The translations under genes were made by a program, and so were the position numbers. DNA of 64,000 nucleotides. Origin: Rhodohalobacter halophilus (GTDB lineage: Bacteria; Bacteroidota; Rhodothermia; Balneolales; Balneolaceae). Positions 1 through 64,000 of this stretch are shown in pieces (position 1 is the stretch's first letter; every line of letters starts with the position of its first letter). The notes beneath the pieces are model-generated. The model was not told the DNA's origin, ran no database searches, and was given only the letters and a program-made list of their open reading frames with translations. The DNA is taken from NCBI RefSeq assembly GCF_001715195.1, contig NZ_MDWE01000036.1, positions 1 through 64,000 on the forward strand, in the 5' to 3' direction.

Positions 1-78
1 GATTATCGTCAAACCGGAAATGACCGACTGATATTACTTGTAATCTTAGTATTTTTGATTACGACTATTTTTATCTAA
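1..78 (+). CDS. C-terminal end of a membrane protein (partial, 5' end outside window)
   Basis: Frame 1 is open from the window edge to a TAA at 76-78 and encodes 25 residues ending in a continuous hydrophobic stretch (LILLVILVFLITTIFI). That is what a C-terminal transmembrane helix looks like. The other two forward frames are closed by stops within the first 30 bases. The CHAT gene starts only 9 bases downstream, so the two are probably co-transcribed. The family cannot be identified from so short a piece. Existence as a gene end is an inference from the open frame, the hydrophobicity and the tight spacing. Confidence 0.5.
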   Translation, partial: DYRQTGNDRLILLVILVFLITTIFI

Positions 79-87
79 GCTCTTTTG

Positions 88-3000
88 ATGTTTAAAGTCT
101 CTCTGTTATTGCTCATTTTCTCTGTCTTTTCAGACTCAAGGACAGACTATATCCATCAGTTCCTGGACGAGCAAATTAATAGTGAGGTCAGCTCTGAAAC
201 CGTATGGGCTACGGGCACACTTTACTATTCAAGCCCGGATGAATATCAGGAAGTGATCCTTGATTACATTAAGGATGAACAAATAAAAAGTAATTTACAG
301 GGGAATACTGAACTAAAAGACTACATTCAGCAAATGAGTTTCCATCTTGAAGATGAACATTTGCTCCTTTCATATCTGCTGCTCGAAGAAGATATCGAAA
401 GACGTACAGAGATTTACGAGAGCTTCTATAACAACTACCCGGGTTTAGGTCTCAGGGAGTTAAATGATCTTGTTAAAGACGGAGAAAAATTAGACGAAAA
501 AAGCGTTGCCAATTCAACCATAGGTTTTGAACATTTCTTGATTTCTTTCCACGTGAGCAACAATAACGTTACGTCAGATGATTTTTTCAATCAGGTTAAA
601 GCTCTTTGGCAACAGACCGAAGGATCATCTGTTATCCCCACAGCGAGTAAAAGCTATCAGATTGCATCCATTCTAAAGGCATACTACGAAACCGGCGAAT
701 ATGGATCCATCAATAGACTATACAATGAGTTTCATCATCTCCATAACTTACCGCATTCAAAAATTAAATTGAACTTGTTGTGGGGTGCTGAATTTGCATT
801 ATATCGATTGGGATATGTGGATAAAAGCCTTGAAACACAGAGAAAATTTACCATCCCAATCAGTAGGTTCCTTGAACTCAACTCCACGTTGAACTCAATC
901 TTAGCTTCCCACGGAGGGTATCTTTATCAAATTGGGAAATATCAGGAAGCCAAAAACACATTTTTATCCATATTAGATCAGGCTGAAAATCTCCCTTTAT
1001 CATTTCAAGCCAGCTTATACAATAATTTAAGTCTTGTACTCTACAAAACCGGTGAATCCTCAAATTATATTGAAACACAATTAAAAGCCCTTGAAATCGC
1101 AGATGAACTTGAAAATCATGATTTCAAAAGTAGGATTTTAAGAAATCTTCACATTTTTTATGCGCAAAACAAAAATTGGAGATTGGCTACTGAATATATT
1201 GACGAAGCTGCAAATTTAGCATATAGAGTTGATAATAAAGACGAATTAATTTCAATCCACATATCAAAAGCAGATTTCACATATAATAATCTTAACGATA
1301 GTGAAGCAGCCTTTCGATATTTAGAGATAGCAAGTTCATTCGTTGATGACAACACGTCACCTAGATTTGAACTCAGAATTTTATTTCAAAGAGCTCAATT
1401 ATTAAAACGTGAAAACCGGTTTAATGAAAGTCTCAACGTTTTAAATGAAATAATTGCAATAACAGGTGGTCAATCGGATACTGTTAGATACTTAGAAGCA
1501 ATGATTCGCTTGGTGCAAATCAACCTGGAACTGGGAGATCCTCTCGAAGCAAGGCAACTTATGCGTGAGGTTCGAGCTCATGATATGTCTGATCTTGATT
1601 TTTCTGTTCTTATTTTGGCTCAAACCGTTCAAGCACAGATTGCCCAGCATTTTGGAGATCCCCTGGAAGCGGACCGGTTGTATTCAGAAGCAGCTGATTT
1701 AGTGTTTGAACGTTCACGAAATACCTCTGAAGCCGAATCCGGATATTGGACCGTCGAAGAAGATTATCTTTACCTGTTTGAAAAATATGCGGATTTTCTC
1801 CTGAGTCACAATCGCAAAGGAGATGCACTGGTCCTGTTTGACCGCATCAAGACGATTAACGATGCCTCACTGACCGATAATCCTTTGGTACGCTCTTCCC
1901 AATTAAGTGAAGAGGCACTGACTCGCATCAGAAACCTGACTCGGGAGATGGATAGCGTGAGAAGACGTATTCTTACCGCTTCCGACGACGAAAGACTTTC
2001 CCTTCAGAACAGGCTGGAGAGATTGTCTGCAGAGCGCCGATCACTCTCCTCAAAAGTGGATAATACACTTTCCGGAGATGTAAATATTGGCTCTGTACAG
2101 AGGCAGTTACGTCCGTCCGAAACACTCCTTCACATTACCGAAGTTGGACGAAATCTCTACTATGCAGAAGTTCAGAGAAACGACATCTCTATCAAAAAGT
2201 TGGAGATGAATGGAGAAACTCTCGAGCTTTTCGAGGGCGCATTAGACTCCATTCTTAAAGGCAGAACCGATCTCATGAAGTTTTATCAGATTGGGAAAAT
2301 GATTGGTATCGATAAGATTTCTGCAAATTCCCGATCCATCATCGTGATGCCTGACAGTTACTTCCATCAGCTTCCTGTCGATATCCTGCCAATCCGTGCG
2401 CCGGCCTCTTCCGTCAGTTACGGGTCTGCTGAATATGTGATTGAACATGCCGAAGTGAGAACGCTCAACAGCCTGCAGGACCTCACTACGCGCTACCGCG
2501 GTAATAACCACTCAATCGGGTTTTCAGGCTTTGGGGTTGAAGATTTCAATAATGAGAGGACATCCAGAAATTTGGTTTCTCTGCCAAAAGCACCGCAGGA
2601 AATTCTCTTGGTAAAGGAGCAGTTAAATCGCCTCAGTAACAACCGCTCATTTATCAATGCAACGGCTACGGCCGATGAGTTTCAGAAGAATGCCGGCCGG
2701 AGTAAGATTCTCCACATGGCAACCCACAGTGAAGTATCGGAAAGTGATCCGCTCTTCTCCACACTTCATTTCTACTCGGATGGAAACGAAGAGCAGGATC
2801 AGAGACTCAGTGGCCGTTTATTTGCCTATGAACTGTTTGAACTCAACCTTCAAAACGATTTAATCATGCTCAACTCGTGCGAATCGGGCGGTGATCGATT
2901 TCTACAGGGAAGCGGCGTGATGGGTATCAGCCGGGCACTGCGTTATGCAGGTGCCAAGAGTTTGGTTTTGAATTCCTGGTCGGTTAACGATCACTATGCG

Positions 3001-3255
3001 GCCGAATTTGCCGAAGAGTTTTACAGACATATCAACGATGGGAAAAGTAAGTCCAAAGCCCTTCAGCTTACGAAGGTGCACTTTATCAAAAACAAGAATG
3101 CCAACCCTCATTTTTGGGGCCCTTACATTCTGAATGGCGATCATCGGCCCCTAGTTCGAAATAACAACTGGTTTGCCGGAAGCTTACTGCTTGCCGCCAT
3201 TTTTCTCTCCGGACTTGTTTTTACGGGACGAAACAGAAAGAGATCAGCTGCATAA
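88..3255 (+). CDS. TPR-CHAT protein, membrane-anchored caspase-like protease
   Basis: 1055 residues from ATG 88; an in-frame TTG at 85 is a weaker alternative. A short hydrophobic N-terminus (FKVSLLLLIFSVF) is probably a signal peptide. Residues about 190-620 are helical repeats of TPR type, followed by a charged coiled segment near 610-660. The CHAT domain (caspase HetF associated with TPRs) occupies about 750-1020, with the expected dyad: His about 880 in HMATHSE and Cys about 931 in LNSCESG. A C-terminal hydrophobic helix (about 1030-1048) followed by RNRKR indicates a membrane anchor, with the bulk of the protein probably periplasmic. CHAT proteins are cysteine proteases often used in regulated proteolysis or cell-suicide systems; the substrate here is unknown. 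The preceding membrane-protein gene is a likely partner. Confidence 0.88.
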   Translation: MFKVSLLLLIFSVFSDSRTDYIHQFLDEQINSEVSSETVWATGTLYYSSPDEYQEVILDYIKDEQIKSNLQGNTELKDYIQQMSFHLEDEHLLLSYLLLEEDIERRTEIYESFYNNYPGLGLRELNDLVKDGEKLDEKSVANSTIGFEHFLISFHVSNNNVTSDDFFNQVKALWQQTEGSSVIPTASKSYQIASILKAYYETGEYGSINRLYNEFHHLHNLPHSKIKLNLLWGAEFALYRLGYVDKSLETQRKFTIPISRFLELNSTLNSILASHGGYLYQIGKYQEAKNTFLSILDQAENLPLSFQASLYNNLSLVLYKTGESSNYIETQLKALEIADELENHDFKSRILRNLHIFYAQNKNWRLATEYIDEAANLAYRVDNKDELISIHISKADFTYNNLNDSEAAFRYLEIASSFVDDNTSPRFELRILFQRAQLLKRENRFNESLNVLNEIIAITGGQSDTVRYLEAMIRLVQINLELGDPLEARQLMREVRAHDMSDLDFSVLILAQTVQAQIAQHFGDPLEADRLYSEAADLVFERSRNTSEAESGYWTVEEDYLYLFEKYADFLLSHNRKGDALVLFDRIKTINDASLTDNPLVRSSQLSEEALTRIRNLTREMDSVRRRILTASDDERLSLQNRLERLSAERRSLSSKVDNTLSGDVNIGSVQRQLRPSETLLHITEVGRNLYYAEVQRNDISIKKLEMNGETLELFEGALDSILKGRTDLMKFYQIGKMIGIDKISANSRSIIVMPDSYFHQLPVDILPIRAPASSVSYGSAEYVIEHAEVRTLNSLQDLTTRYRGNNHSIGFSGFGVEDFNNERTSRNLVSLPKAPQEILLVKEQLNRLSNNRSFINATATADEFQKNAGRSKILHMATHSEVSESDPLFSTLHFYSDGNEEQDQRLSGRLFAYELFELNLQNDLIMLNSCESGGDRFLQGSGVMGISRALRYAGAKSLVLNSWSVNDHYAAEFAEEFYRHINDGKSKSKALQLTKVHFIKNKNANPHFWGPYILNGDHRPLVRNNNWFAGSLLLAAIFLSGLVFTGRNRKRSAA

Positions 3256-3296
3256 AAACAGCAGCTGCTTATCTTACTAATATCCATAAAACAAAA

Positions 3297-3320
3297 AAGG
3301 CCCGCTTAATAGCGAGCCTT
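3297..3320. terminator. Bidirectional rho-independent terminator
   Basis: An inverted repeat (AAGGCCCGCT / AGCGAGCCTT, one mismatch, 4-base loop) is flanked by A6 on the left and TTTTGTT on the right. It can terminate the CHAT gene on the plus strand and tRNA-Leu on the minus strand. Confidence 0.75.
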
Positions 3321-3329
3321 TTGTTATTG

Positions 3330-3413
3330 TGCCCCGGAATGGAGTCGAACCATCACGGCCGTTAGGCCACACGCCCCTCAAGCGTGCGCGTCTACCAATT
3401 CCGCCACCGGGGC
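3330..3413 (-). tRNA. tRNA-Leu (anticodon GAG)
   Basis: The minus strand folds as a class II tRNA. The acceptor arms GCCCCGG and CCGGGGC pair, the D arm reads GGCGGAATTGGTAGACGC, the anticodon stem CACGC/GCGTG encloses TTGAGGG (anticodon GAG), a long variable arm follows, and the T arm contains GGTTCGACTCC. Length is 84 bases including discriminator A; CCA is not encoded. It would read CUC and CUU leucine codons. Confidence 0.97.
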
Positions 3414-3429
3414 TTATCAGTAAATAATT

Positions 3430-3452
3430 GATTCAAATATTCCATTTGAATC
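3430..3452. repeat. Perfect 9-bp inverted repeat upstream of tRNA-Leu
   Basis: GATTCAAAT, 5-base spacer ATTCC, ATTTGAATC. It lies 17 bases upstream of the tRNA-Leu 5' end in its leader region. It could be a leader hairpin or an operator; the sequence does not tell which. Confidence 0.55.
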
Positions 3453-3640
3453 AGAGCTTCTAAAGATAGGGCATTTTCAAACTAAATGGAAAGTGCCTTT
3501 TTCAAATTTCCTCACCTTTTCTCCTGAGAGATGAATTGGTTTTTCGTAGTTTTGTGTTGATGAGTAAAAGTAAATAAGTGTACTCGTGGTGCGACTCAAA
3601 GGCGTACCACGAGTTTTTGAAAACAAAACCAATATACTCC

Positions 3641-5395
3641 ATGACCAATCAGGAAGTTGCCGAAAAACTCCGAGAAATTTACAATCTCATGCAGCTCGCC
3701 GGAGAGAATCGTTTCCGAGCCATCGCATTTGATCGTGCAGCACAAACCATCGAGGGACTCAATGACGAAATTGCCAAGCATATCGAGGATGGCACACTCA
3801 CCGATATCAAGGGAATCGGCAAGTCGATTGCGGAGGATATCCAGGCGTATGCGGAGACCGGGACCATGCCGGTACTCGAAGATCTCAAAGAGCGAGTGCC
3901 AAAAGGGCTGATTGAGTGGCTGAATATCTCCGGACTCGGCCCCAAAAACATTGTGAAGATTCACCAAAAACTGGGAATTACCGAAATCACCGAACTGAAA
4001 GAGGCGTGTCAGAGCGGAGCGGTGGCCGATCTTCCGGGACTGGGTCAGAAATCGGCTGATAAGATCATAAAATCGATCGAATACCTGGAGAAGTTTGGAG
4101 AGCGGGCAAGGCTGGATCAGGCACTTGAAATCGCTGAACCGGTCTTTGAATTCGTCAAAAATCTGGAGGGGGTGCAACAGTGTGAGATTGCGGGATCGCT
4201 CAGAAGATCACGTGAAACCATTGGCGATATCGACATATTGGTTGCCGCAAAACCCGAAGATGCTGAATCCATCTTTGATCAATTTGTGAATCATGAGCTG
4301 GTCGTGGAAGTTTTGGGACGTGGAGACACCAAGAGTTCGGTTCGAACCGAGAACGGACGCCAGGTGGATCTGCGGATTGTTAAGCCTGAAGAGTATCCCG
4401 CAGCGTTGATGTACTTCACCGGAAGTAAAGAGCACAATATTGTGATGCGCCAGCGAGCCCGTGAGCGCGGCATGGCGCTGAATGAGTATGGGCTTTTTAA
4501 GCTGAACGATCAGAACGATACCGATTTTGATCAGCCTGTAAAAACCTCCTCTGAGGAAGAGATCTACGAGAAACTCGGGCTGAATTTTGTTCCGCCGGAG
4601 CACCGTGAAGACCGAGGTGAGTTTGAGTTTTATGAAGAACACAAATCGATGGAGCTAGTTTCGGAATCCGACATCAAAGGCGTGGTGCATGCCCACAGTA
4701 CCCGGAGTGACGGAAAATATACCATCCGTCAGATGGCCGAAGCGTGCATGGACCGTGGTTACGAGTATCTTGGACTGACCGATCACTCCAAAACGGCAGC
4801 CTACGCCGGAGGTTTGACGATCGAAGAGGTAAAACAGCAGTGGGATGAAATAGATCAACTCAACAGTGAGTTTGAGTCTGAAGGCAAGAATTTCAAGATT
4901 TTTAAAGGGATGGAGTCGGACATTTTAAGTGATGGATCTTTAGACTATCCTGATGAAATCCTCGCCGAATTCGATTTTGTAATTGCAAGCGTACACAGCG
5001 GCCTCAGTATGCCTCTCGAGGAAATGATGATGCGTTTCGAGAATGCCATTAAAAATCCATACACACGAATTGTGGGCCACCCAACGGGCCGTTTACTGCT
5101 GAAGCGTGAGGAGAGCAAACTGGACCTAAACCGGCTGATTGAGCTTGCGGCTGAACACAACACCGTTATCGAAATCAATGCCAGCCCGTGGCGCCTGGAT
5201 CTCGACTGGAAATACGGAAACAAGGCGAAAGAGGTTGGCCTGATAACTTCCATCAACCCTGATGCACACTCCGTAGAAGGAATAGACGACATTCGCTACG
5301 GCGTGATGATTGCCCGAAAAGCGAAATTTGAACCTGCCCGAGTGCTGAATACGAAATCTGTTGAGGAGTTTGAAAAGTGGTGTAAGGGAGAGTAG
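3641..5395 (+). CDS. polX: DNA polymerase/3'-5' exonuclease PolX
   Basis: 584 residues from the ATG at 3641. The open frame runs 21 codons further upstream, but bacterial PolX proteins begin at the equivalent of MTNQEVAEKLREI. Order of domains: an 8-kDa-like HhH region with helix-hairpin-helix motifs (GIGKSIAEDI, GLGPKNI, GLGQKSADKI), then the X-family nucleotidyltransferase core with GS at about residue 184 and metal-binding DID near 196, then a third Asp in GRQVDLR. The C-terminal PHP phosphoesterase domain (about 345-570) keeps HAHSTRSDGK, TDHSKTA, ASVHSG, GHPTGR and NPDAHS, so it should be an active Mn-dependent nuclease. The family acts in gap-filling base-excision repair. A TAGTTTTG box at 3547-3554 may be the -7 promoter element, but no clear -33 partner is visible. 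Confidence 0.96.
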   Translation: MTNQEVAEKLREIYNLMQLAGENRFRAIAFDRAAQTIEGLNDEIAKHIEDGTLTDIKGIGKSIAEDIQAYAETGTMPVLEDLKERVPKGLIEWLNISGLGPKNIVKIHQKLGITEITELKEACQSGAVADLPGLGQKSADKIIKSIEYLEKFGERARLDQALEIAEPVFEFVKNLEGVQQCEIAGSLRRSRETIGDIDILVAAKPEDAESIFDQFVNHELVVEVLGRGDTKSSVRTENGRQVDLRIVKPEEYPAALMYFTGSKEHNIVMRQRARERGMALNEYGLFKLNDQNDTDFDQPVKTSSEEEIYEKLGLNFVPPEHREDRGEFEFYEEHKSMELVSESDIKGVVHAHSTRSDGKYTIRQMAEACMDRGYEYLGLTDHSKTAAYAGGLTIEEVKQQWDEIDQLNSEFESEGKNFKIFKGMESDILSDGSLDYPDEILAEFDFVIASVHSGLSMPLEEMMMRFENAIKNPYTRIVGHPTGRLLLKREESKLDLNRLIELAAEHNTVIEINASPWRLDLDWKYGNKAKEVGLITSINPDAHSVEGIDDIRYGVMIARKAKFEPARVLNTKSVEEFEKWCKGE

Positions 5396-5464
5396 ATATG
5401 AGTCGTGAGTCTCGAGTCGTGAGTTTTGAGGGATGTTTATGCCCTGAATTGGCTTGATGCTCTG

Positions 5465-5561
5465 ACACACCCCTTGCTTGTTCGCTGAACGCTCTCTGCA
5501 CATTTCCCCTCCCGAGAGGGGACGGATGATGAAGCGTCCAGCGAAATCATCAGGGGTGTGT
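5465..5561. repeat. 97-bp palindromic element with terminal inverted repeats
   Basis: Ends are perfect inverted repeats (ACACACCCCT at 5465-5474 and AGGGGTGTGT at 5552-5561). Further in, TTCGCTGAACGC is matched by GCGTCCAGCGAA with one mismatch, and the centre is CCCCTCCCGAGAGGGG. The whole unit can fold into one long imperfect hairpin, like a REP/MITE-type sequence. There is no coding potential. Confidence 0.65.
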
Positions 5562-5577
5562 TGAAAACGTGACTCCA

Positions 5578-5605
5578 GACGCTGTCAGAGTCAGCCAACG
5601 CTGAA
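5578..5605 (+). repeat. Dispersed 28-base repeat, copy 1
   Basis: It matches positions 6650-6677 at 23 of 28 bases (core GACGCT..TCAG..TCAGC.A.CGCTGAA). The two copies flank kynA in direct orientation. Confidence 0.55.
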
Positions 5606-5703
5606 TTTTGACTGCCCTTCACTCTCATGACTCAAATCTCATGACTCACGACCAAGTTTTCCTATATTCCCCCAAACCTTGAATCTCACTCTCTGCCAAA
5701 CAC

Positions 5704-6498
5704 ATGAGCGAATCGAAAAGCCTGACCTACACCTCCTACCTGAAAGTAAAAGAGCTGCTTGAGCTGCAACAGCCGGAATCGAAACCGGAGGAACACGACG
5801 AGATGCTTTTCATCATCATTCACCAGGTGTACGAATTATGGTTCAAACAGATTATGCACGAATTTGACAAGCTTCGGGCTGATCTGGAATCCGGAAATAC
5901 ATGGGGAGCTACCAAAACGATGCGACGCGTGCTCACCATTTTAAAAACGATGGTTTCACAAATTGACATCCTCGAAACCATGACTCCATTAGAGTTCAAC
6001 AGTTTCCGGGGATTTTTACAGAGTGCCAGCGGATTTCAGTCGGTACAGTTCCGGGAGATGGAGATCGTTTGCGGAATGCGATCAAAACACATTATTGACG
6101 TCCACAAAGATCAGCCGGAGCTTCAGCAGAATCTGCTCGACCGAGAGAAAGAGTCCACTCTCTGGGAAAGTTTTTGCAAATACCTTCAGCACCGCGGTCA
6201 TGATATTGACACGCCGGCCCGGGTAAATGAGCAAGGATTGGTATTTAAACCCTCAGAACACAATCAAACCGAGTTGGTCAACATTATGAACAACGACCCC
6301 GAAGCGGCCATGCTTTGTGAGCTCTTTGTGGATTATGATGAGGGACTGATGGAGTGGCGCTACCGTCACGTAAAAATGGTAGAGCGAACCATCGGCACCA
6401 AGAAAGGAACCGGTGGATCTGACGGCGCAGGATACCTCCACAAAACATTGAACAATCCCATCTTCCCGGATCTCTGGGCAATACGATCGAAATTTTAG
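5704..6498 (+). CDS. kynA: Tryptophan 2,3-dioxygenase
   Basis: 264 residues, normal for bacterial TDO. The enzyme inserts O2 into the indole ring of L-tryptophan to give N-formylkynurenine, the first step of the kynurenine pathway, in the cytoplasm using haem. Recognised from YTSYLKVKELL near the N-terminus, the HDEMLFIIIHQVYELWFKQ block that holds substrate-binding and distal-pocket residues, and the C-terminal RYRHVKMVERTIG (proximal haem His region) followed by KGTGGSDGAGYL, which contacts substrate. No other kynurenine gene is nearby, so it stands alone between two repeat-rich intergenic regions. The ATG start is unambiguous, with AAACAC rather than a Shine-Dalgarno before it. Confidence 0.96.
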   Translation: MSESKSLTYTSYLKVKELLELQQPESKPEEHDEMLFIIIHQVYELWFKQIMHEFDKLRADLESGNTWGATKTMRRVLTILKTMVSQIDILETMTPLEFNSFRGFLQSASGFQSVQFREMEIVCGMRSKHIIDVHKDQPELQQNLLDREKESTLWESFCKYLQHRGHDIDTPARVNEQGLVFKPSEHNQTELVNIMNNDPEAAMLCELFVDYDEGLMEWRYRHVKMVERTIGTKKGTGGSDGAGYLHKTLNNPIFPDLWAIRSKF

Positions 6499-6581
6499 GT
6501 ATCCATATTCAAACCTGACAACACCTACTGGATTTGTCAACGTTGGCTTTAAGAGCAGATCCCCGACGCATGCAGATCATA

Positions 6582-6625
6582 ATCTCGGCGGATCTCCGCG
6601 AAATTATCTGCGCAAATCCGCGAGA
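6582..6625. repeat. Imperfect palindrome in the kynA/helicase gap
   Basis: TCTCGGCGGAT at the left pairs with ATCCGCGAGA at the right, with one bulged G. Between them are CTCCGCGAAA and TCTGCGCAAAT, which also read as imperfect direct repeats of the same motif. It lies in the 194-base gap between the convergent kynA and helicase genes. It is probably a dispersed extragenic palindrome and might help separate the two transcripts. Confidence 0.45.
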
Positions 6626-6649
6626 ACCTATGCTCAGGATTAATTTCTC

Positions 6650-6677
6650 GACGCTTTCAGGATCAGCTATCGCTGAA
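6650..6677 (+). repeat. Dispersed 28-base repeat, copy 2
   Basis: Second copy of the repeat at 5578-5605 (23/28 identical). It is followed by CGCTGAACGCTG, which also resembles TCGCTGAACGCT inside the 97-bp palindrome, so the intergenic elements share building blocks. Confidence 0.55.
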
Positions 6678-6692
6678 CGCTGCCAGGTCTCA

Positions 6693-8615
6693 TCACCCGC
6701 CAATTTTCTTGAGCAACTTACCCAAAAACTTCCCTCCGTACACTCTCTCCACATGCTCCATATCGGCAATGACCACCAGCTCTTTCCGACTCCTTGAAAA
6801 GGCTACATTCAGCAATCGCGGTACACTCAACCCATTTTTCTCCTCGTCGAGCGGACGCACCGAATAGTGACGTTTGGTACCTCTCTGTTTCTCACCGCTC
6901 ATTACCGTATCAAAGATAATGTAATCCTTTTCACGTCCCTGAAAAGTGTGAATGGTTCCCACTTCCACGTTTCGGATACCGGCTTCATACAGCCGATTCC
7001 GAAGATCATAAACCGCACTTCTGAACGGCACGATCACCCCGATATCTTCCATGAAAATTCCGCGGCCACCCATATTTTTCAGAAGCCGCTCCACCACCTC
7101 CTGATGAACCATGTTGATCGGCTTGAATCCCCGTTCGCCGGATTTCTGCTCCAGAAAAGGTCCGTACTTTGAAGTGTTGACCAGATGAAAAGCGCGATCG
7201 GACAGTTCCCCAAGCGATTGATCCTGAATTTTGCCGGTTTTTAAACGGCCTTCATAAAATACCGTACTGATCACATCGGCAAGTGATTCTTCCAGGCGGT
7301 ACTGCGTATCAAAAAAGGCGGTAAAATCAGGATGCTCATCGTGCCATCGGAAAAGTGCTTCAGAAGAGTCGGCGCCGGAAACCGTGGTAAAAATATCTTT
7401 CTCCAGAAATTCGCGGGACTTCCGGTCGCTCGTCAGCGCAATAGGCGGAAGCTGCATCGGGTCGCCCACCACCACCATATGCCACTTGGCGTGGGCCGCG
7501 AGAACCATCATATAGGGTAGGTTTGCCATCGAACACTCATCCACAACCACGGCATCAAATTCAAGGTCGTGAAACAGATCAGACGTACAAACCTTGGCAA
7601 GCGTCGTGGCAACAAGCTGTTTTTTCCAGAGCTCAGCGCGATCGTTTACCTGACTTAATTCTTCAAGCTTTGCCTCAAGTTCTTCCAGTCCGCCGGCATC
7701 TTTGACCTTCTGATCAATCAGTTTCATCTCCAGCTCCTGATTGTTGGTCGGTTGCTTACCATTTCGCAGCCGCTTCTCAACAGACTGCAGCGCCTGTTTT
7801 CTGCGCTCCATCAGCCCAATCCACTCTCCTGCTTCTTCCTGCCTTTTTTGAATGGTTTGTTCAAGCTGATTGGAAAAAAGAATCGGATCCAGTTCGGAAG
7901 CATCAAGGGCAGCCTCACCAAATCGAGTAATTCTTTGCTGAGGAATCGTAAGCCCAATTTTTTGAAGTGCATCAAGTGCACTCAGCAGGCCTACATCCAC
8001 GGCCCGGTTGGTATTTGAGGCAAACAGAACCTTCTTTCCATTTTTCAGGTAGTTGGCGATGATGTACCCAAGCGTAGCCGTTTTACCCGTTCCCGGCGGA
8101 CCCCAGATAAATGTCGCCCGGCGGTTCATCGACATGCGGATGGCATCTTCCTGCGCTTCATTTCTCAAGCCATCATGGTCCACTTCATCAGGCCCGGGAA
8201 TGGCCTGACCGTTTGGTTCAAAAAGATGCTCAAGCCGATCCAGCTCACCTTTTTTTCGTCCGTCGAGCTTTACAATTTCTGACAGCGTTCGTTTGAGGAT
8301 AAAATCGTTCTCCCACTCCACGTGCAATTCTGAAATAGAGATTCCAACATCCTCCGGAAACTGCAGGGTCACCTCCTTGTCCTCGTAAGACACAGGGTGA
8401 ACCGTCCAGCTCTTCTCCCCGGCCATCGCCTTAATTTCCTCCGCAAACCGGATGGCCGGCTGATGAGATTCAAACTTATAATTCACATTTTCTGAGGCGG
8501 TTATTTTATCTCTCTTCCCTTCAAATAGTACGTCCGATGATGGTCTTTCCCGAACCGTTTCTATTTCCGATTCGAGGGCGGTAATGGCTTGATCAAGTAG
8601 TTTTTTTATATCCAT
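6693..8615 (-). CDS. SF1 (Upf1/IGHMBP2-like) DNA/RNA helicase
   Basis: 640 residues. The N-terminal 100 residues form a small beta-rich region typical of SF1B helicases. Helicase motifs follow in order: Walker A GPPGTGKT at 172-179, Walker B DECSMAN near 358, motif III VGDPMQLPP, motif IV region FFDTQYRLEESL, motif V GTIHTFQGREKDYI and motif VI NVAFSRSRKELVV. A charged coiled segment (about 235-325) lies between motifs Ia and II. The combination identifies an ATP-dependent 5'-3' helicase of the Upf1-like family; its substrate (DNA or RNA) cannot be told from sequence. The leader just upstream carries an 18-bp inverted repeat. The gene converges on kynA and follows gntR at a distance of 206 bases. 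Confidence 0.92.
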   Translation of the reverse strand: MDIKKLLDQAITALESEIETVRERPSSDVLFEGKRDKITASENVNYKFESHQPAIRFAEEIKAMAGEKSWTVHPVSYEDKEVTLQFPEDVGISISELHVEWENDFILKRTLSEIVKLDGRKKGELDRLEHLFEPNGQAIPGPDEVDHDGLRNEAQEDAIRMSMNRRATFIWGPPGTGKTATLGYIIANYLKNGKKVLFASNTNRAVDVGLLSALDALQKIGLTIPQQRITRFGEAALDASELDPILFSNQLEQTIQKRQEEAGEWIGLMERRKQALQSVEKRLRNGKQPTNNQELEMKLIDQKVKDAGGLEELEAKLEELSQVNDRAELWKKQLVATTLAKVCTSDLFHDLEFDAVVVDECSMANLPYMMVLAAHAKWHMVVVGDPMQLPPIALTSDRKSREFLEKDIFTTVSGADSSEALFRWHDEHPDFTAFFDTQYRLEESLADVISTVFYEGRLKTGKIQDQSLGELSDRAFHLVNTSKYGPFLEQKSGERGFKPINMVHQEVVERLLKNMGGRGIFMEDIGVIVPFRSAVYDLRNRLYEAGIRNVEVGTIHTFQGREKDYIIFDTVMSGEKQRGTKRHYSVRPLDEEKNGLSVPRLLNVAFSRSRKELVVIADMEHVERVYGGKFLGKLLKKIGG

Positions 8616-8625
8616 TCTTTGGGTA

Positions 8626-8754
8626 AAACGGCAAACGTGAAAAGTGAAAAATCAAATTCTTTCTCACTCCTTATAATTCTTTTCAGAGTTAGAAACTAAC
8701 GGTTTCAGTACGTACAATCGAATATTATCTGGCAATTTTTCACGTTTGCCGTTT
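8626..8754. repeat. 18-bp perfect inverted repeat upstream of the helicase gene
   Basis: The arm at 8626-8643 (AAACGGCAAACGTGAAAA) is the exact reverse complement of 8737-8754, with 93 bases between. The inner arm edge is 10 bases from the helicase ATG, so both arms would lie in the promoter/leader. It may be an extragenic repeat pair or a regulatory structure. Confidence 0.65.
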
Positions 8755-8765
8755 CATTTTTCCGG

Positions 8766-8813
8766 TTTGCCTTTTGCCTTTTGCCTTTTGCCTTTTGCCT
8801 TTTGCCTTTTGCC
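8766..8813. repeat. 7-bp tandem repeat (TTTTGCC)n
   Basis: One incomplete and six perfect consecutive copies of TTTTGCC end 8 bases before the gntR stop codon. A heptamer is out of phase with codons and prone to slippage, but it lies outside any reading frame, so phase variation of a protein is unlikely. It could affect 3' mRNA structure. Confidence 0.85.
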
Positions 8814-8821
8814 TTTAAAAA

Positions 8822-9715
8822 CTATTGATCCCACAGTTCAGATCGTATCATCTGTGCACTTTTCTCTGAGATAATATACTCCAGCTTGATCCGCTTCATC
8901 TCCGGTACTTTCTGCTCCACAAGACGTGCACTGGCGGGAGTATATACGATCAGGTCGGTATTTCGGACAAACAGCGGAAGGGATTTGCCGTAGGTTGCAC
9001 CGGCCACAAACGCCCCTTCAAAATTCATGAGCGTTTTCAGCTCGTCAATAATCTTTGAGATCGACTCTTCCTCGGCCGTCACCAGACCAATCGCTTCAAT
9101 ACCCGATCGGTCAACTATCGATAGAAGCACATCCGCATCGTAGTGAAAAACCACCGGCAACAGACGAATGGTGTTACTTAACGAACGAAATTCACTCACC
9201 AGATGAATGGGAACAAAGAGTGCATCATACCTTACCAGCTCATCGTAATTTTCTGCAGAAATCGGTACACTTTTCACGCCAATCTGATTTTTGATGGAGT
9301 CTGAAAGGAGTTTCGCCAGCTCTGTGGTTTCACCTACGGTTGCGATGCTTTGAATCCGGTCGGGCCACTCCATGTAGCTGATCTGCTCTTCAAAAATCGC
9401 CTCAATCTCCTTTTCATCCAGACCGTAACCGATCAGCTCTTCCAGCAGCTCCTGCATCTTCTCGGTTCCCATCTCAATTCGCTGGGATTTATCGAGCGAG
9501 GTACTTTGTCGGTTTACTACGAAACCGCGTCCCTGTTCGGGTGTGATCAGCCCCTCATCCGCCAGCTGATGATACGCCTTCCGCACGGTGTGAAAACTGG
9601 CGCCAAGCTGACGGCCCAATTCCCGGGTTGAGGGAAGCAGCTCCCCTACCTGAAACTGCTTGGTGGCAATCATTAATCTAATACGATCGGAAATATGTTT
9701 GGCGGAGTGTTTCAT
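8822..9715 (-). CDS. GntR-family transcriptional regulator
   Basis: 297 residues. The N-terminal winged helix-turn-helix (about 1-70) is clear: LLPSTRELGRQLGASFHTVRKAY and the wing LADEGLITPEQGRGFVV. The remaining 220 residues do not look like the common FadR, UTRA or aminotransferase-type effector domains. They contain alternating beta/alpha segments (for example EAIGLVTAEEESISKII) suggestive of a periplasmic-binding-protein-like or Rossmann fold, and the ligand is unknown. The ATG overlaps the mutS stop (ATGA, 9712-9715), so it is translationally coupled to mutS, an unusual partner for a GntR protein. The stop is followed by the TTTTGCC tandem repeat. Confidence 0.88.
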   Translation of the reverse strand: MKHSAKHISDRIRLMIATKQFQVGELLPSTRELGRQLGASFHTVRKAYHQLADEGLITPEQGRGFVVNRQSTSLDKSQRIEMGTEKMQELLEELIGYGLDEKEIEAIFEEQISYMEWPDRIQSIATVGETTELAKLLSDSIKNQIGVKSVPISAENYDELVRYDALFVPIHLVSEFRSLSNTIRLLPVVFHYDADVLLSIVDRSGIEAIGLVTAEEESISKIIDELKTLMNFEGAFVAGATYGKSLPLFVRNTDLIVYTPASARLVEQKVPEMKRIKLEYIISEKSAQMIRSELWDQ

Positions 9716-12393
9716 TCCTGAGGCTTCACCAAACGCTTCAGTTCGCTCAGCATCAGCATCGCTTCAATCGGAGTCATCCGGTTTGGATCGGCGGCTTCCA
9801 GTTTATTCAAGAGTGTTTCCACATTGGGGTCCATTTGTGAGCCAAATAACGTCATCTGAGGCAATTCCGCCTGTTTCTCCACCTCTTTTGTTACTTTTTT
9901 TGCCGCTTCTTTCTTCTTCGCCGATTGAGCCATTGCCCCGTTTCCGTCGTGACTCACATCCAGCGTGTGGCTCTCCAGATTGGTTAAAATCTCCTTCGCG
10001 CGATTAATCACCACATCCGGCAAGCCGGCCATATTGGCCACCTGGATTCCGTAACTGTGATCGGCGCCGCCACGGACAAGCTTCCGCAGAAAGATCACTT
10101 TCCCATCGTGCTCCTTTACCTGTACGTTAAAATTTTTGATCCGCTCATAGCGCTCTTCAAGCTCGTTCAGCTCATGATAATGTGTCGCAAAAAGTGTTTT
10201 TGCCGCTACTTCCGGTTTGTTGTGCAGATATTCCGAAAGTGACCACGCGATACTCAGCCCGTCAAATGTACTGGTTCCGCGGCCTACCTCATCCAGCAGT
10301 ATCAAAGATTTTGGTGTGGCGTTGTTCAGAATGTTGGCGGCTTCGTTCATCTCCACGAGAAAGGTACTTTCCCCTGCTGCGAGATTATCGGAAGCTCCCA
10401 CCCTCGTAAAGATTTTATCCACGAGCCCAATCGTGGCTTTATCGGCCGGAACAAAACAGCCGATCTGCGCCATCAGCACCAGAAGGCCGGTCTGGCGCAA
10501 AATGATACTCTTACCGGCCATGTTCGGCCCGGTAATCATCAGAATCTGAAACTCGGAATTATCCAGGTAGATGTCATTCGGAATAAATGGCTCTCCGGCC
10601 TCCAAGGTTTTCTCCACAACCGGATGACGGCCTTTTTTTACGTCAATCACATCCTCTTCATTGATCTCCGGCTTCACATAGTTATTCCGAAAAGCCACCT
10701 CGGCAAAACTTTGGATGCAGTCGAGTTCTGCAATGGCCGTGGCAATCTGCTGCACATCCTCGGCAAATTCTGCAACATACAGTCGAAGCTCCTCAAAAAG
10801 CTCACTCTCAAGCGTTTTACTCTTGTCTTCAGCCGAGAGAACCTTCTCCTCAACTTCCTTCAGTTCCGGGGTGATATAGCGCTCGGAATTCACCAATGTC
10901 TGCTTGCGGATAAAATGCTCCGGCACTTTATCCTTGTGCGTGTTGGTCACCTCAATGTAGTAGCCAAACACTTTGTTGTACCCGATTTTAAGGGATGGAA
11001 TCCCCGCCTCTTTTGCCAGCTTATTTTTAATATCGGCGATATACTTCTTCCCGTTCCGGGCAATTTCCCGCAGTTCATCCAGATCGTCGTTGAATCCCTC
11101 ATCAAATATCCCGCCGTCGCGAATACTTGCGGGCGGGTCTTCCACCAATGCACCGTTGATGCGCTCCTGAACATCAATCAAAAGCTTTAAACGATTGTTG
11201 ATTGATTTGATGAGTAAGCTTTCACTCCGACTTATGATTCTCTTAATTGCGGTAATCTGCGCCAGGGAAAGCTGCAACTGTTTTAAGTCACGCGCATTGG
11301 TACGCCCCACGCTAATCCGGCTGATCAGCCGTTCGAGATCGCCAACCTGATCCAGCTCTTCGCGAAGCTCTTCCCGCAATGTGTGATCGTTCACCAGTTC
11401 ATCGACCGACTCAAGCCGGTTCTCAATTGTTTCGGCCTTCTTTAGAGGACGCATAATCCATTTCCTTAGCAATCGCCCACCCATCGCGGTTGACGTGGCA
11501 TCCAGAATCGAAACCAACGTTCCATCGGTTCCTCCCTCCTGCATGCTGGATGTCAGTTCCAGGTTTCGCTTGGTGGCGCCATCCAGCGACATGTACTCAC
11601 TGTTTTCGTAGGCATAGAGCCGTTTCAAATGGCCCAGCGAAGATTTCTGTGTCTCCTGCATGTAGTGAAGCAGTGAGCCGGCTGCTGTATGGGCAATTTC
11701 CAGATCCTCTACACCAAAGCCTTTCAGGGAGTGCGTATTAAAGTGTTCCGTCAGAATTTTATAGCCGTAATCTCCTTCATACACCCAATCTTCAACAAAC
11801 GTAATGTTGTGGGATTTCAGAATCTCAGGTACATTGTTCTTGAGCTTTTTCTGAAGCAGAATTTCTGATGGCTGTAGGGATTGAATCAGACTGTCGAGCT
11901 CCGATTTGCCGACCTGGCTCAACCCAAACTCACCGGTCGAAATATCCGAAAATGCCACACCCGCGGTTCCGCCTGCCCAGAAAATGGATATAATATAGTT
12001 GTTCCGCTTGTGATCGAGCAGCTTTTCCGACATGGTTACACCCGGGGTGGTAATCTCCGTTACCTCCCGGTTCACGATTTTTTTGCCGGCTTTCTTCGCT
12101 GTTTCCGGATCTTCGGTTTGCTCACAGATGGCCACACGGAATCCACGTTTTACCAGTTTTGGCAGATAGGAATCGAGGGCATGGTAGGGAAATCCGGCCA
12201 GTGGTGTTTGATCTCCACCGTTGTTTCTCTTGGTCAGGGTAATACCCAGTTCTTTACTGATCAGTACGGCATCATCGGAAAACGTCTCGTAAAAATCCCC
12301 CACCCGAAATAGCAGAATGGTGCCGGGGTGTTTCTCCTTAATTTCAAAATATTGACGCATCAGCGGCGTCTGTTTTTTCTTCTTTTTAGCCAT
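9712..12393 (-). CDS. mutS: DNA mismatch repair protein MutS
   Basis: 893 residues, slightly longer than E. coli MutS (853). The mismatch-recognition domain begins with TPLMRQYFEIKEKHPGTILLFRVGDFYE, containing the Phe-x-Glu-like FYE mismatch-binding motif. The connector, lever and clamp domains follow, then the ABC-type ATPase with Walker A TGPNMAGKS near residue 620 and LLDEVGRGTSTFDG near 698. A Lys-rich linker (about 830-850) precedes a C-terminal segment (ELPQMTLFGSQ), which resembles the beta-clamp and tetramerisation region seen in other MutS proteins. It recognises base mismatches and small loops after replication. No mutL lies nearby; gntR follows with a 4-base overlap. Confidence 0.98.
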   Translation of the reverse strand: MAKKKKKQTPLMRQYFEIKEKHPGTILLFRVGDFYETFSDDAVLISKELGITLTKRNNGGDQTPLAGFPYHALDSYLPKLVKRGFRVAICEQTEDPETAKKAGKKIVNREVTEITTPGVTMSEKLLDHKRNNYIISIFWAGGTAGVAFSDISTGEFGLSQVGKSELDSLIQSLQPSEILLQKKLKNNVPEILKSHNITFVEDWVYEGDYGYKILTEHFNTHSLKGFGVEDLEIAHTAAGSLLHYMQETQKSSLGHLKRLYAYENSEYMSLDGATKRNLELTSSMQEGGTDGTLVSILDATSTAMGGRLLRKWIMRPLKKAETIENRLESVDELVNDHTLREELREELDQVGDLERLISRISVGRTNARDLKQLQLSLAQITAIKRIISRSESLLIKSINNRLKLLIDVQERINGALVEDPPASIRDGGIFDEGFNDDLDELREIARNGKKYIADIKNKLAKEAGIPSLKIGYNKVFGYYIEVTNTHKDKVPEHFIRKQTLVNSERYITPELKEVEEKVLSAEDKSKTLESELFEELRLYVAEFAEDVQQIATAIAELDCIQSFAEVAFRNNYVKPEINEEDVIDVKKGRHPVVEKTLEAGEPFIPNDIYLDNSEFQILMITGPNMAGKSIILRQTGLLVLMAQIGCFVPADKATIGLVDKIFTRVGASDNLAAGESTFLVEMNEAANILNNATPKSLILLDEVGRGTSTFDGLSIAWSLSEYLHNKPEVAAKTLFATHYHELNELEERYERIKNFNVQVKEHDGKVIFLRKLVRGGADHSYGIQVANMAGLPDVVINRAKEILTNLESHTLDVSHDGNGAMAQSAKKKEAAKKVTKEVEKQAELPQMTLFGSQMDPNVETLLNKLEAADPNRMTPIEAMLMLSELKRLVKPQE

Positions 12394-12556
12394 GAACTCC
12401 GTTTACAAACATCGATTCGAATTGCAGGTGAAAGGTATTGAATTTTCCGCTTTTTTAAAGATTTACGACAATCCCGGCTATACTTTTAATCCGAACATTT
12501 CACACATCCATTTTGTTGATTGGCTTTGAATTGATTTCCAACTATTTTTCAAATAT

Positions 12557-13477
12557 ATGCAATTGTTGGATAAACATAAGTTTCGGGAGTACTGGATCAG
12601 GGTTTGGAATTTGATTGTAAAAAAGCATGTTTTTTACAACGCTTCCGCGATAACCTTCAATTTAATTATCTGTTCAATCCCGTTTACACTGATCTTAATT
12701 TCCATTATTGGGTACGTTCTCTCTATTGATGCAGCCTTTGACGAGCTTATCAGATATGGCCGGGAGCTTCTCCCAAACCTAAATTATGAACGAGAATCGG
12801 GTGACGTAATCGGCAGTGCCATCACACTGGAGACAATTATAGAACCGCTTGTGAATGCTCGTACCATTTTTGGGGTGGCCGGTATCGCAATTTTAATGGT
12901 GTTTGCCCAGGGGCTTTTTCATACCATGAAACATGCTCTGTTTGAAATTTTTGACGTTGAAGACCGAAAACATCCGATTATGGAATTGATCCATAACTTT
13001 TTCGCTTTTGGCGTTATAGGCGGTGTTTTTCTCTTTTTCAGTATTGCAATCTCCATCATCTCACTTTTCTCATTTAACGAAATATCCATCCCCTACACCG
13101 AGATTATTATTGAACTCGGATGGATGGCCGATTTTCTGACCAATGTGATCCCGATCATTTTTATGATTCTGCTTTTTTATGCCATTTTCCGGTACATCAG
13201 CGAGCGCCGGATGCAGCCAAAAGTAGCTCTCTTATCAGCCATCACTTACACCATTCTCTTTGAAGTAGCAAAGTATGGAATCGGCTTTTACCTGGAGTAT
13301 GCCCTCACGGCTTACCGCTATTTTTACCAGGGATACACAGTTTTAATTATCATTATTTTCTGGGTCTTCTATTCCGCCGTTTTATTTGTATTCACTTCCA
13401 TCCTGGCCAGATCCTACCAGGAAATTTATCTTAAGGAACCCGTATCTGACAGAAACCCATACACCGACATCTCTTGA
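12557..13477 (+). CDS. YihY/BrkB-family inner membrane protein
   Basis: 306 residues with about six hydrophobic helices. The N-terminal HVFYNASAITFNLIICSIPF and the later FHTMKHALFEIFDVEDRKHP are characteristic of the YihY/BrkB family, with HTMKHALFEIF corresponding to the conserved amphipathic stretch after the second helix. Family members were once annotated as ribonuclease BN in error; their true role is unresolved. The gene overlaps the next one by one base (TGATG at 13475-13479), implying co-translation with the glycosylase. A candidate promoter (TTG at 12520, TATTTTTC at 12543) would leave a very short leader. Confidence 0.88.
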   Translation: MQLLDKHKFREYWIRVWNLIVKKHVFYNASAITFNLIICSIPFTLILISIIGYVLSIDAAFDELIRYGRELLPNLNYERESGDVIGSAITLETIIEPLVNARTIFGVAGIAILMVFAQGLFHTMKHALFEIFDVEDRKHPIMELIHNFFAFGVIGGVFLFFSIAISIISLFSFNEISIPYTEIIIELGWMADFLTNVIPIIFMILLFYAIFRYISERRMQPKVALLSAITYTILFEVAKYGIGFYLEYALTAYRYFYQGYTVLIIIIFWVFYSAVLFVFTSILARSYQEIYLKEPVSDRNPYTDIS

Positions 13478-14082
13478 TGTTTACTACGAAGAATCTATTG
13501 CCAACAGATTTTTATGCCAATCCCGATGTTGTTGATGCAGCTCAGAAACTCCTGGGTAAAGTCTTGTGCAGCCATATAAACGGGGAATTCACATCAGGAA
13601 TTATTTCTGAAACAGAAGCCTACTGTGGCCGGAACGACAAAGCGTGCCATGCCAATAACGGCAAACGAACCGAACGCACGGAAGTCATGTTTGGCGAACC
13701 CGGTCACGCCTACATCTATTTGTGCTACGGAATCCACCATCTCTTTAATGTGGTGACCAATCAAAACGGACTGGCCGATGCCGTGCTCGTACGAGGCATC
13801 TTACCGCTGGATGGACATCATCACATACAGGAGAGGAGAAACATACAAGACAACCGCCAACTGTGCAACGGGCCGGGCAAACTGACACAAGCCCTCGGCA
13901 TAACAACCAATCTGAATAAAACCAATCTGAGAAAACCGCCTGTCTGGATTGAAGATCGGGGTATTCATGTGCCTGAGAATGAGATCATCCCTTCAAAAAG
14001 AGTCGGCGTGGAGTATGCCGGAGACCACGCAGACAGGCTCTGGCGGTTTGAAATTTCTTCTCAGCTCCGTAAGAAAATATAG
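13477..14082 (+). CDS. DNA-3-methyladenine glycosylase (Mpg/AAG family)
   Basis: 201 residues from the ATG at 13477, which overlaps the brkB-like stop; an in-frame TTG at 13474 is less likely. The AAG fold is recognised from VAQKLLGKVL-like VDAAQKLLGKVLCS, the catalytic Glu in ISETEAYCG, HANNGKRTERTEVMFGEPGHAYIYLCYGIHH (DNA-intercalating and active-site loops) and CNGPGKLTQALGI near residue 130. The enzyme removes alkylated purines such as 3-methyladenine and hypoxanthine, starting base-excision repair. The length matches the usual 190-210 residues. Coupling to the BrkB gene looks positional rather than functional. Confidence 0.95.
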   Translation: MFTTKNLLPTDFYANPDVVDAAQKLLGKVLCSHINGEFTSGIISETEAYCGRNDKACHANNGKRTERTEVMFGEPGHAYIYLCYGIHHLFNVVTNQNGLADAVLVRGILPLDGHHHIQERRNIQDNRQLCNGPGKLTQALGITTNLNKTNLRKPPVWIEDRGIHVPENEIIPSKRVGVEYAGDHADRLWRFEISSQLRKKI

Positions 14083-14172
14083 AACCGTCTCATCCAAAGG
14101 TTATAACCGATTCCTCTCCCCCGTTCAATTTTTTTCTGTTTAATCATTATTCAGGAACTGGGTTGAAAGGAA

Positions 14173-14820
14173 TTGAGTTTCGACTTTAACAATCAAAAAA
14201 ATAAATTCAAGAACCATGTTAAAAAAGCTATCTATTTATCTATCACGTCATTTTTATTTATCACACTAACCGCATTTACCGTTATCGACAGAGATGCAAC
14301 CGACTGGCAACTTGACAAAGCACACAGTTCCATTAAATTCACCATCACACACTTTTTTACTCCTGTAACCGGTACGTTTGATGATGTGGACGCCACGATC
14401 AATTTTGACCCGGAGAATCTCGAAGAGAGCCGTATTGATGTAACCATTCCCGTCGAAAGTGTAAACACACGCAACGAACGCCGCGATAACCACCTTCGGT
14501 CTGAGGATTTCTTTAATACCTCACAATGGCCAAACATGCGATTTGTCAGTAGCTCGATTGAGCAAACCGGTGAAAATGAATTTGTAGCCCGTGGTGAACT
14601 CACCATTCGTGATGTAACCCGGGAATTTGATCTGCCCTTTCAGCTCCTTGGAGTGATGGATCACCCAATGCAAGAAAATACGCGCGTTGCAGGAATATCT
14701 GCCAAAGCCGAATTGATGCGAACCGATTTTGGTGTTGGCGTTGGCGACTGGGCCGCAACGGCAGTGGTAGGCGACAGAGTAAATATTGAACTTAACCTTG
14801 AGTTGACAACTTCGATTTGA
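14173..14820 (+). CDS. YceI-family secreted lipid-binding protein
   Basis: 215 residues if begun at TTG 14173, the first possible start after an in-frame stop at 14164. The N-terminus contains KK followed by a hydrophobic run (AIYLSITSFLFITLTAFTVI), a Sec signal peptide. The mature part is a YceI lipocalin-like beta-barrel: WQLDKAHSSIKFTITHFF at the start, NTRNERRDNHLRSEDFF in the middle and the closing DRVNIELNLELT. Relatives bind isoprenoid lipids in the periplasm. The start is doubtful: an ATG at 14216 gives a natural signal-peptide beginning (MLKKLSIYLS) but in another frame that closes after 17 codons, with an ATCT-like repeat between. See findings. Confidence 0.88.
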   Translation: MSFDFNNQKNKFKNHVKKAIYLSITSFLFITLTAFTVIDRDATDWQLDKAHSSIKFTITHFFTPVTGTFDDVDATINFDPENLEESRIDVTIPVESVNTRNERRDNHLRSEDFFNTSQWPNMRFVSSSIEQTGENEFVARGELTIRDVTREFDLPFQLLGVMDHPMQENTRVAGISAKAELMRTDFGVGVGDWAATAVVGDRVNIELNLELTTSI

Positions 14821-14843
14821 GCAACACCACTACCTACTTATTT

Positions 14844-14873
14844 AAGCCCGGATTCATTTTCGGGCTTTTTTTA
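14844..14873 (+). terminator. Rho-independent terminator after the YceI gene
   Basis: AAGCCCG, loop of about 10 bases, CGGGCTT, then a run of seven T. It is placed 23 bases after the stop codon. Confidence 0.85.
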
Positions 14874-15025
14874 TTTCAGGGATATGGGGAGTGCCTTACC
14901 AAACGGTTCCCGATTTCAAGCGAAGAGAAACTTCAACTATTATTGGGAAAAACTGATTTCTCGTTCTCACTTTTGCCAATCAACCCTTATATTTAATCCC
15001 GTTGAACCAAAAGGCTACCAGTTAC

Positions 15026-15589
15026 ATGAACAAGAATACATTTTACATACTTACCGGTTTCATTCTATTTGCAGCACTCTCGAGACTGCTGCCACATCCA
15101 TACAATTTTACACCGCTCGGCGCAATTGCACTGTTTGGAGCTGCGTACTTTAAAAATAAAAAGTGGGCGTTTATTGTACCTATGGCAGCATTCTGGGTAA
15201 GCGACCTATTGCTTAACAACCTCGTTTATTCATCTTTCTATGAAGGATTTACATGGTTCACCGGTGGATTTTTCTACATTTACGGAAGCATCGCATTGAT
15301 TGCGCTCTTAGGTTATTACCTTCTCAAAAAGGTTACAATTGGCCGTGTTATTGGAGGGGCATTTGGAGCATCGGCTATTTTCTTCATTGTAAGTAATTTT
15401 GGAGTATGGGTAACCAGCCCGCTCTACCCGCTATCAGCAGAGGGTTTAATGGCTTGCTATACTGCTGCTATTCCCTTCTTCCACAACACAATTGGAGGAA
15501 ACCTGGTTTACAGCGCCCTACTTTTTGGTGCTTACGAGTGGATGAAAGTACAGTACCCATCCCTTCAGACTGTTGAAGCTAACGTCTAA
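15026..15589 (+). CDS. DUF6580-like integral membrane protein
   Basis: 187 residues from ATG 15026; the frame extends upstream to a TTG at 15002, which would add eight polar residues. Five or so hydrophobic helices are visible, beginning TFYILTGFILFAALSRLLPHPYNFTPLGAIALFGAAYF. The RLLPHPYNFTPLGA motif is characteristic of the DUF6580 family found in Bacteroidota and relatives. Function is unknown; the topology resembles small substrate-binding components of ECF transporters, which is only a speculation. The short-chain dehydrogenase gene starts 11 bases after the stop, so the two probably share a transcript. Confidence 0.8.
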   Translation: MNKNTFYILTGFILFAALSRLLPHPYNFTPLGAIALFGAAYFKNKKWAFIVPMAAFWVSDLLLNNLVYSSFYEGFTWFTGGFFYIYGSIALIALLGYYLLKKVTIGRVIGGAFGASAIFFIVSNFGVWVTSPLYPLSAEGLMACYTAAIPFFHNTIGGNLVYSALLFGAYEWMKVQYPSLQTVEANV

Positions 15590-15600
15590 ACTCATTTCGC

Positions 15601-16326
15601 GTGAAGAAACGCATGGTCATTATCGGTGCCACATCCGGTATCGGAGAACAACTTGCCAGACTCGCCATCCGAAACGGATATATTGTAGGTGGTACAGGCC
15701 GGAGAGTTGCACGTCTAAAAGCACTGAAGGATGAACTGGGTGACAATTTTTATACCCACCAGATGGATGTCACCCTTTTTGATGAAGCGAAAACTGCACT
15801 TCACAACTTGATTGACCGGATGGGGGGGATGGATATCATTGTGCTCAATGCAGGTATCTCAAATCACCCCGCTTCGTCAATTGTAGCTATGGAGCAAAAA
15901 GTGATTGATGTGAACGTGAGTGGATTTGTTCAGCTTTTTGGGGAGGCCTTTCAATATTTCAGGAAGCAGGGGCACGGACAGATCGTTGGCATATCTTCCA
16001 TCGCCGGACTTTTTGGATCGTCGCGTGCAGCTCCCTACAGTGCATCAAAAGCCTTTATATCTACTTACATGCAGGCATACCGACAGAGATGCAACCGCAT
16101 AAAAGAGGATATCCCCGTTACTGATATTGTTGCCGGATTCATCAAAAGTGAGATGACGGAAGGAAAGAGAGGGATGTTCTGGGTAGCTGAAACAGACAAA
16201 GCGGTAGAGCAGATACTGCATGCTATAGAGAAGAGAAAGCCGGTTGCTTACATTACACGGCGGTGGCGCCTGGTGGCTTGGCTCATTCACCTGATGCCCG
16301 ATCGTCTTATTGACAGGCTTTGGTAA
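15601..16326 (+). CDS. SDR-family NAD(P)-dependent oxidoreductase
   Basis: 241 residues from GTG 15601 (MKKRMVIIGATSGIGEQL); ATG at 15613 would cut into the first beta strand's lead. Cofactor-binding GATSGIG lies at about 9-15, VLNAGIS near 85, the catalytic Ser in GISSIAG and Tyr-x3-Lys in APYSASKAF. The classical SDR fold is complete. The substrate is not predictable; C-terminal RKPVAYITRRWRLVAWLIHLMPDRL is a hydrophobic tail that could associate with membrane, as in SDRs acting on lipids. It lies 11 bases behind the DUF6580 gene. Confidence 0.9.
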   Translation: MKKRMVIIGATSGIGEQLARLAIRNGYIVGGTGRRVARLKALKDELGDNFYTHQMDVTLFDEAKTALHNLIDRMGGMDIIVLNAGISNHPASSIVAMEQKVIDVNVSGFVQLFGEAFQYFRKQGHGQIVGISSIAGLFGSSRAAPYSASKAFISTYMQAYRQRCNRIKEDIPVTDIVAGFIKSEMTEGKRGMFWVAETDKAVEQILHAIEKRKPVAYITRRWRLVAWLIHLMPDRLIDRLW

Positions 16327-16337
16327 CTTCCGTTTTT

Positions 16338-16427
16338 CTACAGCAAAAGATAGAGCAGAAACAGAATAAACGGGAGTGTGAAGACCCAGTCTGATGATTG
16401 ATATTTCGTCGTTTCTCTCATTTCCAT
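16338..16427 (-). CDS. Possible 29-residue single-pass membrane micro-protein
   Basis: A small open frame beginning MEMRETTKYQSSDWVF and ending in LPFILFLLYLLL then TAG. It has a polar N-terminal half followed by a hydrophobic helix at the extreme C-terminus, as in many bacterial small membrane proteins. It occupies most of the 156-base gap between the SDR gene and comM (on the opposite strand to the SDR gene). No clear Shine-Dalgarno is seen. Too short to be certain; support is only its hydrophobic pattern and its fit to the gap. Confidence 0.35.
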   Translation of the reverse strand: MEMRETTKYQSSDWVFTLPFILFLLYLLL

Positions 16428-16482
16428 GTTTTTATTTTCTTTAACTGATTCTACACAATTTTGTTTCACCTTCAGAATTAGA

Positions 16483-18024
16483 TCAGCCTAACCAACCCTC
16501 CCGATCAAGGCTTCGATATTGAATTGCTTCGGCAATATGATTCGGAAATATCGATTCCGTTCGATCCAGATCAGCAATCGTTCGTGATACTTTTAGTATT
16601 CGATCGTATGCTCTGGCTGATAGTCCTAGAGTATTCATCGCTTTCTTTAACATGCTTTCTCCGGCTTTATCAATTCGGCAGATTTTCCGGGCCATTTTCG
16701 TATTCATCTGAGCATTACAGTAAACCCCTTCAATCCCCATAAATCTGCGGCTCTGTATCTCCCTCGCTGCCACCACACGCTCACGAATGTTTGCCGAACT
16801 TTCTCCTTTTGTTTTGGCAGATAACTCATCAAAACTGACTTTCTCAACATCCACATGTAAATCAATACGATCCAGCATCGGCCCACTGATTCGATTCAGG
16901 TATCGCTGCATCTGCATGGGTGTAGCACCATTCTCATCATCCGGATCGTACCAGTCGCCCGTTGGCGAGGGATTCATTGAGGCCACCAGCATAATTCTGC
17001 TCGGGTAGTTCACACTCATTCTTGCCCGCGAAATACTCACGCTTCCATCTTCGAGCGGCTGACGCATCACCTCAAGCGCGCTTCGTTTAAATTCGGGTAA
17101 CTCATCCAAAAATAGAACGCCATTGTGTGCCATTGATATTTCACCGGGCATCGGTATGCTTCCTCCCCCAACAAGTGCCACGTCTGACACCGTGTGGTGA
17201 GGACTACGAAACGGACGGTGTGTAACTAATGATTTACCCGGCTCTAGTATGCCGGCTACAGAGTGAATTTTTGTTGTTTCAAGCGCTTCATCGAGAGTGA
17301 GCGGCGGCAGTATAGTCGGCAACCTTCGCGCCATCATTGTTTTACCTGAGCCGGGCGGACCAACCATAATTACATTGTGTCCGCCCGCTGCTGCTACCTC
17401 AAGGGCACGTTTCACATTCTCCTGACCTCTTACATCTTCAAAATCCAATACATCAGCTTTTCCGTTTGTACTGAACAGGCTTTTCGGATTGATACTCAAT
17501 GGAGGTTTACTGTTTTCATTCTCAAACCAATTCATTACTTCTTTCAGATCCGAAAATGGCAACACCTTAATTCCATTCACAACAGCCGCTTCTGCACCAT
17601 TTTTTTCGGGCAAAATAATATACTCTAGCCCACGCTCTTTAGCCTCTACCGCCATGGGCAACACCCCTTTTACCGGACGAAGTTTCCCGTCCAGTGCCAG
17701 CTCTCCGAGTATTAAACTTCGTTCAAGTTTTTCAGTCTCTATCTGGTCCGATACGGCCAATAAACTGACGGCTATTGGCAGGTCAAAGGCGCTCCCCTCT
17801 TTTGGCAGATCGGCCGGAGCAAGATTTACAGTAATTCGTCCGCGAGGAAAAAAGGCATCTGCATTTTTAAGAGCCGCATCAATTCTATCTTTCGATTCGC
17901 TAACTGCCCGGTCAGGCAGTCCTACTAAAAAATATTTCGGTAACCCACCGCTCCGGTTTACTTCCACTTCAATCAGCCGTGCATCCACGCCGATAGTCGA
18001 AGCACAGTATACTCTTGACAACAT
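16483..18024 (-). CDS. comM: YifB/ComM-family Mg chelatase-like ATPase
   Basis: 513 residues from the ATG at 18022-18024; the frame is open 19 codons further but family members start MLSRVYCASTIGVDARLIEVEV. The N-terminal lon-protease-S5-like domain (1-170, with VGLPDRAVSESKDRI) is followed by the AAA+ core (Walker A GPPGSGKTMMARRLPTIL, sensor and HHTVSDVALVGGG insert, Walker B LFLDELPEF) and the C-terminal magnesium-chelatase-like domain (LSARAYDRILKVSRTIADLD). ComM proteins are hexameric helicases that drive branch migration in natural transformation. No other competence gene is in the window, so that role here is by family only. Confidence 0.95.
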   Translation of the reverse strand: MLSRVYCASTIGVDARLIEVEVNRSGGLPKYFLVGLPDRAVSESKDRIDAALKNADAFFPRGRITVNLAPADLPKEGSAFDLPIAVSLLAVSDQIETEKLERSLILGELALDGKLRPVKGVLPMAVEAKERGLEYIILPEKNGAEAAVVNGIKVLPFSDLKEVMNWFENENSKPPLSINPKSLFSTNGKADVLDFEDVRGQENVKRALEVAAAGGHNVIMVGPPGSGKTMMARRLPTILPPLTLDEALETTKIHSVAGILEPGKSLVTHRPFRSPHHTVSDVALVGGGSIPMPGEISMAHNGVLFLDELPEFKRSALEVMRQPLEDGSVSISRARMSVNYPSRIMLVASMNPSPTGDWYDPDDENGATPMQMQRYLNRISGPMLDRIDLHVDVEKVSFDELSAKTKGESSANIRERVVAAREIQSRRFMGIEGVYCNAQMNTKMARKICRIDKAGESMLKKAMNTLGLSARAYDRILKVSRTIADLDRTESIFPNHIAEAIQYRSLDREGWLG

Positions 18025-18116
18025 AATAACTCCTGAATCTTTTTGTTCTCTATCTCGTAGTAAGAAACAGGATTTGTTCAATCCTTACAGGTTAACATCA
18101 AAATTGAGGTAGAAAA

Positions 18117-18491
18117 ATGGAAAAAACAGAGAAGACCATACTTGAAGAGCTTCAGGGAACCGTTCAGGAAATTATCGGACAAATCAAATCCCTGATCAAA
18201 AAGGGCGATGCAAAAAGGGTCATTGTAAAAAATAAGAGAGGCAAAGTGTTGCTTGAGAGTCGCCTCACACTTGGGTTGGCCGGTACTGCCGTATTAGCTA
18301 TTTATGCTCCGCTTTTTACAGCGATCACTGCACTTGTTCTCTACGCCAGTGATGTCCGTGTTTTTGTTGAGCGAGATGCAAATAATGAGGAAACAGATGA
18401 GTATGAGGTGGATGCAGAAGTGATAGAAATTCAGGATGAGAGTGACGAAGAGTCCGATTCCAAAACAGACAAAACAGTTGGTAAAAAATAA
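18117..18491 (+). CDS. DUF4342 domain protein
   Basis: 124 residues. The pattern KKGDAKRVIVKNKRGKVLLE followed by RLTLGLAGTAVLAIYAPLFTAITALVLYASDVRVFVE matches the DUF4342 family: a short polar domain, a hydrophobic stretch that may be a membrane hairpin, and a beta strand. The acidic tail (DEYEVDAEVIEIQDESDEES) is low-complexity. Function is unknown. It diverges from comM by 92 bases and converges on trxB; its stop overlaps the probable trxB terminator. Confidence 0.8.
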   Translation: MEKTEKTILEELQGTVQEIIGQIKSLIKKGDAKRVIVKNKRGKVLLESRLTLGLAGTAVLAIYAPLFTAITALVLYASDVRVFVERDANNEETDEYEVDAEVIEIQDESDEESDSKTDKTVGKK

Positions 18492-18521
18492 AAAAGCGAC
18501 AAGCAGCCGAGCCACTTGCCG
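18487..18521 (-). terminator. Probable terminator of trxB
   Basis: Read on the minus strand, CGGCAAG and CTTGTCG (with one G-U pair) enclose an 11-base loop and are followed by CTTTTTTATTTT. It begins 24 bases after the trxB stop and reaches into the last codons of the convergent DUF4342 gene. Confidence 0.5.
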
Positions 18522-18545
18522 TTTACATTCGTAATGAAGAGAAGA

Positions 18546-19526
18546 TCACTTCCAGTGCTGCTGGGCAATCGCCTCTTCGCTCTCTTCCATATCGGAAAGA
18601 AACCGTTCGGCATCCAATGCAGCACGGCAACCGGTTCCCGCTGCAGTCACAGCCTGACGATAAATAGGATCCATTGCATCGCCGCTGGCAAATATACCGG
18701 GAAGATCTGTCTCTGTTGACTCACCTTTGGTCTTGATATATCCAACATCATCCATTGTCAGCACATTTTTGAACAGGTCTGTATTGGGTTTATGGCCAAT
18801 GGCTACAAACACACCGGTTACATCTTCCAGTGTAGAGATTTCACCGGTTTTATTATTTTTGATCTTCACGCCTTGCACAACCTGGTCGCCCAGAACTTCC
18901 TGAAGCTCGGAATCCCAGATAAACTCAATTTTATCATTTTTAAATGCACGCTTCTGCATTGCTTTCGAAGCACGAAGCTCATCGCGCCGGTGAATGACTG
19001 AAACTTTGCTTGCAAATTTGGTCAGGAAAAGAGCTTCTTCCATCGCGGTATCGCCGCCGCCCACAATCACTACATGCTGGTCACGGAAAAAGGCTCCGTC
19101 ACAGGTTGCGCATGCACTCACACCTTTCCCGCGAAGGCGCTGCTCACTTGGCAGGTCAAGCCATTTAGCAGATGCACCGGTTGCAATGATGATTGCTTTT
19201 GCAAAAATCTCTGTCTCTTCATCTACAGTCAGTTTATACGGACGCTCATCAAATTCGATATTTGTTACATACCCGTATCGGCAATCAGCTCCAAAACGTG
19301 TGGCCTGCTGACGGAAATCCTCCATCATTTTCGGCCCCATTACTCCTTCAGGGTAGCCCGGAAAGTTGTCCACTTCCGTTGTCTGTGTTAACTGGCCGCC
19401 GGGTTCCGGGCCTTCAAATACAATCGGGTTCAAATCGGCACGTGCTGCATAAATTGCCGCTGTTAAACCGGCCGGACCACTCCCAACAATTACCACATCA
19501 AATGTTTTTCCTTGAATGTCTTCCAT
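18546..19526 (-). CDS. trxB: Thioredoxin-disulfide reductase
   Basis: 326 residues. FAD-binding GSGPAGLTAAIYAARA is at about 15-30, the redox-active CATC (ACATCDGAFF) lies at about 137-141, and the NADPH-binding GGGDTAMEEALFL follows, with IFASGDAMDP near the C-terminus for FAD. This is the complete low-molecular-weight TrxB layout. The enzyme passes electrons from NADPH to thioredoxin (trxA at 43.5 kb is a candidate partner). It is divergently transcribed from the transhydrogenase genes, with a perfect TAnnTTTG box (TACATTTG) 32 bases before the start codon. Confidence 0.97.
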   Translation of the reverse strand: MEDIQGKTFDVVIVGSGPAGLTAAIYAARADLNPIVFEGPEPGGQLTQTTEVDNFPGYPEGVMGPKMMEDFRQQATRFGADCRYGYVTNIEFDERPYKLTVDEETEIFAKAIIIATGASAKWLDLPSEQRLRGKGVSACATCDGAFFRDQHVVIVGGGDTAMEEALFLTKFASKVSVIHRRDELRASKAMQKRAFKNDKIEFIWDSELQEVLGDQVVQGVKIKNNKTGEISTLEDVTGVFVAIGHKPNTDLFKNVLTMDDVGYIKTKGESTETDLPGIFASGDAMDPIYRQAVTAAGTGCRAALDAERFLSDMEESEEAIAQQHWK

Positions 19527-19557
19527 TATTCTTAATTGATTTTATTTTTCTTTCCTA

Positions 19558-19565
19558 CAAATGTA
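19558..19565 (-). promoter_or_regulatory. Candidate -7 promoter element of trxB
   Basis: TACATTTG on the minus strand matches the Bacteroidota TAnnTTTG -7 consensus exactly. A -33 TTTG at the preferred distance is not evident; the nearest TTTG is 14 bases upstream. Confidence 0.45.
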
Positions 19566-19654
19566 AGAAATATTGAACTCAAATTTGGTCAATCTTGTCT
19601 ATTGAATCTATAGTCATTTACAAATATGACCCTGTAGCCATAACTCTTTATGCG

Positions 19655-19684
19655 TTGTAATTTATCCAAAATTAACTATGTTTA
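19655..19684 (+). promoter_or_regulatory. Candidate promoter of the pnt operon
   Basis: TTG at 19655-19657, 19-base spacer, then TATGTTTA at 19677-19684, seven of eight bases of TAnnTTTG with the spacing usual in Bacteroidota. The ATG of pntAA is 26 bases further on. GTTTA/TAAAC arms at 19680-19691 overlap the -7 box and could be an operator. Confidence 0.45.
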
Positions 19685-19710
19685 GTTAAACTAACCGAAC
19701 GAGGTTTCCC

Positions 19711-20832
19711 ATGAATGTTGGTGTTTTCCGCGAAACAAAACCGCTTGAAAAACGCGTGGCTCTAACGCCTGAAGGGGTTCAGAAGCTGATAGAAAAAGAT
19801 CTGCGGGTGCATATTGAATTTGGAGCGGGCGAACAATCAAGCTATTCCGATCAACAGTATGAAGAAGCCGGTGCTCAGATGAAATCCAGAGAGGAGATAC
19901 TCTCACAAACTGATCTTCTACTTGCTGTTCAGGCGCCGGACCCTGAGATTCTTAAAAAAATGAAGAGCGGGGCAGCTACAGTTTCATTGATGTGGCCGCT
20001 TCAAAACAGTGACTATGTAAAACAACTCTGTGAGCTGGGCATCTCCGGGTTGGCCATGGATACAATCCCCCGGATCAGCCGGGCTCAATCGATGGATGCG
20101 CTCTCCTCAATGAGTAACATCGCAGGGTATAAGGCTGCGCTGCTCGGGGCCAATCATCTGGATCGCTACCTGCCCATGATGATGACAGCCGCCGGAACCA
20201 TTCCGCCTGCTAAAGTACTGGTCTTGGGTGCAGGTGTTGCCGGCCTTCAAGCCATTGCCACTGCAAAACGCCTTGGTGCTGTTGTAGAAGCGTTTGATGT
20301 GCGGCCTGCAGTGAAGGAACAGGTGGAGAGTCTGGGGGCAAAGTTTGTTGAAATGCCGTTTAACGAGAGTGCAGAAACAGATTCGGGATACGCGAAGGAA
20401 CTATCGGATACCAACAAAGAACGCCAAAAGAATCTGATTCACGAGCATGTCAAAAAATCGGACATTGTGATCACCACGGCTTTAATACCGGGGAAACCTG
20501 CTCCTACTCTTATTACCAAACAGATGGTCATTGATATGTCTGCCGGGTCGGTAATCATTGATATTGCGGCAGAGCAAGGGGGAAACTGTGAGCTTACCAA
20601 GCCGGGGGAGATCAACCGCGAAAACGGTGTTATTATTGATGGCCCATTGAATATCCCCAGCACCCTGGCATTTCACGCCAGTAAACTATACTCTAAAAAT
20701 ATTCTGTCTCTTCTCAATCTTTTGATTGATGAGGGCCGTTTGAACTTTAACTTCGATGATGAAATCATCGCTAACGCTACGGTAACTCATCAGGGTAAGA
20801 TTATCTCTCCTTTTGTGAAGGAGAACAGCTAA
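19711..20832 (+). CDS. pntAA: NAD(P)+ transhydrogenase, alpha subunit part 1
   Basis: 373 residues: the NAD(H)-binding domain I of proton-translocating transhydrogenase, encoded separately from its membrane part. MNVGVFRETKPLEKRVALTP is the typical N-terminus (shared with alanine dehydrogenase), VLVLGAGVAGLQAIATAKRLGA is the NAD-binding Rossmann motif and SAGSVIIDIAAEQGGNCE is the conserved C-terminal block. Together with the next two genes it forms the three-subunit (AA/AB/B) enzyme that uses the proton motive force to reduce NADP+ with NADH. GAGG at 19701-19704 is a modest ribosome-binding site. Confidence 0.96.
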   Translation: MNVGVFRETKPLEKRVALTPEGVQKLIEKDLRVHIEFGAGEQSSYSDQQYEEAGAQMKSREEILSQTDLLLAVQAPDPEILKKMKSGAATVSLMWPLQNSDYVKQLCELGISGLAMDTIPRISRAQSMDALSSMSNIAGYKAALLGANHLDRYLPMMMTAAGTIPPAKVLVLGAGVAGLQAIATAKRLGAVVEAFDVRPAVKEQVESLGAKFVEMPFNESAETDSGYAKELSDTNKERQKNLIHEHVKKSDIVITTALIPGKPAPTLITKQMVIDMSAGSVIIDIAAEQGGNCELTKPGEINRENGVIIDGPLNIPSTLAFHASKLYSKNILSLLNLLIDEGRLNFNFDDEIIANATVTHQGKIISPFVKENS

Positions 20833-20854
20833 CGGCAATTAACCCAATCCCCTT

Positions 20855-21148
20855 ATGGAAGCATTTATTTTTAACCTGTTCATCTTTGTGCTGGCCTCTT
20901 TCGTTGGATTTGAACTGATATCCAAGGTGCCGCCAACACTCCACACTCCGCTCATGTCGGGAGCGAACGCAATTTCGGGTATTACCTTAATTGGTGCACT
21001 GATTATTGCCGGCGGTCCTGATTCACTTTATGCACAGTGGATCGGCTTTGCAGCTATCATATTTGCAACAATCAATGTAGTGGGTGGTTTTATGGTAACT
21101 GACAGGATGCTCGAAATGTTTAAAAAGAAGGAGGAGGATAAGCAATGA
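20855..21148 (+). CDS. pntAB: NAD(P)+ transhydrogenase, alpha subunit part 2
   Basis: 97 residues, three hydrophobic helices (about 3-20, 35-55, 60-82). It contains the HTPLMSGANAISGITLIGAL block that identifies the membrane part of the alpha subunit (domain IIa). The C-terminal MFKKKEEDKQ is the basic cytoplasmic tail. It begins 22 bases after pntAA and overlaps pntB by four bases (ATGA, 21145-21148). With PntB it forms the proton channel. Confidence 0.95.
   Translation: MEAFIFNLFIFVLASFVGFELISKVPPTLHTPLMSGANAISGITLIGALIIAGGPDSLYAQWIGFAAIIFATINVVGGFMVTDRMLEMFKKKEEDKQ
21128..21137 (+). promoter_or_regulatory. Strong Shine-Dalgarno of pntB
   Basis: AAGGAGGAGG lies inside the last codons of pntAB, ending 7 bases before the pntB ATG. 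It is one of the clearest ribosome-binding sites in the window, where most starts have little or none. Confidence 0.7.
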
Positions 21149-22560
21149 GCCATTTTCTCCCAGAATTCCTTCAAGATGTCTTACCCAATATCATCCAGAT
21201 TTTCTACCTGGTTGCAACAGGCTTTTTTATCATCGGTATTAAGCGGCTTGGATCTCCCGCAACCGCCCGGTCAGGAAACCAGATGGCCTCCCTTGGGATG
21301 TTGATAGGCGTAGTAGTTACCCTTTTTGATCGCGAAATTATCGCCTTTGAGTTTATCATTGCGGGATTGGTTGTCGGGGCCGCAATCGGGATTTTTGCGG
21401 CCAAAAAAGTCCAAATGACAGCCATGCCCGAAATGGTGGCCATTTTCAACGGATTCGGGGGAGGAGCTTCGGCACTGGTTGCCTGGGGTGAATTTTCCAG
21501 ACTGAGTCCTGCCCTTTTTGATACACAAAGCCTGGCTACAACCGGACTGAGTATTCTTGTCGGCTCCATCACCTTTACCGGAAGCTTTATCGCATTTGGT
21601 AAGTTGAAAGGCTTTATCGGTGGCGGGCGCATCGCGTTGCCGGGTCAAAACATCATCAATCTGTTACTTACCGCTGCCGCATTGGGAATGGTCGGTTGGT
21701 TTACAGTTGACCCTGAACATCAAGTTGTGTTCTGGACACTTTTCGGACTTGCATTGCTTATCGGTGTTTTAACGGTTCTTCCTATTGGAGGCGCAGATAT
21801 GCCGGTGGTTATTTCATTGCTCAACTCCTATTCCGGTATTGCCGCTTCCATGGCCGGGTTTGTTTTGGGGAATAACCTGTTGATTATCAGCGGTGCGTTG
21901 GTTGGAGCCGCCGGACTGATTTTGACCAACATCATGTGTAAGGCGATGAACAGAACGCTTGTCAATGTTCTGTTTGGTGCGTTTGGCGGATTGGAAGACT
22001 CAACCGGGCCTGATACCGGAGATAAAACCTATCAACAAACCTTTGCTGATGATGTAGCCATTCAATGTGCATACGCTTCCAAAGTTGTCATCGTTCCCGG
22101 ATATGGCCTTGCCGTGGCCCAGGCTCAGCATACGCTGAAAGAGGTCGCAAATATTCTGGAAGAAAGAAACGTAACTGTTAAGTACGGAATTCATCCTGTA
22201 GCGGGACGTATGCCGGGACACATGAACGTACTGCTCGCTGAAGCTGATGTGCCATACGATCAACTCTACGACATGGATGAAATCAACCCGGATTTCAAAT
22301 CAACCGATGTGGTTTTGATTATCGGTGCTAATGATGTTGTGAATCCGGCAGCAAAAACATCTCCGGGAAGCCCCATTTACGGAATGCCCATTCTGAATGT
22401 CGATGAAGCAAAACGGACTATTGTTTTTAAAAGAAGTATGAGCCCGGGGTATGCCGGTATCGACAATGACTTATTTTACAGTGATAAGAACCAGATGTTT
22501 TTCGGAGATGCAAAAAAATCACTTCAAGAGCTGGCTACCGCGTTAAAAGAGCTCGATTAA
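21145..22560 (+). CDS. pntB: NAD(P)+ transhydrogenase, beta subunit
   Basis: 471 residues. The first 270 form eight or nine transmembrane helices (proton-conducting domain II), including NGFGGGASALVAWGEF and LLNSYSGIAASMAGFVLGNNLL. The C-terminal domain III binds NADP(H): VVIVPGYGLAVAQAQH is its nucleotide-binding loop, GRMPGHMNVLLAEADVPYD follows, and VLIIGANDVVNPAA and FKRSMSPGYAGIDNDLF close the site. Length and motifs are complete. It is the last gene of the pnt operon and is followed by a terminator. Confidence 0.97.
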   Translation: MSHFLPEFLQDVLPNIIQIFYLVATGFFIIGIKRLGSPATARSGNQMASLGMLIGVVVTLFDREIIAFEFIIAGLVVGAAIGIFAAKKVQMTAMPEMVAIFNGFGGGASALVAWGEFSRLSPALFDTQSLATTGLSILVGSITFTGSFIAFGKLKGFIGGGRIALPGQNIINLLLTAAALGMVGWFTVDPEHQVVFWTLFGLALLIGVLTVLPIGGADMPVVISLLNSYSGIAASMAGFVLGNNLLIISGALVGAAGLILTNIMCKAMNRTLVNVLFGAFGGLEDSTGPDTGDKTYQQTFADDVAIQCAYASKVVIVPGYGLAVAQAQHTLKEVANILEERNVTVKYGIHPVAGRMPGHMNVLLAEADVPYDQLYDMDEINPDFKSTDVVLIIGANDVVNPAAKTSPGSPIYGMPILNVDEAKRTIVFKRSMSPGYAGIDNDLFYSDKNQMFFGDAKKSLQELATALKELD

Positions 22561-22566
22561 ACAAAA

Positions 22567-22596
22567 AAACCCCGAAGTATTTCTCTTCGGGGTTTG
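22567..22596. terminator. Bidirectional terminator between pntB and the sugar dehydrogenase gene
   Basis: AAACCCCGAAG, loop TATTTCT, CTTCGGGGTTT: a perfect 11-bp stem flanked by A-rich and T-rich ends. It serves both convergent genes. Confidence 0.85.
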
Positions 22597-22618
22597 ATAT
22601 GGTTGTTCATAACCCTGC

Positions 22619-23833
22619 TTACTCTTCAATAGGGACAATTCGGTTCAGATGTCCGTTCGTTTCATCCAGGAAATAGATATACCCGTCAGGTGCTTCTATT
22701 ACGTGACGAATCCGTCCAATTCCTTCAACCAGCCGCTCTTCTCTTACAAACTGATCCCCGTCAAGCACAACCCGGGAGATCGATTGATAAGCAAGTGCAC
22801 CAATCAATGCATTTCCTTCCCATCCGGGATATTTATCAGATGTTACAAACGCCATACCCGCAGGAGCTATGGATGGTGTGTATTGATGAACCGGCTGTTC
22901 CATTCCTTCACGCTCGGTCTCTTCAGTAATGGTTGAACCGTCGTAGTTAATACCATAGGTGATTTCCGGCCAGCCGTAGTTCGCACCCGGCTTGTTGTTG
23001 ATGTTTATTTCATCACCGCCACGTGGACCGTGCTCATTTGTCCAAACAACACCTGTTTCTGGATGAACGGCCATGCCCTGAATATTTCTGTGACCATAGG
23101 CGTAGATCTCATCCAATCCGTCTCGCCCTACAAATGGATTATCTTCAGGGATAGATCCATCATCGTGAAGACGCAGTACACTACCGTTCGATTTACTCAA
23201 ATCCTGAGCAGTATCCATCTCTCCGCGATCTCCAATTGAGAAAAACATGTAACCGTCGTGATCAAACACAATTCGGCTGCCAAAATGGTGGCCCCGGTTT
23301 GTGAATGGGGTGCCTACGTAAAGTTCTTCCATATCCACAAGACTATGAGCATCTTCATCAAACCTTACTCGAATAATGGCGGTCTGTCCCTCACCATCTA
23401 CTGGTTTTGAGTAGCTGATATAAAGCCACCCATTTTCAGCATAATTGGGATGGGGTTCGATATCGAGCAAACCACCCTGATTTCGTGCAAATACTTCAGG
23501 AACACCTGAAATTGGATCGCCGTGAAGTTCACCATTTTTAATTTTTCGAAGAGTCCCGTCACGTTCTGTAATCAGCACCAGGCCATCTGGCAGAAAAGCA
23601 GCCGCCCACGGCAGATCAAGGCCTTCCACTACCGTTTGAACATGAAAATTGAACTCCTCAGATTCATAAACATCACCGGGATTATCTGATAAAGCGAAGT
23701 ATTCAGGATTATCGTCCTGAGTTGCTTCACCGTTATTTGCCTCGGTTTCCAGCGATTCTGCACACCCAACTGCAGAAAGCAGCAAAATGGTTGTCAGAAT
23801 CGATAATAATTTTTGGGCTTTAAGAACTGTCAT
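22619..23833 (-). CDS. PQQ-dependent sugar dehydrogenase lipoprotein (soluble aldose dehydrogenase type)
   Basis: 404 residues. The N-terminal signal ends in lipobox LSAVGC, so the mature protein starts at a lipidated Cys, followed by an acidic linker rich in Glu/Asn. From about residue 70 the six-bladed beta-propeller of the glucose/sorbosone dehydrogenase (YliI/Asd) family begins: GLDLPWAAAFLPDGLVLITERDG, then QGGLLDIEPHPNYAENG, NRGHHFGSRIVF, GHRNIQGMAVHPETG and NEHGPRGGDEIN, which form the PQQ and Ca2+ site region. It should oxidise sugars in the periplasm if PQQ is available; no pqq genes are in the window. Confidence 0.92.
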   Translation of the reverse strand: MTVLKAQKLLSILTTILLLSAVGCAESLETEANNGEATQDDNPEYFALSDNPGDVYESEEFNFHVQTVVEGLDLPWAAAFLPDGLVLITERDGTLRKIKNGELHGDPISGVPEVFARNQGGLLDIEPHPNYAENGWLYISYSKPVDGEGQTAIIRVRFDEDAHSLVDMEELYVGTPFTNRGHHFGSRIVFDHDGYMFFSIGDRGEMDTAQDLSKSNGSVLRLHDDGSIPEDNPFVGRDGLDEIYAYGHRNIQGMAVHPETGVVWTNEHGPRGGDEININNKPGANYGWPEITYGINYDGSTITEETEREGMEQPVHQYTPSIAPAGMAFVTSDKYPGWEGNALIGALAYQSISRVVLDGDQFVREERLVEGIGRIRHVIEAPDGYIYFLDETNGHLNRIVPIEE

Positions 23834-23904
23834 AGGTTGGGTATTTGAGTTGTGAGTATTGTAAACCGTTCAATTACACATGTATAACTGAAAAAATATT
23901 AAAA

Positions 23905-24753
23905 TCAGTCCAGCCTGTACGTTCCGGATAGATCAAATGGAAATGTTTGTCCGTCGCGGAAACCCTGAAGATCAGCAGAAATATCAGCCGACCCTTTCAA
24001 GTCATATTCAAAAGAGGTATTCCCGCTCATAATGTCCATCAATGCTGACCCCATTTGCGACGAATTCAGGCGGATAGGTATCGTGATGGTTTGGCGATCT
24101 GAGGCACCAATTCTGATATTTTCACCAAGTGTGGTGTCGAGCCATTCACGACCATTTACAGCCAGTTCATAAGCAGTATTTGCAATGGAAATTGCAAATG
24201 GGTTTGGATTCTCGACCTGGAAACTAACTTCAATTTCAGCACCACTCAGCGAAATATTTTTCACATCAAAATCGCCCAATGATATTCTTGGCACCTTTGG
24301 AATCGGCAGTTCACCGGACGTTCGCACAGGAACTTTTCGGGTTCCAAGAACCGGGACCTCAAATTCGACTTCGGTAGCAATTGCATACGATAGGCTGTCC
24401 TGACGTATCACCGACCGGAAAGAGTCATAAACTTCCTGAAAATTTAGCGTTACAGGAACTTGTACAGTCTGCTTCGATTCCCGCCCAATACTGAAATTGT
24501 CCTCTTCAACTCCTGATAAGAATGAACTTTCATTGATGAAAAATTCATAATTATAGCCGGATGCAGACACTCCAAAACTGTTTGGGTTATCCACTTCAAA
24601 ATCAAAAAGGAGCGTTACCCCGTCGGGGGTAATTCGGTCGATCGACATATCCTTAAATGAGACGTTCGGTTCCTGAACATTCGCCGCATCCCGAAGGGTA
24701 CTGCAGGAAACCGCAAACATTGAGACCAATAAAATTAATAGTAGCTTTTTCAT
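23905..24753 (-). CDS. LEA type 2 (WHy domain) lipoprotein
   Basis: 282 residues. The signal peptide ends in a lipobox (FAVSC), so it is a lipoprotein. Two tandem immunoglobulin-like LEA2/WHy domains are visible by internal similarity: VTLLFDFEVDNPNSFGVSASGYNYEFFIN (about 50-80) and AEIEVSFQVENPNPFAISIANTAYELAVN (about 170-200). Such proteins occur across bacteria and plants and are linked to desiccation or stress tolerance, with no defined biochemical activity. It sits 71 bases upstream of the sugar dehydrogenase gene and 52 bases downstream of the glycosylase gene, on the same strand. Confidence 0.88.
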   Translation of the reverse strand: MKKLLLILLVSMFAVSCSTLRDAANVQEPNVSFKDMSIDRITPDGVTLLFDFEVDNPNSFGVSASGYNYEFFINESSFLSGVEEDNFSIGRESKQTVQVPVTLNFQEVYDSFRSVIRQDSLSYAIATEVEFEVPVLGTRKVPVRTSGELPIPKVPRISLGDFDVKNISLSGAEIEVSFQVENPNPFAISIANTAYELAVNGREWLDTTLGENIRIGASDRQTITIPIRLNSSQMGSALMDIMSGNTSFEYDLKGSADISADLQGFRDGQTFPFDLSGTYRLD

Positions 24754-24805
24754 ATTGTAGATCTAAATTTTAAAAATAGATAAATGCTTTACCCGCACTT
24801 TTGTT

Positions 24806-25498
24806 TCAATTCAATTGAGTAAGTTCAGATAACTGCCGTCGAAATTTGGGCGCCCCGCCATTTGCAGGATGCCGCACTCCGATGTAATCAACTCCAAGTT
24901 CCGACAAACTCTGTTCACACTTCCTGCCTACTGCCACAAGTTTTGGTTTATTAAACAGTCCAATAAACGTTTTTAAATGTTTCAAACCCGCCTCCATTTC
25001 ACCTGCCAATGGTGTTCGGTTACTAAGCAGTCCTTTGTCGGGGTCATATGGATGCCACGGTACCGCATTCCATAAAACCACTTCGTACGGATTTATATTC
25101 ATATCCGTTAAAGCACCCCACATAATTGTTGCTGTCGGTTCACTCATACCTTTCTCAATCAGATCGGGACGACTGGTTCGGTTGGGCCTCTCACTTTTAA
25201 AAACGTGCGCCGGTTTCACTCCGTATTTCTCCTGCTGGTACCCGAGTAGAATTCGCTCAGAGGTCATAGCAATACCGGTAAAATGTCCGCCCTGATAACC
25301 CAGTGCTTCCGCAATAAACAGGTATTTTGCCGTATGTTTGCGTTCCGACAAATACGTTTCGAGTTGTTTCCTCCGAATCTCCGGAGCGTTTGGGACAGCA
25401 TCATGTTTTTTATCCTGATGGTACCAAGGATTGAACAAACCCTTTGGGGTTCGTTTTAAAGATTTAACAAATTCTGTAATTGCACTCTTTTCAGGCAT
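24806..25498 (-). CDS. Uracil-DNA glycosylase superfamily protein, atypical motifs
   Basis: 230 residues from ATG 25498; a TTG at 25513 in the same frame is less likely. The UDG-fold motif A appears as FIAEALGYQGGHFTG, where families 4 and 5 have GEAPG or GLAPA, so the catalytic loop is divergent (Leu in place of Pro). VVLWNAVPWHP corresponds to the second core strand, VAVGRKCEQSL to the strand before the last motif and VRHPANGGAPKFR to the His-containing motif B. It probably removes uracil or a related base from DNA; the exact specificity cannot be deduced. It follows recQ after about 20 bases, suggesting a repair operon. Confidence 0.75.
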   Translation of the reverse strand: MPEKSAITEFVKSLKRTPKGLFNPWYHQDKKHDAVPNAPEIRRKQLETYLSERKHTAKYLFIAEALGYQGGHFTGIAMTSERILLGYQQEKYGVKPAHVFKSERPNRTSRPDLIEKGMSEPTATIMWGALTDMNINPYEVVLWNAVPWHPYDPDKGLLSNRTPLAGEMEAGLKHLKTFIGLFNKPKLVAVGRKCEQSLSELGVDYIGVRHPANGGAPKFRRQLSELTQLN

Positions 25499-25519
25499 AG
25501 AATAAACAGACAACTTTAA

Positions 25520-27700
25520 TTATGACGATGCATTTTCTGCCAAGTACGCCAGCTGAATTACCCGAAGTTCACTGTAGTCTACGGTTTTATTCAGGTCTTC
25601 GTACACAAGCTTAAGAATATCGGCTCCAACCTTGTCCATCGACTCGTACACCTCATCTATTTTGCGCTGTGAAAGTGATGATGCCTCCAGAATCCCTTCC
25701 GGATTGAGCTTATTCCCTTCGTCAAGATATTTTTTCAGATTGCTTAAAATAGTAACCGATTTGACGCCAAACTGTTCGGCAAGGTGATCCACGGATTTCC
25801 CCTCATTAAACTCTTCCCCCACAAGTTCATGCTTCTTCTTTTCCGCCGTTTCTTGAACTTTTTTCTTAATCGCTTTCGATTTTTCATCCACATCGTGGTT
25901 GGCCGTAAATTCACGGATGATTGGCAAAAACTCTTCACCATATCGCTTCAGTTTTACCGATCCCACGCCATAAATGGCCATCAAACTTTCATCATCCTGC
26001 GGAAAGTAGTACGACATCTCCATCAGAGTCGTATCCGGGAAGATCGCGTAAGGCGGAATTTCCTGTTCATCGGCCAGTTCTTTCCTTTTTTTACGAAGCT
26101 CCTCGAACAGATCGGCGTTGTGCTTATTCTCCACATCAGATGAGGTTCTTGAGGTCTGACCTTCATCTGTTGCCGCCTGAGTTCGATCCAGAATTCCCTC
26201 TACACGCTCTTTTCCATCCAAAACAGCCCTAGAGTTTTTTGTCAGTTTTAAACTGCCATACTCCGGATCTTTTCCCAGATAGTCACTTCTGAGAAGAAGT
26301 CTTGAGAGCTGAATCCACTGATTTTTTGTCCACTCTCTCCCAATTCCATACGTAGAGAGCTCGTCGTGTTTATTCTCTTTGATCTTCTTCTGTTTTGATC
26401 CTCGTAAAATATCTGCAATGTAGTAGGCTCCAAAACGCTCATCTGTCCGGGCAATGCAGCTCATATATTTTTGAGCCTGCTCGGTGTAATCCTGCATGTT
26501 ATCTTTGTACTTCAAGCAGTTGTCGCACATTCCGCACTCATCATGTGGATATTCCTCACCAAAATATTCGAGAAGTGGTTTTCTTCGGCAATCATCAAAC
26601 TCAAGAAAGTTCAGAAGTGCATCAAGGTGTTTTTCAGCAACTTTCTTCTCCTCTCCCTCTTTTTGATTTATGAAGTACTGAATTTTCTGTTTATCGGAGT
26701 AGCTGTAGAGCAGCATACAATCAGCCTGCAAACCATCTCTGCCGGCCCGTCCAATCTGCTGATAATAGGATTCAATATTCTGGGGCATATCATGGTGTAC
26801 CACAAATCGAACATCCGGTTTGTTGATTCCCATCCCAAAAGCAACTGTAGCCACGATAATCTGTACATCATCCCGAATAAATGCTTCTTGATTTCGAGTT
26901 CTTTGCATCTCCGACAACCCCGCATGATATGGCAGAACTGAGTGTCCTTCGTGTTTCAGATCGCTGTAGAGTTCGTTCACCTGCCGTCGTGAAAAACAGT
27001 AGATAATTCCCGACTGTTTTGGCCTGGTATAGAGAAAATCAAGAATCTGCTCAAGCGGTTCCTGTTTATCCACAACCTGAAGCAGCAGGTTTTTACGGTC
27101 GAAGCTCGCTACATAGGTCTCCGTTTCATTCATCTCCAGCGTTTTGCGAATATCCTCGCGAACACGCGGTGTAGCTGTGGCCGTTAAGGCCAGGCAAACA
27201 GCATCGGGAAAATCTTTTCGCACGGTTGCAAGCTGCCGATATTCCGGCCTGAAATCGTGTCCCCATTCAGAAATACAGTGCGCCTCATCAATGGTAAAAC
27301 AGTCTACTTTGAGCTGGTTTAACAACTCTCGTGTACTCTGCATCATCAGGGTTTCGGGTGCGAGATAGAGCAGCTTGGCTTCCCCGTTTTTCAGTTTTTG
27401 CACGTTGGCAGCGTACTGTTCAGGCGTTAATGTACTGTTCAAAAACAGAGCCGGAACCCCGAATTCATCCAGCTGTTCCACCTGATCTTTCATCAGGGAG
27501 ATAAGGGGTGAAATCACGATCGTCAACCCATCAAAAAGAAGTGCCGGAATCTGGTAGCAGAGAGATTTTCCGCCGCCTGTTGGCATAATAACCAGTGAAT
27601 CTTTTTTATTGAGAACGTTTGAAATAACGTTTTCCTGAAGCGGTCGGAATTTGTCATATCCAAAGGTTTGCTTTAGGACCTGCTTCGCTTGCTTAATCAT
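25520..27700 (-). CDS. recQ: ATP-dependent DNA helicase RecQ
   Basis: 726 residues, longer than E. coli RecQ (609). Motif I is TGGGKS at 41-46 and motif II DEAH at 138-141, then motif VI QQIGRAGRDGLQADCML. The RecQ-Ct zinc site includes CRRKP and CGMCDNC, followed by a winged-helix region (ELSTYGIGREWTKNQW). An HRDC domain is recognisable around FPDTTLMEMSYYFPQDDESLMAIYGVGSVKLKRYG. The last 100 residues form an extra helical region (FGVKSVTILSNLKKYLDEG) resembling the helix-turn-helix tail found in some RecQ proteins. RecQ unwinds forks and recombination intermediates 3' to 5'. The UDG-like gene follows closely. Confidence 0.97.
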   Translation of the reverse strand: MIKQAKQVLKQTFGYDKFRPLQENVISNVLNKKDSLVIMPTGGGKSLCYQIPALLFDGLTIVISPLISLMKDQVEQLDEFGVPALFLNSTLTPEQYAANVQKLKNGEAKLLYLAPETLMMQSTRELLNQLKVDCFTIDEAHCISEWGHDFRPEYRQLATVRKDFPDAVCLALTATATPRVREDIRKTLEMNETETYVASFDRKNLLLQVVDKQEPLEQILDFLYTRPKQSGIIYCFSRRQVNELYSDLKHEGHSVLPYHAGLSEMQRTRNQEAFIRDDVQIIVATVAFGMGINKPDVRFVVHHDMPQNIESYYQQIGRAGRDGLQADCMLLYSYSDKQKIQYFINQKEGEEKKVAEKHLDALLNFLEFDDCRRKPLLEYFGEEYPHDECGMCDNCLKYKDNMQDYTEQAQKYMSCIARTDERFGAYYIADILRGSKQKKIKENKHDELSTYGIGREWTKNQWIQLSRLLLRSDYLGKDPEYGSLKLTKNSRAVLDGKERVEGILDRTQAATDEGQTSRTSSDVENKHNADLFEELRKKRKELADEQEIPPYAIFPDTTLMEMSYYFPQDDESLMAIYGVGSVKLKRYGEEFLPIIREFTANHDVDEKSKAIKKKVQETAEKKKHELVGEEFNEGKSVDHLAEQFGVKSVTILSNLKKYLDEGNKLNPEGILEASSLSQRKIDEVYESMDKVGADILKLVYEDLNKTVDYSELRVIQLAYLAENASS

Positions 27701-27848
27701 ATAAATTGTATATCTGTCTTTTACTAAATTCTAATTCTCGCCTGTTTATCGTATATAAGATACCGTATAGTTCACTCCCTTACATATTTCAATTCGAAAA
27801 AATCGAAACTGTTTCGCGGATTATTAGTCATAATGCAGAATCTGACGC

Positions 27849-29192
27849 CTATTTCTGTCGGGGAATTACGTAAAGCTCTTCCATTCTGCCGTCGATGTAG
27901 TAGGTCTTTTCTCCGTCGAACATTGCATCTTCTTCAAGCATAATTCGAATGGATCGGTTCCATTCCGGTATTTCCACTTCTACATTCAGCTCAATAGAGT
28001 GTGCTGTATTGGGATAGAGCGGATAATCACCTTTGCCGGGAACTCCGCCCTGCTGATCCCACAGCCCAATGGTGGGACCGGCACCATGCCCCTGATACCC
28101 GATCGGATGAGTATAGATCGTGGCGTTAATTCCTTCGGCCTCCGCCTTTTCCAAGGCAGACCGTAATATATCGTTACCCGACCGGCCGGTTTTGAACTCA
28201 TTTGTCAAAATATCCTGTAGACGATTACCAATTCTGAGAGCATCCCGTAAATCTTTGGGAGCCTCCGTCTCCCCCGGCCTCAGCACATAAGCGTGGCGCT
28301 GGGTGTCTGTTGAGAGTCTTAAGTACTCAATCCCAAAATCGATATGAATCAGGTCTCCCGGCATAATTACATCGGCGCCGGCACGATCTGAGAAGTCTCC
28401 ATCATGCTCTTCTGATTCACTCCTCTGAACCGATACCGAAGGATGAAACCAAGCTGTCAGATTCAAATCCCGTATCCTCTCCCTATACCACCACTGCACA
28501 TCTTCGGTTGTGGTAACCCCTGGAGTAATCACTCGTTCCGATAATCCTTCGGCTACGATGTTGTGAGCGATCCGGTTAATCTGGCTATAGACCACCTTCT
28601 CCTCTTCCGTTCGTGTCTCCAGCCAGCCAATCGCCAGATTTTCTGCGGAAACGATTCGATCCTGTAATTCCAAACTCAGACTGCTTTTCAGGTTGGTGTA
28701 GTCTGTATGACTGATTCCATCAGCTAATGCAAAATCCTCCGAGAAGTTAATCCCGATCTTTTCGGGGTTGCGATCTGCAACTATCTGTCCAAACCGTTTC
28801 CACTGATCCGGTTCTTCATCCGGAAACCACTGCGTTTCAAAAAAGCCAATATTGTACCGTGCGACTGCCAATCGCTCAACAGGCTCTCCTTCGCCGGGAT
28901 CAAAAAACACCAGTATGGTTGTTCGTCGCGACGACTGCCAGGTTGCGGGCAGCATAGTGAAAAGTACCGGATCTTCATTGTATTCCCGGGCAACGAGCAC
29001 CCACATATCAATTCCTTCTCGGCGCATCAATTCGGGAACCAGATTATCAAGCCGGCTCTCTGCCCAACGGTCAATCACCTCTGCCCGCTCCCTCATGGTT
29101 AGAATGTGCGGAGTTATATCGTTAACGGGCTGTGACGAAACATCCAGCGTCAGAAATACAGTAATAACAAACAGTAATAAACTTTTTCTCAT
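27849..29192 (-). CDS. Secreted M24-family metallopeptidase (Xaa-Pro aminopeptidase-like)
   Basis: 447 residues from ATG 29192, which begins a clean signal peptide (MRKSLLLFVITVFLTLDVSSQP); the frame extends 12 codons upstream but those would spoil the signal. The pita-bread M24 domain occupies the second half, with a metal-ligand Asp region HIDFGIEYLRLSTDTQRHAY, His in YTHPIGYQGHGAGPTIG and Glu in SIELNVEVEIPEW. Two conserved ligands of classical aminopeptidase P look changed or shifted, so activity should be checked. It is probably periplasmic and would release N-terminal residues from X-Pro peptides. It is divergent from ilvE. Confidence 0.85.
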   Translation of the reverse strand: MRKSLLLFVITVFLTLDVSSQPVNDITPHILTMRERAEVIDRWAESRLDNLVPELMRREGIDMWVLVAREYNEDPVLFTMLPATWQSSRRTTILVFFDPGEGEPVERLAVARYNIGFFETQWFPDEEPDQWKRFGQIVADRNPEKIGINFSEDFALADGISHTDYTNLKSSLSLELQDRIVSAENLAIGWLETRTEEEKVVYSQINRIAHNIVAEGLSERVITPGVTTTEDVQWWYRERIRDLNLTAWFHPSVSVQRSESEEHDGDFSDRAGADVIMPGDLIHIDFGIEYLRLSTDTQRHAYVLRPGETEAPKDLRDALRIGNRLQDILTNEFKTGRSGNDILRSALEKAEAEGINATIYTHPIGYQGHGAGPTIGLWDQQGGVPGKGDYPLYPNTAHSIELNVEVEIPEWNRSIRIMLEEDAMFDGEKTYYIDGRMEELYVIPRQK

Positions 29193-29284
29193 GACCTGAC
29201 CGGGAATTAATTGACGATTTGAACCCACGATTTACAAAAATTCGTGTTATATTTAATAGGATTAAAAGTAAATGAAAAACCATT

Positions 29285-30355
29285 ATGAAAATACACATTA
29301 CCGAAACAGATCAAAGCAGAATCTCTGAAGTAGACTTCAAAAATCTGCAGTTTGGGCGCGTATTTTCTGACCATATGCTGGAAATGGTTTACCGGGATGG
29401 ACAATGGCAAGAGCCTGAAATCAAACCGTACGGACCGGTTGAGTTTAAACCATCCATGCAGGCGCTTCATTATGGGCAGGCGATTTTTGAAGGGATGAAG
29501 GCATATCACGTAGATGATGAAACCATTCATCTTTTCAGGCCAAAAGATCACCACCGGCGCCTGAACAATTCCGCCCACCGAATGTGTATGCCGAAAATTG
29601 AGGAGGAGGTTTTTCTGAAAGGCTTGGAGAAACTCATTGCCCTTGATCATCAATGGGTACCTAAAGAGAGAGGACACGCACTCTATGTTCGTCCGTTTAT
29701 GTTTGCCTCCGAAGAGTACCTCGCTGCAAAAGTGTCGAATGAGTACCGTTTTTATGTAATTACCAGCCCCGTTGCTGCGTACTACAGTGAAGGATTCAAC
29801 CCGGTAAAGCTCACGACATCTGAAAAGTTTGTCCGAGCAGTAAGAGGCGGAACCGGCGAAGCCAAAGCTGCCGGAAATTATGCAGCCAGTTTCCTGCCTG
29901 CCAAAACCGCTCAGAAAAAAGGATTTACACAGGTTATATGGCTCGATGCCATCGAGAATCGATATATCGAGGAGGTGGGAACGATGAACATCTTTTTTCT
30001 AATGAATGGGAAGTTGGTCACACCTGAGCTAACCGGATCAGTACTGCCCGGGATTACCAGACGTTCTGTAATCACCGTTGCCAAAGACTGGGGCATAGAT
30101 GTTGAAGAGAGACGGGTTTCAATTGATGAGGTTATTGAGAGCGATCGAGCCGGCAAACTGGAAGAGGTGTTTGGATCCGGAACAGCTGCTGTTATCTCTC
30201 CGGTTGGATTAATTCACCACGACGGAGAAACCATTCGTCTGGATGAAGAGAAGATCGGGCCTTTTGCCAAAAAAATGTTTGATACCATAACCGGCATTCA
30301 ATATGGCAAACTCGCCGACAAATTTAACTGGACACACCCAATCAGCATCGATTAG
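29285..30355 (+). CDS. ilvE: Branched-chain amino acid aminotransferase
   Basis: 356 residues, class IV PLP aminotransferase of the larger (BCAT group II) type. FSDHMLEMVYRDGQW opens the fold, LHYGQAIFEGMKAY is the small-domain signature, and RPKDHHRRLNNSAHRMCMP binds substrate. The PLP lysine lies in GGTGEAKAAGNYAAS, and IEEVGTMNIFFL plus FGSGTAAVISPVG bind the phosphate and carboxylate. It catalyses the last step of Leu/Ile/Val synthesis or the first of their breakdown. It converges on the nucleotidase genes with 11 bases between stops. Confidence 0.96.
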   Translation: MKIHITETDQSRISEVDFKNLQFGRVFSDHMLEMVYRDGQWQEPEIKPYGPVEFKPSMQALHYGQAIFEGMKAYHVDDETIHLFRPKDHHRRLNNSAHRMCMPKIEEEVFLKGLEKLIALDHQWVPKERGHALYVRPFMFASEEYLAAKVSNEYRFYVITSPVAAYYSEGFNPVKLTTSEKFVRAVRGGTGEAKAAGNYAASFLPAKTAQKKGFTQVIWLDAIENRYIEEVGTMNIFFLMNGKLVTPELTGSVLPGITRRSVITVAKDWGIDVEERRVSIDEVIESDRAGKLEEVFGSGTAAVISPVGLIHHDGETIRLDEEKIGPFAKKMFDTITGIQYGKLADKFNWTHPISID

Positions 30356-30366
30356 CCAACGCAACG

Positions 30367-31296
30367 TTACTCGGTTCCCTCACCAATGGTGTAGTAACGA
30401 TCTGAGAGTGCATATTTTTGATTTCGCTCATTAAAACTCAGATCGATTCTGCCAAGCCGCACACCGCCATGCCCCATCTGGGTAATTTGAGTCACATCTC
30501 CATCAGGATTAACCACACCCACAGGATAGTCCAGAAACGTATGGGTATGCCCGCCAATAATTAAATCTATTCCGGCTACCTTTTCTGCCAGAGTCATATC
30601 GTCCATTCTGCCGCTTCCGTATTGAAAACCAAGATGACTCAGACAAATAATAAAATCGCACTTATGATACTGGCGAAGGCTGTTTGTCATGCCGGTAGCC
30701 CATGCAATCGGGTCGCGGTGACGCACACCTCCATGCAAATCGGGTGAAACAACCCCGTTAAATTCAATACCGAGTCCAAATATACCTATACGAAAACCCT
30801 CGAATTCTTTAACGATCAAGCGCTGCAGGTACTCATTCATCGGGGTTCCGGATGCATCATAGTTAGCTGCCAAAATGGGAAAGCGGGCTTTTTGTGCCGC
30901 CTCGGCAAATCCATCCGGTCCGCGATCAAACTCATGATTTCCAACCGCCATTGCATCGTATCCCATTTCACTCATCAGCTTCAGGTCCACCTCTCCTCCG
31001 TAAACATCAAACCAAGGCGTTCCCTGAAATACATCTCCGGCATCGAGTAAAAGGACATGTCTGCTTTCTGATCGGATTTTCTTAACAAGTGACGCTCTTC
31101 GTGCAATTCCGCCCAGCCCTGCAAATTCTACCGCATTGTCGGGAAACGGGTCGAGGCGGGCGTGTGTATCATTGGTGTAGAGAATAGTGACATTCGGCTT
31201 TGCCGGTGTTAACAGTTTGGCACCCGCTCCAAGCGGAGTCATCAAGCCGGCTGCCATCAATGCACTTTGTTTCAGAAAATCCTTTCGCGATATCAT
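30367..31296 (-). CDS. 5'-nucleotidase catalytic (metallophosphatase) subunit
   Basis: 309 residues. The N-terminus SRKDFLKQSALMAAGLMTP resembles a Tat signal but has a single Arg-Lys rather than twin Arg. All calcineurin-like metal-binding motifs are present: LYTNDTHARL, LLDAGDVFQGTPWFD, AVGNHEFDRGPDG and IGGHTHTFLDYPVG. The protein ends where the C-terminal substrate-binding domain of UshA-type 5'-nucleotidases would begin. That domain is encoded by the gene directly upstream, overlapping by four bases (ATGA). The pair is a split periplasmic UshA-like enzyme hydrolysing nucleotides for phosphate and nucleoside salvage. Confidence 0.9.
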   Translation of the reverse strand: MISRKDFLKQSALMAAGLMTPLGAGAKLLTPAKPNVTILYTNDTHARLDPFPDNAVEFAGLGGIARRASLVKKIRSESRHVLLLDAGDVFQGTPWFDVYGGEVDLKLMSEMGYDAMAVGNHEFDRGPDGFAEAAQKARFPILAANYDASGTPMNEYLQRLIVKEFEGFRIGIFGLGIEFNGVVSPDLHGGVRHRDPIAWATGMTNSLRQYHKCDFIICLSHLGFQYGSGRMDDMTLAEKVAGIDLIIGGHTHTFLDYPVGVVNPDGDVTQITQMGHGGVRLGRIDLSFNERNQKYALSDRYYTIGEGTE

Positions 31297-32027
31297 GACC
31301 GAATCCTCCCATCCCGATTTGCATGGATATTCCTTCGGCTTTTGAAATAATCGATATAGAGTTCGCGTACATTTACCTCGTGCAGATCAATTCGATCTGA
31401 ATAATCCCAGAGAGCAGGGAACTGATCTCCCCCATTGGCGGCCCAACTCGTTGTGGCAACCAAATACTCCTCAGCAGGATTAAGTGTCTGTGCATTCACT
31501 AATACGCCTCTGGCCCGATCTCCATCAATTCTAAATCGCATCCCGCTTATCGGAGCACCCCCCAGCTCCGCAACTTGATTGGCAAGCTCCATTACACGTT
31601 CACCTTTAAGCTTCAAAATCACCAGATGATTTTCGTACGGCATAAACTCCAGAACGTCCATTCGGGTCAGATCACCCGGGGTCAGGTAGAGCCGAAATGA
31701 TGAATCACCAATCACCCCGATATTTACAAACTGTTTGAGTTCACTTCCGGCCCTAAAACGCAGGGCGTCAGCAACCAGATTTCCAAGGGCACTCTCCGGC
31801 TTACTAAAACGAAGCGTATCGTGAATTGTGGCAATCGTCTCACCCATCTGCAGATGCAGCGAGTCTCGGTACGTATTGAGAAGTTTAGAAATTTCGGGAT
31901 CCGGTTCGGGGTATTGAGTAGCGGTAACTGCTTTATTATCCGGACGCTCTTCTGAAGAGGAGTAATGTGAACAGCCTGAAATGAATCCAATAAATAGCAG
32001 GGGGAGGATTATTTTACGAATCAACAT
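31293..32027 (-). CDS. 5'-nucleotidase C-terminal domain lipoprotein
   Basis: 244 residues. Signal peptide with lipobox FISGC, then a linker, then a 5_nucleotid_C domain: SALGNLVADALRFRA, DLTRMDVLEFMPYENHLVILKLKG and MRFRIDGDRARGVLVN, which in UshA-like enzymes binds the nucleotide base and controls domain motion. The C-terminus (RRNIHANRDGRIRS) is typical. It is translated with the metallophosphatase gene by a 4-base overlap. Lipidation would hold this half on a membrane while the catalytic half has a different export signal. Confidence 0.88.
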   Translation of the reverse strand: MLIRKIILPLLFIGFISGCSHYSSSEERPDNKAVTATQYPEPDPEISKLLNTYRDSLHLQMGETIATIHDTLRFSKPESALGNLVADALRFRAGSELKQFVNIGVIGDSSFRLYLTPGDLTRMDVLEFMPYENHLVILKLKGERVMELANQVAELGGAPISGMRFRIDGDRARGVLVNAQTLNPAEEYLVATTSWAANGGDQFPALWDYSDRIDLHEVNVRELYIDYFKSRRNIHANRDGRIRS

Positions 32028-32038
32028 TCAGAACCTGT

Positions 32039-32800
32039 TTACCTCCTTTGCCTGAACATGCTCATCATTAAATCACTTAATCCGAGCAGTTTAACATTGG
32101 GTGAGAGCTCTGTGAGTGACCTGTCAAAACCGGATGTATTCACCGTAACTGCCTCGGCACTGAAAATCTTTTTATTACCCGCATACCCTTCAATTAACAA
32201 GGGAAAACTATTTGGGTTCATAATCAACTCTACCGGCAGATCTTCATCCAGCTGATTTCGACCTGTTGTCTGCCAGGCGTCATTCAGCAAACCCCATCGA
32301 ACTTTAATTTGATCAGTTAGCCAAACAGATACTCTTCTGTTATCTGATTCGTTTTTCAGCAAAAACTCGTTTACTGTATATCCCTGAATTTGCCGGGATC
32401 GTCCGGTCTCTTCAACATTCTTTTCCCAATCAAAACCCTGTTTGGGTGTATTACCGGACCTGCCGGATACACGATTCATCAGATCTACGAGTCTGTCTAT
32501 ATCGTATTTAGCTATTTTAAATGCTTCCCCCTCACCGGTGTTGAATACAAAATCCTGTTCGTCATTTCGAACCAAAATGCCGTCTGTACTTAAGCCGGAC
32601 ATCACTTCCAAAGAACTGCTTGAACCGATAAAAATCCGCTCAGCGGTGAACACCATGTTCAAATTTGTCTGCTCACTTTCCCCCTCATCTGTATTTACTA
32701 TTTGATACTGCACCTGACCCTCAAACTGTGCAATCGCATGATCAACTGTCAACAGAAAAAAAAACAGGAATAACAGGGAATGAGATAGGTTTTTTTTCAT
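32039..32800 (-). CDS. DUF4412-like secreted protein
   Basis: 253 residues. Sec signal peptide (SHSLLFLFFFLLTVDHAIAQ, cleavage after AIA or AQ). The mature part starts FEGQVQYQIVN and continues as beta strands with MVFTAERIFIGSSS and YTVNEFLLKNESDNRRVSVWLTDQIKVRW, matching the DUF4412 pattern of periplasmic proteins in Bacteroidota, which may have a lipoprotein-carrier-like half-barrel. The function is unknown. It lies between mnmA (55 bases upstream) and the nucleotidase genes (11 bases downstream), so it probably belongs to their transcript. Confidence 0.72.
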   Translation of the reverse strand: MKKNLSHSLLFLFFFLLTVDHAIAQFEGQVQYQIVNTDEGESEQTNLNMVFTAERIFIGSSSSLEVMSGLSTDGILVRNDEQDFVFNTGEGEAFKIAKYDIDRLVDLMNRVSGRSGNTPKQGFDWEKNVEETGRSRQIQGYTVNEFLLKNESDNRRVSVWLTDQIKVRWGLLNDAWQTTGRNQLDEDLPVELIMNPNSFPLLIEGYAGNKKIFSAEAVTVNTSGFDRSLTELSPNVKLLGLSDLMMSMFRQRR

Positions 32801-32855
32801 AGCAGAAATATTATTGTGTGTTCATCACTGTAAACGATCCATCATGCAGTTTGTT

Positions 32856-33992
32856 TCAGCCTGCCAGTTCAGCGGGCTCATTCATTTCTACATTTACCTT
32901 GTTGATCCACCCACCGGCAACCACATCATCTCCCTCGTAGCAAACAATTGCCTGGCCCGGAGTAATTGCTTCTCGTCCGGCCGGAAAGTGAACTTCAATT
33001 TCATCGTCGGAAAGCTGTTTGATGGTTCCCATCGCTCCGTCGTCGTTGTAACGGATTTTTCCGGTAATTTCCATCTCGCCATTCGGAATTTTATCATACT
33101 TCACCAGATTCAGCTCCTTTGCCCGGCAGGTAGTACTGATCAAATCCTCTTTTTCACCCACGGTAATCACATTCTTCTCCGCATCGATATGCGTTACATA
33201 GACCGGTTTACCGAGCGACAGATCCAAGCCGCGTCTCTGACCAATGGTATAAAATGGAAATCCTTTGTGTTTTCCTACAATATTACCCTGTTGATCCACA
33301 AACACACCGCCGCTTACCCGCTCTTCAAGATCATCTACTTTATCTTTCAGAAAACGGTGGTAGTTGTTATCCGGAATAAAACAGATTTCGTACGAATCGG
33401 GTTTAGTCGCCACGTTCAGCAGGCCGTAATCTTCAGCCATTTGCCGAATTTCGGTTTTGTGATATTTTCCGAGCGGGAAAATGGTTCTCTCCAGGTGTTT
33501 CTGCTCTACACCCCAAAGCGCATACGACTGATCTTTGTTGTGATCTTTCCCTTTGGAGATCACATAACGCCCATTTTCCTCTCGTACGTTTGCATAGTGG
33601 CCTGTTGCAATAAAGTCACATCCCAGGTTATCGGCCCGTCTTAAGAGTGCCGCCCATTTTATATGGGTATTGCAAAGTACACACGGATTGGGAGTTCGCC
33701 CATTGGTATAGTCTTCCACAAATCGGTCGATCACCCAGTCGCCAAACTCATCCCGGATATCCACGATAAAGTGTTTGAAACCGTACTTTACGGCGATGTG
33801 ACGTGCGTCATTCATCGACTCAACCGTACAGCAGCCCGTCTCTTTCCCGTCATTACCGCCGCTTCGGTGATAATCCCAGGTTTTCATTGTAATTCCGATC
33901 ACGTCGTATCCCTGTTCTTTGAGCATCACCGCGGCCACGGATGAATCCACTCCGCCGCTCATTGCAACAAGAACACGTCCTTTGGTACTCAT
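32856..33992 (-). CDS. mnmA: tRNA-specific 2-thiouridylase MnmA
   Basis: 378 residues. The PP-loop SGGVDSS is at 12-18. Catalytic cysteines are visible in NPCVLCN (Cys107 is the equivalent of E. coli Cys102) and SYEICFIP (Cys204). GHYANVREENGRY and FYTIGQRRGLDL are family signatures. MnmA transfers sulfur to C2 of wobble uridine 34 in tRNAs for Lys, Glu and Gln. The ATG at 33992 is standard. The sulfur relay source in this organism is not in the window; the SufE-type protein at 61 kb belongs to Fe-S assembly instead. Confidence 0.97.
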   Translation of the reverse strand: MSTKGRVLVAMSGGVDSSVAAVMLKEQGYDVIGITMKTWDYHRSGGNDGKETGCCTVESMNDARHIAVKYGFKHFIVDIRDEFGDWVIDRFVEDYTNGRTPNPCVLCNTHIKWAALLRRADNLGCDFIATGHYANVREENGRYVISKGKDHNKDQSYALWGVEQKHLERTIFPLGKYHKTEIRQMAEDYGLLNVATKPDSYEICFIPDNNYHRFLKDKVDDLEERVSGGVFVDQQGNIVGKHKGFPFYTIGQRRGLDLSLGKPVYVTHIDAEKNVITVGEKEDLISTTCRAKELNLVKYDKIPNGEMEITGKIRYNDDGAMGTIKQLSDDEIEVHFPAGREAITPGQAIVCYEGDDVVAGGWINKVNVEMNEPAELAG

Positions 33993-34115
33993 ATCTGTCG
34001 TTTTGATTTTTTATTAGACTAGCTAAAATACGGATTTTCTGTGTAAATCGTATGAAGTTGGTAACGGACAAATTCCGGTGTTCTTATTCAGGCAAACGAC
34101 ATTTACTTAACTTCT

Positions 34116-34613
34116 CTACATATAGAGATAAGGCTTCCAGTGCTCCTGAACTCCACCCATCAAATTCTGAAAAAATGTAATGTGAATGGGGCGATACGGA
34201 GTGGTCTTCAGAGGCATTTTTGCCTCATCGGGTGTTCGGTCTCCCTTTTTCACGTTGCATTTGTTACAGGCCGTAACCAAGTTTTCCCAGGTATCTTTCC
34301 CCCCACGGCTCTTGGGCATTACATGATCTAATGTCAGATCCGATTTCACTCCGCAATATTGACAACTGTGCCGATCCCTCTTCATAATATTTTTTCGCGT
34401 GAGGACAATTCTGGAATAGGGAATTCTGATGTAGTAGCGAAGCCGGATTACCGAAGGGTATGAAAACTCTTGATCCACAGTTCTTATGACCTTTTCCGGA
34501 TCTTCATGAAGCATCTCTGCTTTATCAAGGAAAAGCAGTTTAACAGATCGCTGTACAGAGCAGACGCTTAGTGGCTGATAATCCTGGTTTAGAACAAGTA
34601 CGTTGGAGTTCAT
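34116..34613 (-). CDS. HNH endonuclease
   Basis: 165 residues. The HNH zinc-finger nuclease motif is CQYCGVKSDLTLDHVMPKSRGG..ENLVTACNKCNVKKGDRTP: two CxxC pairs for the structural zinc and DH / N for catalysis. The N-terminal half (VLVLNQDYQPLSVCSVQRSVKLLFLDKAEML) is the helper region common to a large chromosomal HNH family (RRXRR-like or 5-methylcytosine-restriction-like in name only). Its role is unknown; it is widely conserved in Bacteroidota chromosomes, which argues for a housekeeping function rather than mobility. No partner gene is coupled. Confidence 0.9.
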   Translation of the reverse strand: MNSNVLVLNQDYQPLSVCSVQRSVKLLFLDKAEMLHEDPEKVIRTVDQEFSYPSVIRLRYYIRIPYSRIVLTRKNIMKRDRHSCQYCGVKSDLTLDHVMPKSRGGKDTWENLVTACNKCNVKKGDRTPDEAKMPLKTTPYRPIHITFFQNLMGGVQEHWKPYLYM

Positions 34614-34698
34614 CGGTCCGATGCTTTACATGTCTGTAAACAATTCTTTTAAGAGGCTTTTAAACGCCTATTTAGTATGAATTATTTTGATGTAAAAT

Positions 34699-35838
34699 TC
34701 AACCGAAAATGAAGTTTACCAGTTCATCCCAAATCATAGGGTTAATGGCAATCGCCAGAACAATGGAAATTACAAGACCGATCATTGCATATCCCGCATC
34801 CTTGAAGATCAACTTCATGGCAACCGACATAGTTTTTCCCTTACCTTTTGCATCGGTCAAACTCATGGCAATTTCACGACCTGCAAGTAACCCGATAAAC
34901 ACCCAGGTAGTACTCATCGGAATTGTGCTAATCCCTTTGAAATACCACAAAATCACCGCATAAACTCCATCAATTACCGTAGCGGATCGCACATCCGTTA
35001 CATCTGATTTTTCTGTGACAATCTGCTGAATTTTATCACCCCTAAGGTAGAATAGAACGCCCAACCCAAGAAAGATGAATCCTGTAAAAATGAAGAACGC
35101 ATTGACGGATAGAGATCTCGGCAGGTAAACAGCGATATTAGCGGCATCCTGCATCAACCAGACTGCCCATAAGCATCCGCTAATAACCCACTGCACAGGC
35201 CGCCATGCCGGATGCGGTTTCCCTTTAAACCACTTAATTAACTGCCGGTTTAAAGAGAACCAGATAATGATTGCCACAATAAATGCTACAAAATAGCCGG
35301 ACAAACTCTTTTCCAGTACTTGAATAATTCCTTCGGGCTCGGTGGCAAATGCGCTGAGCAAAAGAAAAGTAGTAGAGACCGGCATTTTGAGCCTTGTGAT
35401 AATCAACAAAAAGAGTGGTGCGGCAACCTGCAAAAACACAAAACTATCGGGTGCCCGGTCAAACCCCTTTGAAGTCAGGCGCTGGTAGGTCACATCACCG
35501 TCGTAGGTAAACCAGCTATAGCTCACCGTAACTACAAAAATACCCCCGATAAACAGCCAAAGCACCCACCACTTCTTATCGGCATTGGAAGCTAGAAATG
35601 TACCGATCGTCTGGATACTGTCGTTGGCAATGGCCGAGTATGCCGCGAAGAAAAACCCAACCCACATGGCAATGTGAGGAGTTTCGTAGGTTGCGCCGGC
35701 AATAAAAAAGAAGATCCCAATCAGAATCAGAAAGCGACGCTCACTCTTAATCAGATCCATGAGCCCGGTGGGAATAAGGCTCTCGAGGTAGCTGATTACT
35801 ACCTTATTTTTCGTCTTTTTTCTCTTTTTCTTACCCAT
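34699..35838 (-). CDS. Divergent PiT-like phosphate permease (putative)
   Basis: 379 residues, ten or so transmembrane helices after a basic N-terminus (GKKKRKKTKNK). Two segments recall the duplicated PiT signature: AIANDSIQTIGTFLAS (compare GANDVANAFGT) with LKMPVSTTFLLLSAF, and STIPMSTTWVFIGLLAGREIAM in the second half, where PiT proteins have P-[IV]-STTH. The second copy of the ND motif (VTDVRSATVIDG) is degenerate and the His of STTH is missing in both. It is probably an inorganic ion (phosphate or sulfate) permease, with clear divergence; function is inference. It stands alone, with no PhoU-like partner next to it. Confidence 0.55.
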   Translation of the reverse strand: MGKKKRKKTKNKVVISYLESLIPTGLMDLIKSERRFLILIGIFFFIAGATYETPHIAMWVGFFFAAYSAIANDSIQTIGTFLASNADKKWWVLWLFIGGIFVVTVSYSWFTYDGDVTYQRLTSKGFDRAPDSFVFLQVAAPLFLLIITRLKMPVSTTFLLLSAFATEPEGIIQVLEKSLSGYFVAFIVAIIIWFSLNRQLIKWFKGKPHPAWRPVQWVISGCLWAVWLMQDAANIAVYLPRSLSVNAFFIFTGFIFLGLGVLFYLRGDKIQQIVTEKSDVTDVRSATVIDGVYAVILWYFKGISTIPMSTTWVFIGLLAGREIAMSLTDAKGKGKTMSVAMKLIFKDAGYAMIGLVISIVLAIAINPMIWDELVNFIFG

Positions 35839-36025
35839 TTAATGTACTAGCAGACAATTCCGTTTTAATTTATAAACATAACAAGCTCATATTAAGGGAA
35901 TATTACCGATACGGAATGACCGAAAAAAAGAGTTTCTCCTTGTTCAAAAAGCTTTATTTTGAGTACGAGTAGTTCAATAAAATGCTCATGAAATTTAAAT
36001 AAAGCTCTACCATAGCAACAGAAAT

Positions 36026-37333
36026 ATGTCATCAAAAAAAGAAAGCGGCTCATCTAATTACTATAAAGAGCCAGGCCCAAAATTAAGTGCAGAATCTCCT
36101 TTTGAATCGATGATGGAGCGGTTCCGGTTTGCCGCAGATATCTTAAAACTCGATGAGGGAATGTTCCAATATCTCGCCAGCCCGGTTAAACAGGTTATCG
36201 TTTCCATACCGGTTGTTATGGACGACGGACGAATTGAAGTATTTGAAGGTTACCGCGTGATTCACGACAACGTGCTCGGTCCGTCAAAAGGAGGCATTCG
36301 TTTTGCACCGGATGTAAACCTTGAAGAGGTAAAAGCGTTGGCATCCTGGATGACCTGGAAGTGTGCCGTCGTAAATGTACCGTTTGGTGGCGCCAAAGGA
36401 GGTGTTCGCTGCAATCCCAAGGAGCTCTCCAAAACCGAACTTGAACGACTGACCCGCCGATACACCGCTTCACTACTCGAAGTTTTTGGACCGGATAAAG
36501 ATATCCCCGCCCCCGATATGAACACCAATGAACAGGTGATGGCGTGGATCATGGATACCTTCAGCATGAACTCTCAGCGAACAGAGACTGCTGTTGTTAC
36601 GGGCAAACCCATTATTCTGGGTGGATCTCAGGGACGGAAAGAGGCGACCGGCCGTGGAGTTGTAACTGTTACACTCGCAGCATTAAACAAAATGGGGCTC
36701 ATGCCTAATAAGTCTACTGTTGTGGTTCAGGGTTTTGGGAATGTAGGGTCCGTTTCTGCACAACTGATGTATGAACAGGGCGCAAAAATTATTGCAGTCA
36801 GTGATATCTCTGGCGGATATTACAACGACGGCGGGCTCAATATCCCGGAGATGTTCGAGTACTCACAAAAGAATGGAAATACACTTGAAGGATATCCCGA
36901 TGCTGAACAGATCAGCAATCAACATATTTTGGAGTTGGAGTGTGACGTTTTGATTCCGGCGGCCAAAGAAGATCAGATCAGCCGTGAAAACGCGCATAAG
37001 GTCCAAGCTAAAATTATTGCAGAAGGTGCAAACGGACCCGTAACCGCAAATGCCGACTCCATTTTAGAGGAGAAGGGTATCATGGTCATCCCCGATATCC
37101 TCGCAAATGCAGGAGGTGTAACAGTCTCCTATTTTGAATGGGTACAAGATCGTCAGGGTTATTTCTGGACAGAAGAACGTGTAAATCGCCGGTTGAACCG
37201 CATGATGCGAAATGCGTTTGATAATCTCTATGGAGTAAGTGAAGAGCACAAAATCACACTTCGTCAGGCTGCCTACGTCTATGCAATTAATCGAGTGGCT
37301 ACAACGCTGAAACTGCGTGGAATTTACGCTTAA
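36026..37333 (+). CDS. gdhA: Glutamate (Glu/Leu/Phe/Val) dehydrogenase
   Basis: 435 residues, hexameric GDH type. Substrate-binding DDGRIEVFEGYRVIHDNVLGPSKGGIRF and the catalytic Lys in PFGGAKGGVRCNP are intact, as is PAPDMNTNEQVMAWIMDTFS. The NAD(P)-binding fold starts at VVVQGFGNVGS, and EGANGPVTANAD plus IPDILANAGGVTVSYFEW complete the active site. The start is ATG 36026 in a leader without a strong Shine-Dalgarno. The protein interconverts glutamate and 2-oxoglutarate with ammonia. The RsbW-like gene follows 14 bases later. Confidence 0.96.
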   Translation: MSSKKESGSSNYYKEPGPKLSAESPFESMMERFRFAADILKLDEGMFQYLASPVKQVIVSIPVVMDDGRIEVFEGYRVIHDNVLGPSKGGIRFAPDVNLEEVKALASWMTWKCAVVNVPFGGAKGGVRCNPKELSKTELERLTRRYTASLLEVFGPDKDIPAPDMNTNEQVMAWIMDTFSMNSQRTETAVVTGKPIILGGSQGRKEATGRGVVTVTLAALNKMGLMPNKSTVVVQGFGNVGSVSAQLMYEQGAKIIAVSDISGGYYNDGGLNIPEMFEYSQKNGNTLEGYPDAEQISNQHILELECDVLIPAAKEDQISRENAHKVQAKIIAEGANGPVTANADSILEEKGIMVIPDILANAGGVTVSYFEWVQDRQGYFWTEERVNRRLNRMMRNAFDNLYGVSEEHKITLRQAAYVYAINRVATTLKLRGIYA

Positions 37334-37347
37334 CCCACCCAATTCGA

Positions 37348-37758
37348 ATGACTGATTACAATTACCGCTTCACGCTGAAATCAACTCACGATGAGGCGGT
37401 AAAAATTCCCGACATTGTTGATGGTATTCAACTGGAGTCGTCACTTAGCGAGGATGAGACGTCTAACTTTAAACTTCTATTAAGTGAAGCCGTTGACAAT
37501 GCTATTCAGCATGGGAATGAATATGACCCCGAGAAGAGTGTTGAGGTTGAGATAATCATAACCGGGCATGAAATTAAAGCGAGTATCTCGAACGAAGGTA
37601 AAGGATTTGACCCATCTGCAGCGGCACCGACAGATCCGACCGCAGAAGAGAATCTTCTGAACACAAGCGGACGTGGAATATTTCTACTTCAGGAGCTGGC
37701 TGACTCCCTTGAATTTATAAACCAGGGAAAAACCCTTCAATTCACTTTAAACCGGTAA
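37348..37758 (+). CDS. RsbW/SpoIIAB-like ATP-binding regulatory protein
   Basis: 136 residues of GHKL fold. The N box is LLSEAVDNAIQHGNEYDP, the G1 box ISNEGKGFDPSAA and the G2 box NTSGRGIFLLQELADSLEF. There is no phospho-accepting His domain, as in anti-sigma factor kinases that phosphorylate an STAS anti-anti-sigma factor. The partner STAS protein and sigma factor are not seen nearby. It is 14 bases behind gdhA on the same strand and converges on the efflux operon with nine bases between. Confidence 0.88.
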   Translation: MTDYNYRFTLKSTHDEAVKIPDIVDGIQLESSLSEDETSNFKLLLSEAVDNAIQHGNEYDPEKSVEVEIIITGHEIKASISNEGKGFDPSAAAPTDPTAEENLLNTSGRGIFLLQELADSLEFINQGKTLQFTLNR

Positions 37759-37767
37759 AGCGCAACA

Positions 37768-39099
37768 TCAATCCGTTGCTGCAAAAAGCTGTTCAATCTC
37801 CCCGGTCAGCTCCAGGAGTTGGGTTTCTGCAATTTTTGCTTCATACATCGCATTGATAAGCCGGTTTTCAGCGGCGATAAACGTCCGCTGCGCCTCTCTA
37901 AACTCCAGTGAACTGATGGAACCGAGCCGAAATCTCTCCAACGCAATATCCAGAGTCTCTTCAGCATTTGCCAGGTTCTCCTCTTCCAGATCCACCAGCT
38001 CAATGTTGTTTTGATAGGTGCGGTAGATCATTCGAAAATCAGATTGAAGCCGCAGCCTCTGACCTTCAAGGTTCAATTCAGCATTTTTTGATCTGATCTG
38101 CGCATTCTGCATACGCCTGTTCAGGTTAAAACCATTGAAAATATTGACTCTTGCCGTCAACCCTACCGAAAAACCGGTTGTCTCATTAAACTGAAAGAAG
38201 CCGCCGTCATTTTCGCTTCGGTTAAAACTGTAGCCGGATGTAAGAGACAGCTCCGGCAAGCGTTCGCCCCGAATTTCACGCTCTTCAAGTGAAGAAACTT
38301 CCTGCTCAAATCTTGCTATGGCAAGTTGTGCATTATCACTCATCAGACGGTTATAGAGCGCATCTTCCGAAAGCTGACGATTTACCTGAATATCTTGAAC
38401 TACCGAAAAATCTGTATCGGGATCACGACCCAGCAGCTCATTGAGTAAAATCTTTGCCTCATTCAACCGGTTCGACTCACGGATATATGCCGCCCGGTCT
38501 GCATTCACATCTGATCGTGCCTGAAGGAGTTCATACTCCGAGCCTGACCCAAGGTCCACTTTTGTCTCTTCAATTTCTATCCGCTCCATTGACACCTCAA
38601 TATTGTTCTCCAGAACGTTCATCTGCTCAGCAATCCGGATAATATTGTAGTAGGATGATGCGATCTGACTTACCAATCGCTCCGTATCCAACCGCAATTG
38701 TTTGTCGCTAATATCCTTCAACCGGTTCAGTTTCCGATACCGGTTCACAGAGGTAAGCCCATCAAACAGGGTCCAGTTCAAATTGATGGCCGCATTGGTG
38801 TTGGTGCTGCGAGCACCCTCATTTGTGCTTCCGGTGCCGTCGGCCGATCTGAACTCACTGTCTTCAATACTTTCCGTACGGCTTGCGGAGAGATTGACGG
38901 AGGGCAACAGTCCTGCATTTCCAAGGGTAGAGTTATTATCTGCCTCTTCTTGAAGATTACGGCTGATTTGCAGCCCAAAATTATTTTCCAGCCCAATTTG
39001 GATTGCGTTTTCCAGCGTTATGGTCTGCTGAGAAAAAGCACTCCGGGGCTGAAAGATAAATAGGATAAGTAGTGAGAGAGTAAGTCCTTTAAAAATCAT
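37768..39099 (-). CDS. TolC-family outer membrane efflux protein
   Basis: 443 residues from ATG 39099; a TTG at 39102 is possible. Signal peptide (GLTLSLLILFIFQPRSAFSQ), then two OEP repeats each of paired helices and strands: QTITLENAIQIGLENNFGLQISRN at the start and the second-half RFRLGSISSLEFREAQRTFIAAENRLINA, a diagnostic TolC-family segment. It forms the outer membrane channel of the RND pump encoded just upstream; its start overlaps the permease stop by one base (TGATG). Confidence 0.95.
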   Translation of the reverse strand: MIFKGLTLSLLILFIFQPRSAFSQQTITLENAIQIGLENNFGLQISRNLQEEADNNSTLGNAGLLPSVNLSASRTESIEDSEFRSADGTGSTNEGARSTNTNAAINLNWTLFDGLTSVNRYRKLNRLKDISDKQLRLDTERLVSQIASSYYNIIRIAEQMNVLENNIEVSMERIEIEETKVDLGSGSEYELLQARSDVNADRAAYIRESNRLNEAKILLNELLGRDPDTDFSVVQDIQVNRQLSEDALYNRLMSDNAQLAIARFEQEVSSLEEREIRGERLPELSLTSGYSFNRSENDGGFFQFNETTGFSVGLTARVNIFNGFNLNRRMQNAQIRSKNAELNLEGQRLRLQSDFRMIYRTYQNNIELVDLEEENLANAEETLDIALERFRLGSISSLEFREAQRTFIAAENRLINAMYEAKIAETQLLELTGEIEQLFAATD

Positions 39100-42000
39100 C
39101 AAACGCTTGCAGTTTCTAATTTTTCAGCTTCTTTTGCACGTTCCTGAATCTCCTGCTTCTGGCTTTTTTCGGAAGAGAAGTAGGAGTAGATAGCCGGAAT
39201 GATGTAGAGAGTTAAAAAGCTACCGATTAACAACCCGCCAATAACCGCAATACCCATGGATGAACGGCTCTCTGAACCGGCTCCAATTGCCAGTGCAATC
39301 GGCAGAATTCCCAAAATTGTTGAGATGGACGTCATCAGGATTGGACGGAATCGAACAGCGGCTGCGTCCATAATTGCGTCCATCACATTCATCCCCTGCT
39401 CCTGGCGTTGGTTGGCAAACTCAACAATCAGAATACCATTCTTTGCAATCAGCCCGATCAGCATAATGGCCCCAATCTGGCTAAAAATATTCAGTGTCTG
39501 ATCAAAGTACCAAAGCGAAACCAGTGTTCCGAAAATTGCAAGAGGAACGGTAAAAAGGATGATGAACGGATCGCGAAAACTTTCAAACTGAGCCGCCAGC
39601 ACCAGGTATATCAACACCAGGGCGAGTGCAAATATGAATAGAAGACTCGCGGCACTTTCGGCAAAATCCCGTGACGGTCCGGCCAGATCGGTAATTACAG
39701 ATTCAGGCAGAACTCTATCGGCAATATCATTCATCGCATCAATACCGTCCCCAATAGTGTAGCCGGGTGCGAGCTGTGCGGAGATGGTTGCAGATTTAAA
39801 TCGGTTGAAGCGATAAAGTTGTGGAGGACTGCTTCGTTCGGTAACGGTTACAAGGTTGTCAAGCTGCAGTAACGCACCATCCTGACTTCGCACATAGATC
39901 GTCTTCAGGTCGATCGGTTCATTTCTGTATTGGCGATCCATCTGACCAATTACCCAGTATTGCTTGCCATCCATAATGAAAAATCCAAACCGGCTGCCTG
40001 AAAGTGATAGCTGTAGTGTTTCGGCAATATCCCGAACAGATACGCCCAGCGCACGGGCCCTGTCACGCTCAATCTCAACCTGAAGTTCCGGCCGATTAAA
40101 TTTCAGATCTACTTCGGCAAATACAAAAGCCGGGTTTTGATTCGCTTCCTGCAAAAACTCGGGAATCACATCTTCAAGCTGTCCCAGCGTTTGAGCCTGC
40201 AGAACAAACTGAACCGGGAGTCCGCCGCGACGGTTACCGATTGATTGAGGCTGAGAAACAAATGTTTGAGCTCCTGTAAGGTTCGACATCAACCCTGTGA
40301 GTTGATCGGCAATCTCCTGTTGAGAGCGATCCCGATCTCCGGCATCTCCCAGATTTATAAAACTAAACGCTGAGTTTATGGAACCTGATGCTCCAAAACC
40401 GGGTGAGGTTACCGTATTCATCGCCACAACTTCGGGCACGTTCTGCTGAACAGTTCGGATCATGTCATCAACATAGGCGTCCATGTATTCAAATGAGGCA
40501 CCCTCGGGAGCTGTGGCAAACAGTCTGATCTGTCCGCGATCTTCACTCGGAGCAAGTTCTTCGGGGATATTGGAATACAGAACACCGATCAACACACCGG
40601 CAGCAGCCAGAATTACAAACGCCAGCCATCTTCGTTTCATAAACGACTCAAGAGAACTCCTGTATACACTGTTTATTTTTTTGAAATAGGGCTCCGTGAG
40701 CTGGTAAAATCGATTTTTTTCGGCACCGTTTTTCAGGATTTTGGTTGCCAGCATCGGTGTGAGTGTCAGTGCCACGAACGATGAAATGATTACCGCACCG
40801 GCAATCACCACTCCAAATTCACGGAACAGGCGTCCCGTGGTTCCGCCCAGAAAGAGGATCGGCATAAAAACCGACACCAAAGCGAGGGACGTAGCCACAA
40901 CGGCAAAGAAGATCTCTTTGGAGCCCAGAATTCCGGCCTCTATTGTTGGCAAGCCCTTCTCCATTTTAGCGTAGATATTTTCCAGCACCACAATTGCATC
41001 ATCCACGACCAAACCAATGGCCAATACGATGGCCAGCATGGTAAGCACGTTTATTGAAAAACCGGCCACATACATGATGAAGAAGGCGCCAATTAACGCG
41101 ATGGGTATTACAATGATTGGGATAAAGGTGGTTCGAAAATCTCTTAGAAAGATGAAAATCACCAGGATTACCAACCCAAGCGCAAGAAATACGGTCTGCT
41201 GCACCTCGCTGATTGATTGCTGGATATATTCGGTGGTATCGAACCCTACCGCAATATCGATATCCTCGGGCAGATCCCGCTCAATTCTTTCGACACGAAC
41301 AAAGAACTCCTCTGCAATACTAAGCTGGTTGGAGCCGGGCTGGGGAATAGCCACCACTCCAACCATTGGAATTCCGTTTCTTTTCAATACCGTTCGTTCA
41401 TTCTGAGCACCCAGTTCAGCTCGCCCGATATCCCGGAAACGGATCTTTCTCCCATCCTCTTCACGGATGATCAGGTTATTAAACTCTTCGGGTGTCGTTA
41501 GACGTCCCATGGTACGGACAGTAAGCTCTGTGGTATTTCCTTCGATTCTTCCTGAGGGAAGCTCAACATTTTCTCGATTCAATGCCTGCTGAACATCAAG
41601 GGGTGTTACACTGTACGCCGCGAGTTTCAGGGGGTCCATCCAAAGACGCATCGCGTACTGACGCGATCCCCATATTCGAATCTCACTGACTCCGGGAATC
41701 GTCTGAAGCTGCTCTTTAAAAATATTTTCGGCGATGGATGTTAACTCAAGAAGGTTTCTTCGATCACTGTTCACATTCAAAAATACAATCGGAGAAGCAT
41801 CGGCGTCAGCTTTTCGAACCGTAGGCGGTTCTGCATCGGGCGGTAGATTACGCTGTGCACTGGAAACCCGATCCCGCACATCGTTCGCGGCAGCCTCCAT
41901 GTCTATCTCAAGATCAAACTCTACGGTAATGGTACTCTGTCCCTGCCTGCTGGTTGATGTGAGCGTTCGGATACCGGCAATACCATTTACCGACTCTTCG

Positions 42001-42200
42001 AGCGGCTCTGTAATTTGCGACTCAATGACATCTGCATTAGCCCCAACATAACTGGTGGAAACCGTAACGATCGGCGGATCAACAGAGGGGTACTCTCTCA
42101 CACCGAGATTAAAGAACGAGATCACGCCGAAAAGTACAATCACAATCGACATGACCGAGGCCAGAACCGGCCGGCGAATACTTAGTGACGATAGACTCAT
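39099..42200 (-). CDS. RND efflux transporter permease (AcrB/MexB-like)
   Basis: 1033 residues, the normal length of HAE1-type pumps, with 12 transmembrane helices and two large periplasmic loops. SSLSIRRPVLASVMSIVIVLFG is the typical first helix; the proton-relay aspartates lie in GLVVDDAIVVLENIY in helix 4. VVATSLALVSVFMPILFLGG and the second-half FTVPLAIFGTLVSLW / AVRFRPILMTSISTILGILPIALA are conserved. It exports drugs or other small hydrophobic compounds using the proton gradient. It overlaps the adaptor gene upstream (ATGA, 42197-42200) and the TolC gene downstream. Confidence 0.96.
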   Translation of the reverse strand: MSLSSLSIRRPVLASVMSIVIVLFGVISFFNLGVREYPSVDPPIVTVSTSYVGANADVIESQITEPLEESVNGIAGIRTLTSTSRQGQSTITVEFDLEIDMEAAANDVRDRVSSAQRNLPPDAEPPTVRKADADASPIVFLNVNSDRRNLLELTSIAENIFKEQLQTIPGVSEIRIWGSRQYAMRLWMDPLKLAAYSVTPLDVQQALNRENVELPSGRIEGNTTELTVRTMGRLTTPEEFNNLIIREEDGRKIRFRDIGRAELGAQNERTVLKRNGIPMVGVVAIPQPGSNQLSIAEEFFVRVERIERDLPEDIDIAVGFDTTEYIQQSISEVQQTVFLALGLVILVIFIFLRDFRTTFIPIIVIPIALIGAFFIMYVAGFSINVLTMLAIVLAIGLVVDDAIVVLENIYAKMEKGLPTIEAGILGSKEIFFAVVATSLALVSVFMPILFLGGTTGRLFREFGVVIAGAVIISSFVALTLTPMLATKILKNGAEKNRFYQLTEPYFKKINSVYRSSLESFMKRRWLAFVILAAAGVLIGVLYSNIPEELAPSEDRGQIRLFATAPEGASFEYMDAYVDDMIRTVQQNVPEVVAMNTVTSPGFGASGSINSAFSFINLGDAGDRDRSQQEIADQLTGLMSNLTGAQTFVSQPQSIGNRRGGLPVQFVLQAQTLGQLEDVIPEFLQEANQNPAFVFAEVDLKFNRPELQVEIERDRARALGVSVRDIAETLQLSLSGSRFGFFIMDGKQYWVIGQMDRQYRNEPIDLKTIYVRSQDGALLQLDNLVTVTERSSPPQLYRFNRFKSATISAQLAPGYTIGDGIDAMNDIADRVLPESVITDLAGPSRDFAESAASLLFIFALALVLIYLVLAAQFESFRDPFIILFTVPLAIFGTLVSLWYFDQTLNIFSQIGAIMLIGLIAKNGILIVEFANQRQEQGMNVMDAIMDAAAVRFRPILMTSISTILGILPIALAIGAGSESRSSMGIAVIGGLLIGSFLTLYIIPAIYSYFSSEKSQKQEIQERAKEAEKLETASV

Positions 42201-43291
42201 AACTCCGCACTTGAATTAAGTTGAACCACATTTACTTCCGTGCCGGGGTTTACCTGAAGCAATCCGGTTGTCAGCACCGTATCTCCTTCAGCAACGCCAT
42301 TTATAATTTGAACTTTTTCGCTGGTTCTCATACCGGTCTGAACCCGCTCCTGTTCAACCACTCCATTACGGACAACAAACACTTTCTGTGAATTCAATTC
42401 GGGAATTACAGCGATGGTCGGCACCATCAAAGCGTTATCAATTTGTTCGAGAATCAGAACAATGTTTGCAAATGCACCGGGATAGAGCAGATTGTCATCG
42501 TTCTCACTAATAGCTCTGATTTGAAGTGTTCTGGTTTGCTGGTCAATTCGAGGCTCAATTGCATACACTTCACCTACAAAAGTGGAATCAATACCCTGCA
42601 CGTTAAAATTAATTTTATCCCCGATATCCACCCGGGAGAGATATCGTTCAGGTACTGAAAAATCGATCTTTACCCGATTAATCTCCTGAAGTGAGGCAAT
42701 CCGCGTATTCGGGCTGATGTAACTCCCTTCGCTCACATACTTCAAGCCGATACGACCGCTGAACGGAGCATTAATTTCTGTTTTATCAATTTGGGCATCA
42801 ATCAGGTTCAGTTCAGCACGCAGTACATTCACCTCGTTCAGTGTGGCATCATAATCGTCCTGCGAAATTCCGCCGCGCTCCAATAACCTTCTCTGTCGCT
42901 CCTCGCGCTGTTCGGCAAGGTTTAATCGAAAGGTAGCTCGCTGCTTTTGCGCCTGAAGCTCACTGTCATTAATTTTCACAAGCAGTTCACCTCTTTCAAC
43001 CTCCCGACCTTCCTCAAAAGAGATAGCCGTAATGATCCCGGACGCCTCAGCACTCAGATCCACAACTTCATTGGCCCGAATTGTACCACTGGTAAAAATT
43101 CTGTCCTCAATCGATTCCGGCTGCATAACCACAGCCTCAACCTGAAGAACATTTTGCCCTCCCGAGCCGGGCCCTCCCTGTGCCATTGCATCATTCGTTT
43201 GAAAAAGAGGCTTCACTTTAGGGTAAGCAAGTAAACCGATGACCACGGCCAAAACCGAAAAAATAATAATACGTTTAGAAACTTTACTCAT
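42197..43291 (-). CDS. RND efflux periplasmic adaptor (membrane fusion protein)
   Basis: 364 residues. An N-terminal hydrophobic helix (IIIFSVLAVVIGLLAY) anchors it in the inner membrane. The lipoyl-like halves are VDLSAEASGIITAISFEEGREVERGELLVKIND and INAPFSGRIGLKYVSEGSYISPNT, separated by a short alpha-helical hairpin (QKQRATFRLNLAEQREERQRRL). Beta-barrel and membrane-proximal domains follow (IEPRIDQQTRTLQIRAI; LMVPTIAVIPELNSQKVFVV). It is the first gene of the adaptor-permease-channel operon. No regulator is linked. Confidence 0.95.
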   Translation of the reverse strand: MSKVSKRIIIFSVLAVVIGLLAYPKVKPLFQTNDAMAQGGPGSGGQNVLQVEAVVMQPESIEDRIFTSGTIRANEVVDLSAEASGIITAISFEEGREVERGELLVKINDSELQAQKQRATFRLNLAEQREERQRRLLERGGISQDDYDATLNEVNVLRAELNLIDAQIDKTEINAPFSGRIGLKYVSEGSYISPNTRIASLQEINRVKIDFSVPERYLSRVDIGDKINFNVQGIDSTFVGEVYAIEPRIDQQTRTLQIRAISENDDNLLYPGAFANIVLILEQIDNALMVPTIAVIPELNSQKVFVVRNGVVEQERVQTGMRTSEKVQIINGVAEGDTVLTTGLLQVNPGTEVNVVQLNSSAEL

Positions 43292-43463
43292 ATCTGTTTT
43301 AGAGAGTTGTATAGGTCTTTTGAGTAACGAACAAATTTACAGTATAGTTCTGTCGATTTCGCCCCGTTATTGTAAAATCTTGTAGGTGTTAATGACAACC
43401 ATTTTTCCGGCGAACCCGGAATTTTGCCTGTTTACTGTTTTATCAGGTCCGAGAAAACAAAAA

Positions 43464-43491
43464 AGGCGACCCGAATTAAATCAGGCCGCCT
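43464..43491 (-). terminator. Terminator of trxA
   Basis: On the minus strand, AGGCGGCC and GGTCGCCT with one mismatch enclose an A/T-rich loop and are followed by TTTTTTG. It begins about 23 bases after the trxA stop. Confidence 0.65.
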
Positions 43492-43514
43492 CTTCCCTCT
43501 GTCAAACAAAGTGT

Positions 43515-43841
43515 TTATGCCAGTTGGGCATCCAGGTGTTTTTTGATCTGATTCTTCGGAACGGCTCCGATAATTTGATCAACCACTTCGCCATCTTTAA
43601 AAATCAACAGCGTTGGGATACTTCGAATACCATACTTCACGGAAACTTCTGAGTTATGATCAACATTTACTTTGCCGATCTTAACTTTTCCTTCGTATTC
43701 ACCTGCAAGCTCTTCAACAACAGGCCCGACCATTCTGCACGGCCCGCACCATTCTGCCCAAAAATCAACTAATACAGGTTCAGATGCACCTTCTACTTCA
43801 TCTGAAAAATTGTCGTCTGTGAATTCAATTGGTTTACTCAT
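43515..43841 (-). CDS. trxA: Thioredoxin
   Basis: 108 residues. The active site WCGPC is at 31-35, preceded by VLVDFWAEW. The cis-Pro motif IRSIPTLLIFKDGE lies near residue 73. This is a normal cytoplasmic thioredoxin reduced by TrxB (18.5 kb). It is monocistronic, with its own terminator on one side and a 104-base gap to dnaE on the other. It supplies electrons to reductases, peroxiredoxins and methionine sulfoxide reductases. Confidence 0.97.
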   Translation of the reverse strand: MSKPIEFTDDNFSDEVEGASEPVLVDFWAEWCGPCRMVGPVVEELAGEYEGKVKIGKVNVDHNSEVSVKYGIRSIPTLLIFKDGEVVDQIIGAVPKNQIKKHLDAQLA

Positions 43842-43945
43842 ATCGATTTTTTCTTTTTTTGTTTATTAATCTAAGATCTGAATAATTGTTTAAACTAACA
43901 CATATCAAATCGTTATTGGTACTATCATCAAAACTTATCGCTTTA

Positions 43946-46900
43946 TCAGGATCCGTTCTTCCGGATCAGCTGAACCGACTTCTTGTCGAGTATCGATCTC
44001 AAGCCGTTTAAAAGCTCATTATTCGGTTCAATCACAAATTTTCTGATATTCATTTTCAGCGGTTTCTTTGCCTTCTCACTCCTCACCATCAACTTAATAG
44101 GTGTCTCACCTTTGTGAATACTGAACAGTGTTGCCATTTCGGTGAGATCATCTTCAGAAATTTCGGCTGTCTTCAGGTCAATATTGAGCTGAAGCTGAGC
44201 CTGAAACTTTTCACGGAGATTTTCAACCCGCTCCATCGATGAAGCCATAATTTTAGGCGGCTCATCTCTTTTAGAGAGATTTCCCTCCAACATTAACACG
44301 GTATCCGGGGCAATCAATCCCTGAGGCCGGTCGTACACCTCACTGAAAATCAGTACCTCAGCACTTCCTTCAAGATCTTCAATCTGTGCAAACGCCATCG
44401 GGCGGCCTTTCTTGTCGCTGATTCTTTTTACAGACGTAATAATTCCAATCACTCTTACTTTTTCGCGATCTCCCAATTTTGAGAGCTCTTCAACATTGAG
44501 TGAGTGGGATGCAAAAAGTTTCACATCCTCCTTAAACTTATCCAGCGGGTGGCCGCTCAGATAAAACCCGATCAGCTCCCGCTCCTTATTGAGTCGTTCA
44601 ATATTTGTCCATGGCGGGCACTCCCTCAAATTCGGCTCTCCGCCCATACCTCCGCTGCCGGATGACTCACCGAACAAACTCACCTGATTCAGCCGCTCCT
44701 CTTCTTGTTTACGAGAGGCGTAGCTTAACACATCTTCGATACTGGCCAGCAGCTGCGCCCTGTTTTGATGAAGAGAGTCGAAAGCCCCGGCCTGTGCCAG
44801 ACTCTCCATGGTTTTTTTATTGCAGACCCGAGTATCTATACGCGAAGAAAAATCAAAGACGGAACTGAACTTCCCTTTCTTTTCACGCTCTTTCACCAGC
44901 TCCTCAATTGCATTGGAACCAACCCCTTTTATGGCCAGCAGCCCGTACTGAACTCTGCCATCCCGCGCCACAAATTTTCCTTCTGCAGTATTCACGTTCG
45001 GCGGATCAACCGGAATTCCTATTCGCTGACACTCCTCTATAAAGAAGCTCACCTTTTTGATGTCGTTCATATTATGGCTCAACACCGCGGCCATATACTC
45101 AGCGGTGTAGTTTGCCTTGAAATACATGGTGTGATAGGCCACTACTGAGTAGGCCGCCGAGTGCGATTTATTGAACCCGTATCCGGCAAACATCGCCATC
45201 TTGTCGAAAACCTCTTTCGCGGTCTTCTTGTCATATCCTTTCTCAACGGCCTGTTTTACAAACTTCTCTTCCTCAGGCGGAAGCAGTTCCGGCTTCTTTT
45301 TACCCATGATCCGGCGGAGTACGTCCGCTTCACCGAGTGAATAGCCGCCCATTCGCTGCGCCACCATCATGATCTGCTCCTGGTAGATCATAATTCCATA
45401 GGTTGGCTCAAGGATATCGATCAGGTCCTCGTGGTCATATTCAACCTCTTCTTCACCATGCTTCCGCTTAATGTAGTCGGGAATAAACTGCATCGGGCCG
45501 GGACGGTACAACGCATTCATGGCAATCAGGTCATCAATCTTGGTTGGTTTTAGCTGCTTCAGGTATTTGCGCATTCCGTCCGACTCAAACTGAAAAATCC
45601 CGACGGTTGCACCTTTTTTGAACATTTCAAAAGTGTTCTCATCATTCAGAGGGATATCGTCCAGATGGTACTCTTTCCCGTGATTCTCTTTTACATACCC
45701 AATTGCCGTCTTCAGGATGGAAAGGGTCTTCAAACCAAGAAAGTCCATCTTCAGCATTCCGGCATCTTCAATCACCTTGCCGTCGAACTGCGTCACATAC
45801 AGATCAGCATCTTTCGCTGTCCCGATCGGGATGTAGTTGGTCAGCTTATCCGGTGCAATAATCACACCCGCGGCGTGAATTCCGGTATTCCGAACCGATC
45901 CTTCCAGCGTTTCAGCCATCTGAAGTGTCCGGCCTTCCAAAGAATCGGATTCCTTCAAATCCCGGAGTTCCTTCACCTCTTTGAAGGCGTCCTCCAAGGA
46001 AATCCCGATCGTTTCAGGAACAAGTTTTGCAAGCCGATCAGCATCAGATAGCGGAAGGTCGAGCACCCGGGCAACATCACGAACAGAGGATCGAGCAGCC
46101 ATCGTGCCAAATGTGATGATATGCGCAACCTGATCAATTCCATACTTATTCACTACATAGTCAATAACGCGCTGGCGGCCGTCATCATCAAAATCGATAT
46201 CGATATCGGGCATCGACACACGTTCCGGATTGAGGAAACGCTCAAAAAGCAGATCGTACTTGAGCGGGTCGATATTGGTAATCCCCGTGCAGTAAGCTAC
46301 CACAGAACCGGCGGCAGAACCACGTCCGGGCCCAACATAAACGCCCATCTCTTTCGCTTCGATGATAAAATCCTGCACAATCAGGAAGTACCCGGCAAAA
46401 CCCATCGTTTTGATGATGTTAAGCTCGTGATCAATCCGTTCCATCACCTCATCATCCAGCTCGCCGTAATGCTTTTTGGCACCTTCAACGGTAAGGTGGC
46501 GCAGATAATCATCTTCCGTTTCAAACCCTTCCGGGAGCTTAAAGTTGGGAAGAATCACATCCCGCTCGAGTTTGATCTCCTCAATTTTATCCACCACTTC
46601 CTGCGTGTTGGAGATCGCCTCCGGCACATCCGCAAAAAGAGCCTTCATCTCCTCCTGCGTCTTGAAATAGAACTCATCATTCGGGAATCCGAAACGTTTC
46701 TCCCGACCTTTCCCTATCGGTGTGGAGATCGACTCGTTATTGTCGATACAGAGAAGAGCGTCATGGGCTTTTGCGTCCTCCTTCTCCATGTAAAATGTAT
46801 TGTTCGAGGCGATCACCTTAATGCCGTACTTCTCGGCAAACTTCAGCAGCACACTGTTCACGCGCTCCTCTTCCTCGAGTCCGTGGCGCATCAGCTCGAT

Positions 46901-48163
46901 ATAGAGATCCTCGCCAAACAGGTTGTACCACCACTTGAGTGCTTCTTCCGCAACCTCTTCGCCGCGATTCAAAATCAGGTCGGGCACCTCACCCAGCAGG
47001 CCGCCGGTTGTGGCAATCAATCCCTCGCGATATTTCTCCACCAGCTCCCTGTCAATTCGCGGAAACTTGTAGTAGTAACCTTCGATGAAACCAAGCGAGC
47101 ACATTTCCGCCAGGTTTCGGTACCCCTGCATATTTTTGGCCAGAAATATCTGCTGGTACCGCTTGTCTTTATGATCACGGGTAAATTTCTTTTGATGGCG
47201 ATCTTCCACAAAATAGGCTTCCAGGCCAATAATCGGCTTAACTCCTGCCGCATACGCCGCTTTGGTGAAATGAAATGTGCCGTACATATTTCCCAGGTCG
47301 GTGAGTGCAACAGCCGGCATGCCGTCTTCCTTCGCTTTATTCACCAGATCCTTGACACCCGATGCGGCCTGAAGTACAGAAAACTTGGAGTGATTATGGA
47401 GATGAGTGAAAGGTGAATCAACTTTAGTTCCCGCTGCTTCTTTGGGCAGGTCGATGGTTGATCCTGTATCATCTTCTTCACCGGTAACCCCTCTGCTGCG
47501 GAGTTCCTCCACCTTAGGCATGTAGTGAGACTCATCGATTTTCTGCGCCGGATTTTCCGGGGTTTTGGCCGGGTCCTGTGGATGATTCGGCCTGATCACC
47601 TCGATTCGAACAAGCTCCAGGAATGCTCGGGCCGTTGCATCCACATCGGCAGCGGCGTTGTGTGCCTCTTCAAATCCTACTTCAAACAGTTTATCGTGCA
47701 GTTCGGCGAGTGTCGGCCACTTATAACGTCCGCGACCACCGGGAATGGCACAGTATTCAGTAGCCTCATCCTTTGTGTCGATCGGCACCCGTTTGGTAAG
47801 TGGATTTTCCCGCTCCATCCGGAGATACTCCGACCCCATGATGTTGAGATCGAACTCCAGGTTGTGCCCAATTACAAAGGTACACTTCTCCAGATCCCGG
47901 CTGAAGATATCCATCACCTCATTGAGCGGAATTCCTTCCTCGTGGGCTCGCTCAGTAGAGATGCCGTGAACTTTTTCGGAATTAAACGGAATGGTAAAAC
48001 CATCCGGTTTTACAATGTAGTCTCCCGATGAGATCAATTTTCCGGTTACATCGTGTACCTGCCAGGCAAGCTGAACACATCGCGGCCAGTTGTCAAAATC
48101 GGTCAGTGGGGCTGAGTAGTTCTGGGGGAGGCCGGTTGTTTCGGTATCAAAAATCAGATACAT
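43946..48163 (-). CDS. dnaE: DNA polymerase III alpha subunit with N-terminal DEDDh exonuclease
   Basis: 1405 residues, about 240 more than E. coli DnaE. Residues 1-190 are a DnaQ-like exonuclease with the full DEDDh set: D6 and E8 (FDTETTG), D105 (GHNLEFDL), H168 and D173 (HNAAADVD). A linker (about 195-250) leads to the PHP domain, starting FTHLHNHSKFSVL at 252. PHP metal ligands look partly lost: TDLGNM at 288 where active versions have TDHGN, and YQQIFLAKN where YHL is usual. The polymerase catalytic Asp pair is in MPDIDIDFDD, and KMDFLGLKTL carries the third. HhH (AIKGVGSNAIEELV) and OB-fold (VRVIGIITSVKRI) domains follow. It is the main replicative polymerase with its own proofreading module. 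Confidence 0.96.
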   Translation of the reverse strand: MYLIFDTETTGLPQNYSAPLTDFDNWPRCVQLAWQVHDVTGKLISSGDYIVKPDGFTIPFNSEKVHGISTERAHEEGIPLNEVMDIFSRDLEKCTFVIGHNLEFDLNIMGSEYLRMERENPLTKRVPIDTKDEATEYCAIPGGRGRYKWPTLAELHDKLFEVGFEEAHNAAADVDATARAFLELVRIEVIRPNHPQDPAKTPENPAQKIDESHYMPKVEELRSRGVTGEEDDTGSTIDLPKEAAGTKVDSPFTHLHNHSKFSVLQAASGVKDLVNKAKEDGMPAVALTDLGNMYGTFHFTKAAYAAGVKPIIGLEAYFVEDRHQKKFTRDHKDKRYQQIFLAKNMQGYRNLAEMCSLGFIEGYYYKFPRIDRELVEKYREGLIATTGGLLGEVPDLILNRGEEVAEEALKWWYNLFGEDLYIELMRHGLEEEERVNSVLLKFAEKYGIKVIASNNTFYMEKEDAKAHDALLCIDNNESISTPIGKGREKRFGFPNDEFYFKTQEEMKALFADVPEAISNTQEVVDKIEEIKLERDVILPNFKLPEGFETEDDYLRHLTVEGAKKHYGELDDEVMERIDHELNIIKTMGFAGYFLIVQDFIIEAKEMGVYVGPGRGSAAGSVVAYCTGITNIDPLKYDLLFERFLNPERVSMPDIDIDFDDDGRQRVIDYVVNKYGIDQVAHIITFGTMAARSSVRDVARVLDLPLSDADRLAKLVPETIGISLEDAFKEVKELRDLKESDSLEGRTLQMAETLEGSVRNTGIHAAGVIIAPDKLTNYIPIGTAKDADLYVTQFDGKVIEDAGMLKMDFLGLKTLSILKTAIGYVKENHGKEYHLDDIPLNDENTFEMFKKGATVGIFQFESDGMRKYLKQLKPTKIDDLIAMNALYRPGPMQFIPDYIKRKHGEEEVEYDHEDLIDILEPTYGIMIYQEQIMMVAQRMGGYSLGEADVLRRIMGKKKPELLPPEEEKFVKQAVEKGYDKKTAKEVFDKMAMFAGYGFNKSHSAAYSVVAYHTMYFKANYTAEYMAAVLSHNMNDIKKVSFFIEECQRIGIPVDPPNVNTAEGKFVARDGRVQYGLLAIKGVGSNAIEELVKEREKKGKFSSVFDFSSRIDTRVCNKKTMESLAQAGAFDSLHQNRAQLLASIEDVLSYASRKQEEERLNQVSLFGESSGSGGMGGEPNLRECPPWTNIERLNKERELIGFYLSGHPLDKFKEDVKLFASHSLNVEELSKLGDREKVRVIGIITSVKRISDKKGRPMAFAQIEDLEGSAEVLIFSEVYDRPQGLIAPDTVLMLEGNLSKRDEPPKIMASSMERVENLREKFQAQLQLNIDLKTAEISEDDLTEMATLFSIHKGETPIKLMVRSEKAKKPLKMNIRKFVIEPNNELLNGLRSILDKKSVQLIRKNGS

Positions 48164-48265
48164 AAATGGAAATCTCTGTCAGTCGGGTTATTGCAAAATT
48201 CTTATTGCAGAATATACTAACCGAACTGCGAAGTGTGAATTAGAAACCCAAATTTATCTTCACTT

Positions 48266-49075
48266 TTAAAGCCGATTTATAAAGTCGCTCCAATTCCGTT
48301 TAATTGTGCGGTATGATGTTAAAAAAACCCCGTTATGTCCACCTCTCAGCTCTACAAACTGCTTTGGATGATTGGCTGCTTCATAGAGTTTACTTCCATG
48401 GCTGAAGGGTACAATCTCATCTTCGCGGCTGTGAAGAATCATTACTGGAATTCCATCAATCTCTCGTATGTAATCAATCGCAGAAAACTTATATCGAACC
48501 ATCATTGCCGGAACAATCGGGTAGTAATGTTTCGCCATACTCGGCACATCCATGAATGCTGAGTCCAAAACCAATCCTCCTACGGGAAACTTTTTCGCAG
48601 CAAAAGCAGCCACCGCACCGCCCATGGATCGGCCATAAAGAATGATATCCTCAGGTTTAGTCTGCTTTTCATCGATCAGATACTCAACAACTGCAGAGAT
48701 ATCCCGGTAAAATCCTTTTTCACTTGGACTCCCTTCACTTTTCCCGTATCCCCGGTAGTCGTATAGCAGTACGGAAACTCCCAGATCCATAAACATCTCT
48801 GCAATTTCAATTCTCCCGCTGATATTTCCCGCATTTCCATGGGACAGAACCACCACCCTCTCCGACTCATTACTCAAAAAATACCAGCCGTGAATCTTAA
48901 CTCCGTCAGAAGTTCCAACCCAAACATCCTCGTATTGAATCCCCAATGAGCCAGGGGTTCGAATCAAATTACGATCGGGTAAAAAGAGTATCTGCCCCTG
49001 AAACAGGTAGAGTACAGCCAGCAGTAAAACGTAGACAATAACACCCCCTAAAATAATTTTCCCGACCAGATTCAT
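48266..49075 (-). CDS. Membrane-anchored alpha/beta hydrolase
   Basis: 269 residues from ATG 49075, one base after the thpR stop; the frame is open further into thpR but that is overlap. The N-terminal helix (VGKIILGGVIVYVLLLAVLYLF) anchors it. The nucleophile Ser is in YGRSMGGAVA, Asp in ILHSREDEIVPF and His in ELRGGHNGVF, giving a complete catalytic triad. The family is the ABHD13/BEM46-like or YfhR-like serine hydrolase type, usually with unknown esterase or lipase substrates. It forms a tight operon with acylphosphatase and ThpR genes. Confidence 0.9.
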   Translation of the reverse strand: MNLVGKIILGGVIVYVLLLAVLYLFQGQILFLPDRNLIRTPGSLGIQYEDVWVGTSDGVKIHGWYFLSNESERVVVLSHGNAGNISGRIEIAEMFMDLGVSVLLYDYRGYGKSEGSPSEKGFYRDISAVVEYLIDEKQTKPEDIILYGRSMGGAVAAFAAKKFPVGGLVLDSAFMDVPSMAKHYYPIVPAMMVRYKFSAIDYIREIDGIPVMILHSREDEIVPFSHGSKLYEAANHPKQFVELRGGHNGVFLTSYRTIKRNWSDFINRL

Positions 49076-49076
49076 C

Positions 49077-49619
49077 CTATCCTCCGCTTTTAGCGTCATA
49101 TTGTTGAACATTGTGATGGGTGGCACCCTGATGATCTCTCTCACTCCTCACCAAATAAAATTGATCTACTTCGAATGATTCCCCAACCGGAAGGCTACTC
49201 AAACGGCCCAATACCTTCTGCTTCGTAATGCCCTGCTGTTTTATTCGAGCAAGGGTGATGTGCGGATTGAAAGCGTGCTCAGACTTCCTTCCGATAACAC
49301 CGGTTACCGTATCATCAACTGAGTTTTGTAAACAAATCAACGATTCAGACTTTTCAACTCCCATCCATATCACTTTTGGAAACTTATTTTGCGGGAAAAA
49401 TCTGACCTCACTGAGAGCAAGATAAAATGGAGAAAACTCTACATGGCTGAGATCGTCTCTTAATTTTATGAGCTCTTCATTATCCATTTTCCCTATAAAT
49501 CGAAGGGTCAGATGTATCTGGTTCGATTTCACTTTTTTCCACCCCTGGGCATCAGGCAAAATAGCCCCAAGTTTTTGCTGAAGCCGTTTCGGGAGAGATA
49601 CGCAAACAAAGTAGTTCAT
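49077..49619 (-). CDS. thpR: RNA 2',3'-cyclic phosphodiesterase
   Basis: 180 residues from ATG 49619 (MNYFVCVSLP), with a GTG three codons upstream as an alternative. Two HxT motifs of the 2H phosphoesterase family are clear: HLTLRFIGK near residue 41 and HITLARIK near 125. ThpR enzymes open 2',3'-cyclic phosphates or act as tRNA-half ligase-like enzymes in vitro; the physiological RNA substrate is unknown. It lies 9 bases after acylphosphatase and one base before the hydrolase gene, so all three are probably one transcript. Confidence 0.92.
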   Translation of the reverse strand: MNYFVCVSLPKRLQQKLGAILPDAQGWKKVKSNQIHLTLRFIGKMDNEELIKLRDDLSHVEFSPFYLALSEVRFFPQNKFPKVIWMGVEKSESLICLQNSVDDTVTGVIGRKSEHAFNPHITLARIKQQGITKQKVLGRLSSLPVGESFEVDQFYLVRSERDHQGATHHNVQQYDAKSGG

Positions 49620-49628
49620 TGAATTCAC

Positions 49629-49913
49629 TCACCTGATAACCTGAAACGTATCCTTCACATCCTGAGGGTTCTCCTCTTTGTGAACTAATTTCAACGTGTC
49701 TACCTTGGCGGTAAGCGGGCCATCTCGAAGAAGGCCTGCCATTTCCAACACCTTCTTCTCCTCCCCCTGAAGGAGCGTCTCCACATCACCTTCAGGAAGG
49801 TTCCGAACCCAGCCTGTGACTCCCATTTGCCGGGCGTTTGTTTTCGTAAAGTGCCTGAACCCCACTCCCTGCACTCTGCCGCTAATGAGAAATTTCATTT
49901 CTATGAATTTCAT
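49629..49913 (-). CDS. acyP: Acylphosphatase
   Basis: 94 residues. The signature GRVQGVGFRHF holds the catalytic Arg, and GWVRNLPEGDVETLLQG holds the catalytic Asn. An internal ATG at 49898 would give an 89-residue protein of equally typical size, so the start is uncertain by five codons. The enzyme hydrolyses carboxyl-phosphate bonds such as acetyl phosphate or 1,3-bisphosphoglycerate. It heads the short operon acyP-thpR-hydrolase, possibly running on towards dnaE across 102 bases. Confidence 0.94.
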   Translation of the reverse strand: MKFIEMKFLISGRVQGVGFRHFTKTNARQMGVTGWVRNLPEGDVETLLQGEEKKVLEMAGLLRDGPLTAKVDTLKLVHKEENPQDVKDTFQVIR

Positions 49914-50081
49914 ATCTTCTGATGTTTAAATTATCCGAAAATTTTGCGAAAACGACATCTCAACCTGTTCCGTTTTCAATGTTCAGCTCTAAGGTTAATT
50001 GGTTTTCATCACCATTTCCTTGATCTTATAACAAATTTCATCCATCAGGATATCCTTTGACCTCTGTAAGATTCTAATTCC

Positions 50082-51014
50082 ATGACGCTAACACAACTAT
50101 CATACATTATTGCGGTTGACAAGTACAGACATTTTGCAACAGCTGCAGAAAAAAGTTATGTCACCCAGCCTACACTCAGCATGCAGATCCACAAGCTGGA
50201 AGATGAGCTCGGCGTCACGATATTTGACCGGTCAAAATCTCCCGTTGTACCAACAGAAATCGGTGAAAAGATTATCTCTCAGGCAAAAACCATTCTGAAG
50301 GAGTCGAAACAGCTTTCAGATATTGCAAATTTCAAGGAGAATGAGCTACGCGGAACGTTTAAAGTTGGAATTATCCCCACAGTGGCTCCCTACCTGGTCC
50401 CACTGTTTATTCGTTCATTTATCAAAAAATACCCCAATATAGACCTTGTATTTGAAGAGCTTCTAACCGGAGAAGTATTGGAGAAACTTGGCAATGATCA
50501 GATTGATGCTGGCATTATTGCTACTCCTGCAGAGCAGAGCTACATATACACCGAAGATCTCTATGTTGAGCCGTTTGTCGGGTACCTGTCTCAAAGTCAC
50601 CCGCTCACCAAAAAGAAACAGCTGGTTATAGACGATCTTGATCAATCCAACATCTGGCTGCTGAGTGAGGGGCACTGCTTCCGGGATCAAACTGTTCAGC
50701 TCTGTAAAGAAATCCAGGATCATAAAGATCCCGATATTGAATTTAAGAGCGGGAACCTGGAGACCTTAAAGCGGTTGGTTGAGCAAAACTTTGGAATGAC
50801 ACTGCTCCCGTGGACAGCGGTGAATCAATTGGAAAATCAGTGTTCAAATGCCGTCATCAAAGAGTTCAAGAGCCCGGTTCCTTCCCGAAAAGTGCGGCTG
50901 ATCTATGGCAGAAAACACCTCAAGAAAACAATTATTGAGGCCTTTAAAGAGTCGATCTGCAGCTCAATTCCATCCGAATTGAAACAGAGCGAAGAGAGGG
51001 TATTGGTAGAATAG
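50082..51014 (+). CDS. oxyR: LysR-family peroxide sensor OxyR
   Basis: 310 residues. The N-terminal winged HTH (LSYIIAVDKYRHFATAAEKSYVTQPTLSMQIHKLE) is of LysR type. The effector domain has GHCFRDQTVQLC with Cys199 and Cys208, the same numbering and nine-residue spacing as the peroxide-sensing pair of E. coli OxyR, and SGNLETLKRLVEQNFGMTLLPW follows. It should oxidise to a disulfide with H2O2 and activate catalase, peroxiredoxin or thioredoxin genes. None of these is adjacent, so any target in this window (trxB, trxA) is only a guess. The gene stands opposite to acyP and converges on the antiporter with three bases between stops. Confidence 0.93.
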   Translation: MTLTQLSYIIAVDKYRHFATAAEKSYVTQPTLSMQIHKLEDELGVTIFDRSKSPVVPTEIGEKIISQAKTILKESKQLSDIANFKENELRGTFKVGIIPTVAPYLVPLFIRSFIKKYPNIDLVFEELLTGEVLEKLGNDQIDAGIIATPAEQSYIYTEDLYVEPFVGYLSQSHPLTKKKQLVIDDLDQSNIWLLSEGHCFRDQTVQLCKEIQDHKDPDIEFKSGNLETLKRLVEQNFGMTLLPWTAVNQLENQCSNAVIKEFKSPVPSRKVRLIYGRKHLKKTIIEAFKESICSSIPSELKQSEERVLVE

Positions 51015-51017
51015 TAT

Positions 51018-52484
51018 TTACTCTTTTGGTTTGATTTGTTTTAAGATCTTCTTTGCATTATCCAGCTCTGTTTTACTCGCCAACAGCAGGAGTTTATCCT
51101 CAGGCTGAATAACGGTGGTTCCTTTCGGCACGATGAACTTCCCTTCCCGGTTGATGAGTACGATCAGCACATTATCGGGTAAGTGGAGGTCTACAATTTT
51201 CTGCCCGACGATTTTAAAATCCTCTTCGACCACAATCTCCTTCAGCGCACTTTTGGTATCTACATCGGGTTCGAACTGAATTGGGTAGCGCGTCTGTTTA
51301 AAAAACAGAGAGTTGACGTGAAGCCATTTTGCCACAACCGGAATTGTCGTTCCCTGAATAAGCACGGATGTGATTACAACAAAGAAAACAATACTAAACA
51401 CAACATCAGCATTGTTGAGGCCGGCAACAAGCGGAAATGTAGCCAGAATAATAGGCACTGCGCCTCTCAGGCCGATCCAGGAAACCATCAATTTTGCCCT
51501 GCGATTGTACTTAGTAAACAGAAGCGATATAAAAACACTGAGTGGGCGGGCAACTAAAATCAATGCCAGTGCAATAAGTATACTCACTCCGGCAACCGGA
51601 ATTAACTGACTTGGGAATACCAGAAGTCCCAGCATCAAAAACATGACGATCTGCATCAGCCATCCGATGCCATCAAAGAAGTTGGTTAAACTTCGTTGAT
51701 GTACAAACCCGGAACTCGACATGACAACCCCTACGATGTAAACCGCCAAAAATCCGCTGCCGTTAACCATATCCGTAATTGCATACACAAATGAGATCAA
51801 GCCGATCATCAGTACCGGGTAGAGCCCTTCATAAACCAGATCGATTTTATTGACAATCCATGTAAAAATCTTTCCAAATAGAAACCCGGACAACAACCCA
51901 AAACTCATCTGAGTGATAAAAAGAAGGAAAAAATCGAACCAATCTGACTGCTCAGAACCCATAACAGATATCAAACCGATGGTTAGAAAAATAGCCATCG
52001 GATCGTTGGTTCCCGACTCCAGCTCTATCAGCTCTTTCAGCCGATATTTAAACGCCATTCCGTTTGATTTAAGTACTGAAAAGACAGCTGCTGCATCTGT
52101 AGATGAGATTATGGCTCCAAGTAAAACTCCTTCGATCCAGGAGAAGTTGAGCAGCCAAACGGAAAACAAACCCACAACCACTGCGCTAATTAACACACCA
52201 AATGTTGCCATGGATAAAGCCGGGTATAAAACCGGACGAATCTTTTTCCAGTTTGTATCCAGCCCCCCGGAAAAAAGGATATAGGCGAGTGCTACAATAC
52301 CCAGCGACTGTGCCAGTTGGTAATCATCAAAGAAGATCCAGTTTAGCCCGTCGGAACCAATGGCCATCCCAATTCCAAGAAAAAGGAGAAGCGACGGTAT
52401 TCCATAGCGAATGGAGAGTTTGCTGGCGAGCACACTCACAACCAGAAGAACTGCACCAACCAATAGATAGATATCTGTGACCAT
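51018..52484 (-). CDS. K+/H+ antiporter, CPA1 family (NhaP2/CvrA-like)
   Basis: 488 residues from ATG 52484; a TTG one codon upstream is possible. About 12 transmembrane helices contain the CPA1 ion-binding motif SSTDAAAVFSVL (TDAAA) and ESGTNDPMAIFLTIGL (ND). GLRGAVPIILATFPL is the conserved later helix. A cytoplasmic C-terminal RCK_C/TrkA-C domain (FKIVGQKIVDLHLPDNVLIVLINREGKF to ILKQI) may sense a nucleotide. This matches potassium/proton antiporters involved in ion and pH homeostasis. It converges on oxyR. Confidence 0.93.
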   Translation of the reverse strand: MVTDIYLLVGAVLLVVSVLASKLSIRYGIPSLLLFLGIGMAIGSDGLNWIFFDDYQLAQSLGIVALAYILFSGGLDTNWKKIRPVLYPALSMATFGVLISAVVVGLFSVWLLNFSWIEGVLLGAIISSTDAAAVFSVLKSNGMAFKYRLKELIELESGTNDPMAIFLTIGLISVMGSEQSDWFDFFLLFITQMSFGLLSGFLFGKIFTWIVNKIDLVYEGLYPVLMIGLISFVYAITDMVNGSGFLAVYIVGVVMSSSGFVHQRSLTNFFDGIGWLMQIVMFLMLGLLVFPSQLIPVAGVSILIALALILVARPLSVFISLLFTKYNRRAKLMVSWIGLRGAVPIILATFPLVAGLNNADVVFSIVFFVVITSVLIQGTTIPVVAKWLHVNSLFFKQTRYPIQFEPDVDTKSALKEIVVEEDFKIVGQKIVDLHLPDNVLIVLINREGKFIVPKGTTVIQPEDKLLLLASKTELDNAKKILKQIKPKE

Positions 52485-52678
52485 CAATCAATTTGAGTAT
52501 TAAAAATTTGATTCACCTTAAGATAAAAAAAAAGACCTCTTTTTCTGTTAAGCCCTGAAATATTCTCTACATTTACGACTTGATGAACAGTCCCGACTGA
52601 ATTTGATTCATTTCAAAGAAAGAGCTCTTTGTTACCATTCTCGGGATAATCGATCTCTCATTGATAAAAAAGAAGTTG

Positions 52679-53116
52679 ATGGAAAATTTTTCAACACAGT
52701 GGTTTTTGGCTTATTACGTAGGGTTAGGCGGACTCTTGATCAGCTATGGAGTATTTCTTCTGCTTAAAACCGAACAGATGAAAAGCTATTTGCTCTCTAT
52801 CGCCGAAGACGAAACACCTCCGGCATCCTGGAGATCTGTTTTAAAATATCTGCTATTGTTTACACTTCCGGGTTTCATCCTCTCCTTTTTCCCATTTTCA
52901 TGGATTGAGCTTCTGTTTTCCCTCTGGGCTCTTGTCATCATTTACGTTGGCGGACAGCTCATCCTTGTATGGCCGCAAACCGCGAAGGCAATCGTCGATA
53001 ACAGAGAAACTCTGCAGCGTAAGATCCGATTTGTTGCGGCAAACATGTTGTCTCTCGGGATCGTAATCTTTCTGCTTGCTTACATACTTCTTGAGCGATC
53101 CGGTTCGGTGGCATGA
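52679..53116 (+). CDS. Small integral membrane protein, unknown
   Basis: 145 residues from ATG 52679; an upstream TTG at 52661 would add MIKKKL. Four hydrophobic helices (about 7-25, 50-68, 75-95, 115-137) are visible, with the basic/polar loop LLKTEQMKSYLLSIAEDETPP between the first two. No family was recognised. Its stop overlaps the exonuclease start by four bases (ATGA, 53113-53116), so the two genes are translationally coupled, and it may anchor or assist that enzyme. Confidence 0.75.
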   Translation: MENFSTQWFLAYYVGLGGLLISYGVFLLLKTEQMKSYLLSIAEDETPPASWRSVLKYLLLFTLPGFILSFFPFSWIELLFSLWALVIIYVGGQLILVWPQTAKAIVDNRETLQRKIRFVAANMLSLGIVIFLLAYILLERSGSVA

Positions 53117-54099
53117 AATTAAACAAAGCCGGATATAACGGACTATTTCTGCCAGAATTAAACATCTCTCTGGACGGATACCATCCTGAGGCCAACTACT
53201 CTTTTGTGAGTCACGCCCATGCTGATCACATGCCAAGGAATAAAAAAACAAAAGCATACGCATCACGGGCAACTCTTGCCCTCATGAAACGGCGAGGATT
53301 TACCGGAGAGGAAAATATACTGGAGTTTTACTCACCCTTTGAAACTGAACACTTTCGGGTTACACTCTTCCCGGCAGGGCATATTCTCGGATCGGCAATG
53401 ATATTTATCGAAAGTGAGAGCGGATCACTGCTCTACACGGGAGATTACCGAACCCCGCCATCGCCGGCCAGCGAAGGGTTTGATGCCCCCGATCATACCG
53501 ATTATCTAATTACGGAAGCAACATTCAGCCTGCCAATCTATCGCTGGAAATCGCATACAGAACTCCAGGAAGATATCATCGAATTTGCAGTATCCTCCCT
53601 CGAAAAAGGCTACACACCTATCTTTCTCGGATACAACCTGGGCAAGGCACAGGAGATTATGCACTTACTTGCCCCGTTAAATCACCCCGTAATGATTCAC
53701 GGAGCAGGATTTAAACTTTGTGATGTGTACGAAGAGCATGGAATAGAACTGGGTAACTACTCAGCTTACGATCGTGAGAATTGTCAGGGAAAAATTCTAA
53801 TCGCACCTTCATCGACCCTTTCGAATGGATTTGCTTCAAATGTGTCTAAAGTTAAAGTAGCCTACTGTTCCGGCTGGGCTGCCAACGAGGCGAGACGTTC
53901 ACAACTTTCAGCAGATAAGCTAATCCCCCTCTCCGACCACCTTGATTTTTTTGAACTGATCAAATTTTGCAAGAGGCTAACCCCGCAGAAGGTGTTTATA
54001 ACTCACACTCCCAATCCTGATGTGGTCAAACACTATCTCTCCAATGAAGGGATCGATAGCGGTTTTTTAAAACTTGAAATGGAAAACGAGGATCAATGA
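53113..54099 (+). CDS. Ligase-associated MBL-fold DNA exonuclease
   Basis: 328 residues of the metallo-beta-lactamase/beta-CASP fold. HAHADH at 34-39 gives metal ligands, PAGHILGSAMIFIES and LLYTGDYRT follow, and SDHLDFFELIKF plus VFITHTPNPD near the C-terminus complete the site. This is the SNM1/Pso2-like exonuclease (LHR system) usually encoded beside an ATP-dependent ligase and an Lhr helicase. Here the ligase gene is 2.8 kb away on the other strand, and no helicase partner is in the window. The last seven bases overlap the end of the convergent kinase gene. Confidence 0.9.
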   Translation: MKLNKAGYNGLFLPELNISLDGYHPEANYSFVSHAHADHMPRNKKTKAYASRATLALMKRRGFTGEENILEFYSPFETEHFRVTLFPAGHILGSAMIFIESESGSLLYTGDYRTPPSPASEGFDAPDHTDYLITEATFSLPIYRWKSHTELQEDIIEFAVSSLEKGYTPIFLGYNLGKAQEIMHLLAPLNHPVMIHGAGFKLCDVYEEHGIELGNYSAYDRENCQGKILIAPSSTLSNGFASNVSKVKVAYCSGWAANEARRSQLSADKLIPLSDHLDFFELIKFCKRLTPQKVFITHTPNPDVVKHYLSNEGIDSGFLKLEMENEDQ

Positions 54100-56318
54100 C
54101 TGAACTCTTCGGCTTTTTCACCTCTGCCTGAACGTTCAATATCACTATCTTCTGCAGCTCTCGGAAGTGTAAAATAGAATGTTGTTCCCTCTCCATACAC
54201 GCTTTCAAACCACATCTCGCCACCGTGCTCCACAACAAATTCCCTGCTGAGATTCAACCCAAGACCGCTTCCTTTTTCATTTTTTGTACCGCGGGTTGAA
54301 AAGTGCTCACTCGTAAAAAGTTTGGTCTGATCTTCCGGCTTGATTCCCATCCCTTCGTCAGCCACCCGAATCTCTACAAAATTCCCATCCTGCACAGCCG
54401 ACAGTGTAACAGTATCTCCTTTTTCACTAAACTTTATGGCGTTCGCCACAAGGTTTCGGATAATCAGTTTCACAAGATCATAATCAGCCTCAACATAAAG
54501 ACCGCCGAACATCTGAAGCTTCAGCTCAACATCTTTGTGTCCCGCCTGAAAGCGTATCTGATCTATCACGGCTTTTGCAGCTTCATTCAGATCAAAATCT
54601 CTTTCATTCAGCTGAATTCCATTCATCTGCGCTTTTGCCCAGGCCAGGAGGTTATCCATCATGGTTGCGTTTTCCTGAATATTTTGATCCAGGGAATCCA
54701 GAATGTTATTCAGCTCGCTTTTTGTAAGTTCATGCTCCCGAAGCAGATAAATTAAACTCTGCAGTGAACTGAGCGGACCACGCAAATCGTGGGCAACGAT
54801 GGCAAAAAGCTTATTTTTGACCTGGTTTACCTGCTCCAGCTCTCTGTTTTTCTCCTGAACAGTTTTATTCGCCTCCAAAATCTTTCGGTTCGACTGCTCC
54901 AGCTCAGCGTTAAACTCCCTCACTTTTCGGTTTGATCGGTTCAGGACAAAAGCAACAATGAAAAGAAACCCACCAATGGAGAGGGTAAACGCAAGGAGCC
55001 ATTTTTGCAGTTCCGCCCTCGCCTGAACCTTTTGCTGTTTTGCCTGTATCACTTCTGCCTGCTGTTCCCTGGCCCTGATATTAAAGAGCGTTTCATATTC
55101 GGTCTGTAAACGCATTTTTTCATCCGAATCCAACCGTTCTTTTAATTCGCTGAACGTTTCCAGCCATTGCAAAGCCATGGCGGAGTTTCCGGCCATCTTA
55201 TACACTTCATACAGATTTTGATACACATCCATTTGCATCCCTTGAAAACCGTGTCCCTCCACCGTGGATTGAGCCCTCGCATACCAGCGGGCGGCTGCGC
55301 CGTAATTCCCCCGTTCTTTTTCAATATCACCCAAACTGATCGCGCTGTTGTACTGCCCTTCAATACTTCCCAACGCTCTGCTTTCTTCCAGCGTGGAGTT
55401 AAATATCTCCTCTGCTTTCGACAGATTACCGCGTTTTGCCTCCATCCTGGCCATATTATAATGGACTCTTACGGCCGTGAGGCGGTCTCCGCTGTTATTA
55501 GTAATATTGAGCGCCTCCGTGTAGTAACCGGAAGCCAAGTCGAACTGATCTCTGCCCGCGTAAAGATTCCCCAGGTTCATATAAACCCGTCTCAGGTTAA
55601 CAATATGCCCTAATCGTCTGCTTACCTCCTCCGATTTAAGTAGATAGTACTCCGCCTGATCGTACTCCTCCATCTCCACAAAAAGGTGCCCGATATTGTT
55701 GGTTACAATGGCAGTCATCAATAGATGATCCGTCTGATCGGCATATATCAAAGTTTCGTATAAGAGCCTCATCGCCTCTACCGGCTCTCCCATCGAGCTG
55801 TGGAGTGAAGCGAGATTTAACCGTAATCCCGCGGCCTGTTCATCCTTTCCAAGGGAGTCTGCCACTTCTATGGCTTCCTCAAAAATTGTCGAAGCGAGCA
55901 TCAACCGGCCCGACATTTGAAGCGCAACCGCTTTCAGGTTTCTCTGGGCATTCATCCTGTCCTCCGGCAAATCGATCTCGCCGGCCGCTTCAAGTATCAC
56001 AAGTGCAGAGTCGGGCTCTTCTTTGGACAGATGAAGAGAACTCAAATTCAGATACGTGGTAAAGCGGGCTTCATCTCTCTCTTCTTGCAGCTGTTCAGCC
56101 ACCTGAAGTGCCAGCAAAAACCATTCCTTCGCCTCATTAAACTCACCCCGAGACACAAGAATATCACCCAATTCATTGATCGCCTCTACCATTTCCGGCG
56201 ACTTATCGGCGGGATTAATCACCGTTCGCAGGCTGTCCGCTTTTGACTGCTGAGCATAAATCCCCGATGAGACAGACGCATTCAACAGAAAAAGGATCAG
56301 GATTAGCAAGCGGAGCAT
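54093..56318 (-). CDS. TPR-containing sensor histidine kinase
   Basis: 741 residues. Signal peptide (LRLLILILFLLNASVSSGIYAQ), then a periplasmic TPR region (about 30-400), one transmembrane helix (WLLAFTLSIGGFLFIVAFVL, about 435-455), a coiled coil, the HisKA domain with phospho-His in IVAHDLRGPLSSLQSL near 510, and HATPase_c with N box RNLVANAIKFSEKGD, G1 DEGMGIKPED and G2 KGSGLGLNLSREFV. It is a membrane sensor with a protein-binding periplasmic domain. No response regulator is adjacent (orphan kinase). It sits between the exonuclease and the ligase genes. Confidence 0.92.
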   Translation of the reverse strand: MLRLLILILFLLNASVSSGIYAQQSKADSLRTVINPADKSPEMVEAINELGDILVSRGEFNEAKEWFLLALQVAEQLQEERDEARFTTYLNLSSLHLSKEEPDSALVILEAAGEIDLPEDRMNAQRNLKAVALQMSGRLMLASTIFEEAIEVADSLGKDEQAAGLRLNLASLHSSMGEPVEAMRLLYETLIYADQTDHLLMTAIVTNNIGHLFVEMEEYDQAEYYLLKSEEVSRRLGHIVNLRRVYMNLGNLYAGRDQFDLASGYYTEALNITNNSGDRLTAVRVHYNMARMEAKRGNLSKAEEIFNSTLEESRALGSIEGQYNSAISLGDIEKERGNYGAAARWYARAQSTVEGHGFQGMQMDVYQNLYEVYKMAGNSAMALQWLETFSELKERLDSDEKMRLQTEYETLFNIRAREQQAEVIQAKQQKVQARAELQKWLLAFTLSIGGFLFIVAFVLNRSNRKVREFNAELEQSNRKILEANKTVQEKNRELEQVNQVKNKLFAIVAHDLRGPLSSLQSLIYLLREHELTKSELNNILDSLDQNIQENATMMDNLLAWAKAQMNGIQLNERDFDLNEAAKAVIDQIRFQAGHKDVELKLQMFGGLYVEADYDLVKLIIRNLVANAIKFSEKGDTVTLSAVQDGNFVEIRVADEGMGIKPEDQTKLFTSEHFSTRGTKNEKGSGLGLNLSREFVVEHGGEMWFESVYGEGTTFYFTLPRAAEDSDIERSGRGEKAEEFSH

Positions 56319-56463
56319 GCGGATTGTAGAGTGATTTAAGTTTAAACTCTATAATATAGCGCAATCCGTTAAAATCAAAAGTCAATTCGTGCATACCCAT
56401 AATTTTTATGGGGATAAATTGAAAGATTCCGTTCGCCGAATTTTAACACGGTTAAAAACCGAT

Positions 56464-56916
56464 TCATGCACTCAGTGCCATCCAGAGAATGAAACCTCCC
56501 ATAGCTACGGTAAAATATCCCGCGAACCGAGCTAAGCGAATGGCCTTCTTCAGCCCAAACAACTCTGCCGTTTCGGGTGTTGAAATCGGATAGTTTATAA
56601 TTACGAGGCCGATCCAAACAGTAAGTGCGCCTGTTGTTATAAGAATTGCAGACTCATAGCCCTGCAAAACAATGGCCAAAATACCTGTAAAAATTAAAAG
56701 AACGGAAGCCACGGCTATCTGCCTGATCATTATAGCAGCATTGGCGGCCACAAAGCGGTTATACTCCTTTAAGTCATCTTCGTATTGAGGCAGCACAAAT
56801 AACGTTTTTCTTACCGGGCGGGCAATCCGGTCTACCGTATCCAACTCAACCGGTTTCAGGTCATTTGATTCCTTTCCACTCCAAATACATTTTTTATGAC
56901 TTTCCCGGAACTCCAT
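56464..56916 (-). CDS. Small membrane protein coupled to the DNA ligase, unknown
   Basis: 150 residues from ATG 56916, which overlaps the ligase stop (TGATG); a GTG one codon upstream is possible. A polar N-terminal third (KCIWSGKESNDLKPVELDTVDRI) is followed by four hydrophobic segments (about 70-85, 90-112, 118-128, 130-150). No family was recognised. Coupling to ligase would make it part of the repair operon hemW-lig-this gene, or may simply be a crowded arrangement. It has a 145-base gap to the kinase gene, without visible regulatory structure. Confidence 0.7.
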   Translation of the reverse strand: MEFRESHKKCIWSGKESNDLKPVELDTVDRIARPVRKTLFVLPQYEDDLKEYNRFVAANAAIMIRQIAVASVLLIFTGILAIVLQGYESAILITTGALTVWIGLVIINYPISTPETAELFGLKKAIRLARFAGYFTVAMGGFILWMALSA

Positions 56917-58640
56917 CACTCTTCGGTTTCTTTCGATTTATAGTAAAATGAGGGATTGTTCCCCTGAACCCTTCTCTCTTTCTCTACTCTTTGTTGATAC
57001 AGCATTTCAACATCTTTCAGTGTGTCTGCATCATCCGGCGAGAGATCCCACCTGAGGCGTTTAAATCTTGGCAGGCGCAGCGTATATCCCGCCTTTGTTC
57101 TGCGGTTTACCTGAATATCATCAAATTCGAGCTCGATTACCAAACCCGGAAGTAACCCGAGCGTTGGCCCATAACGCTCTACCGTCAGTTTTTTGATCTC
57201 CGCGTTCAGTCTCTTCAGCTCCTCATCGGTATAGCCTCCATACGCTTTTCCGATCGGGATAAACTCCTCCTCGTAACGCTCGTCATGCTTCACAGACACC
57301 CCCAGGGTGAAGTCCGAATATAAGCCTCCCCGTTTGCCGCTGCCCGCGTGCGCGTACATCATTACCGTATCCAGCGTACCTCCCGGCTTTTTCACCTTCA
57401 GCCACGATTTTCCCCGCTGGCCATATTCATACCGGCTCTCCTTCTTTTTGAGCATCAGCCCCTCGTTGCCGTGGGCAAGTGCACGTTTGAACCACTCGTC
57501 CAGTTGATCAAAACTGCTCACCTCAAACTGATTGGTAACGGGCAGGTCAAACCGGAGGGAAAGCTCCTCCAGCCGCTCTCTTCTCTCTATCAGGGATTTT
57601 TCAAAAAACGGTTTATCGTCCACATAAAGCAGGTCATATGCGATAAAAAGCACCGGAAGTTCCTCCCTGATTTTTTTGGACGGTTGCTTCAGCCCCATTC
57701 GTTTTTGCAACAATTGGAACGGCTGAATTTTTTCATCAGAGTACACACAAATTTCCCCATCCAAAACCACATCAGGCAAATTTCTTCTGTTAAAGAACGC
57801 TTTCACCTCAGGAAATGATCGGCTGATTTCATTCAAATCCCGAGAATAAATGAGTGTTTTGCTGTCAGAAAAGTGAACCTGAGCCCTCATTCCGTCAAAT
57901 TTTTCCTCGCCTACATAGGCGGACAAATCTTCAACTTTTCGACTTTCAATCGGCGTTGCGAGCATAAAAGAGAGTGGATGGAAAAGCCTGAATTCCGCCT
58001 CACCCAACCGTCCCTCTTTGGCCAGCACCGCGGTTTTGCCAATACTTCCGGTAATCATGTGAACATAACGTACCTCTTCCCTGTCGTACCCGAATGCTGA
58101 AGCGATGGCAGACAGAGTGCTTCGCGATTCAAACCCGATTCGAAGGGATCCCTGCCCCAGCATCCGTAGAGAGTATTTGACCTCAACGGGCGTCATCTGT
58201 CTCCACAGCTCCTTTAAAATCTCGATTTTATCCGCCCGCGAGGAAGCTTCTTGCAGTCGATGAAAATATCGATTCACCGACATCAGGGAGAGTTGTACCG
58301 GCTCTCGTTTTTGGATCGCTTCCGGCACATTTTCGAGAAGCCTTTCAATCGCTTCGGAATTACTCCCCGTAGCAGTTCTGCACGGCTTATACACCAAATC
58401 GTAGTCAATTTCACAAAATTCTGAAGCAGCCAGCCCAGCGGTGCGGCTTCCAACCAACGCCCGTTTCCCGCTTACTGCAGAAAATGCCCCCTCACCGAGA
58501 AACTGTGCGGCCAGATCCAGTTTTTCAGAAGAGGAGATGGATGAGAATAGATCGGAACAGATTTTAATTTTAGCGTTGGTGCCCCGCGTTTCCCGGATTT
58601 TCTGAATAGCTTGGCAGAGATCAAAAAACGAGACAGACAT
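56916..58640 (-). CDS. ATP-dependent DNA ligase
   Basis: 574 residues. An N-terminal helical DNA-binding domain precedes the nucleotidyltransferase core: motif I EEKFDGMRAQ with the AMP-accepting Lys near residue 246, motif III VLDGEICVY, motif IV EGLMLKKKES and motif V SWLKVKKP. A C-terminal OB fold (DTVMMYAHAGSGKRGGLYSDFTLGV) closes the protein. It is an LHR-type ATP-dependent ligase (LigB or Lig-associated type) acting in repair in addition to the NAD-dependent LigA expected elsewhere. It starts 3 bases after hemW and overlaps the next gene. Confidence 0.94.
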   Translation of the reverse strand: MSVSFFDLCQAIQKIRETRGTNAKIKICSDLFSSISSSEKLDLAAQFLGEGAFSAVSGKRALVGSRTAGLAASEFCEIDYDLVYKPCRTATGSNSEAIERLLENVPEAIQKREPVQLSLMSVNRYFHRLQEASSRADKIEILKELWRQMTPVEVKYSLRMLGQGSLRIGFESRSTLSAIASAFGYDREEVRYVHMITGSIGKTAVLAKEGRLGEAEFRLFHPLSFMLATPIESRKVEDLSAYVGEEKFDGMRAQVHFSDSKTLIYSRDLNEISRSFPEVKAFFNRRNLPDVVLDGEICVYSDEKIQPFQLLQKRMGLKQPSKKIREELPVLFIAYDLLYVDDKPFFEKSLIERRERLEELSLRFDLPVTNQFEVSSFDQLDEWFKRALAHGNEGLMLKKKESRYEYGQRGKSWLKVKKPGGTLDTVMMYAHAGSGKRGGLYSDFTLGVSVKHDERYEEEFIPIGKAYGGYTDEELKRLNAEIKKLTVERYGPTLGLLPGLVIELEFDDIQVNRRTKAGYTLRLPRFKRLRWDLSPDDADTLKDVEMLYQQRVEKERRVQGNNPSFYYKSKETEE

Positions 58641-58643
58641 GAA

Positions 58644-59789
58644 TCACCCCTTCGATAGCAGATCCACAATCAGAAGGTCCGCAATTTTCAACCCTTTGGA
58701 TGTCAGCTTAAGAACATCTCCGCTCTCGGTGATCATTCCGGCCTCCCGCTGATAGTCCAGCCAGTTGAGCTGTTTTTCATTCATCTGATAGCGGTAGCGC
58801 TGTTTTAACTCCTCAAAACCAACCCCTCGCCGAGTGCGCAAGCCAAGCATCAGTCGCTCCTCAGCTAAATTTTGCAGTGAAAGTGTTTCTCCCTTAGCAT
58901 TCTCATCGCTGCCCGCAGGTTCATCCTTCAAATACGCCTTAATGTCCGGCTTATTCTCCCACCGGCCGGCCCCATTTTCGTCCCACCAGAATGAGTGAGC
59001 ACCCGGTCCGAGTCCCAGATAATTTTTATGGCTCCAGTAGTTACTGTTATGAACCGCCTCTTTACCCGGGCGCGAGTAGTTACTCACTTCATATCGCTCA
59101 ATTCCGGCAGCCCGGAGTTTTTCGGTCAACAGATCGAAGTGTAGAGAAACGTGCTCATCATCAGGCGGAGAAATCCGGCCAAGATCTACCTGTTTACCAA
59201 GCCGTGTTTTCGGTTCAATGGTGAGTGAATACGCTGAAATGTGAGGCGGAGCAAACTGTAGCAGTTGGTCAATATCAGCTTCCAGCATCTCCGGCGTCTG
59301 ACCGGGGTTACCGTAAATCAGGTCTGCCGTATAGGTTGGAAAGCCTGCTGTGTGAAGATGTTCAAGCGCGCGGATCGCCTCATCCCGGGTATGAGCGCGG
59401 TGCATAAATCGAAGTAAATCTTCATCAAAAGACTGTACCCCCATGCTTGCACGGTTAATTCCCAAATCCAGCAAGGAGGCAAGGTAATCGGGCGTTACGT
59501 CATCGGGGTTCATCTCCATGGTTACTTCAACCGGACGAAGCTGAAAGCTCTTTTCAAGCGCGTCAAAAATTCGTTTCAGATTAGTGGCCGGAAGTCTTGA
59601 CGGAGTTCCCCCTCCAATGTAGATCGTGTCGATCTGTTCAGAAGCGTACCGCGTGCCGGAAAATAATTCAATTTCACGGACCAGGGCTTCCGTAAAGGGT
59701 TCAATCAGGTTTTTACGGGTAACAAAATAGAAATCGCAGTAGCTGCAAGCCTGTTTACAAAACGGAATATGAATATAGATTCCGGCCAT
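58644..59789 (-). CDS. hemW: HemW, radical SAM haem chaperone
   Basis: 381 residues from ATG 59789 (MAGIYIHIPFCKQACSYCDF); the frame is open eight codons more but those are unlikely. The radical SAM cysteines CKQACSYC are near residue 12, followed by VNG-type glycine block TIYIGGGTPSR and GVQSFDEDLLRFMHRAH. HemW is related to HemN but binds haem and delivers it to membrane targets; the HemN-specific extra residues are absent. It is first in an operon with the ligase gene, an odd partner. A terminator for the upstream gene lies just before its start. Confidence 0.9.
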   Translation of the reverse strand: MAGIYIHIPFCKQACSYCDFYFVTRKNLIEPFTEALVREIELFSGTRYASEQIDTIYIGGGTPSRLPATNLKRIFDALEKSFQLRPVEVTMEMNPDDVTPDYLASLLDLGINRASMGVQSFDEDLLRFMHRAHTRDEAIRALEHLHTAGFPTYTADLIYGNPGQTPEMLEADIDQLLQFAPPHISAYSLTIEPKTRLGKQVDLGRISPPDDEHVSLHFDLLTEKLRAAGIERYEVSNYSRPGKEAVHNSNYWSHKNYLGLGPGAHSFWWDENGAGRWENKPDIKAYLKDEPAGSDENAKGETLSLQNLAEERLMLGLRTRRGVGFEELKQRYRYQMNEKQLNWLDYQREAGMITESGDVLKLTSKGLKIADLLIVDLLSKG

Positions 59790-59806
59790 GGATCCTCTGA
59801 AATGAA

Positions 59807-59832
59807 AAGGCACATCGTTTATGATGTGCCTT
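59807..59832 (-). terminator. Terminator of the carbonic anhydrase operon
   Basis: AAGGCACATC and GATGTGCCTT form a perfect 10-bp stem with loop ATAAAC on the minus strand, followed by TTC. It is nine bases beyond the gamma carbonic anhydrase stop codon. Confidence 0.7.
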
Positions 59833-59840
59833 AATTACGC

Positions 59841-60389
59841 TTACTTCTTCGGTGTATAGAAAGGATTCTCTTCGTAGGTATCCACCTGGCGATACGTACG
59901 CTGATACTTCACATAGTTTTGAGCCGACTCACGGATAGACTCAATCTCCTCTTCCGTCAGTTTACGATGCTTTTTGACAGGAGACCCCATATACATATAG
60001 CCCGATTCGAGAACTTTTCCGGGTGGCACCAGCGAACCGGCAGCAACAACCACATCACTTTCGATTACTGCTTCGTCCAATATGGTGGCGTGGATTCCTA
60101 TCAAAACACGGTCATGAACAGTACAGCCGTGAACCATTGCATTGTGACCGATGGTGACATCATCCCCTATTTTTGTGGGCCCTGTTTGGTTCATCACATG
60201 AATGGAGGCATTATCCTGAATATTGGTTCTCTCACCAATTTCTATCCAGTTTACGTCACCGCGTATCGTGGAGTTGAACCAGATGGAACTATCTGCGCCG
60301 ATCGTAACATCCCCAATGATATCCGCGCTTGGTGCAACAAACACGGAGTCTTCAAATTGAGGAGATTTATCTAAGAATTTATAGACCAT
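59841..60389 (-). CDS. Gamma-class carbonic anhydrase family protein
   Basis: 182 residues with left-handed beta-helix hexapeptide repeats (IGDVTIGADSSIWFNSTIRGD; VLIGIHATILDEAVIESDVVVAAGSLV). Metal-ligand His residues are in SIHVMNQTG and GHNAMVHGCTVHD. Members either hydrate CO2 (Cam-type) or act as other hexapeptide proteins (PaaY/YrdA-like). The length equals YrdA-type proteins, so activity is not assured. It starts three bases after the DsbA-like gene and ends before a strong terminator. Confidence 0.9.
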   Translation of the reverse strand: MVYKFLDKSPQFEDSVFVAPSADIIGDVTIGADSSIWFNSTIRGDVNWIEIGERTNIQDNASIHVMNQTGPTKIGDDVTIGHNAMVHGCTVHDRVLIGIHATILDEAVIESDVVVAAGSLVPPGKVLESGYMYMGSPVKKHRKLTEEEIESIRESAQNYVKYQRTYRQVDTYEENPFYTPKK

Positions 60390-60392
60390 CGA

Positions 60393-61001
60393 TCAGGAGC
60401 GATACATATAGAGTTCTACCATCGACTTAAACTGGTCGTAACTTTGCGGATTCTGCCGTAGGCGTTGCCCGTTGATAAAAAACGTTGGAGTGGCATTAAC
60501 CTGACGACGTATTCCTTCCTGGCGCTGACGTTCTACTCTCTGGCGGATTTCGTCGGATGTAAGATCAGCTTGAAACTGCTCCATGTTCAATCCAATCTCC
60601 TCTGCAAAATCGTTAAAATAGTCAGCCGCTCCGCCTTGCGACCACGCCTCCTGATATTCAAAAATGAGGTCGTGCATCTCTTTGTATTTACCCTGTTCCC
60701 GTGCAGCTTCTGCCGATCGTGCGGCTAATTCGGCAAACTGGTGCCCGCTCAATGGAAAGTGACGATATTCAAATTCAATCATGTCACCAAATTCACGTTT
60801 CAGTTCATTCTGAACCGGAACATACGCCTTACAGGCCGGGCACTGATAATCACTGTATTTTAGAATATGAACTTTTTGAGGTTCACCACGCTCCGCAGTT
60901 GCATTCCCGTTAGAATCGCCGCTTAAACCGTAGTAGAGCACTCCACCTGCTATTACCACAAAAGCGATGAGAGCTATAATCTGTATATTTTTCTTATTCA
61001 T
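60393..61001 (-). CDS. Membrane-anchored DsbA-like thiol-disulfide protein
   Basis: 202 residues. An N-terminal helix (IIALIAFVVIAGGVLYYGL) anchors it facing the periplasm. The thioredoxin-fold redox site is CPAC at 54-57 (SDYQCPACKAY), with the long helical insert of DsbA-like proteins (FAELAARSAEAAREQGKYKEMHDLIFE) and the cis-Pro motif VNATPTFFINGQRL. The CPAC pair suggests an oxidant or isomerase role in periplasmic disulfide formation. It is co-transcribed with the carbonic anhydrase-like gene (three-base spacing); SufE lies 81 bases upstream. Confidence 0.9.
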   Translation of the reverse strand: MNKKNIQIIALIAFVVIAGGVLYYGLSGDSNGNATAERGEPQKVHILKYSDYQCPACKAYVPVQNELKREFGDMIEFEYRHFPLSGHQFAELAARSAEAAREQGKYKEMHDLIFEYQEAWSQGGAADYFNDFAEEIGLNMEQFQADLTSDEIRQRVERQRQEGIRRQVNATPTFFINGQRLRQNPQSYDQFKSMVELYMYRS

Positions 61002-61082
61002 AATAGTATTTGAAGAACTTATTCATGATTCGGGGTTAACAACGCTGAATATAAGAAGAGATTATCGAGTGAACCCGATTTT

Positions 61083-61517
61083 TTACCCGCCGGCTCCCTG
61101 CAATTTAGACTTGTACGCCATGGCATAGATTTTCATCTGCTTGACCATCGATGCGAGTCCATTCGATCGGGTTGGTGAGAGATGCTCCTGCATCCCGATT
61201 TTTTGAATAAAGTCAGGATTGTGAGTAAGAATCTCGTCAGGTGTTTCTCCTGAGTAAAACCGAACCATCAAAGCAACCAATCCTTTCGTAATCGCAGCGT
61301 CACTGTCTGCTTTAAATATTACTTTATCGCCATCGAGCTCTGTATGAAGCCAGACCTGAGACTGGCAGCCACGTACGAGGTTGTCATCTGTCTTGTACTT
61401 TTCATCCAGGGGATCCAGTTTCTGACCCAGCTTTATAATGTACTTGTAACGCTCAGGCCAGTCACCGAGGGCTTGAAATTCACGAATTATCCGGTCTTGT
61501 TTTTCCGCTAACGTCAT
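61083..61517 (-). CDS. sufE: SufE-family sulfur acceptor protein
   Basis: 144 residues. The fold starts QDRIIREFQALGDWPERYKYIIKLGQKL, typical of SufE; the active-site Cys is at 51 in NLVRGCQSQVWL, the same position as in E. coli SufE, with FKADSDAAITKGLVALMVRFYSGETP after it. It accepts persulfide sulfur from the cysteine desulfurase SufS and passes it to the Fe-S scaffold. The rest of the suf operon is not in the window. It has no close partner downstream (81 bases to the DsbA-like gene). Confidence 0.93.
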   Translation of the reverse strand: MTLAEKQDRIIREFQALGDWPERYKYIIKLGQKLDPLDEKYKTDDNLVRGCQSQVWLHTELDGDKVIFKADSDAAITKGLVALMVRFYSGETPDEILTHNPDFIQKIGMQEHLSPTRSNGLASMVKQMKIYAMAYKSKLQGAGG

Positions 61518-61577
61518 AACTTTACTTTTTACCCAAAGTTACAAAATATGAAGGGAAAGATCGGATCAGCAACAGAA

Positions 61578-62837
61578 TTAATTGGACTTGTATTCAGATG
61601 AGATCTCTGTAGATGTTGCCCCTTTTATCGCCTCTACCGTTGTTCGATCGGCATCCCAGTCCGGTTTGGCATAATCGATTACTTCAACATACCCGCCATC
61701 TTTCGAGCGGATGCGGAACTGCTCCGTATTCGGCTTGCCCTCCAAAACCGTCTCAAGATGATCAAAAAATTTCTCCAGATCATCCTCATGTATTAAATCT
61801 TCCAGCTTCAATGTCACGGCTTCGTCGGCGGTAATTCCGGTAATTTTGCTAAAGCTGTCTGAGACATATTCAAACAGATAGGAATCACCATTATGTGGAA
61901 CAAGCTTATAGTTAAAGTCTTTATCCTGTTCAAAAACCCTGTCAAAATCTGCATTCCGTTTCGATAACATCGCCATGATACGTTTCTGCAGAGACTTATT
62001 CTCAAAGGCCATACGTGCAATCTGCTGTCCCTGAACATTCAGCAGACGGCTGTTCACTTTCACTTCCACAGAACTGCCTTTCTTGTTTTTGATGACAAGT
62101 TCAAATGTTCGGTTATCGAAATCGCTGGGTTTAAATGAGTCGAACTTATGCTTAAACGACTCAACCAGCTCATCTTCAAGTATTTCCCAAACTTTAAGTT
62201 TTTTCAGCTCTTCATCAGCATAACCTGTCAGATCGCGGAATGCCTTATTGGAAGTGGTAATGTTTCCTTGTTCATCCACATCCACGAGTGTCTTTTTACT
62301 CTCTTCCAAAAGCTGATCGAACTCCATTTCTGAATCAACCACCTTCTTTTCAGAGCGCTTACGCTCGGTAATATCATGTTGATAAGAAACCCAGTGCGTC
62401 AGTTCACCCTTTTCATTGGTGAGCGGATGAATATCCCACTGATTGATAAATTCCGTTCCATCCTTTCGATAGTTCACGGTATGCCCAAAAAAGGTTTTGC
62501 CCTCTTTCAGTCTCTGTTTCAGTTTATCCAGAACCTTCCGGTCTGTTTTCTCGCCCTGCAATATTCGGGGAGTTTTACCAATCACCTCATCCCGCGTGTA
62601 TCCGGTCATTTTCGTAAAACCGTCGTTCACATAAACAATTTTGGGGCCGGGTTTTTCGAGGTTCAGATCGGTAATCAGTATAGAGTCGTAGTCACTGCGA
62701 ATAGCTCTTTCAAGTAATTTGAGGCTATCCCTGGCCTGGTCTCTCTCTTGTGTGATCTTTTCGAAAATACTTTTCAGCTCTTCAAACGATTGATCATCTT
62801 TTGCGAGCGACTTTATTTTCTGTTCTAAATTATCCAT
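61578..62837 (-). CDS. PAS-only signalling protein with three PAS domains
   Basis: 419 residues from ATG 62837 (a TTG one codon upstream is possible). A coiled N-terminus (about 1-45) precedes PAS1 (about 50-165), PAS2 (about 180-285) and PAS3 (about 305-405). PAS1 closely follows the LOV pattern (FTKMTGYTRDEVIGKTPRILQG, then NYRKDGTEFINQW), but the photoactive Cys of GxNCRFLQ is Pro here, so it cannot form the flavin-cysteinyl adduct. No kinase, cyclase or DNA-binding output is present. It is probably a sensor that acts through protein contact, or a scaffold. A 60-base gap separates it from sufE downstream. Confidence 0.85.
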   Translation of the reverse strand: MDNLEQKIKSLAKDDQSFEELKSIFEKITQERDQARDSLKLLERAIRSDYDSILITDLNLEKPGPKIVYVNDGFTKMTGYTRDEVIGKTPRILQGEKTDRKVLDKLKQRLKEGKTFFGHTVNYRKDGTEFINQWDIHPLTNEKGELTHWVSYQHDITERKRSEKKVVDSEMEFDQLLEESKKTLVDVDEQGNITTSNKAFRDLTGYADEELKKLKVWEILEDELVESFKHKFDSFKPSDFDNRTFELVIKNKKGSSVEVKVNSRLLNVQGQQIARMAFENKSLQKRIMAMLSKRNADFDRVFEQDKDFNYKLVPHNGDSYLFEYVSDSFSKITGITADEAVTLKLEDLIHEDDLEKFFDHLETVLEGKPNTEQFRIRSKDGGYVEVIDYAKPDWDADRTTVEAIKGATSTEISSEYKSN

Positions 62838-63014
62838 CAAACTATACTGATTTTTCTTACTGATTTACTCTTTAAAGCAATAACTGTTGCTTTTCGTTCA
62901 GAGTCTTATTTTTAGTCAAAAGGTTTAAACGGTAATTGCACTCCATATCATTCCATTTATTTACGCTTTTCCCATTTTTCTCAAAACATTAATGATAAGA
63001 GGGCCTGAAATAGA

Positions 63015-63048
63015 AAAGACTGCGAAAGTATAACACTCCGCAGTCTTT
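63015..63048 (-). terminator. Terminator of the acyl-CoA dehydrogenase gene
   Basis: AAAGACTGCG and CGCAGTCTTT, a perfect 10-bp inverted repeat with a 14-base loop, starting 21 bases after the stop; TTCT follows on the minus strand. Confidence 0.75.
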
Positions 63049-63069
63049 AAATCACTCTTTTGAAATATT

Positions 63070-64000
63070 CTAACCTTCTTTAAGAATAATTTTGGCGATG
63101 GTTTGCAGCTGCATATTGGACGTTCCTTCATAGATTTTTCCAATTTTTGCGTCGCGATAATATTTCTCCACCGGATACTCTTTCACATATCCGTAACCAC
63201 CGTAAAGATCTACAGCCATGGAGCTCACTTTTTCCGCCACTTCCGAGCTGTAATATTTAGCCATTGCAGCCTCTTTTAAGAAAGGCTGACCGGCCTCTTT
63301 CAATCTGGCTGCGTTATACACCAGCAACCGCGCCATTTCCAGCTGTGTAGCCATTTCGGAGAGCTGGAATTGAACCCCCTGAAAGTCTGCGATGGCTTTC
63401 CCAAACTGCTTTCGCTCTTTCGTGTATGCAATGGCGGCATCAAAGGCTCCCTGTGCAATACCAATCATCTGAGCTCCAATTCCAATCCGTCCTTCATTGA
63501 GCGTTTCAATAGCCACTTTATAGCCTTTACCTACTTCCCCGAGAACATTCTCCTTCGGCACCCGAACATCTTCAAGCAACAGCTCGCAGGTTGAGCTGGC
63601 GCGAATACCCAGCTTATTCTCTTTCTTTGATACGGAAAAACCTTCCATACCGCGCTCTACAATAAACGCCGTAATTCCCTTATAACCTGCTGATGGATCA
63701 ACCGTAGCAAAAATCAGAAAGATGTCTGCTTCATTTGCATTGGTAATCCAAAGCTTGGTTCCGTTCAGGATGTAATCATCCCCGTCCTCTTTTGCAGAAC
63801 ACTTCAGGGCAAATGCGTCACTTCCCGACCCGGCTTCACTCAGGCAATATGCACCGACTTTTTCAGTTGCAAGCTGGGGTAAAAACTTTTTCTTCACCTC
63901 ATCGGATCCCCAGTTTAAAAATGCATTGTTTACCAATGTGTTTTGAACATCCATAAACACACCTACTGAGGCGTCCACTCGAGATATCTGCTCAATGGCC
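63070..64000 (-). CDS. Acyl-CoA dehydrogenase (partial, N-terminus outside window)
   Basis: The frame is open to the window edge, giving about 310 C-terminal residues. The acyl-CoA/FAD-binding [16 protein letters not shown] block, [43 protein letters not shown] and the C-terminal [32 protein letters not shown] (the active-site base Glu is in YEGTSN) are all present. It is a short/medium or branched-chain type flavoenzyme making trans-enoyl-CoA and passing electrons to ETF. The upstream residues ([14 protein letters not shown]) show the frame continues past the edge. Confidence 0.96.

Follow-up and report, generated by a model that had tools for sequence, protein, structure and literature searches.

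The window analysed here, a 64,000-nucleotide stretch of Rhodohalobacter halophilus DNA, encodes the protease of a conserved four-part locus comprising an ECF sigma factor, its likely membrane inhibitor, a CHAT protease and an array of tiny lipoproteins. Its make-up suggests an envelope signalling switch driven by the protease, one component of which has so far had no name. With moderate confidence we propose that the window carries the protease of a Balneolales ECF sigma locus in which CHAT cuts the anti-sigma factor and the lipoprotein tails are dedicated ligands.

The window protein is a putative CHAT-family peptidase with a conserved catalytic dyad, read from ATG 88 or an alternative TTG at 85 to a stop at 3255 (Table 1). 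Its CHAT domain scores 144.8 bits against PF12770 (clan CD; cut-off 24). A direct sequence search of the CHAT domain against solved structures gave no credible match; the best 60 of 102 profile matches are to TPR or other repeat proteins. The dyad shows zero substitutions across 94 loci. A hydrophobic segment is present at the N-terminus of 71 of 75 orthologues (ORFs running off that end being left out) and a TM-like segment at the C-terminus of 92 of 93. The preliminary description of a TPR-CHAT protease held in the membrane, its dyad intact, is borne out by the orthologues; the N-terminal segment that it took for a signal peptide could be either that or an anchor.

Table 1. Features of the protease gene and of the lipoprotein gene end that precedes it.
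Feature	Position	Strand	Basis
End of last tiny-lipoprotein array copy, IIVKPEMTD*	2..31	+	Frame 2 matches relatives' C-terminus
TPR-CHAT protease ORF, 1055 aa from ATG	88..3255	+	Intact; orthologues order-wide
Hydrophobic N-terminus, residues 1-17; signal peptide or anchor	88..138	+	Sequence
TPR superhelix, residues ~225-545	760..1722	+	Pfam TPR matches; helix pairs in AlphaFold2 model
CHAT domain, residues 746-1018	2323..3141	+	Pfam PF12770; fold match to Csx29 and separase
Catalytic His880 (predicted)	2725..2727	+	H in 92/94 loci, 2 gapped
Catalytic Cys931 (predicted)	2878..2880	+	C in 93/94 loci, 1 gapped
C-terminal transmembrane anchor (predicted), residues ~1027-1045	3166..3222	+	Sequence; model helix 1027-1054

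The gene upstream of CHAT had been described as a membrane protein whose transmembrane helix ends nine bases before the protease. That reading (frame 1, DYRQTGN...TIFI and stop) is a wrong-frame artefact: it is open in one relative (G042) and meets an early stop in another (G044), and relatives code in the other frame. The real upstream gene stops at base 31, leaving 56 bases to ATG 88; its last codons give the exact C-terminus of the 65-residue lipoprotein lying just 5' of the CHAT orthologue in G042, and the G044 lipoprotein has the same tail. The suggestion of a system with a dedicated partner, only half of it inside the window, was correct. Base 1 of the window is position 1 of its contig (C30 of the source genome, G000), and the break falls within the lipoprotein array, whose other end lies on contig C57 with the N-terminus of the first lipoprotein copy and a divergent ECF sigma gene. 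Contigs end inside the near-identical array elsewhere too, for example in G014, G036, G044 and G091 as well as G000. Tandem tRNA genes (none in 12 loci) and known RNAs (no Rfam match in seven loci) were rejected as causes of these breaks.

Inspection of neighbours in related genomes, as the preliminary description had advised, revealed a set conserved throughout the order Balneolales. A tiny lipoprotein gene precedes CHAT in all 53 loci with at least 1.5 kb of upstream sequence, across several families, a count by HMM that is partly circular since the 24 seeds were drawn from the same loci. A rule not built from the HMM, but written after the family had been seen, finds it in 52 of the 53 and has no matches downstream or, in the same DNA, on the reverse strand. 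The guess of a sigma-factor neighbour also held, with a divergent ECF sigma gene in 50 of these 53 loci; it was not found at G011, G017 and G097, also at a lax cut-off. Downstream, a gene encoding a TM-plus-TPR anti-sigma-like protein is found in 83 of the 89 loci with at least 1.2 kb (five of 94 having less were left out). It was not found at G000, G050 (contig C105), G069, G073, G091 or G094, and in the source genome, G000, the anti-sigma gene no longer adjoins CHAT. Neighbours and dyad are both conserved, contrary to the two conditions under which the preliminary description would have been refuted. The lipoprotein partner is easily missed, as the genes are tiny and 41 of the 94 loci end less than 1.5 kb before CHAT, and these were left out of the upstream counts. 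G083, a genome where the CHAT search had given no match, has the sigma gene, the lipoprotein and a CHAT gene cut off by the contig end; in G047 and G051 the lipoprotein occurs without CHAT, and their contigs stop within the array or shortly behind it. Mere synteny was rejected as the cause of adjacency, because in 18 loci from other Balneolales families the NagZ and DUF6992 flank genes were not found in the fetched flank, yet these loci retained most of the core as far as their contigs extended.

Two sigma examples score 54.6 (L036) and 40.2 bits (L033, just under) against the ECF profile TIGR02937, whose cut-off is 42.9. All 70 anti-sigma candidates carry a TM-like segment; NCBIfam anti-sigma matches are weak, at 15.9 and 25.2 bits against a cut-off of 200. 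The anti-sigma model has three N-terminal helices followed by a long helix at the TM segment, and the 50 Foldseek matches listed for it are TPR and other helical proteins, with no anti-sigma fold among them, a result that excludes nothing. Arg111 (numbering of the G000 protein), which lies within a stretch of pLDDT below 50 (residues 93-118), is present in 40 of 40 aligned sequences. Of the 52 intergenic regions between sigma and array, 36 carry a promoter motif, GTAAC-N16/17-CTCYT, versus 0.6% of Markov controls; as GTAAC-N17-CTCTT the motif precedes the array and the anti-sigma gene alike. Among the anti-sigma genes, 44 of 83 have it upstream, whereas only one of the 52 regions has it directed at sigma. 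Few motifs would be expected before CHAT itself if CHAT sits in the array operon, and it is found there at 3 of 74 loci. The sigma regulon is a candidate only, because further sigma paralogues of the genome could also recognise this promoter.

Together these features suggest a model for the circuit. A membrane-spanning anti-sigma factor, with its N-terminal helical domain predicted to be cytoplasmic and its TPR domain periplasmic, would hold the ECF sigma factor, and TPR-CHAT, held by the inner membrane with its catalytic part in the periplasm, would act as site-1 protease. Once switched on, CHAT may cut the anti-sigma factor in the disordered juxtamembrane stretch at or near the invariant Arg, whose context is exemplified by P-I-x-x-I-E-L-D-Y-Y-R-S. 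A site-2 protease of the M50 family and cytoplasmic proteases would then free sigma, which may in turn drive the operon of array and CHAT as well as the anti-sigma gene. Three M50 matches occur in the source genome (best 219.9 bits), which is weak evidence because M50 is also found in all 14 control genomes. The conserved end of the lipoprotein tails (hydrophobic-x-[K/R]-P) may reach CHAT as a dedicated ligand, more likely as an uncleavable pseudosubstrate that restrains the protease than as an activator. The locus predicts which protein is cut, where, and what the tails do. The craspase cut sites given in the accessible part of PMC11106740 (A|S, L|D and M|K) count against the Arg site: by these examples a CHAT enzyme can do without a preference for Arg, and the invariant residue may have another role. 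A more elaborate version of the model, offered tentatively and unlikely to hold throughout, is a lipid-tethered 'securin', in which outer-membrane-anchored uncleavable tails from a self-homogenising array would restrain a periplasmic separase-like protease. Failed sorting or presentation would then lead to cutting at the invariant juxtamembrane Arg and to an ECF programme including type IV pilus and cyclic-nucleotide genes.

The lipoprotein genes, of about 60-80 codons, encode predicted lipid-anchored acidic tails of 39-64 residues in which the end is conserved and the middle is not. A [K/R]P dipeptide is present in 44 of 51 tails and missing from seven, against a shuffled mean of 4.2 and a maximum of 10 in 1000 trials. 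Any resemblance between these tails and the anti-sigma juxtamembrane stretch has been compared by eye only. The tails could instead be activating ligands that, upon sorting failure or envelope disturbance, accumulate at the inner membrane and turn CHAT on by binding the enzyme or its TPRs, much as misfolded porin ends switch on DegS. Consistent with this are the conserved C-terminal motif, the Lsp genes and weak LolA match (just over cut-off) of the source genome, tandem copies that would raise the signal, and a loop just after Cys931 (residues 933-943, pLDDT below 50 in the AlphaFold2 model) whose disorder suggests an allosterically switched enzyme. However, a motif ending in [K/R]-P suits an inhibitor equally, and we consider activation unlikely. 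Such a sequence is a poor protease bond.

Relatives carry one to six lipoprotein copies directly upstream of CHAT, which are 97% identical within a genome and about 70% identical to those of the nearest other genome. The family is under purifying selection and is homogenised within arrays; pN/pS is 0.31 over 14 pairs, chosen among similar pairs and with genomes shared between them, and reaches 0.98 in one outlier (G109/G126). An alternative is that sigma simply has the lipoproteins made in bulk: each would be a small structural lipoprotein of the outer membrane, its gene multiplied for dosage, and would make no contact with CHAT. Homogenisation and the one to six copies fit selection for dosage, the array lies behind the shared promoter, and one genome (G088) keeps the lipoprotein without CHAT and with only a short anti-sigma-like fragment (15.9 bits). 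For the preferred model G088 counts both ways, since CHAT is missing there together with all but this fragment while the lipoprotein is kept. Three of 24 members weakly resemble Lpp/OprI alanine-zipper lipoproteins (NF040598, E <= 0.01, best 0.0012), though the two scored lipoproteins, at 14.8 and 14.1 bits, do not reach the cut-off of 43. This explanation is doubtful given that the gene precedes CHAT in every readable locus across several families and that the tail is conserved though the middle is not. Membership of a known family was rejected, as a scan of the 24 members returned one Pfam match (E 0.01) and scattered weak NCBIfam matches.

The position of CHAT behind the array and a sigma-type promoter, on the same strand, would also suit an effector, for example a protease that kills or remodels, with the sigma/anti-sigma pair controlling its expression and the anti-sigma factor not among its substrates. 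This is rather improbable, since the N-terminal hydrophobic segment and C-terminal TM would place CHAT beside the anti-sigma factor, sigma/anti-sigma/CHAT neighbourhoods recur in distant Bacteroidota, and PADLOC offers no match. The abortive role first suggested for the protease, or any reading as defence, was rejected for want of a strong match: no PADLOC family matched the CHAT protein at E <= 1, and examples of its neighbours (two sigma, one anti-sigma, one lipoprotein) gave nothing above 16 bits. It is more improbable still that the lipoproteins are precursors whose tails CHAT clips to free pheromone-like peptides. Their tiny size, acidity, multiple copies and conserved end would suit this; against it, the conserved basic residue of the tail is followed by Pro, and a better-looking site lies in the anti-sigma protein.

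In the model we prefer, in which CHAT cuts the anti-sigma factor, the locus and its protease resemble several characterised systems. Separase (5fc2_B; Z 25.2, rmsd 3.4, 299 aligned) likewise has a CHAT-type protease domain behind a helical-repeat region, but is eukaryotic and soluble and serves another circuit; it is inhibited by securin as a pseudosubstrate. With the DegS/RseP-RseA-sigmaE pathway of regulated intramembrane proteolysis the locus shares an ECF sigma factor and a membrane-spanning anti-sigma candidate; its site-1 protease is presumed to be periplasmic, and the genome encodes an M50 protease. DegS is an HtrA serine protease, whereas the site-1 protease here would be a cysteine protease of caspase/separase type with a lipoprotein tail as ligand. 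The closest known system is Csx29-Csx30-CASP-sigma, and the fold match is to Csx29 (Foldseek E 1.7e-14 to 8eey_B; Z 26.4, 551 residues, rmsd 8.7 to 7y9x_B). In the accessible part of PMC10028731, Csx29 acts by cleaving Csx30, which inhibits an ECF sigma factor, so that a TPR-CHAT fold likewise occurs together with an ECF sigma factor and its inhibitor. In contrast to Csx29, the window protease has hydrophobic segments at both ends, its inhibitor candidate is a membrane-spanning TPR protein, a lipoprotein array is present, and inspection of the neighbourhoods listed, as distinct from a model search, brought no CRISPR effector to notice. A TPR/CHAT-like fold also occurs in the ECF sigma circuit of Myxococcus DdvA/DdvS (8rw5, 8rot; 8rw5 aligns with the TPR-CHAT model at Z 21.6, rmsd 12.7, 557 aligned). 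There, as far as the accessible part of PMC4374960 and the PDB titles describe it, the fold belongs to the transmembrane anti-sigma factor itself, whereas here two distinct genes encode the protease and the anti-sigma candidate.

If correct, the model puts a protease of the caspase/separase type into ordinary envelope signalling, outside the CRISPR setting, with the lipoprotein array as an added partner. Related sigma/anti-sigma/CHAT cassettes outside the order occur without the lipoprotein, which is thus not needed for the basic circuit. CHAT proteases as cleavers of anti-sigma factors could then be a wider Bacteroidota theme: in a phylum search in which two candidates were scored per genome, a sigma-like and/or anti-sigma-like gene adjoins CHAT at nine of 14 loci examined outside the order.

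A conserved locus surrounds the gene for the membrane-anchored TPR-CHAT protease (CHAT) of R. halophilus (genome G000). Its parts, order, promoter motif, conservation and folds are established here by computation: tandem tiny-lipoprotein genes (the array) precede CHAT, an ECF sigma gene diverges from them and a gene for an anti-sigma-like protein with a transmembrane (TM) segment and TPRs converges from downstream. CHAT was matched in 83 of 92 genomes of the Balneolaceae, and 128 genomes of the order Balneolales gave 103 matches (E <= 1e-20), paralogues included in both counts. Named protein matches (30 records) fall mostly in the Balneolaceae, namely Fodinibius, Aliifodinibius, Gracilimonas and Balneola. 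A lipoprotein profile matched in 78 of the 92 family genomes (E <= 0.01), some matches being weak and lying within other genes. Of 94 loci examined from 91 genomes (76 from the family, the window included, and 18 from other families), 53 extend 1.5 kb or more upstream of CHAT. All 53 have a tiny lipoprotein gene on the CHAT strand (a lipobox rule finds it in 52, the HMM in 51), and 50 have the divergent sigma gene. Downstream of CHAT, 89 loci extend 1.2 kb or more, and 83 of these have the convergent anti-sigma-like gene. Applied to the 1.3 kb upstream of the 53 CHAT genes, the lipobox rule returned 96 genes, spread over 52 loci; the opposite strand and the downstream 1.3 kb yielded none. At the 18 other-family loci the core is kept where the contig is long enough, with two exceptions, G097, where no sigma gene was found, and G094, where no anti-sigma gene was found; NagZ and DUF6992, which flank the core in the family, were not found in the fetched flanks of these 18.

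His880 is present in 92 of the 94 loci and Cys931 in 93, the remaining two and one respectively being gapped, with no substitution of either. The CHAT model has a mean pLDDT of 86 and a pTM of 0.79, with a disordered loop (933-943) adjoining Cys931. It resembles separase (Z 25.2), which prefers Arg, and the transmembrane anti-sigma factor DdvA (Z 21.6); Csx29 ranked first by Foldseek and VIA-align (Z 26.4). Csx29 cleaves Csx30, an inhibitor of an ECF sigma factor (PMC10028731). Craspases are reported to cut at A|S, L|D and M|K (PMC11106740), which gives no ground to assume that CHAT prefers Arg. G000:C54 (L001) encodes a further CHAT protein, about 1046 aa long, which ends after the CHAT domain and has a peptidase-like gene (by eye) convergent to its own; many relatives have this paralogue, some of them (G009, G035) as two CHAT genes near each other. 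CHAT orthologues stand in tandem at one locus in G046 and G061 (L062, L063), a lipoprotein preceding the first of the two in G046. CHAT copies lacking the normal N-terminal part or carrying in-frame stops occur in G001, G003, G038 and G067 (L163, L053, L049, L165), where lipoprotein matches persist, partially in G001.

The preliminary description had read the gene upstream of CHAT as a membrane protein ending in a TM helix, by translating bases 1-78 in frame 1. Comparison with relatives replaces this reading with a lipoprotein tail in frame 2. The CHAT of G042, 83% identical to that of the window, is directly preceded by a 65-aa lipoprotein with the C-terminal end DMDPIIVKPEMTD, and frame 2 of window positions 2-31 reads IIVKPEMTD-stop, a tail that is the same in G044. 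Frame 1 meets an early stop in G044 and is open in G042. The G000 assembly comprises 92 contigs, and the window begins at the left end of C30; the sigma gene and the start of the first lipoprotein copy lie on C57.

Features of the G000 locus on the window (C30) and contig C57
Feature	Position	Strand	Basis
CHAT gene	ATG 88 (or TTG 85) to stop 3255	+	ORF
N-terminal hydrophobic segment, then TPRs	CHAT protein	+	
CHAT domain	residues 746-1018		Pfam, 144.8 bits
TM segment	C-terminal end of CHAT protein		
Sigma gene	C57:372-923		
First lipoprotein copy, start, MKTIMNSYKTLISKLSLTAMVLFLAAGCATVTDA	C57:1-102	reverse	

The two G042 copies (L033 7804-8282) have different signal peptides, but their DNA is almost the same from the lipobox region onward, with an identity of 0.993 over the mature part, and it is the mature part that homogenisation seems to affect. 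Both G000 contig edges fall within the stretch matching this near-identical part; a break of the assembly at a repeat is therefore very likely, and so are two or more copies in the genome. Copies per locus (n=53) number one in 19, two in 21, three in nine, four in three and six in one. Median identity of the mature coding parts is 97% within 30 arrays (lowest mean 71%) as against 70.5% for the best match in another genome. Copies are thus homogenised within genomes, or newly formed there. The reading frame is under purifying selection, as the pN/pS between genomes is 0.31 summed over 14 pairs (0.98 in one pair). The mature peptide of 39-64 residues has a net charge of -2 to -12, mostly begins with CA[S/G/T][V/I][T/S]D and has a hydrophobic stretch plus xP at its end. 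Of 51 tails, 44 have [K/R]P among their last 20 residues (shuffled mean 4.2, maximum 10, 1000 trials). No Pfam or NCBIfam family convincingly claims it.

A promoter motif, GTAAC-N17-CTC[C/T]T, is found on the array strand in 36 of 52 sigma-to-array regions (0.6% in Markov controls) and on the opposite strand in one; the spacing is 17 in 52 of 54 occurrences and 16 in two. Of 83 anti-sigma genes 44 have the motif upstream, compared with just 3 of 74 CHAT genes. Across 985 kb of loci, 57 sites precede the array or CHAT, 53 anti-sigma genes and 13 lie elsewhere. In G000 the motif precedes the array on C57 and recurs at C67:298-325, directly before the NagZ-like gene that in G042 lies next to the anti-sigma gene. 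Whole-genome counts of TGTAACAW-N15-CTCTT are 11 in G000, 15 in G042, 5 in G041 and 5 in G003; the reversed pattern gives 0, 1, 1 and 0 in the same order. Assigned by motif position, the members suggest a candidate surface/cAMP regulon: in G000 a protein combining DUF5939 with a guanylate/adenylate cyclase domain (Pfam also matches DUF5939 in G041, and similar-looking proteins were noted by eye in G042 and G003), a T2SSE (PilT-like) ATPase adjoining a cyclic-nucleotide-binding protein, and in G042 pilin-like genes in a type IV pilus cluster (T2SSE, T2SSF, PilO, secretin). The list may in part be chance, as other sites stand before genes for a PAS histidine kinase, a ParA-type ATPase, a DUF5916 protein or unknown proteins, before a response-regulator-like gene, or before no convincing gene. 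The motif could also be common to other sigma paralogues. Sites before type IV pilus genes, and before a DUF5939 cyclase, adjoining a cyclic-nucleotide-binding protein gene, are seen in stretches L277 (G042:C1:915000-931000), L276 and L278.

All 70 complete anti-sigma-like sequences have a TM-like segment. In an alignment of 40 (39 of the 70 plus the G000 protein) the TM is mostly followed directly by P-[IVL]-x-x-[ILV]-E-[LY]-[DE]-x-x-R-[SGDN], the Arg being present in 40 of 40; it was also seen by eye in 41 of 41 genomes compared beside their lipoprotein tails. AlphaFold2 places three helices at the N-terminal end, then a TM helix, then the stretch 93-118, which holds the motif and has a pLDDT under 50, and a TPR domain at the C-terminal end. 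We infer that an Arg so strictly conserved, in a disordered linker next to the membrane, resembles an expected protease site. In the reading favoured here CHAT would be the site-1 protease that cuts the anti-sigma protein, with the lipoprotein tails as its ligands, more likely inhibitory; we infer likewise the topology, cleavage, tail binding and sign of the tail effect. The G000 genome has M50, Lsp and a LolA match just over cut-off, all of which occur in many bacteria. No description of this locus was recognised among the papers listed by a literature search, judged on titles and abstract starts, with subscription papers and preprints mostly outside its reach.

The G000 anti-sigma-like gene (G000:C56:7597-8331, L111) lies at a contig end rather than adjoining CHAT, and a rearrangement seems to have split the two. 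C56 also carries histidine-utilisation-like genes (by eye), and C67 starts near the matching promoter. Directly downstream of CHAT, where relatives have the anti-sigma gene, is a tRNA-Leu (GAG; window 3329-3413, -), a possible breakpoint. On G000:C25 (L112 5356-6775) a paralogous sigma gene and TPR anti-sigma-like gene stand next to each other, with neither CHAT nor an array close by; the juxtamembrane stretch of this pair likewise contains R-S.

Among 394 genomes of the phylum, with two candidates scored per genome, CHAT matches of full-length scale are confined to the order (best elsewhere 235 bits). At nine of 14 loci inspected outside it, CHAT adjoins a sigma-like gene, a TM-bearing anti-sigma-like gene or both, several of them labelled by weak HMM scores (anti-sigma 15-46 bits, sigma 16-51) or by size and sequence alone. 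Sigma, anti-sigma and CHAT are consecutive in seven (G292, G387, G262, G253, G319, G330, G321), in G234 the pair and CHAT converge, and G282 has the anti-sigma-like gene alone. The lipobox rule found one small lipoprotein at these nine loci, in G282, not adjoining CHAT. The protease-sigma circuit may thus be wider than the Balneolales, with the lipoprotein array looking like an addition of that order. In G088 (L282 7067-7591), which lacks CHAT, the sigma gene and one lipoprotein are kept beside a 62-aa fragment of weak anti-sigma likeness (15.9 bits); in this single case the decay of CHAT appears to have gone along with that of the anti-sigma gene.
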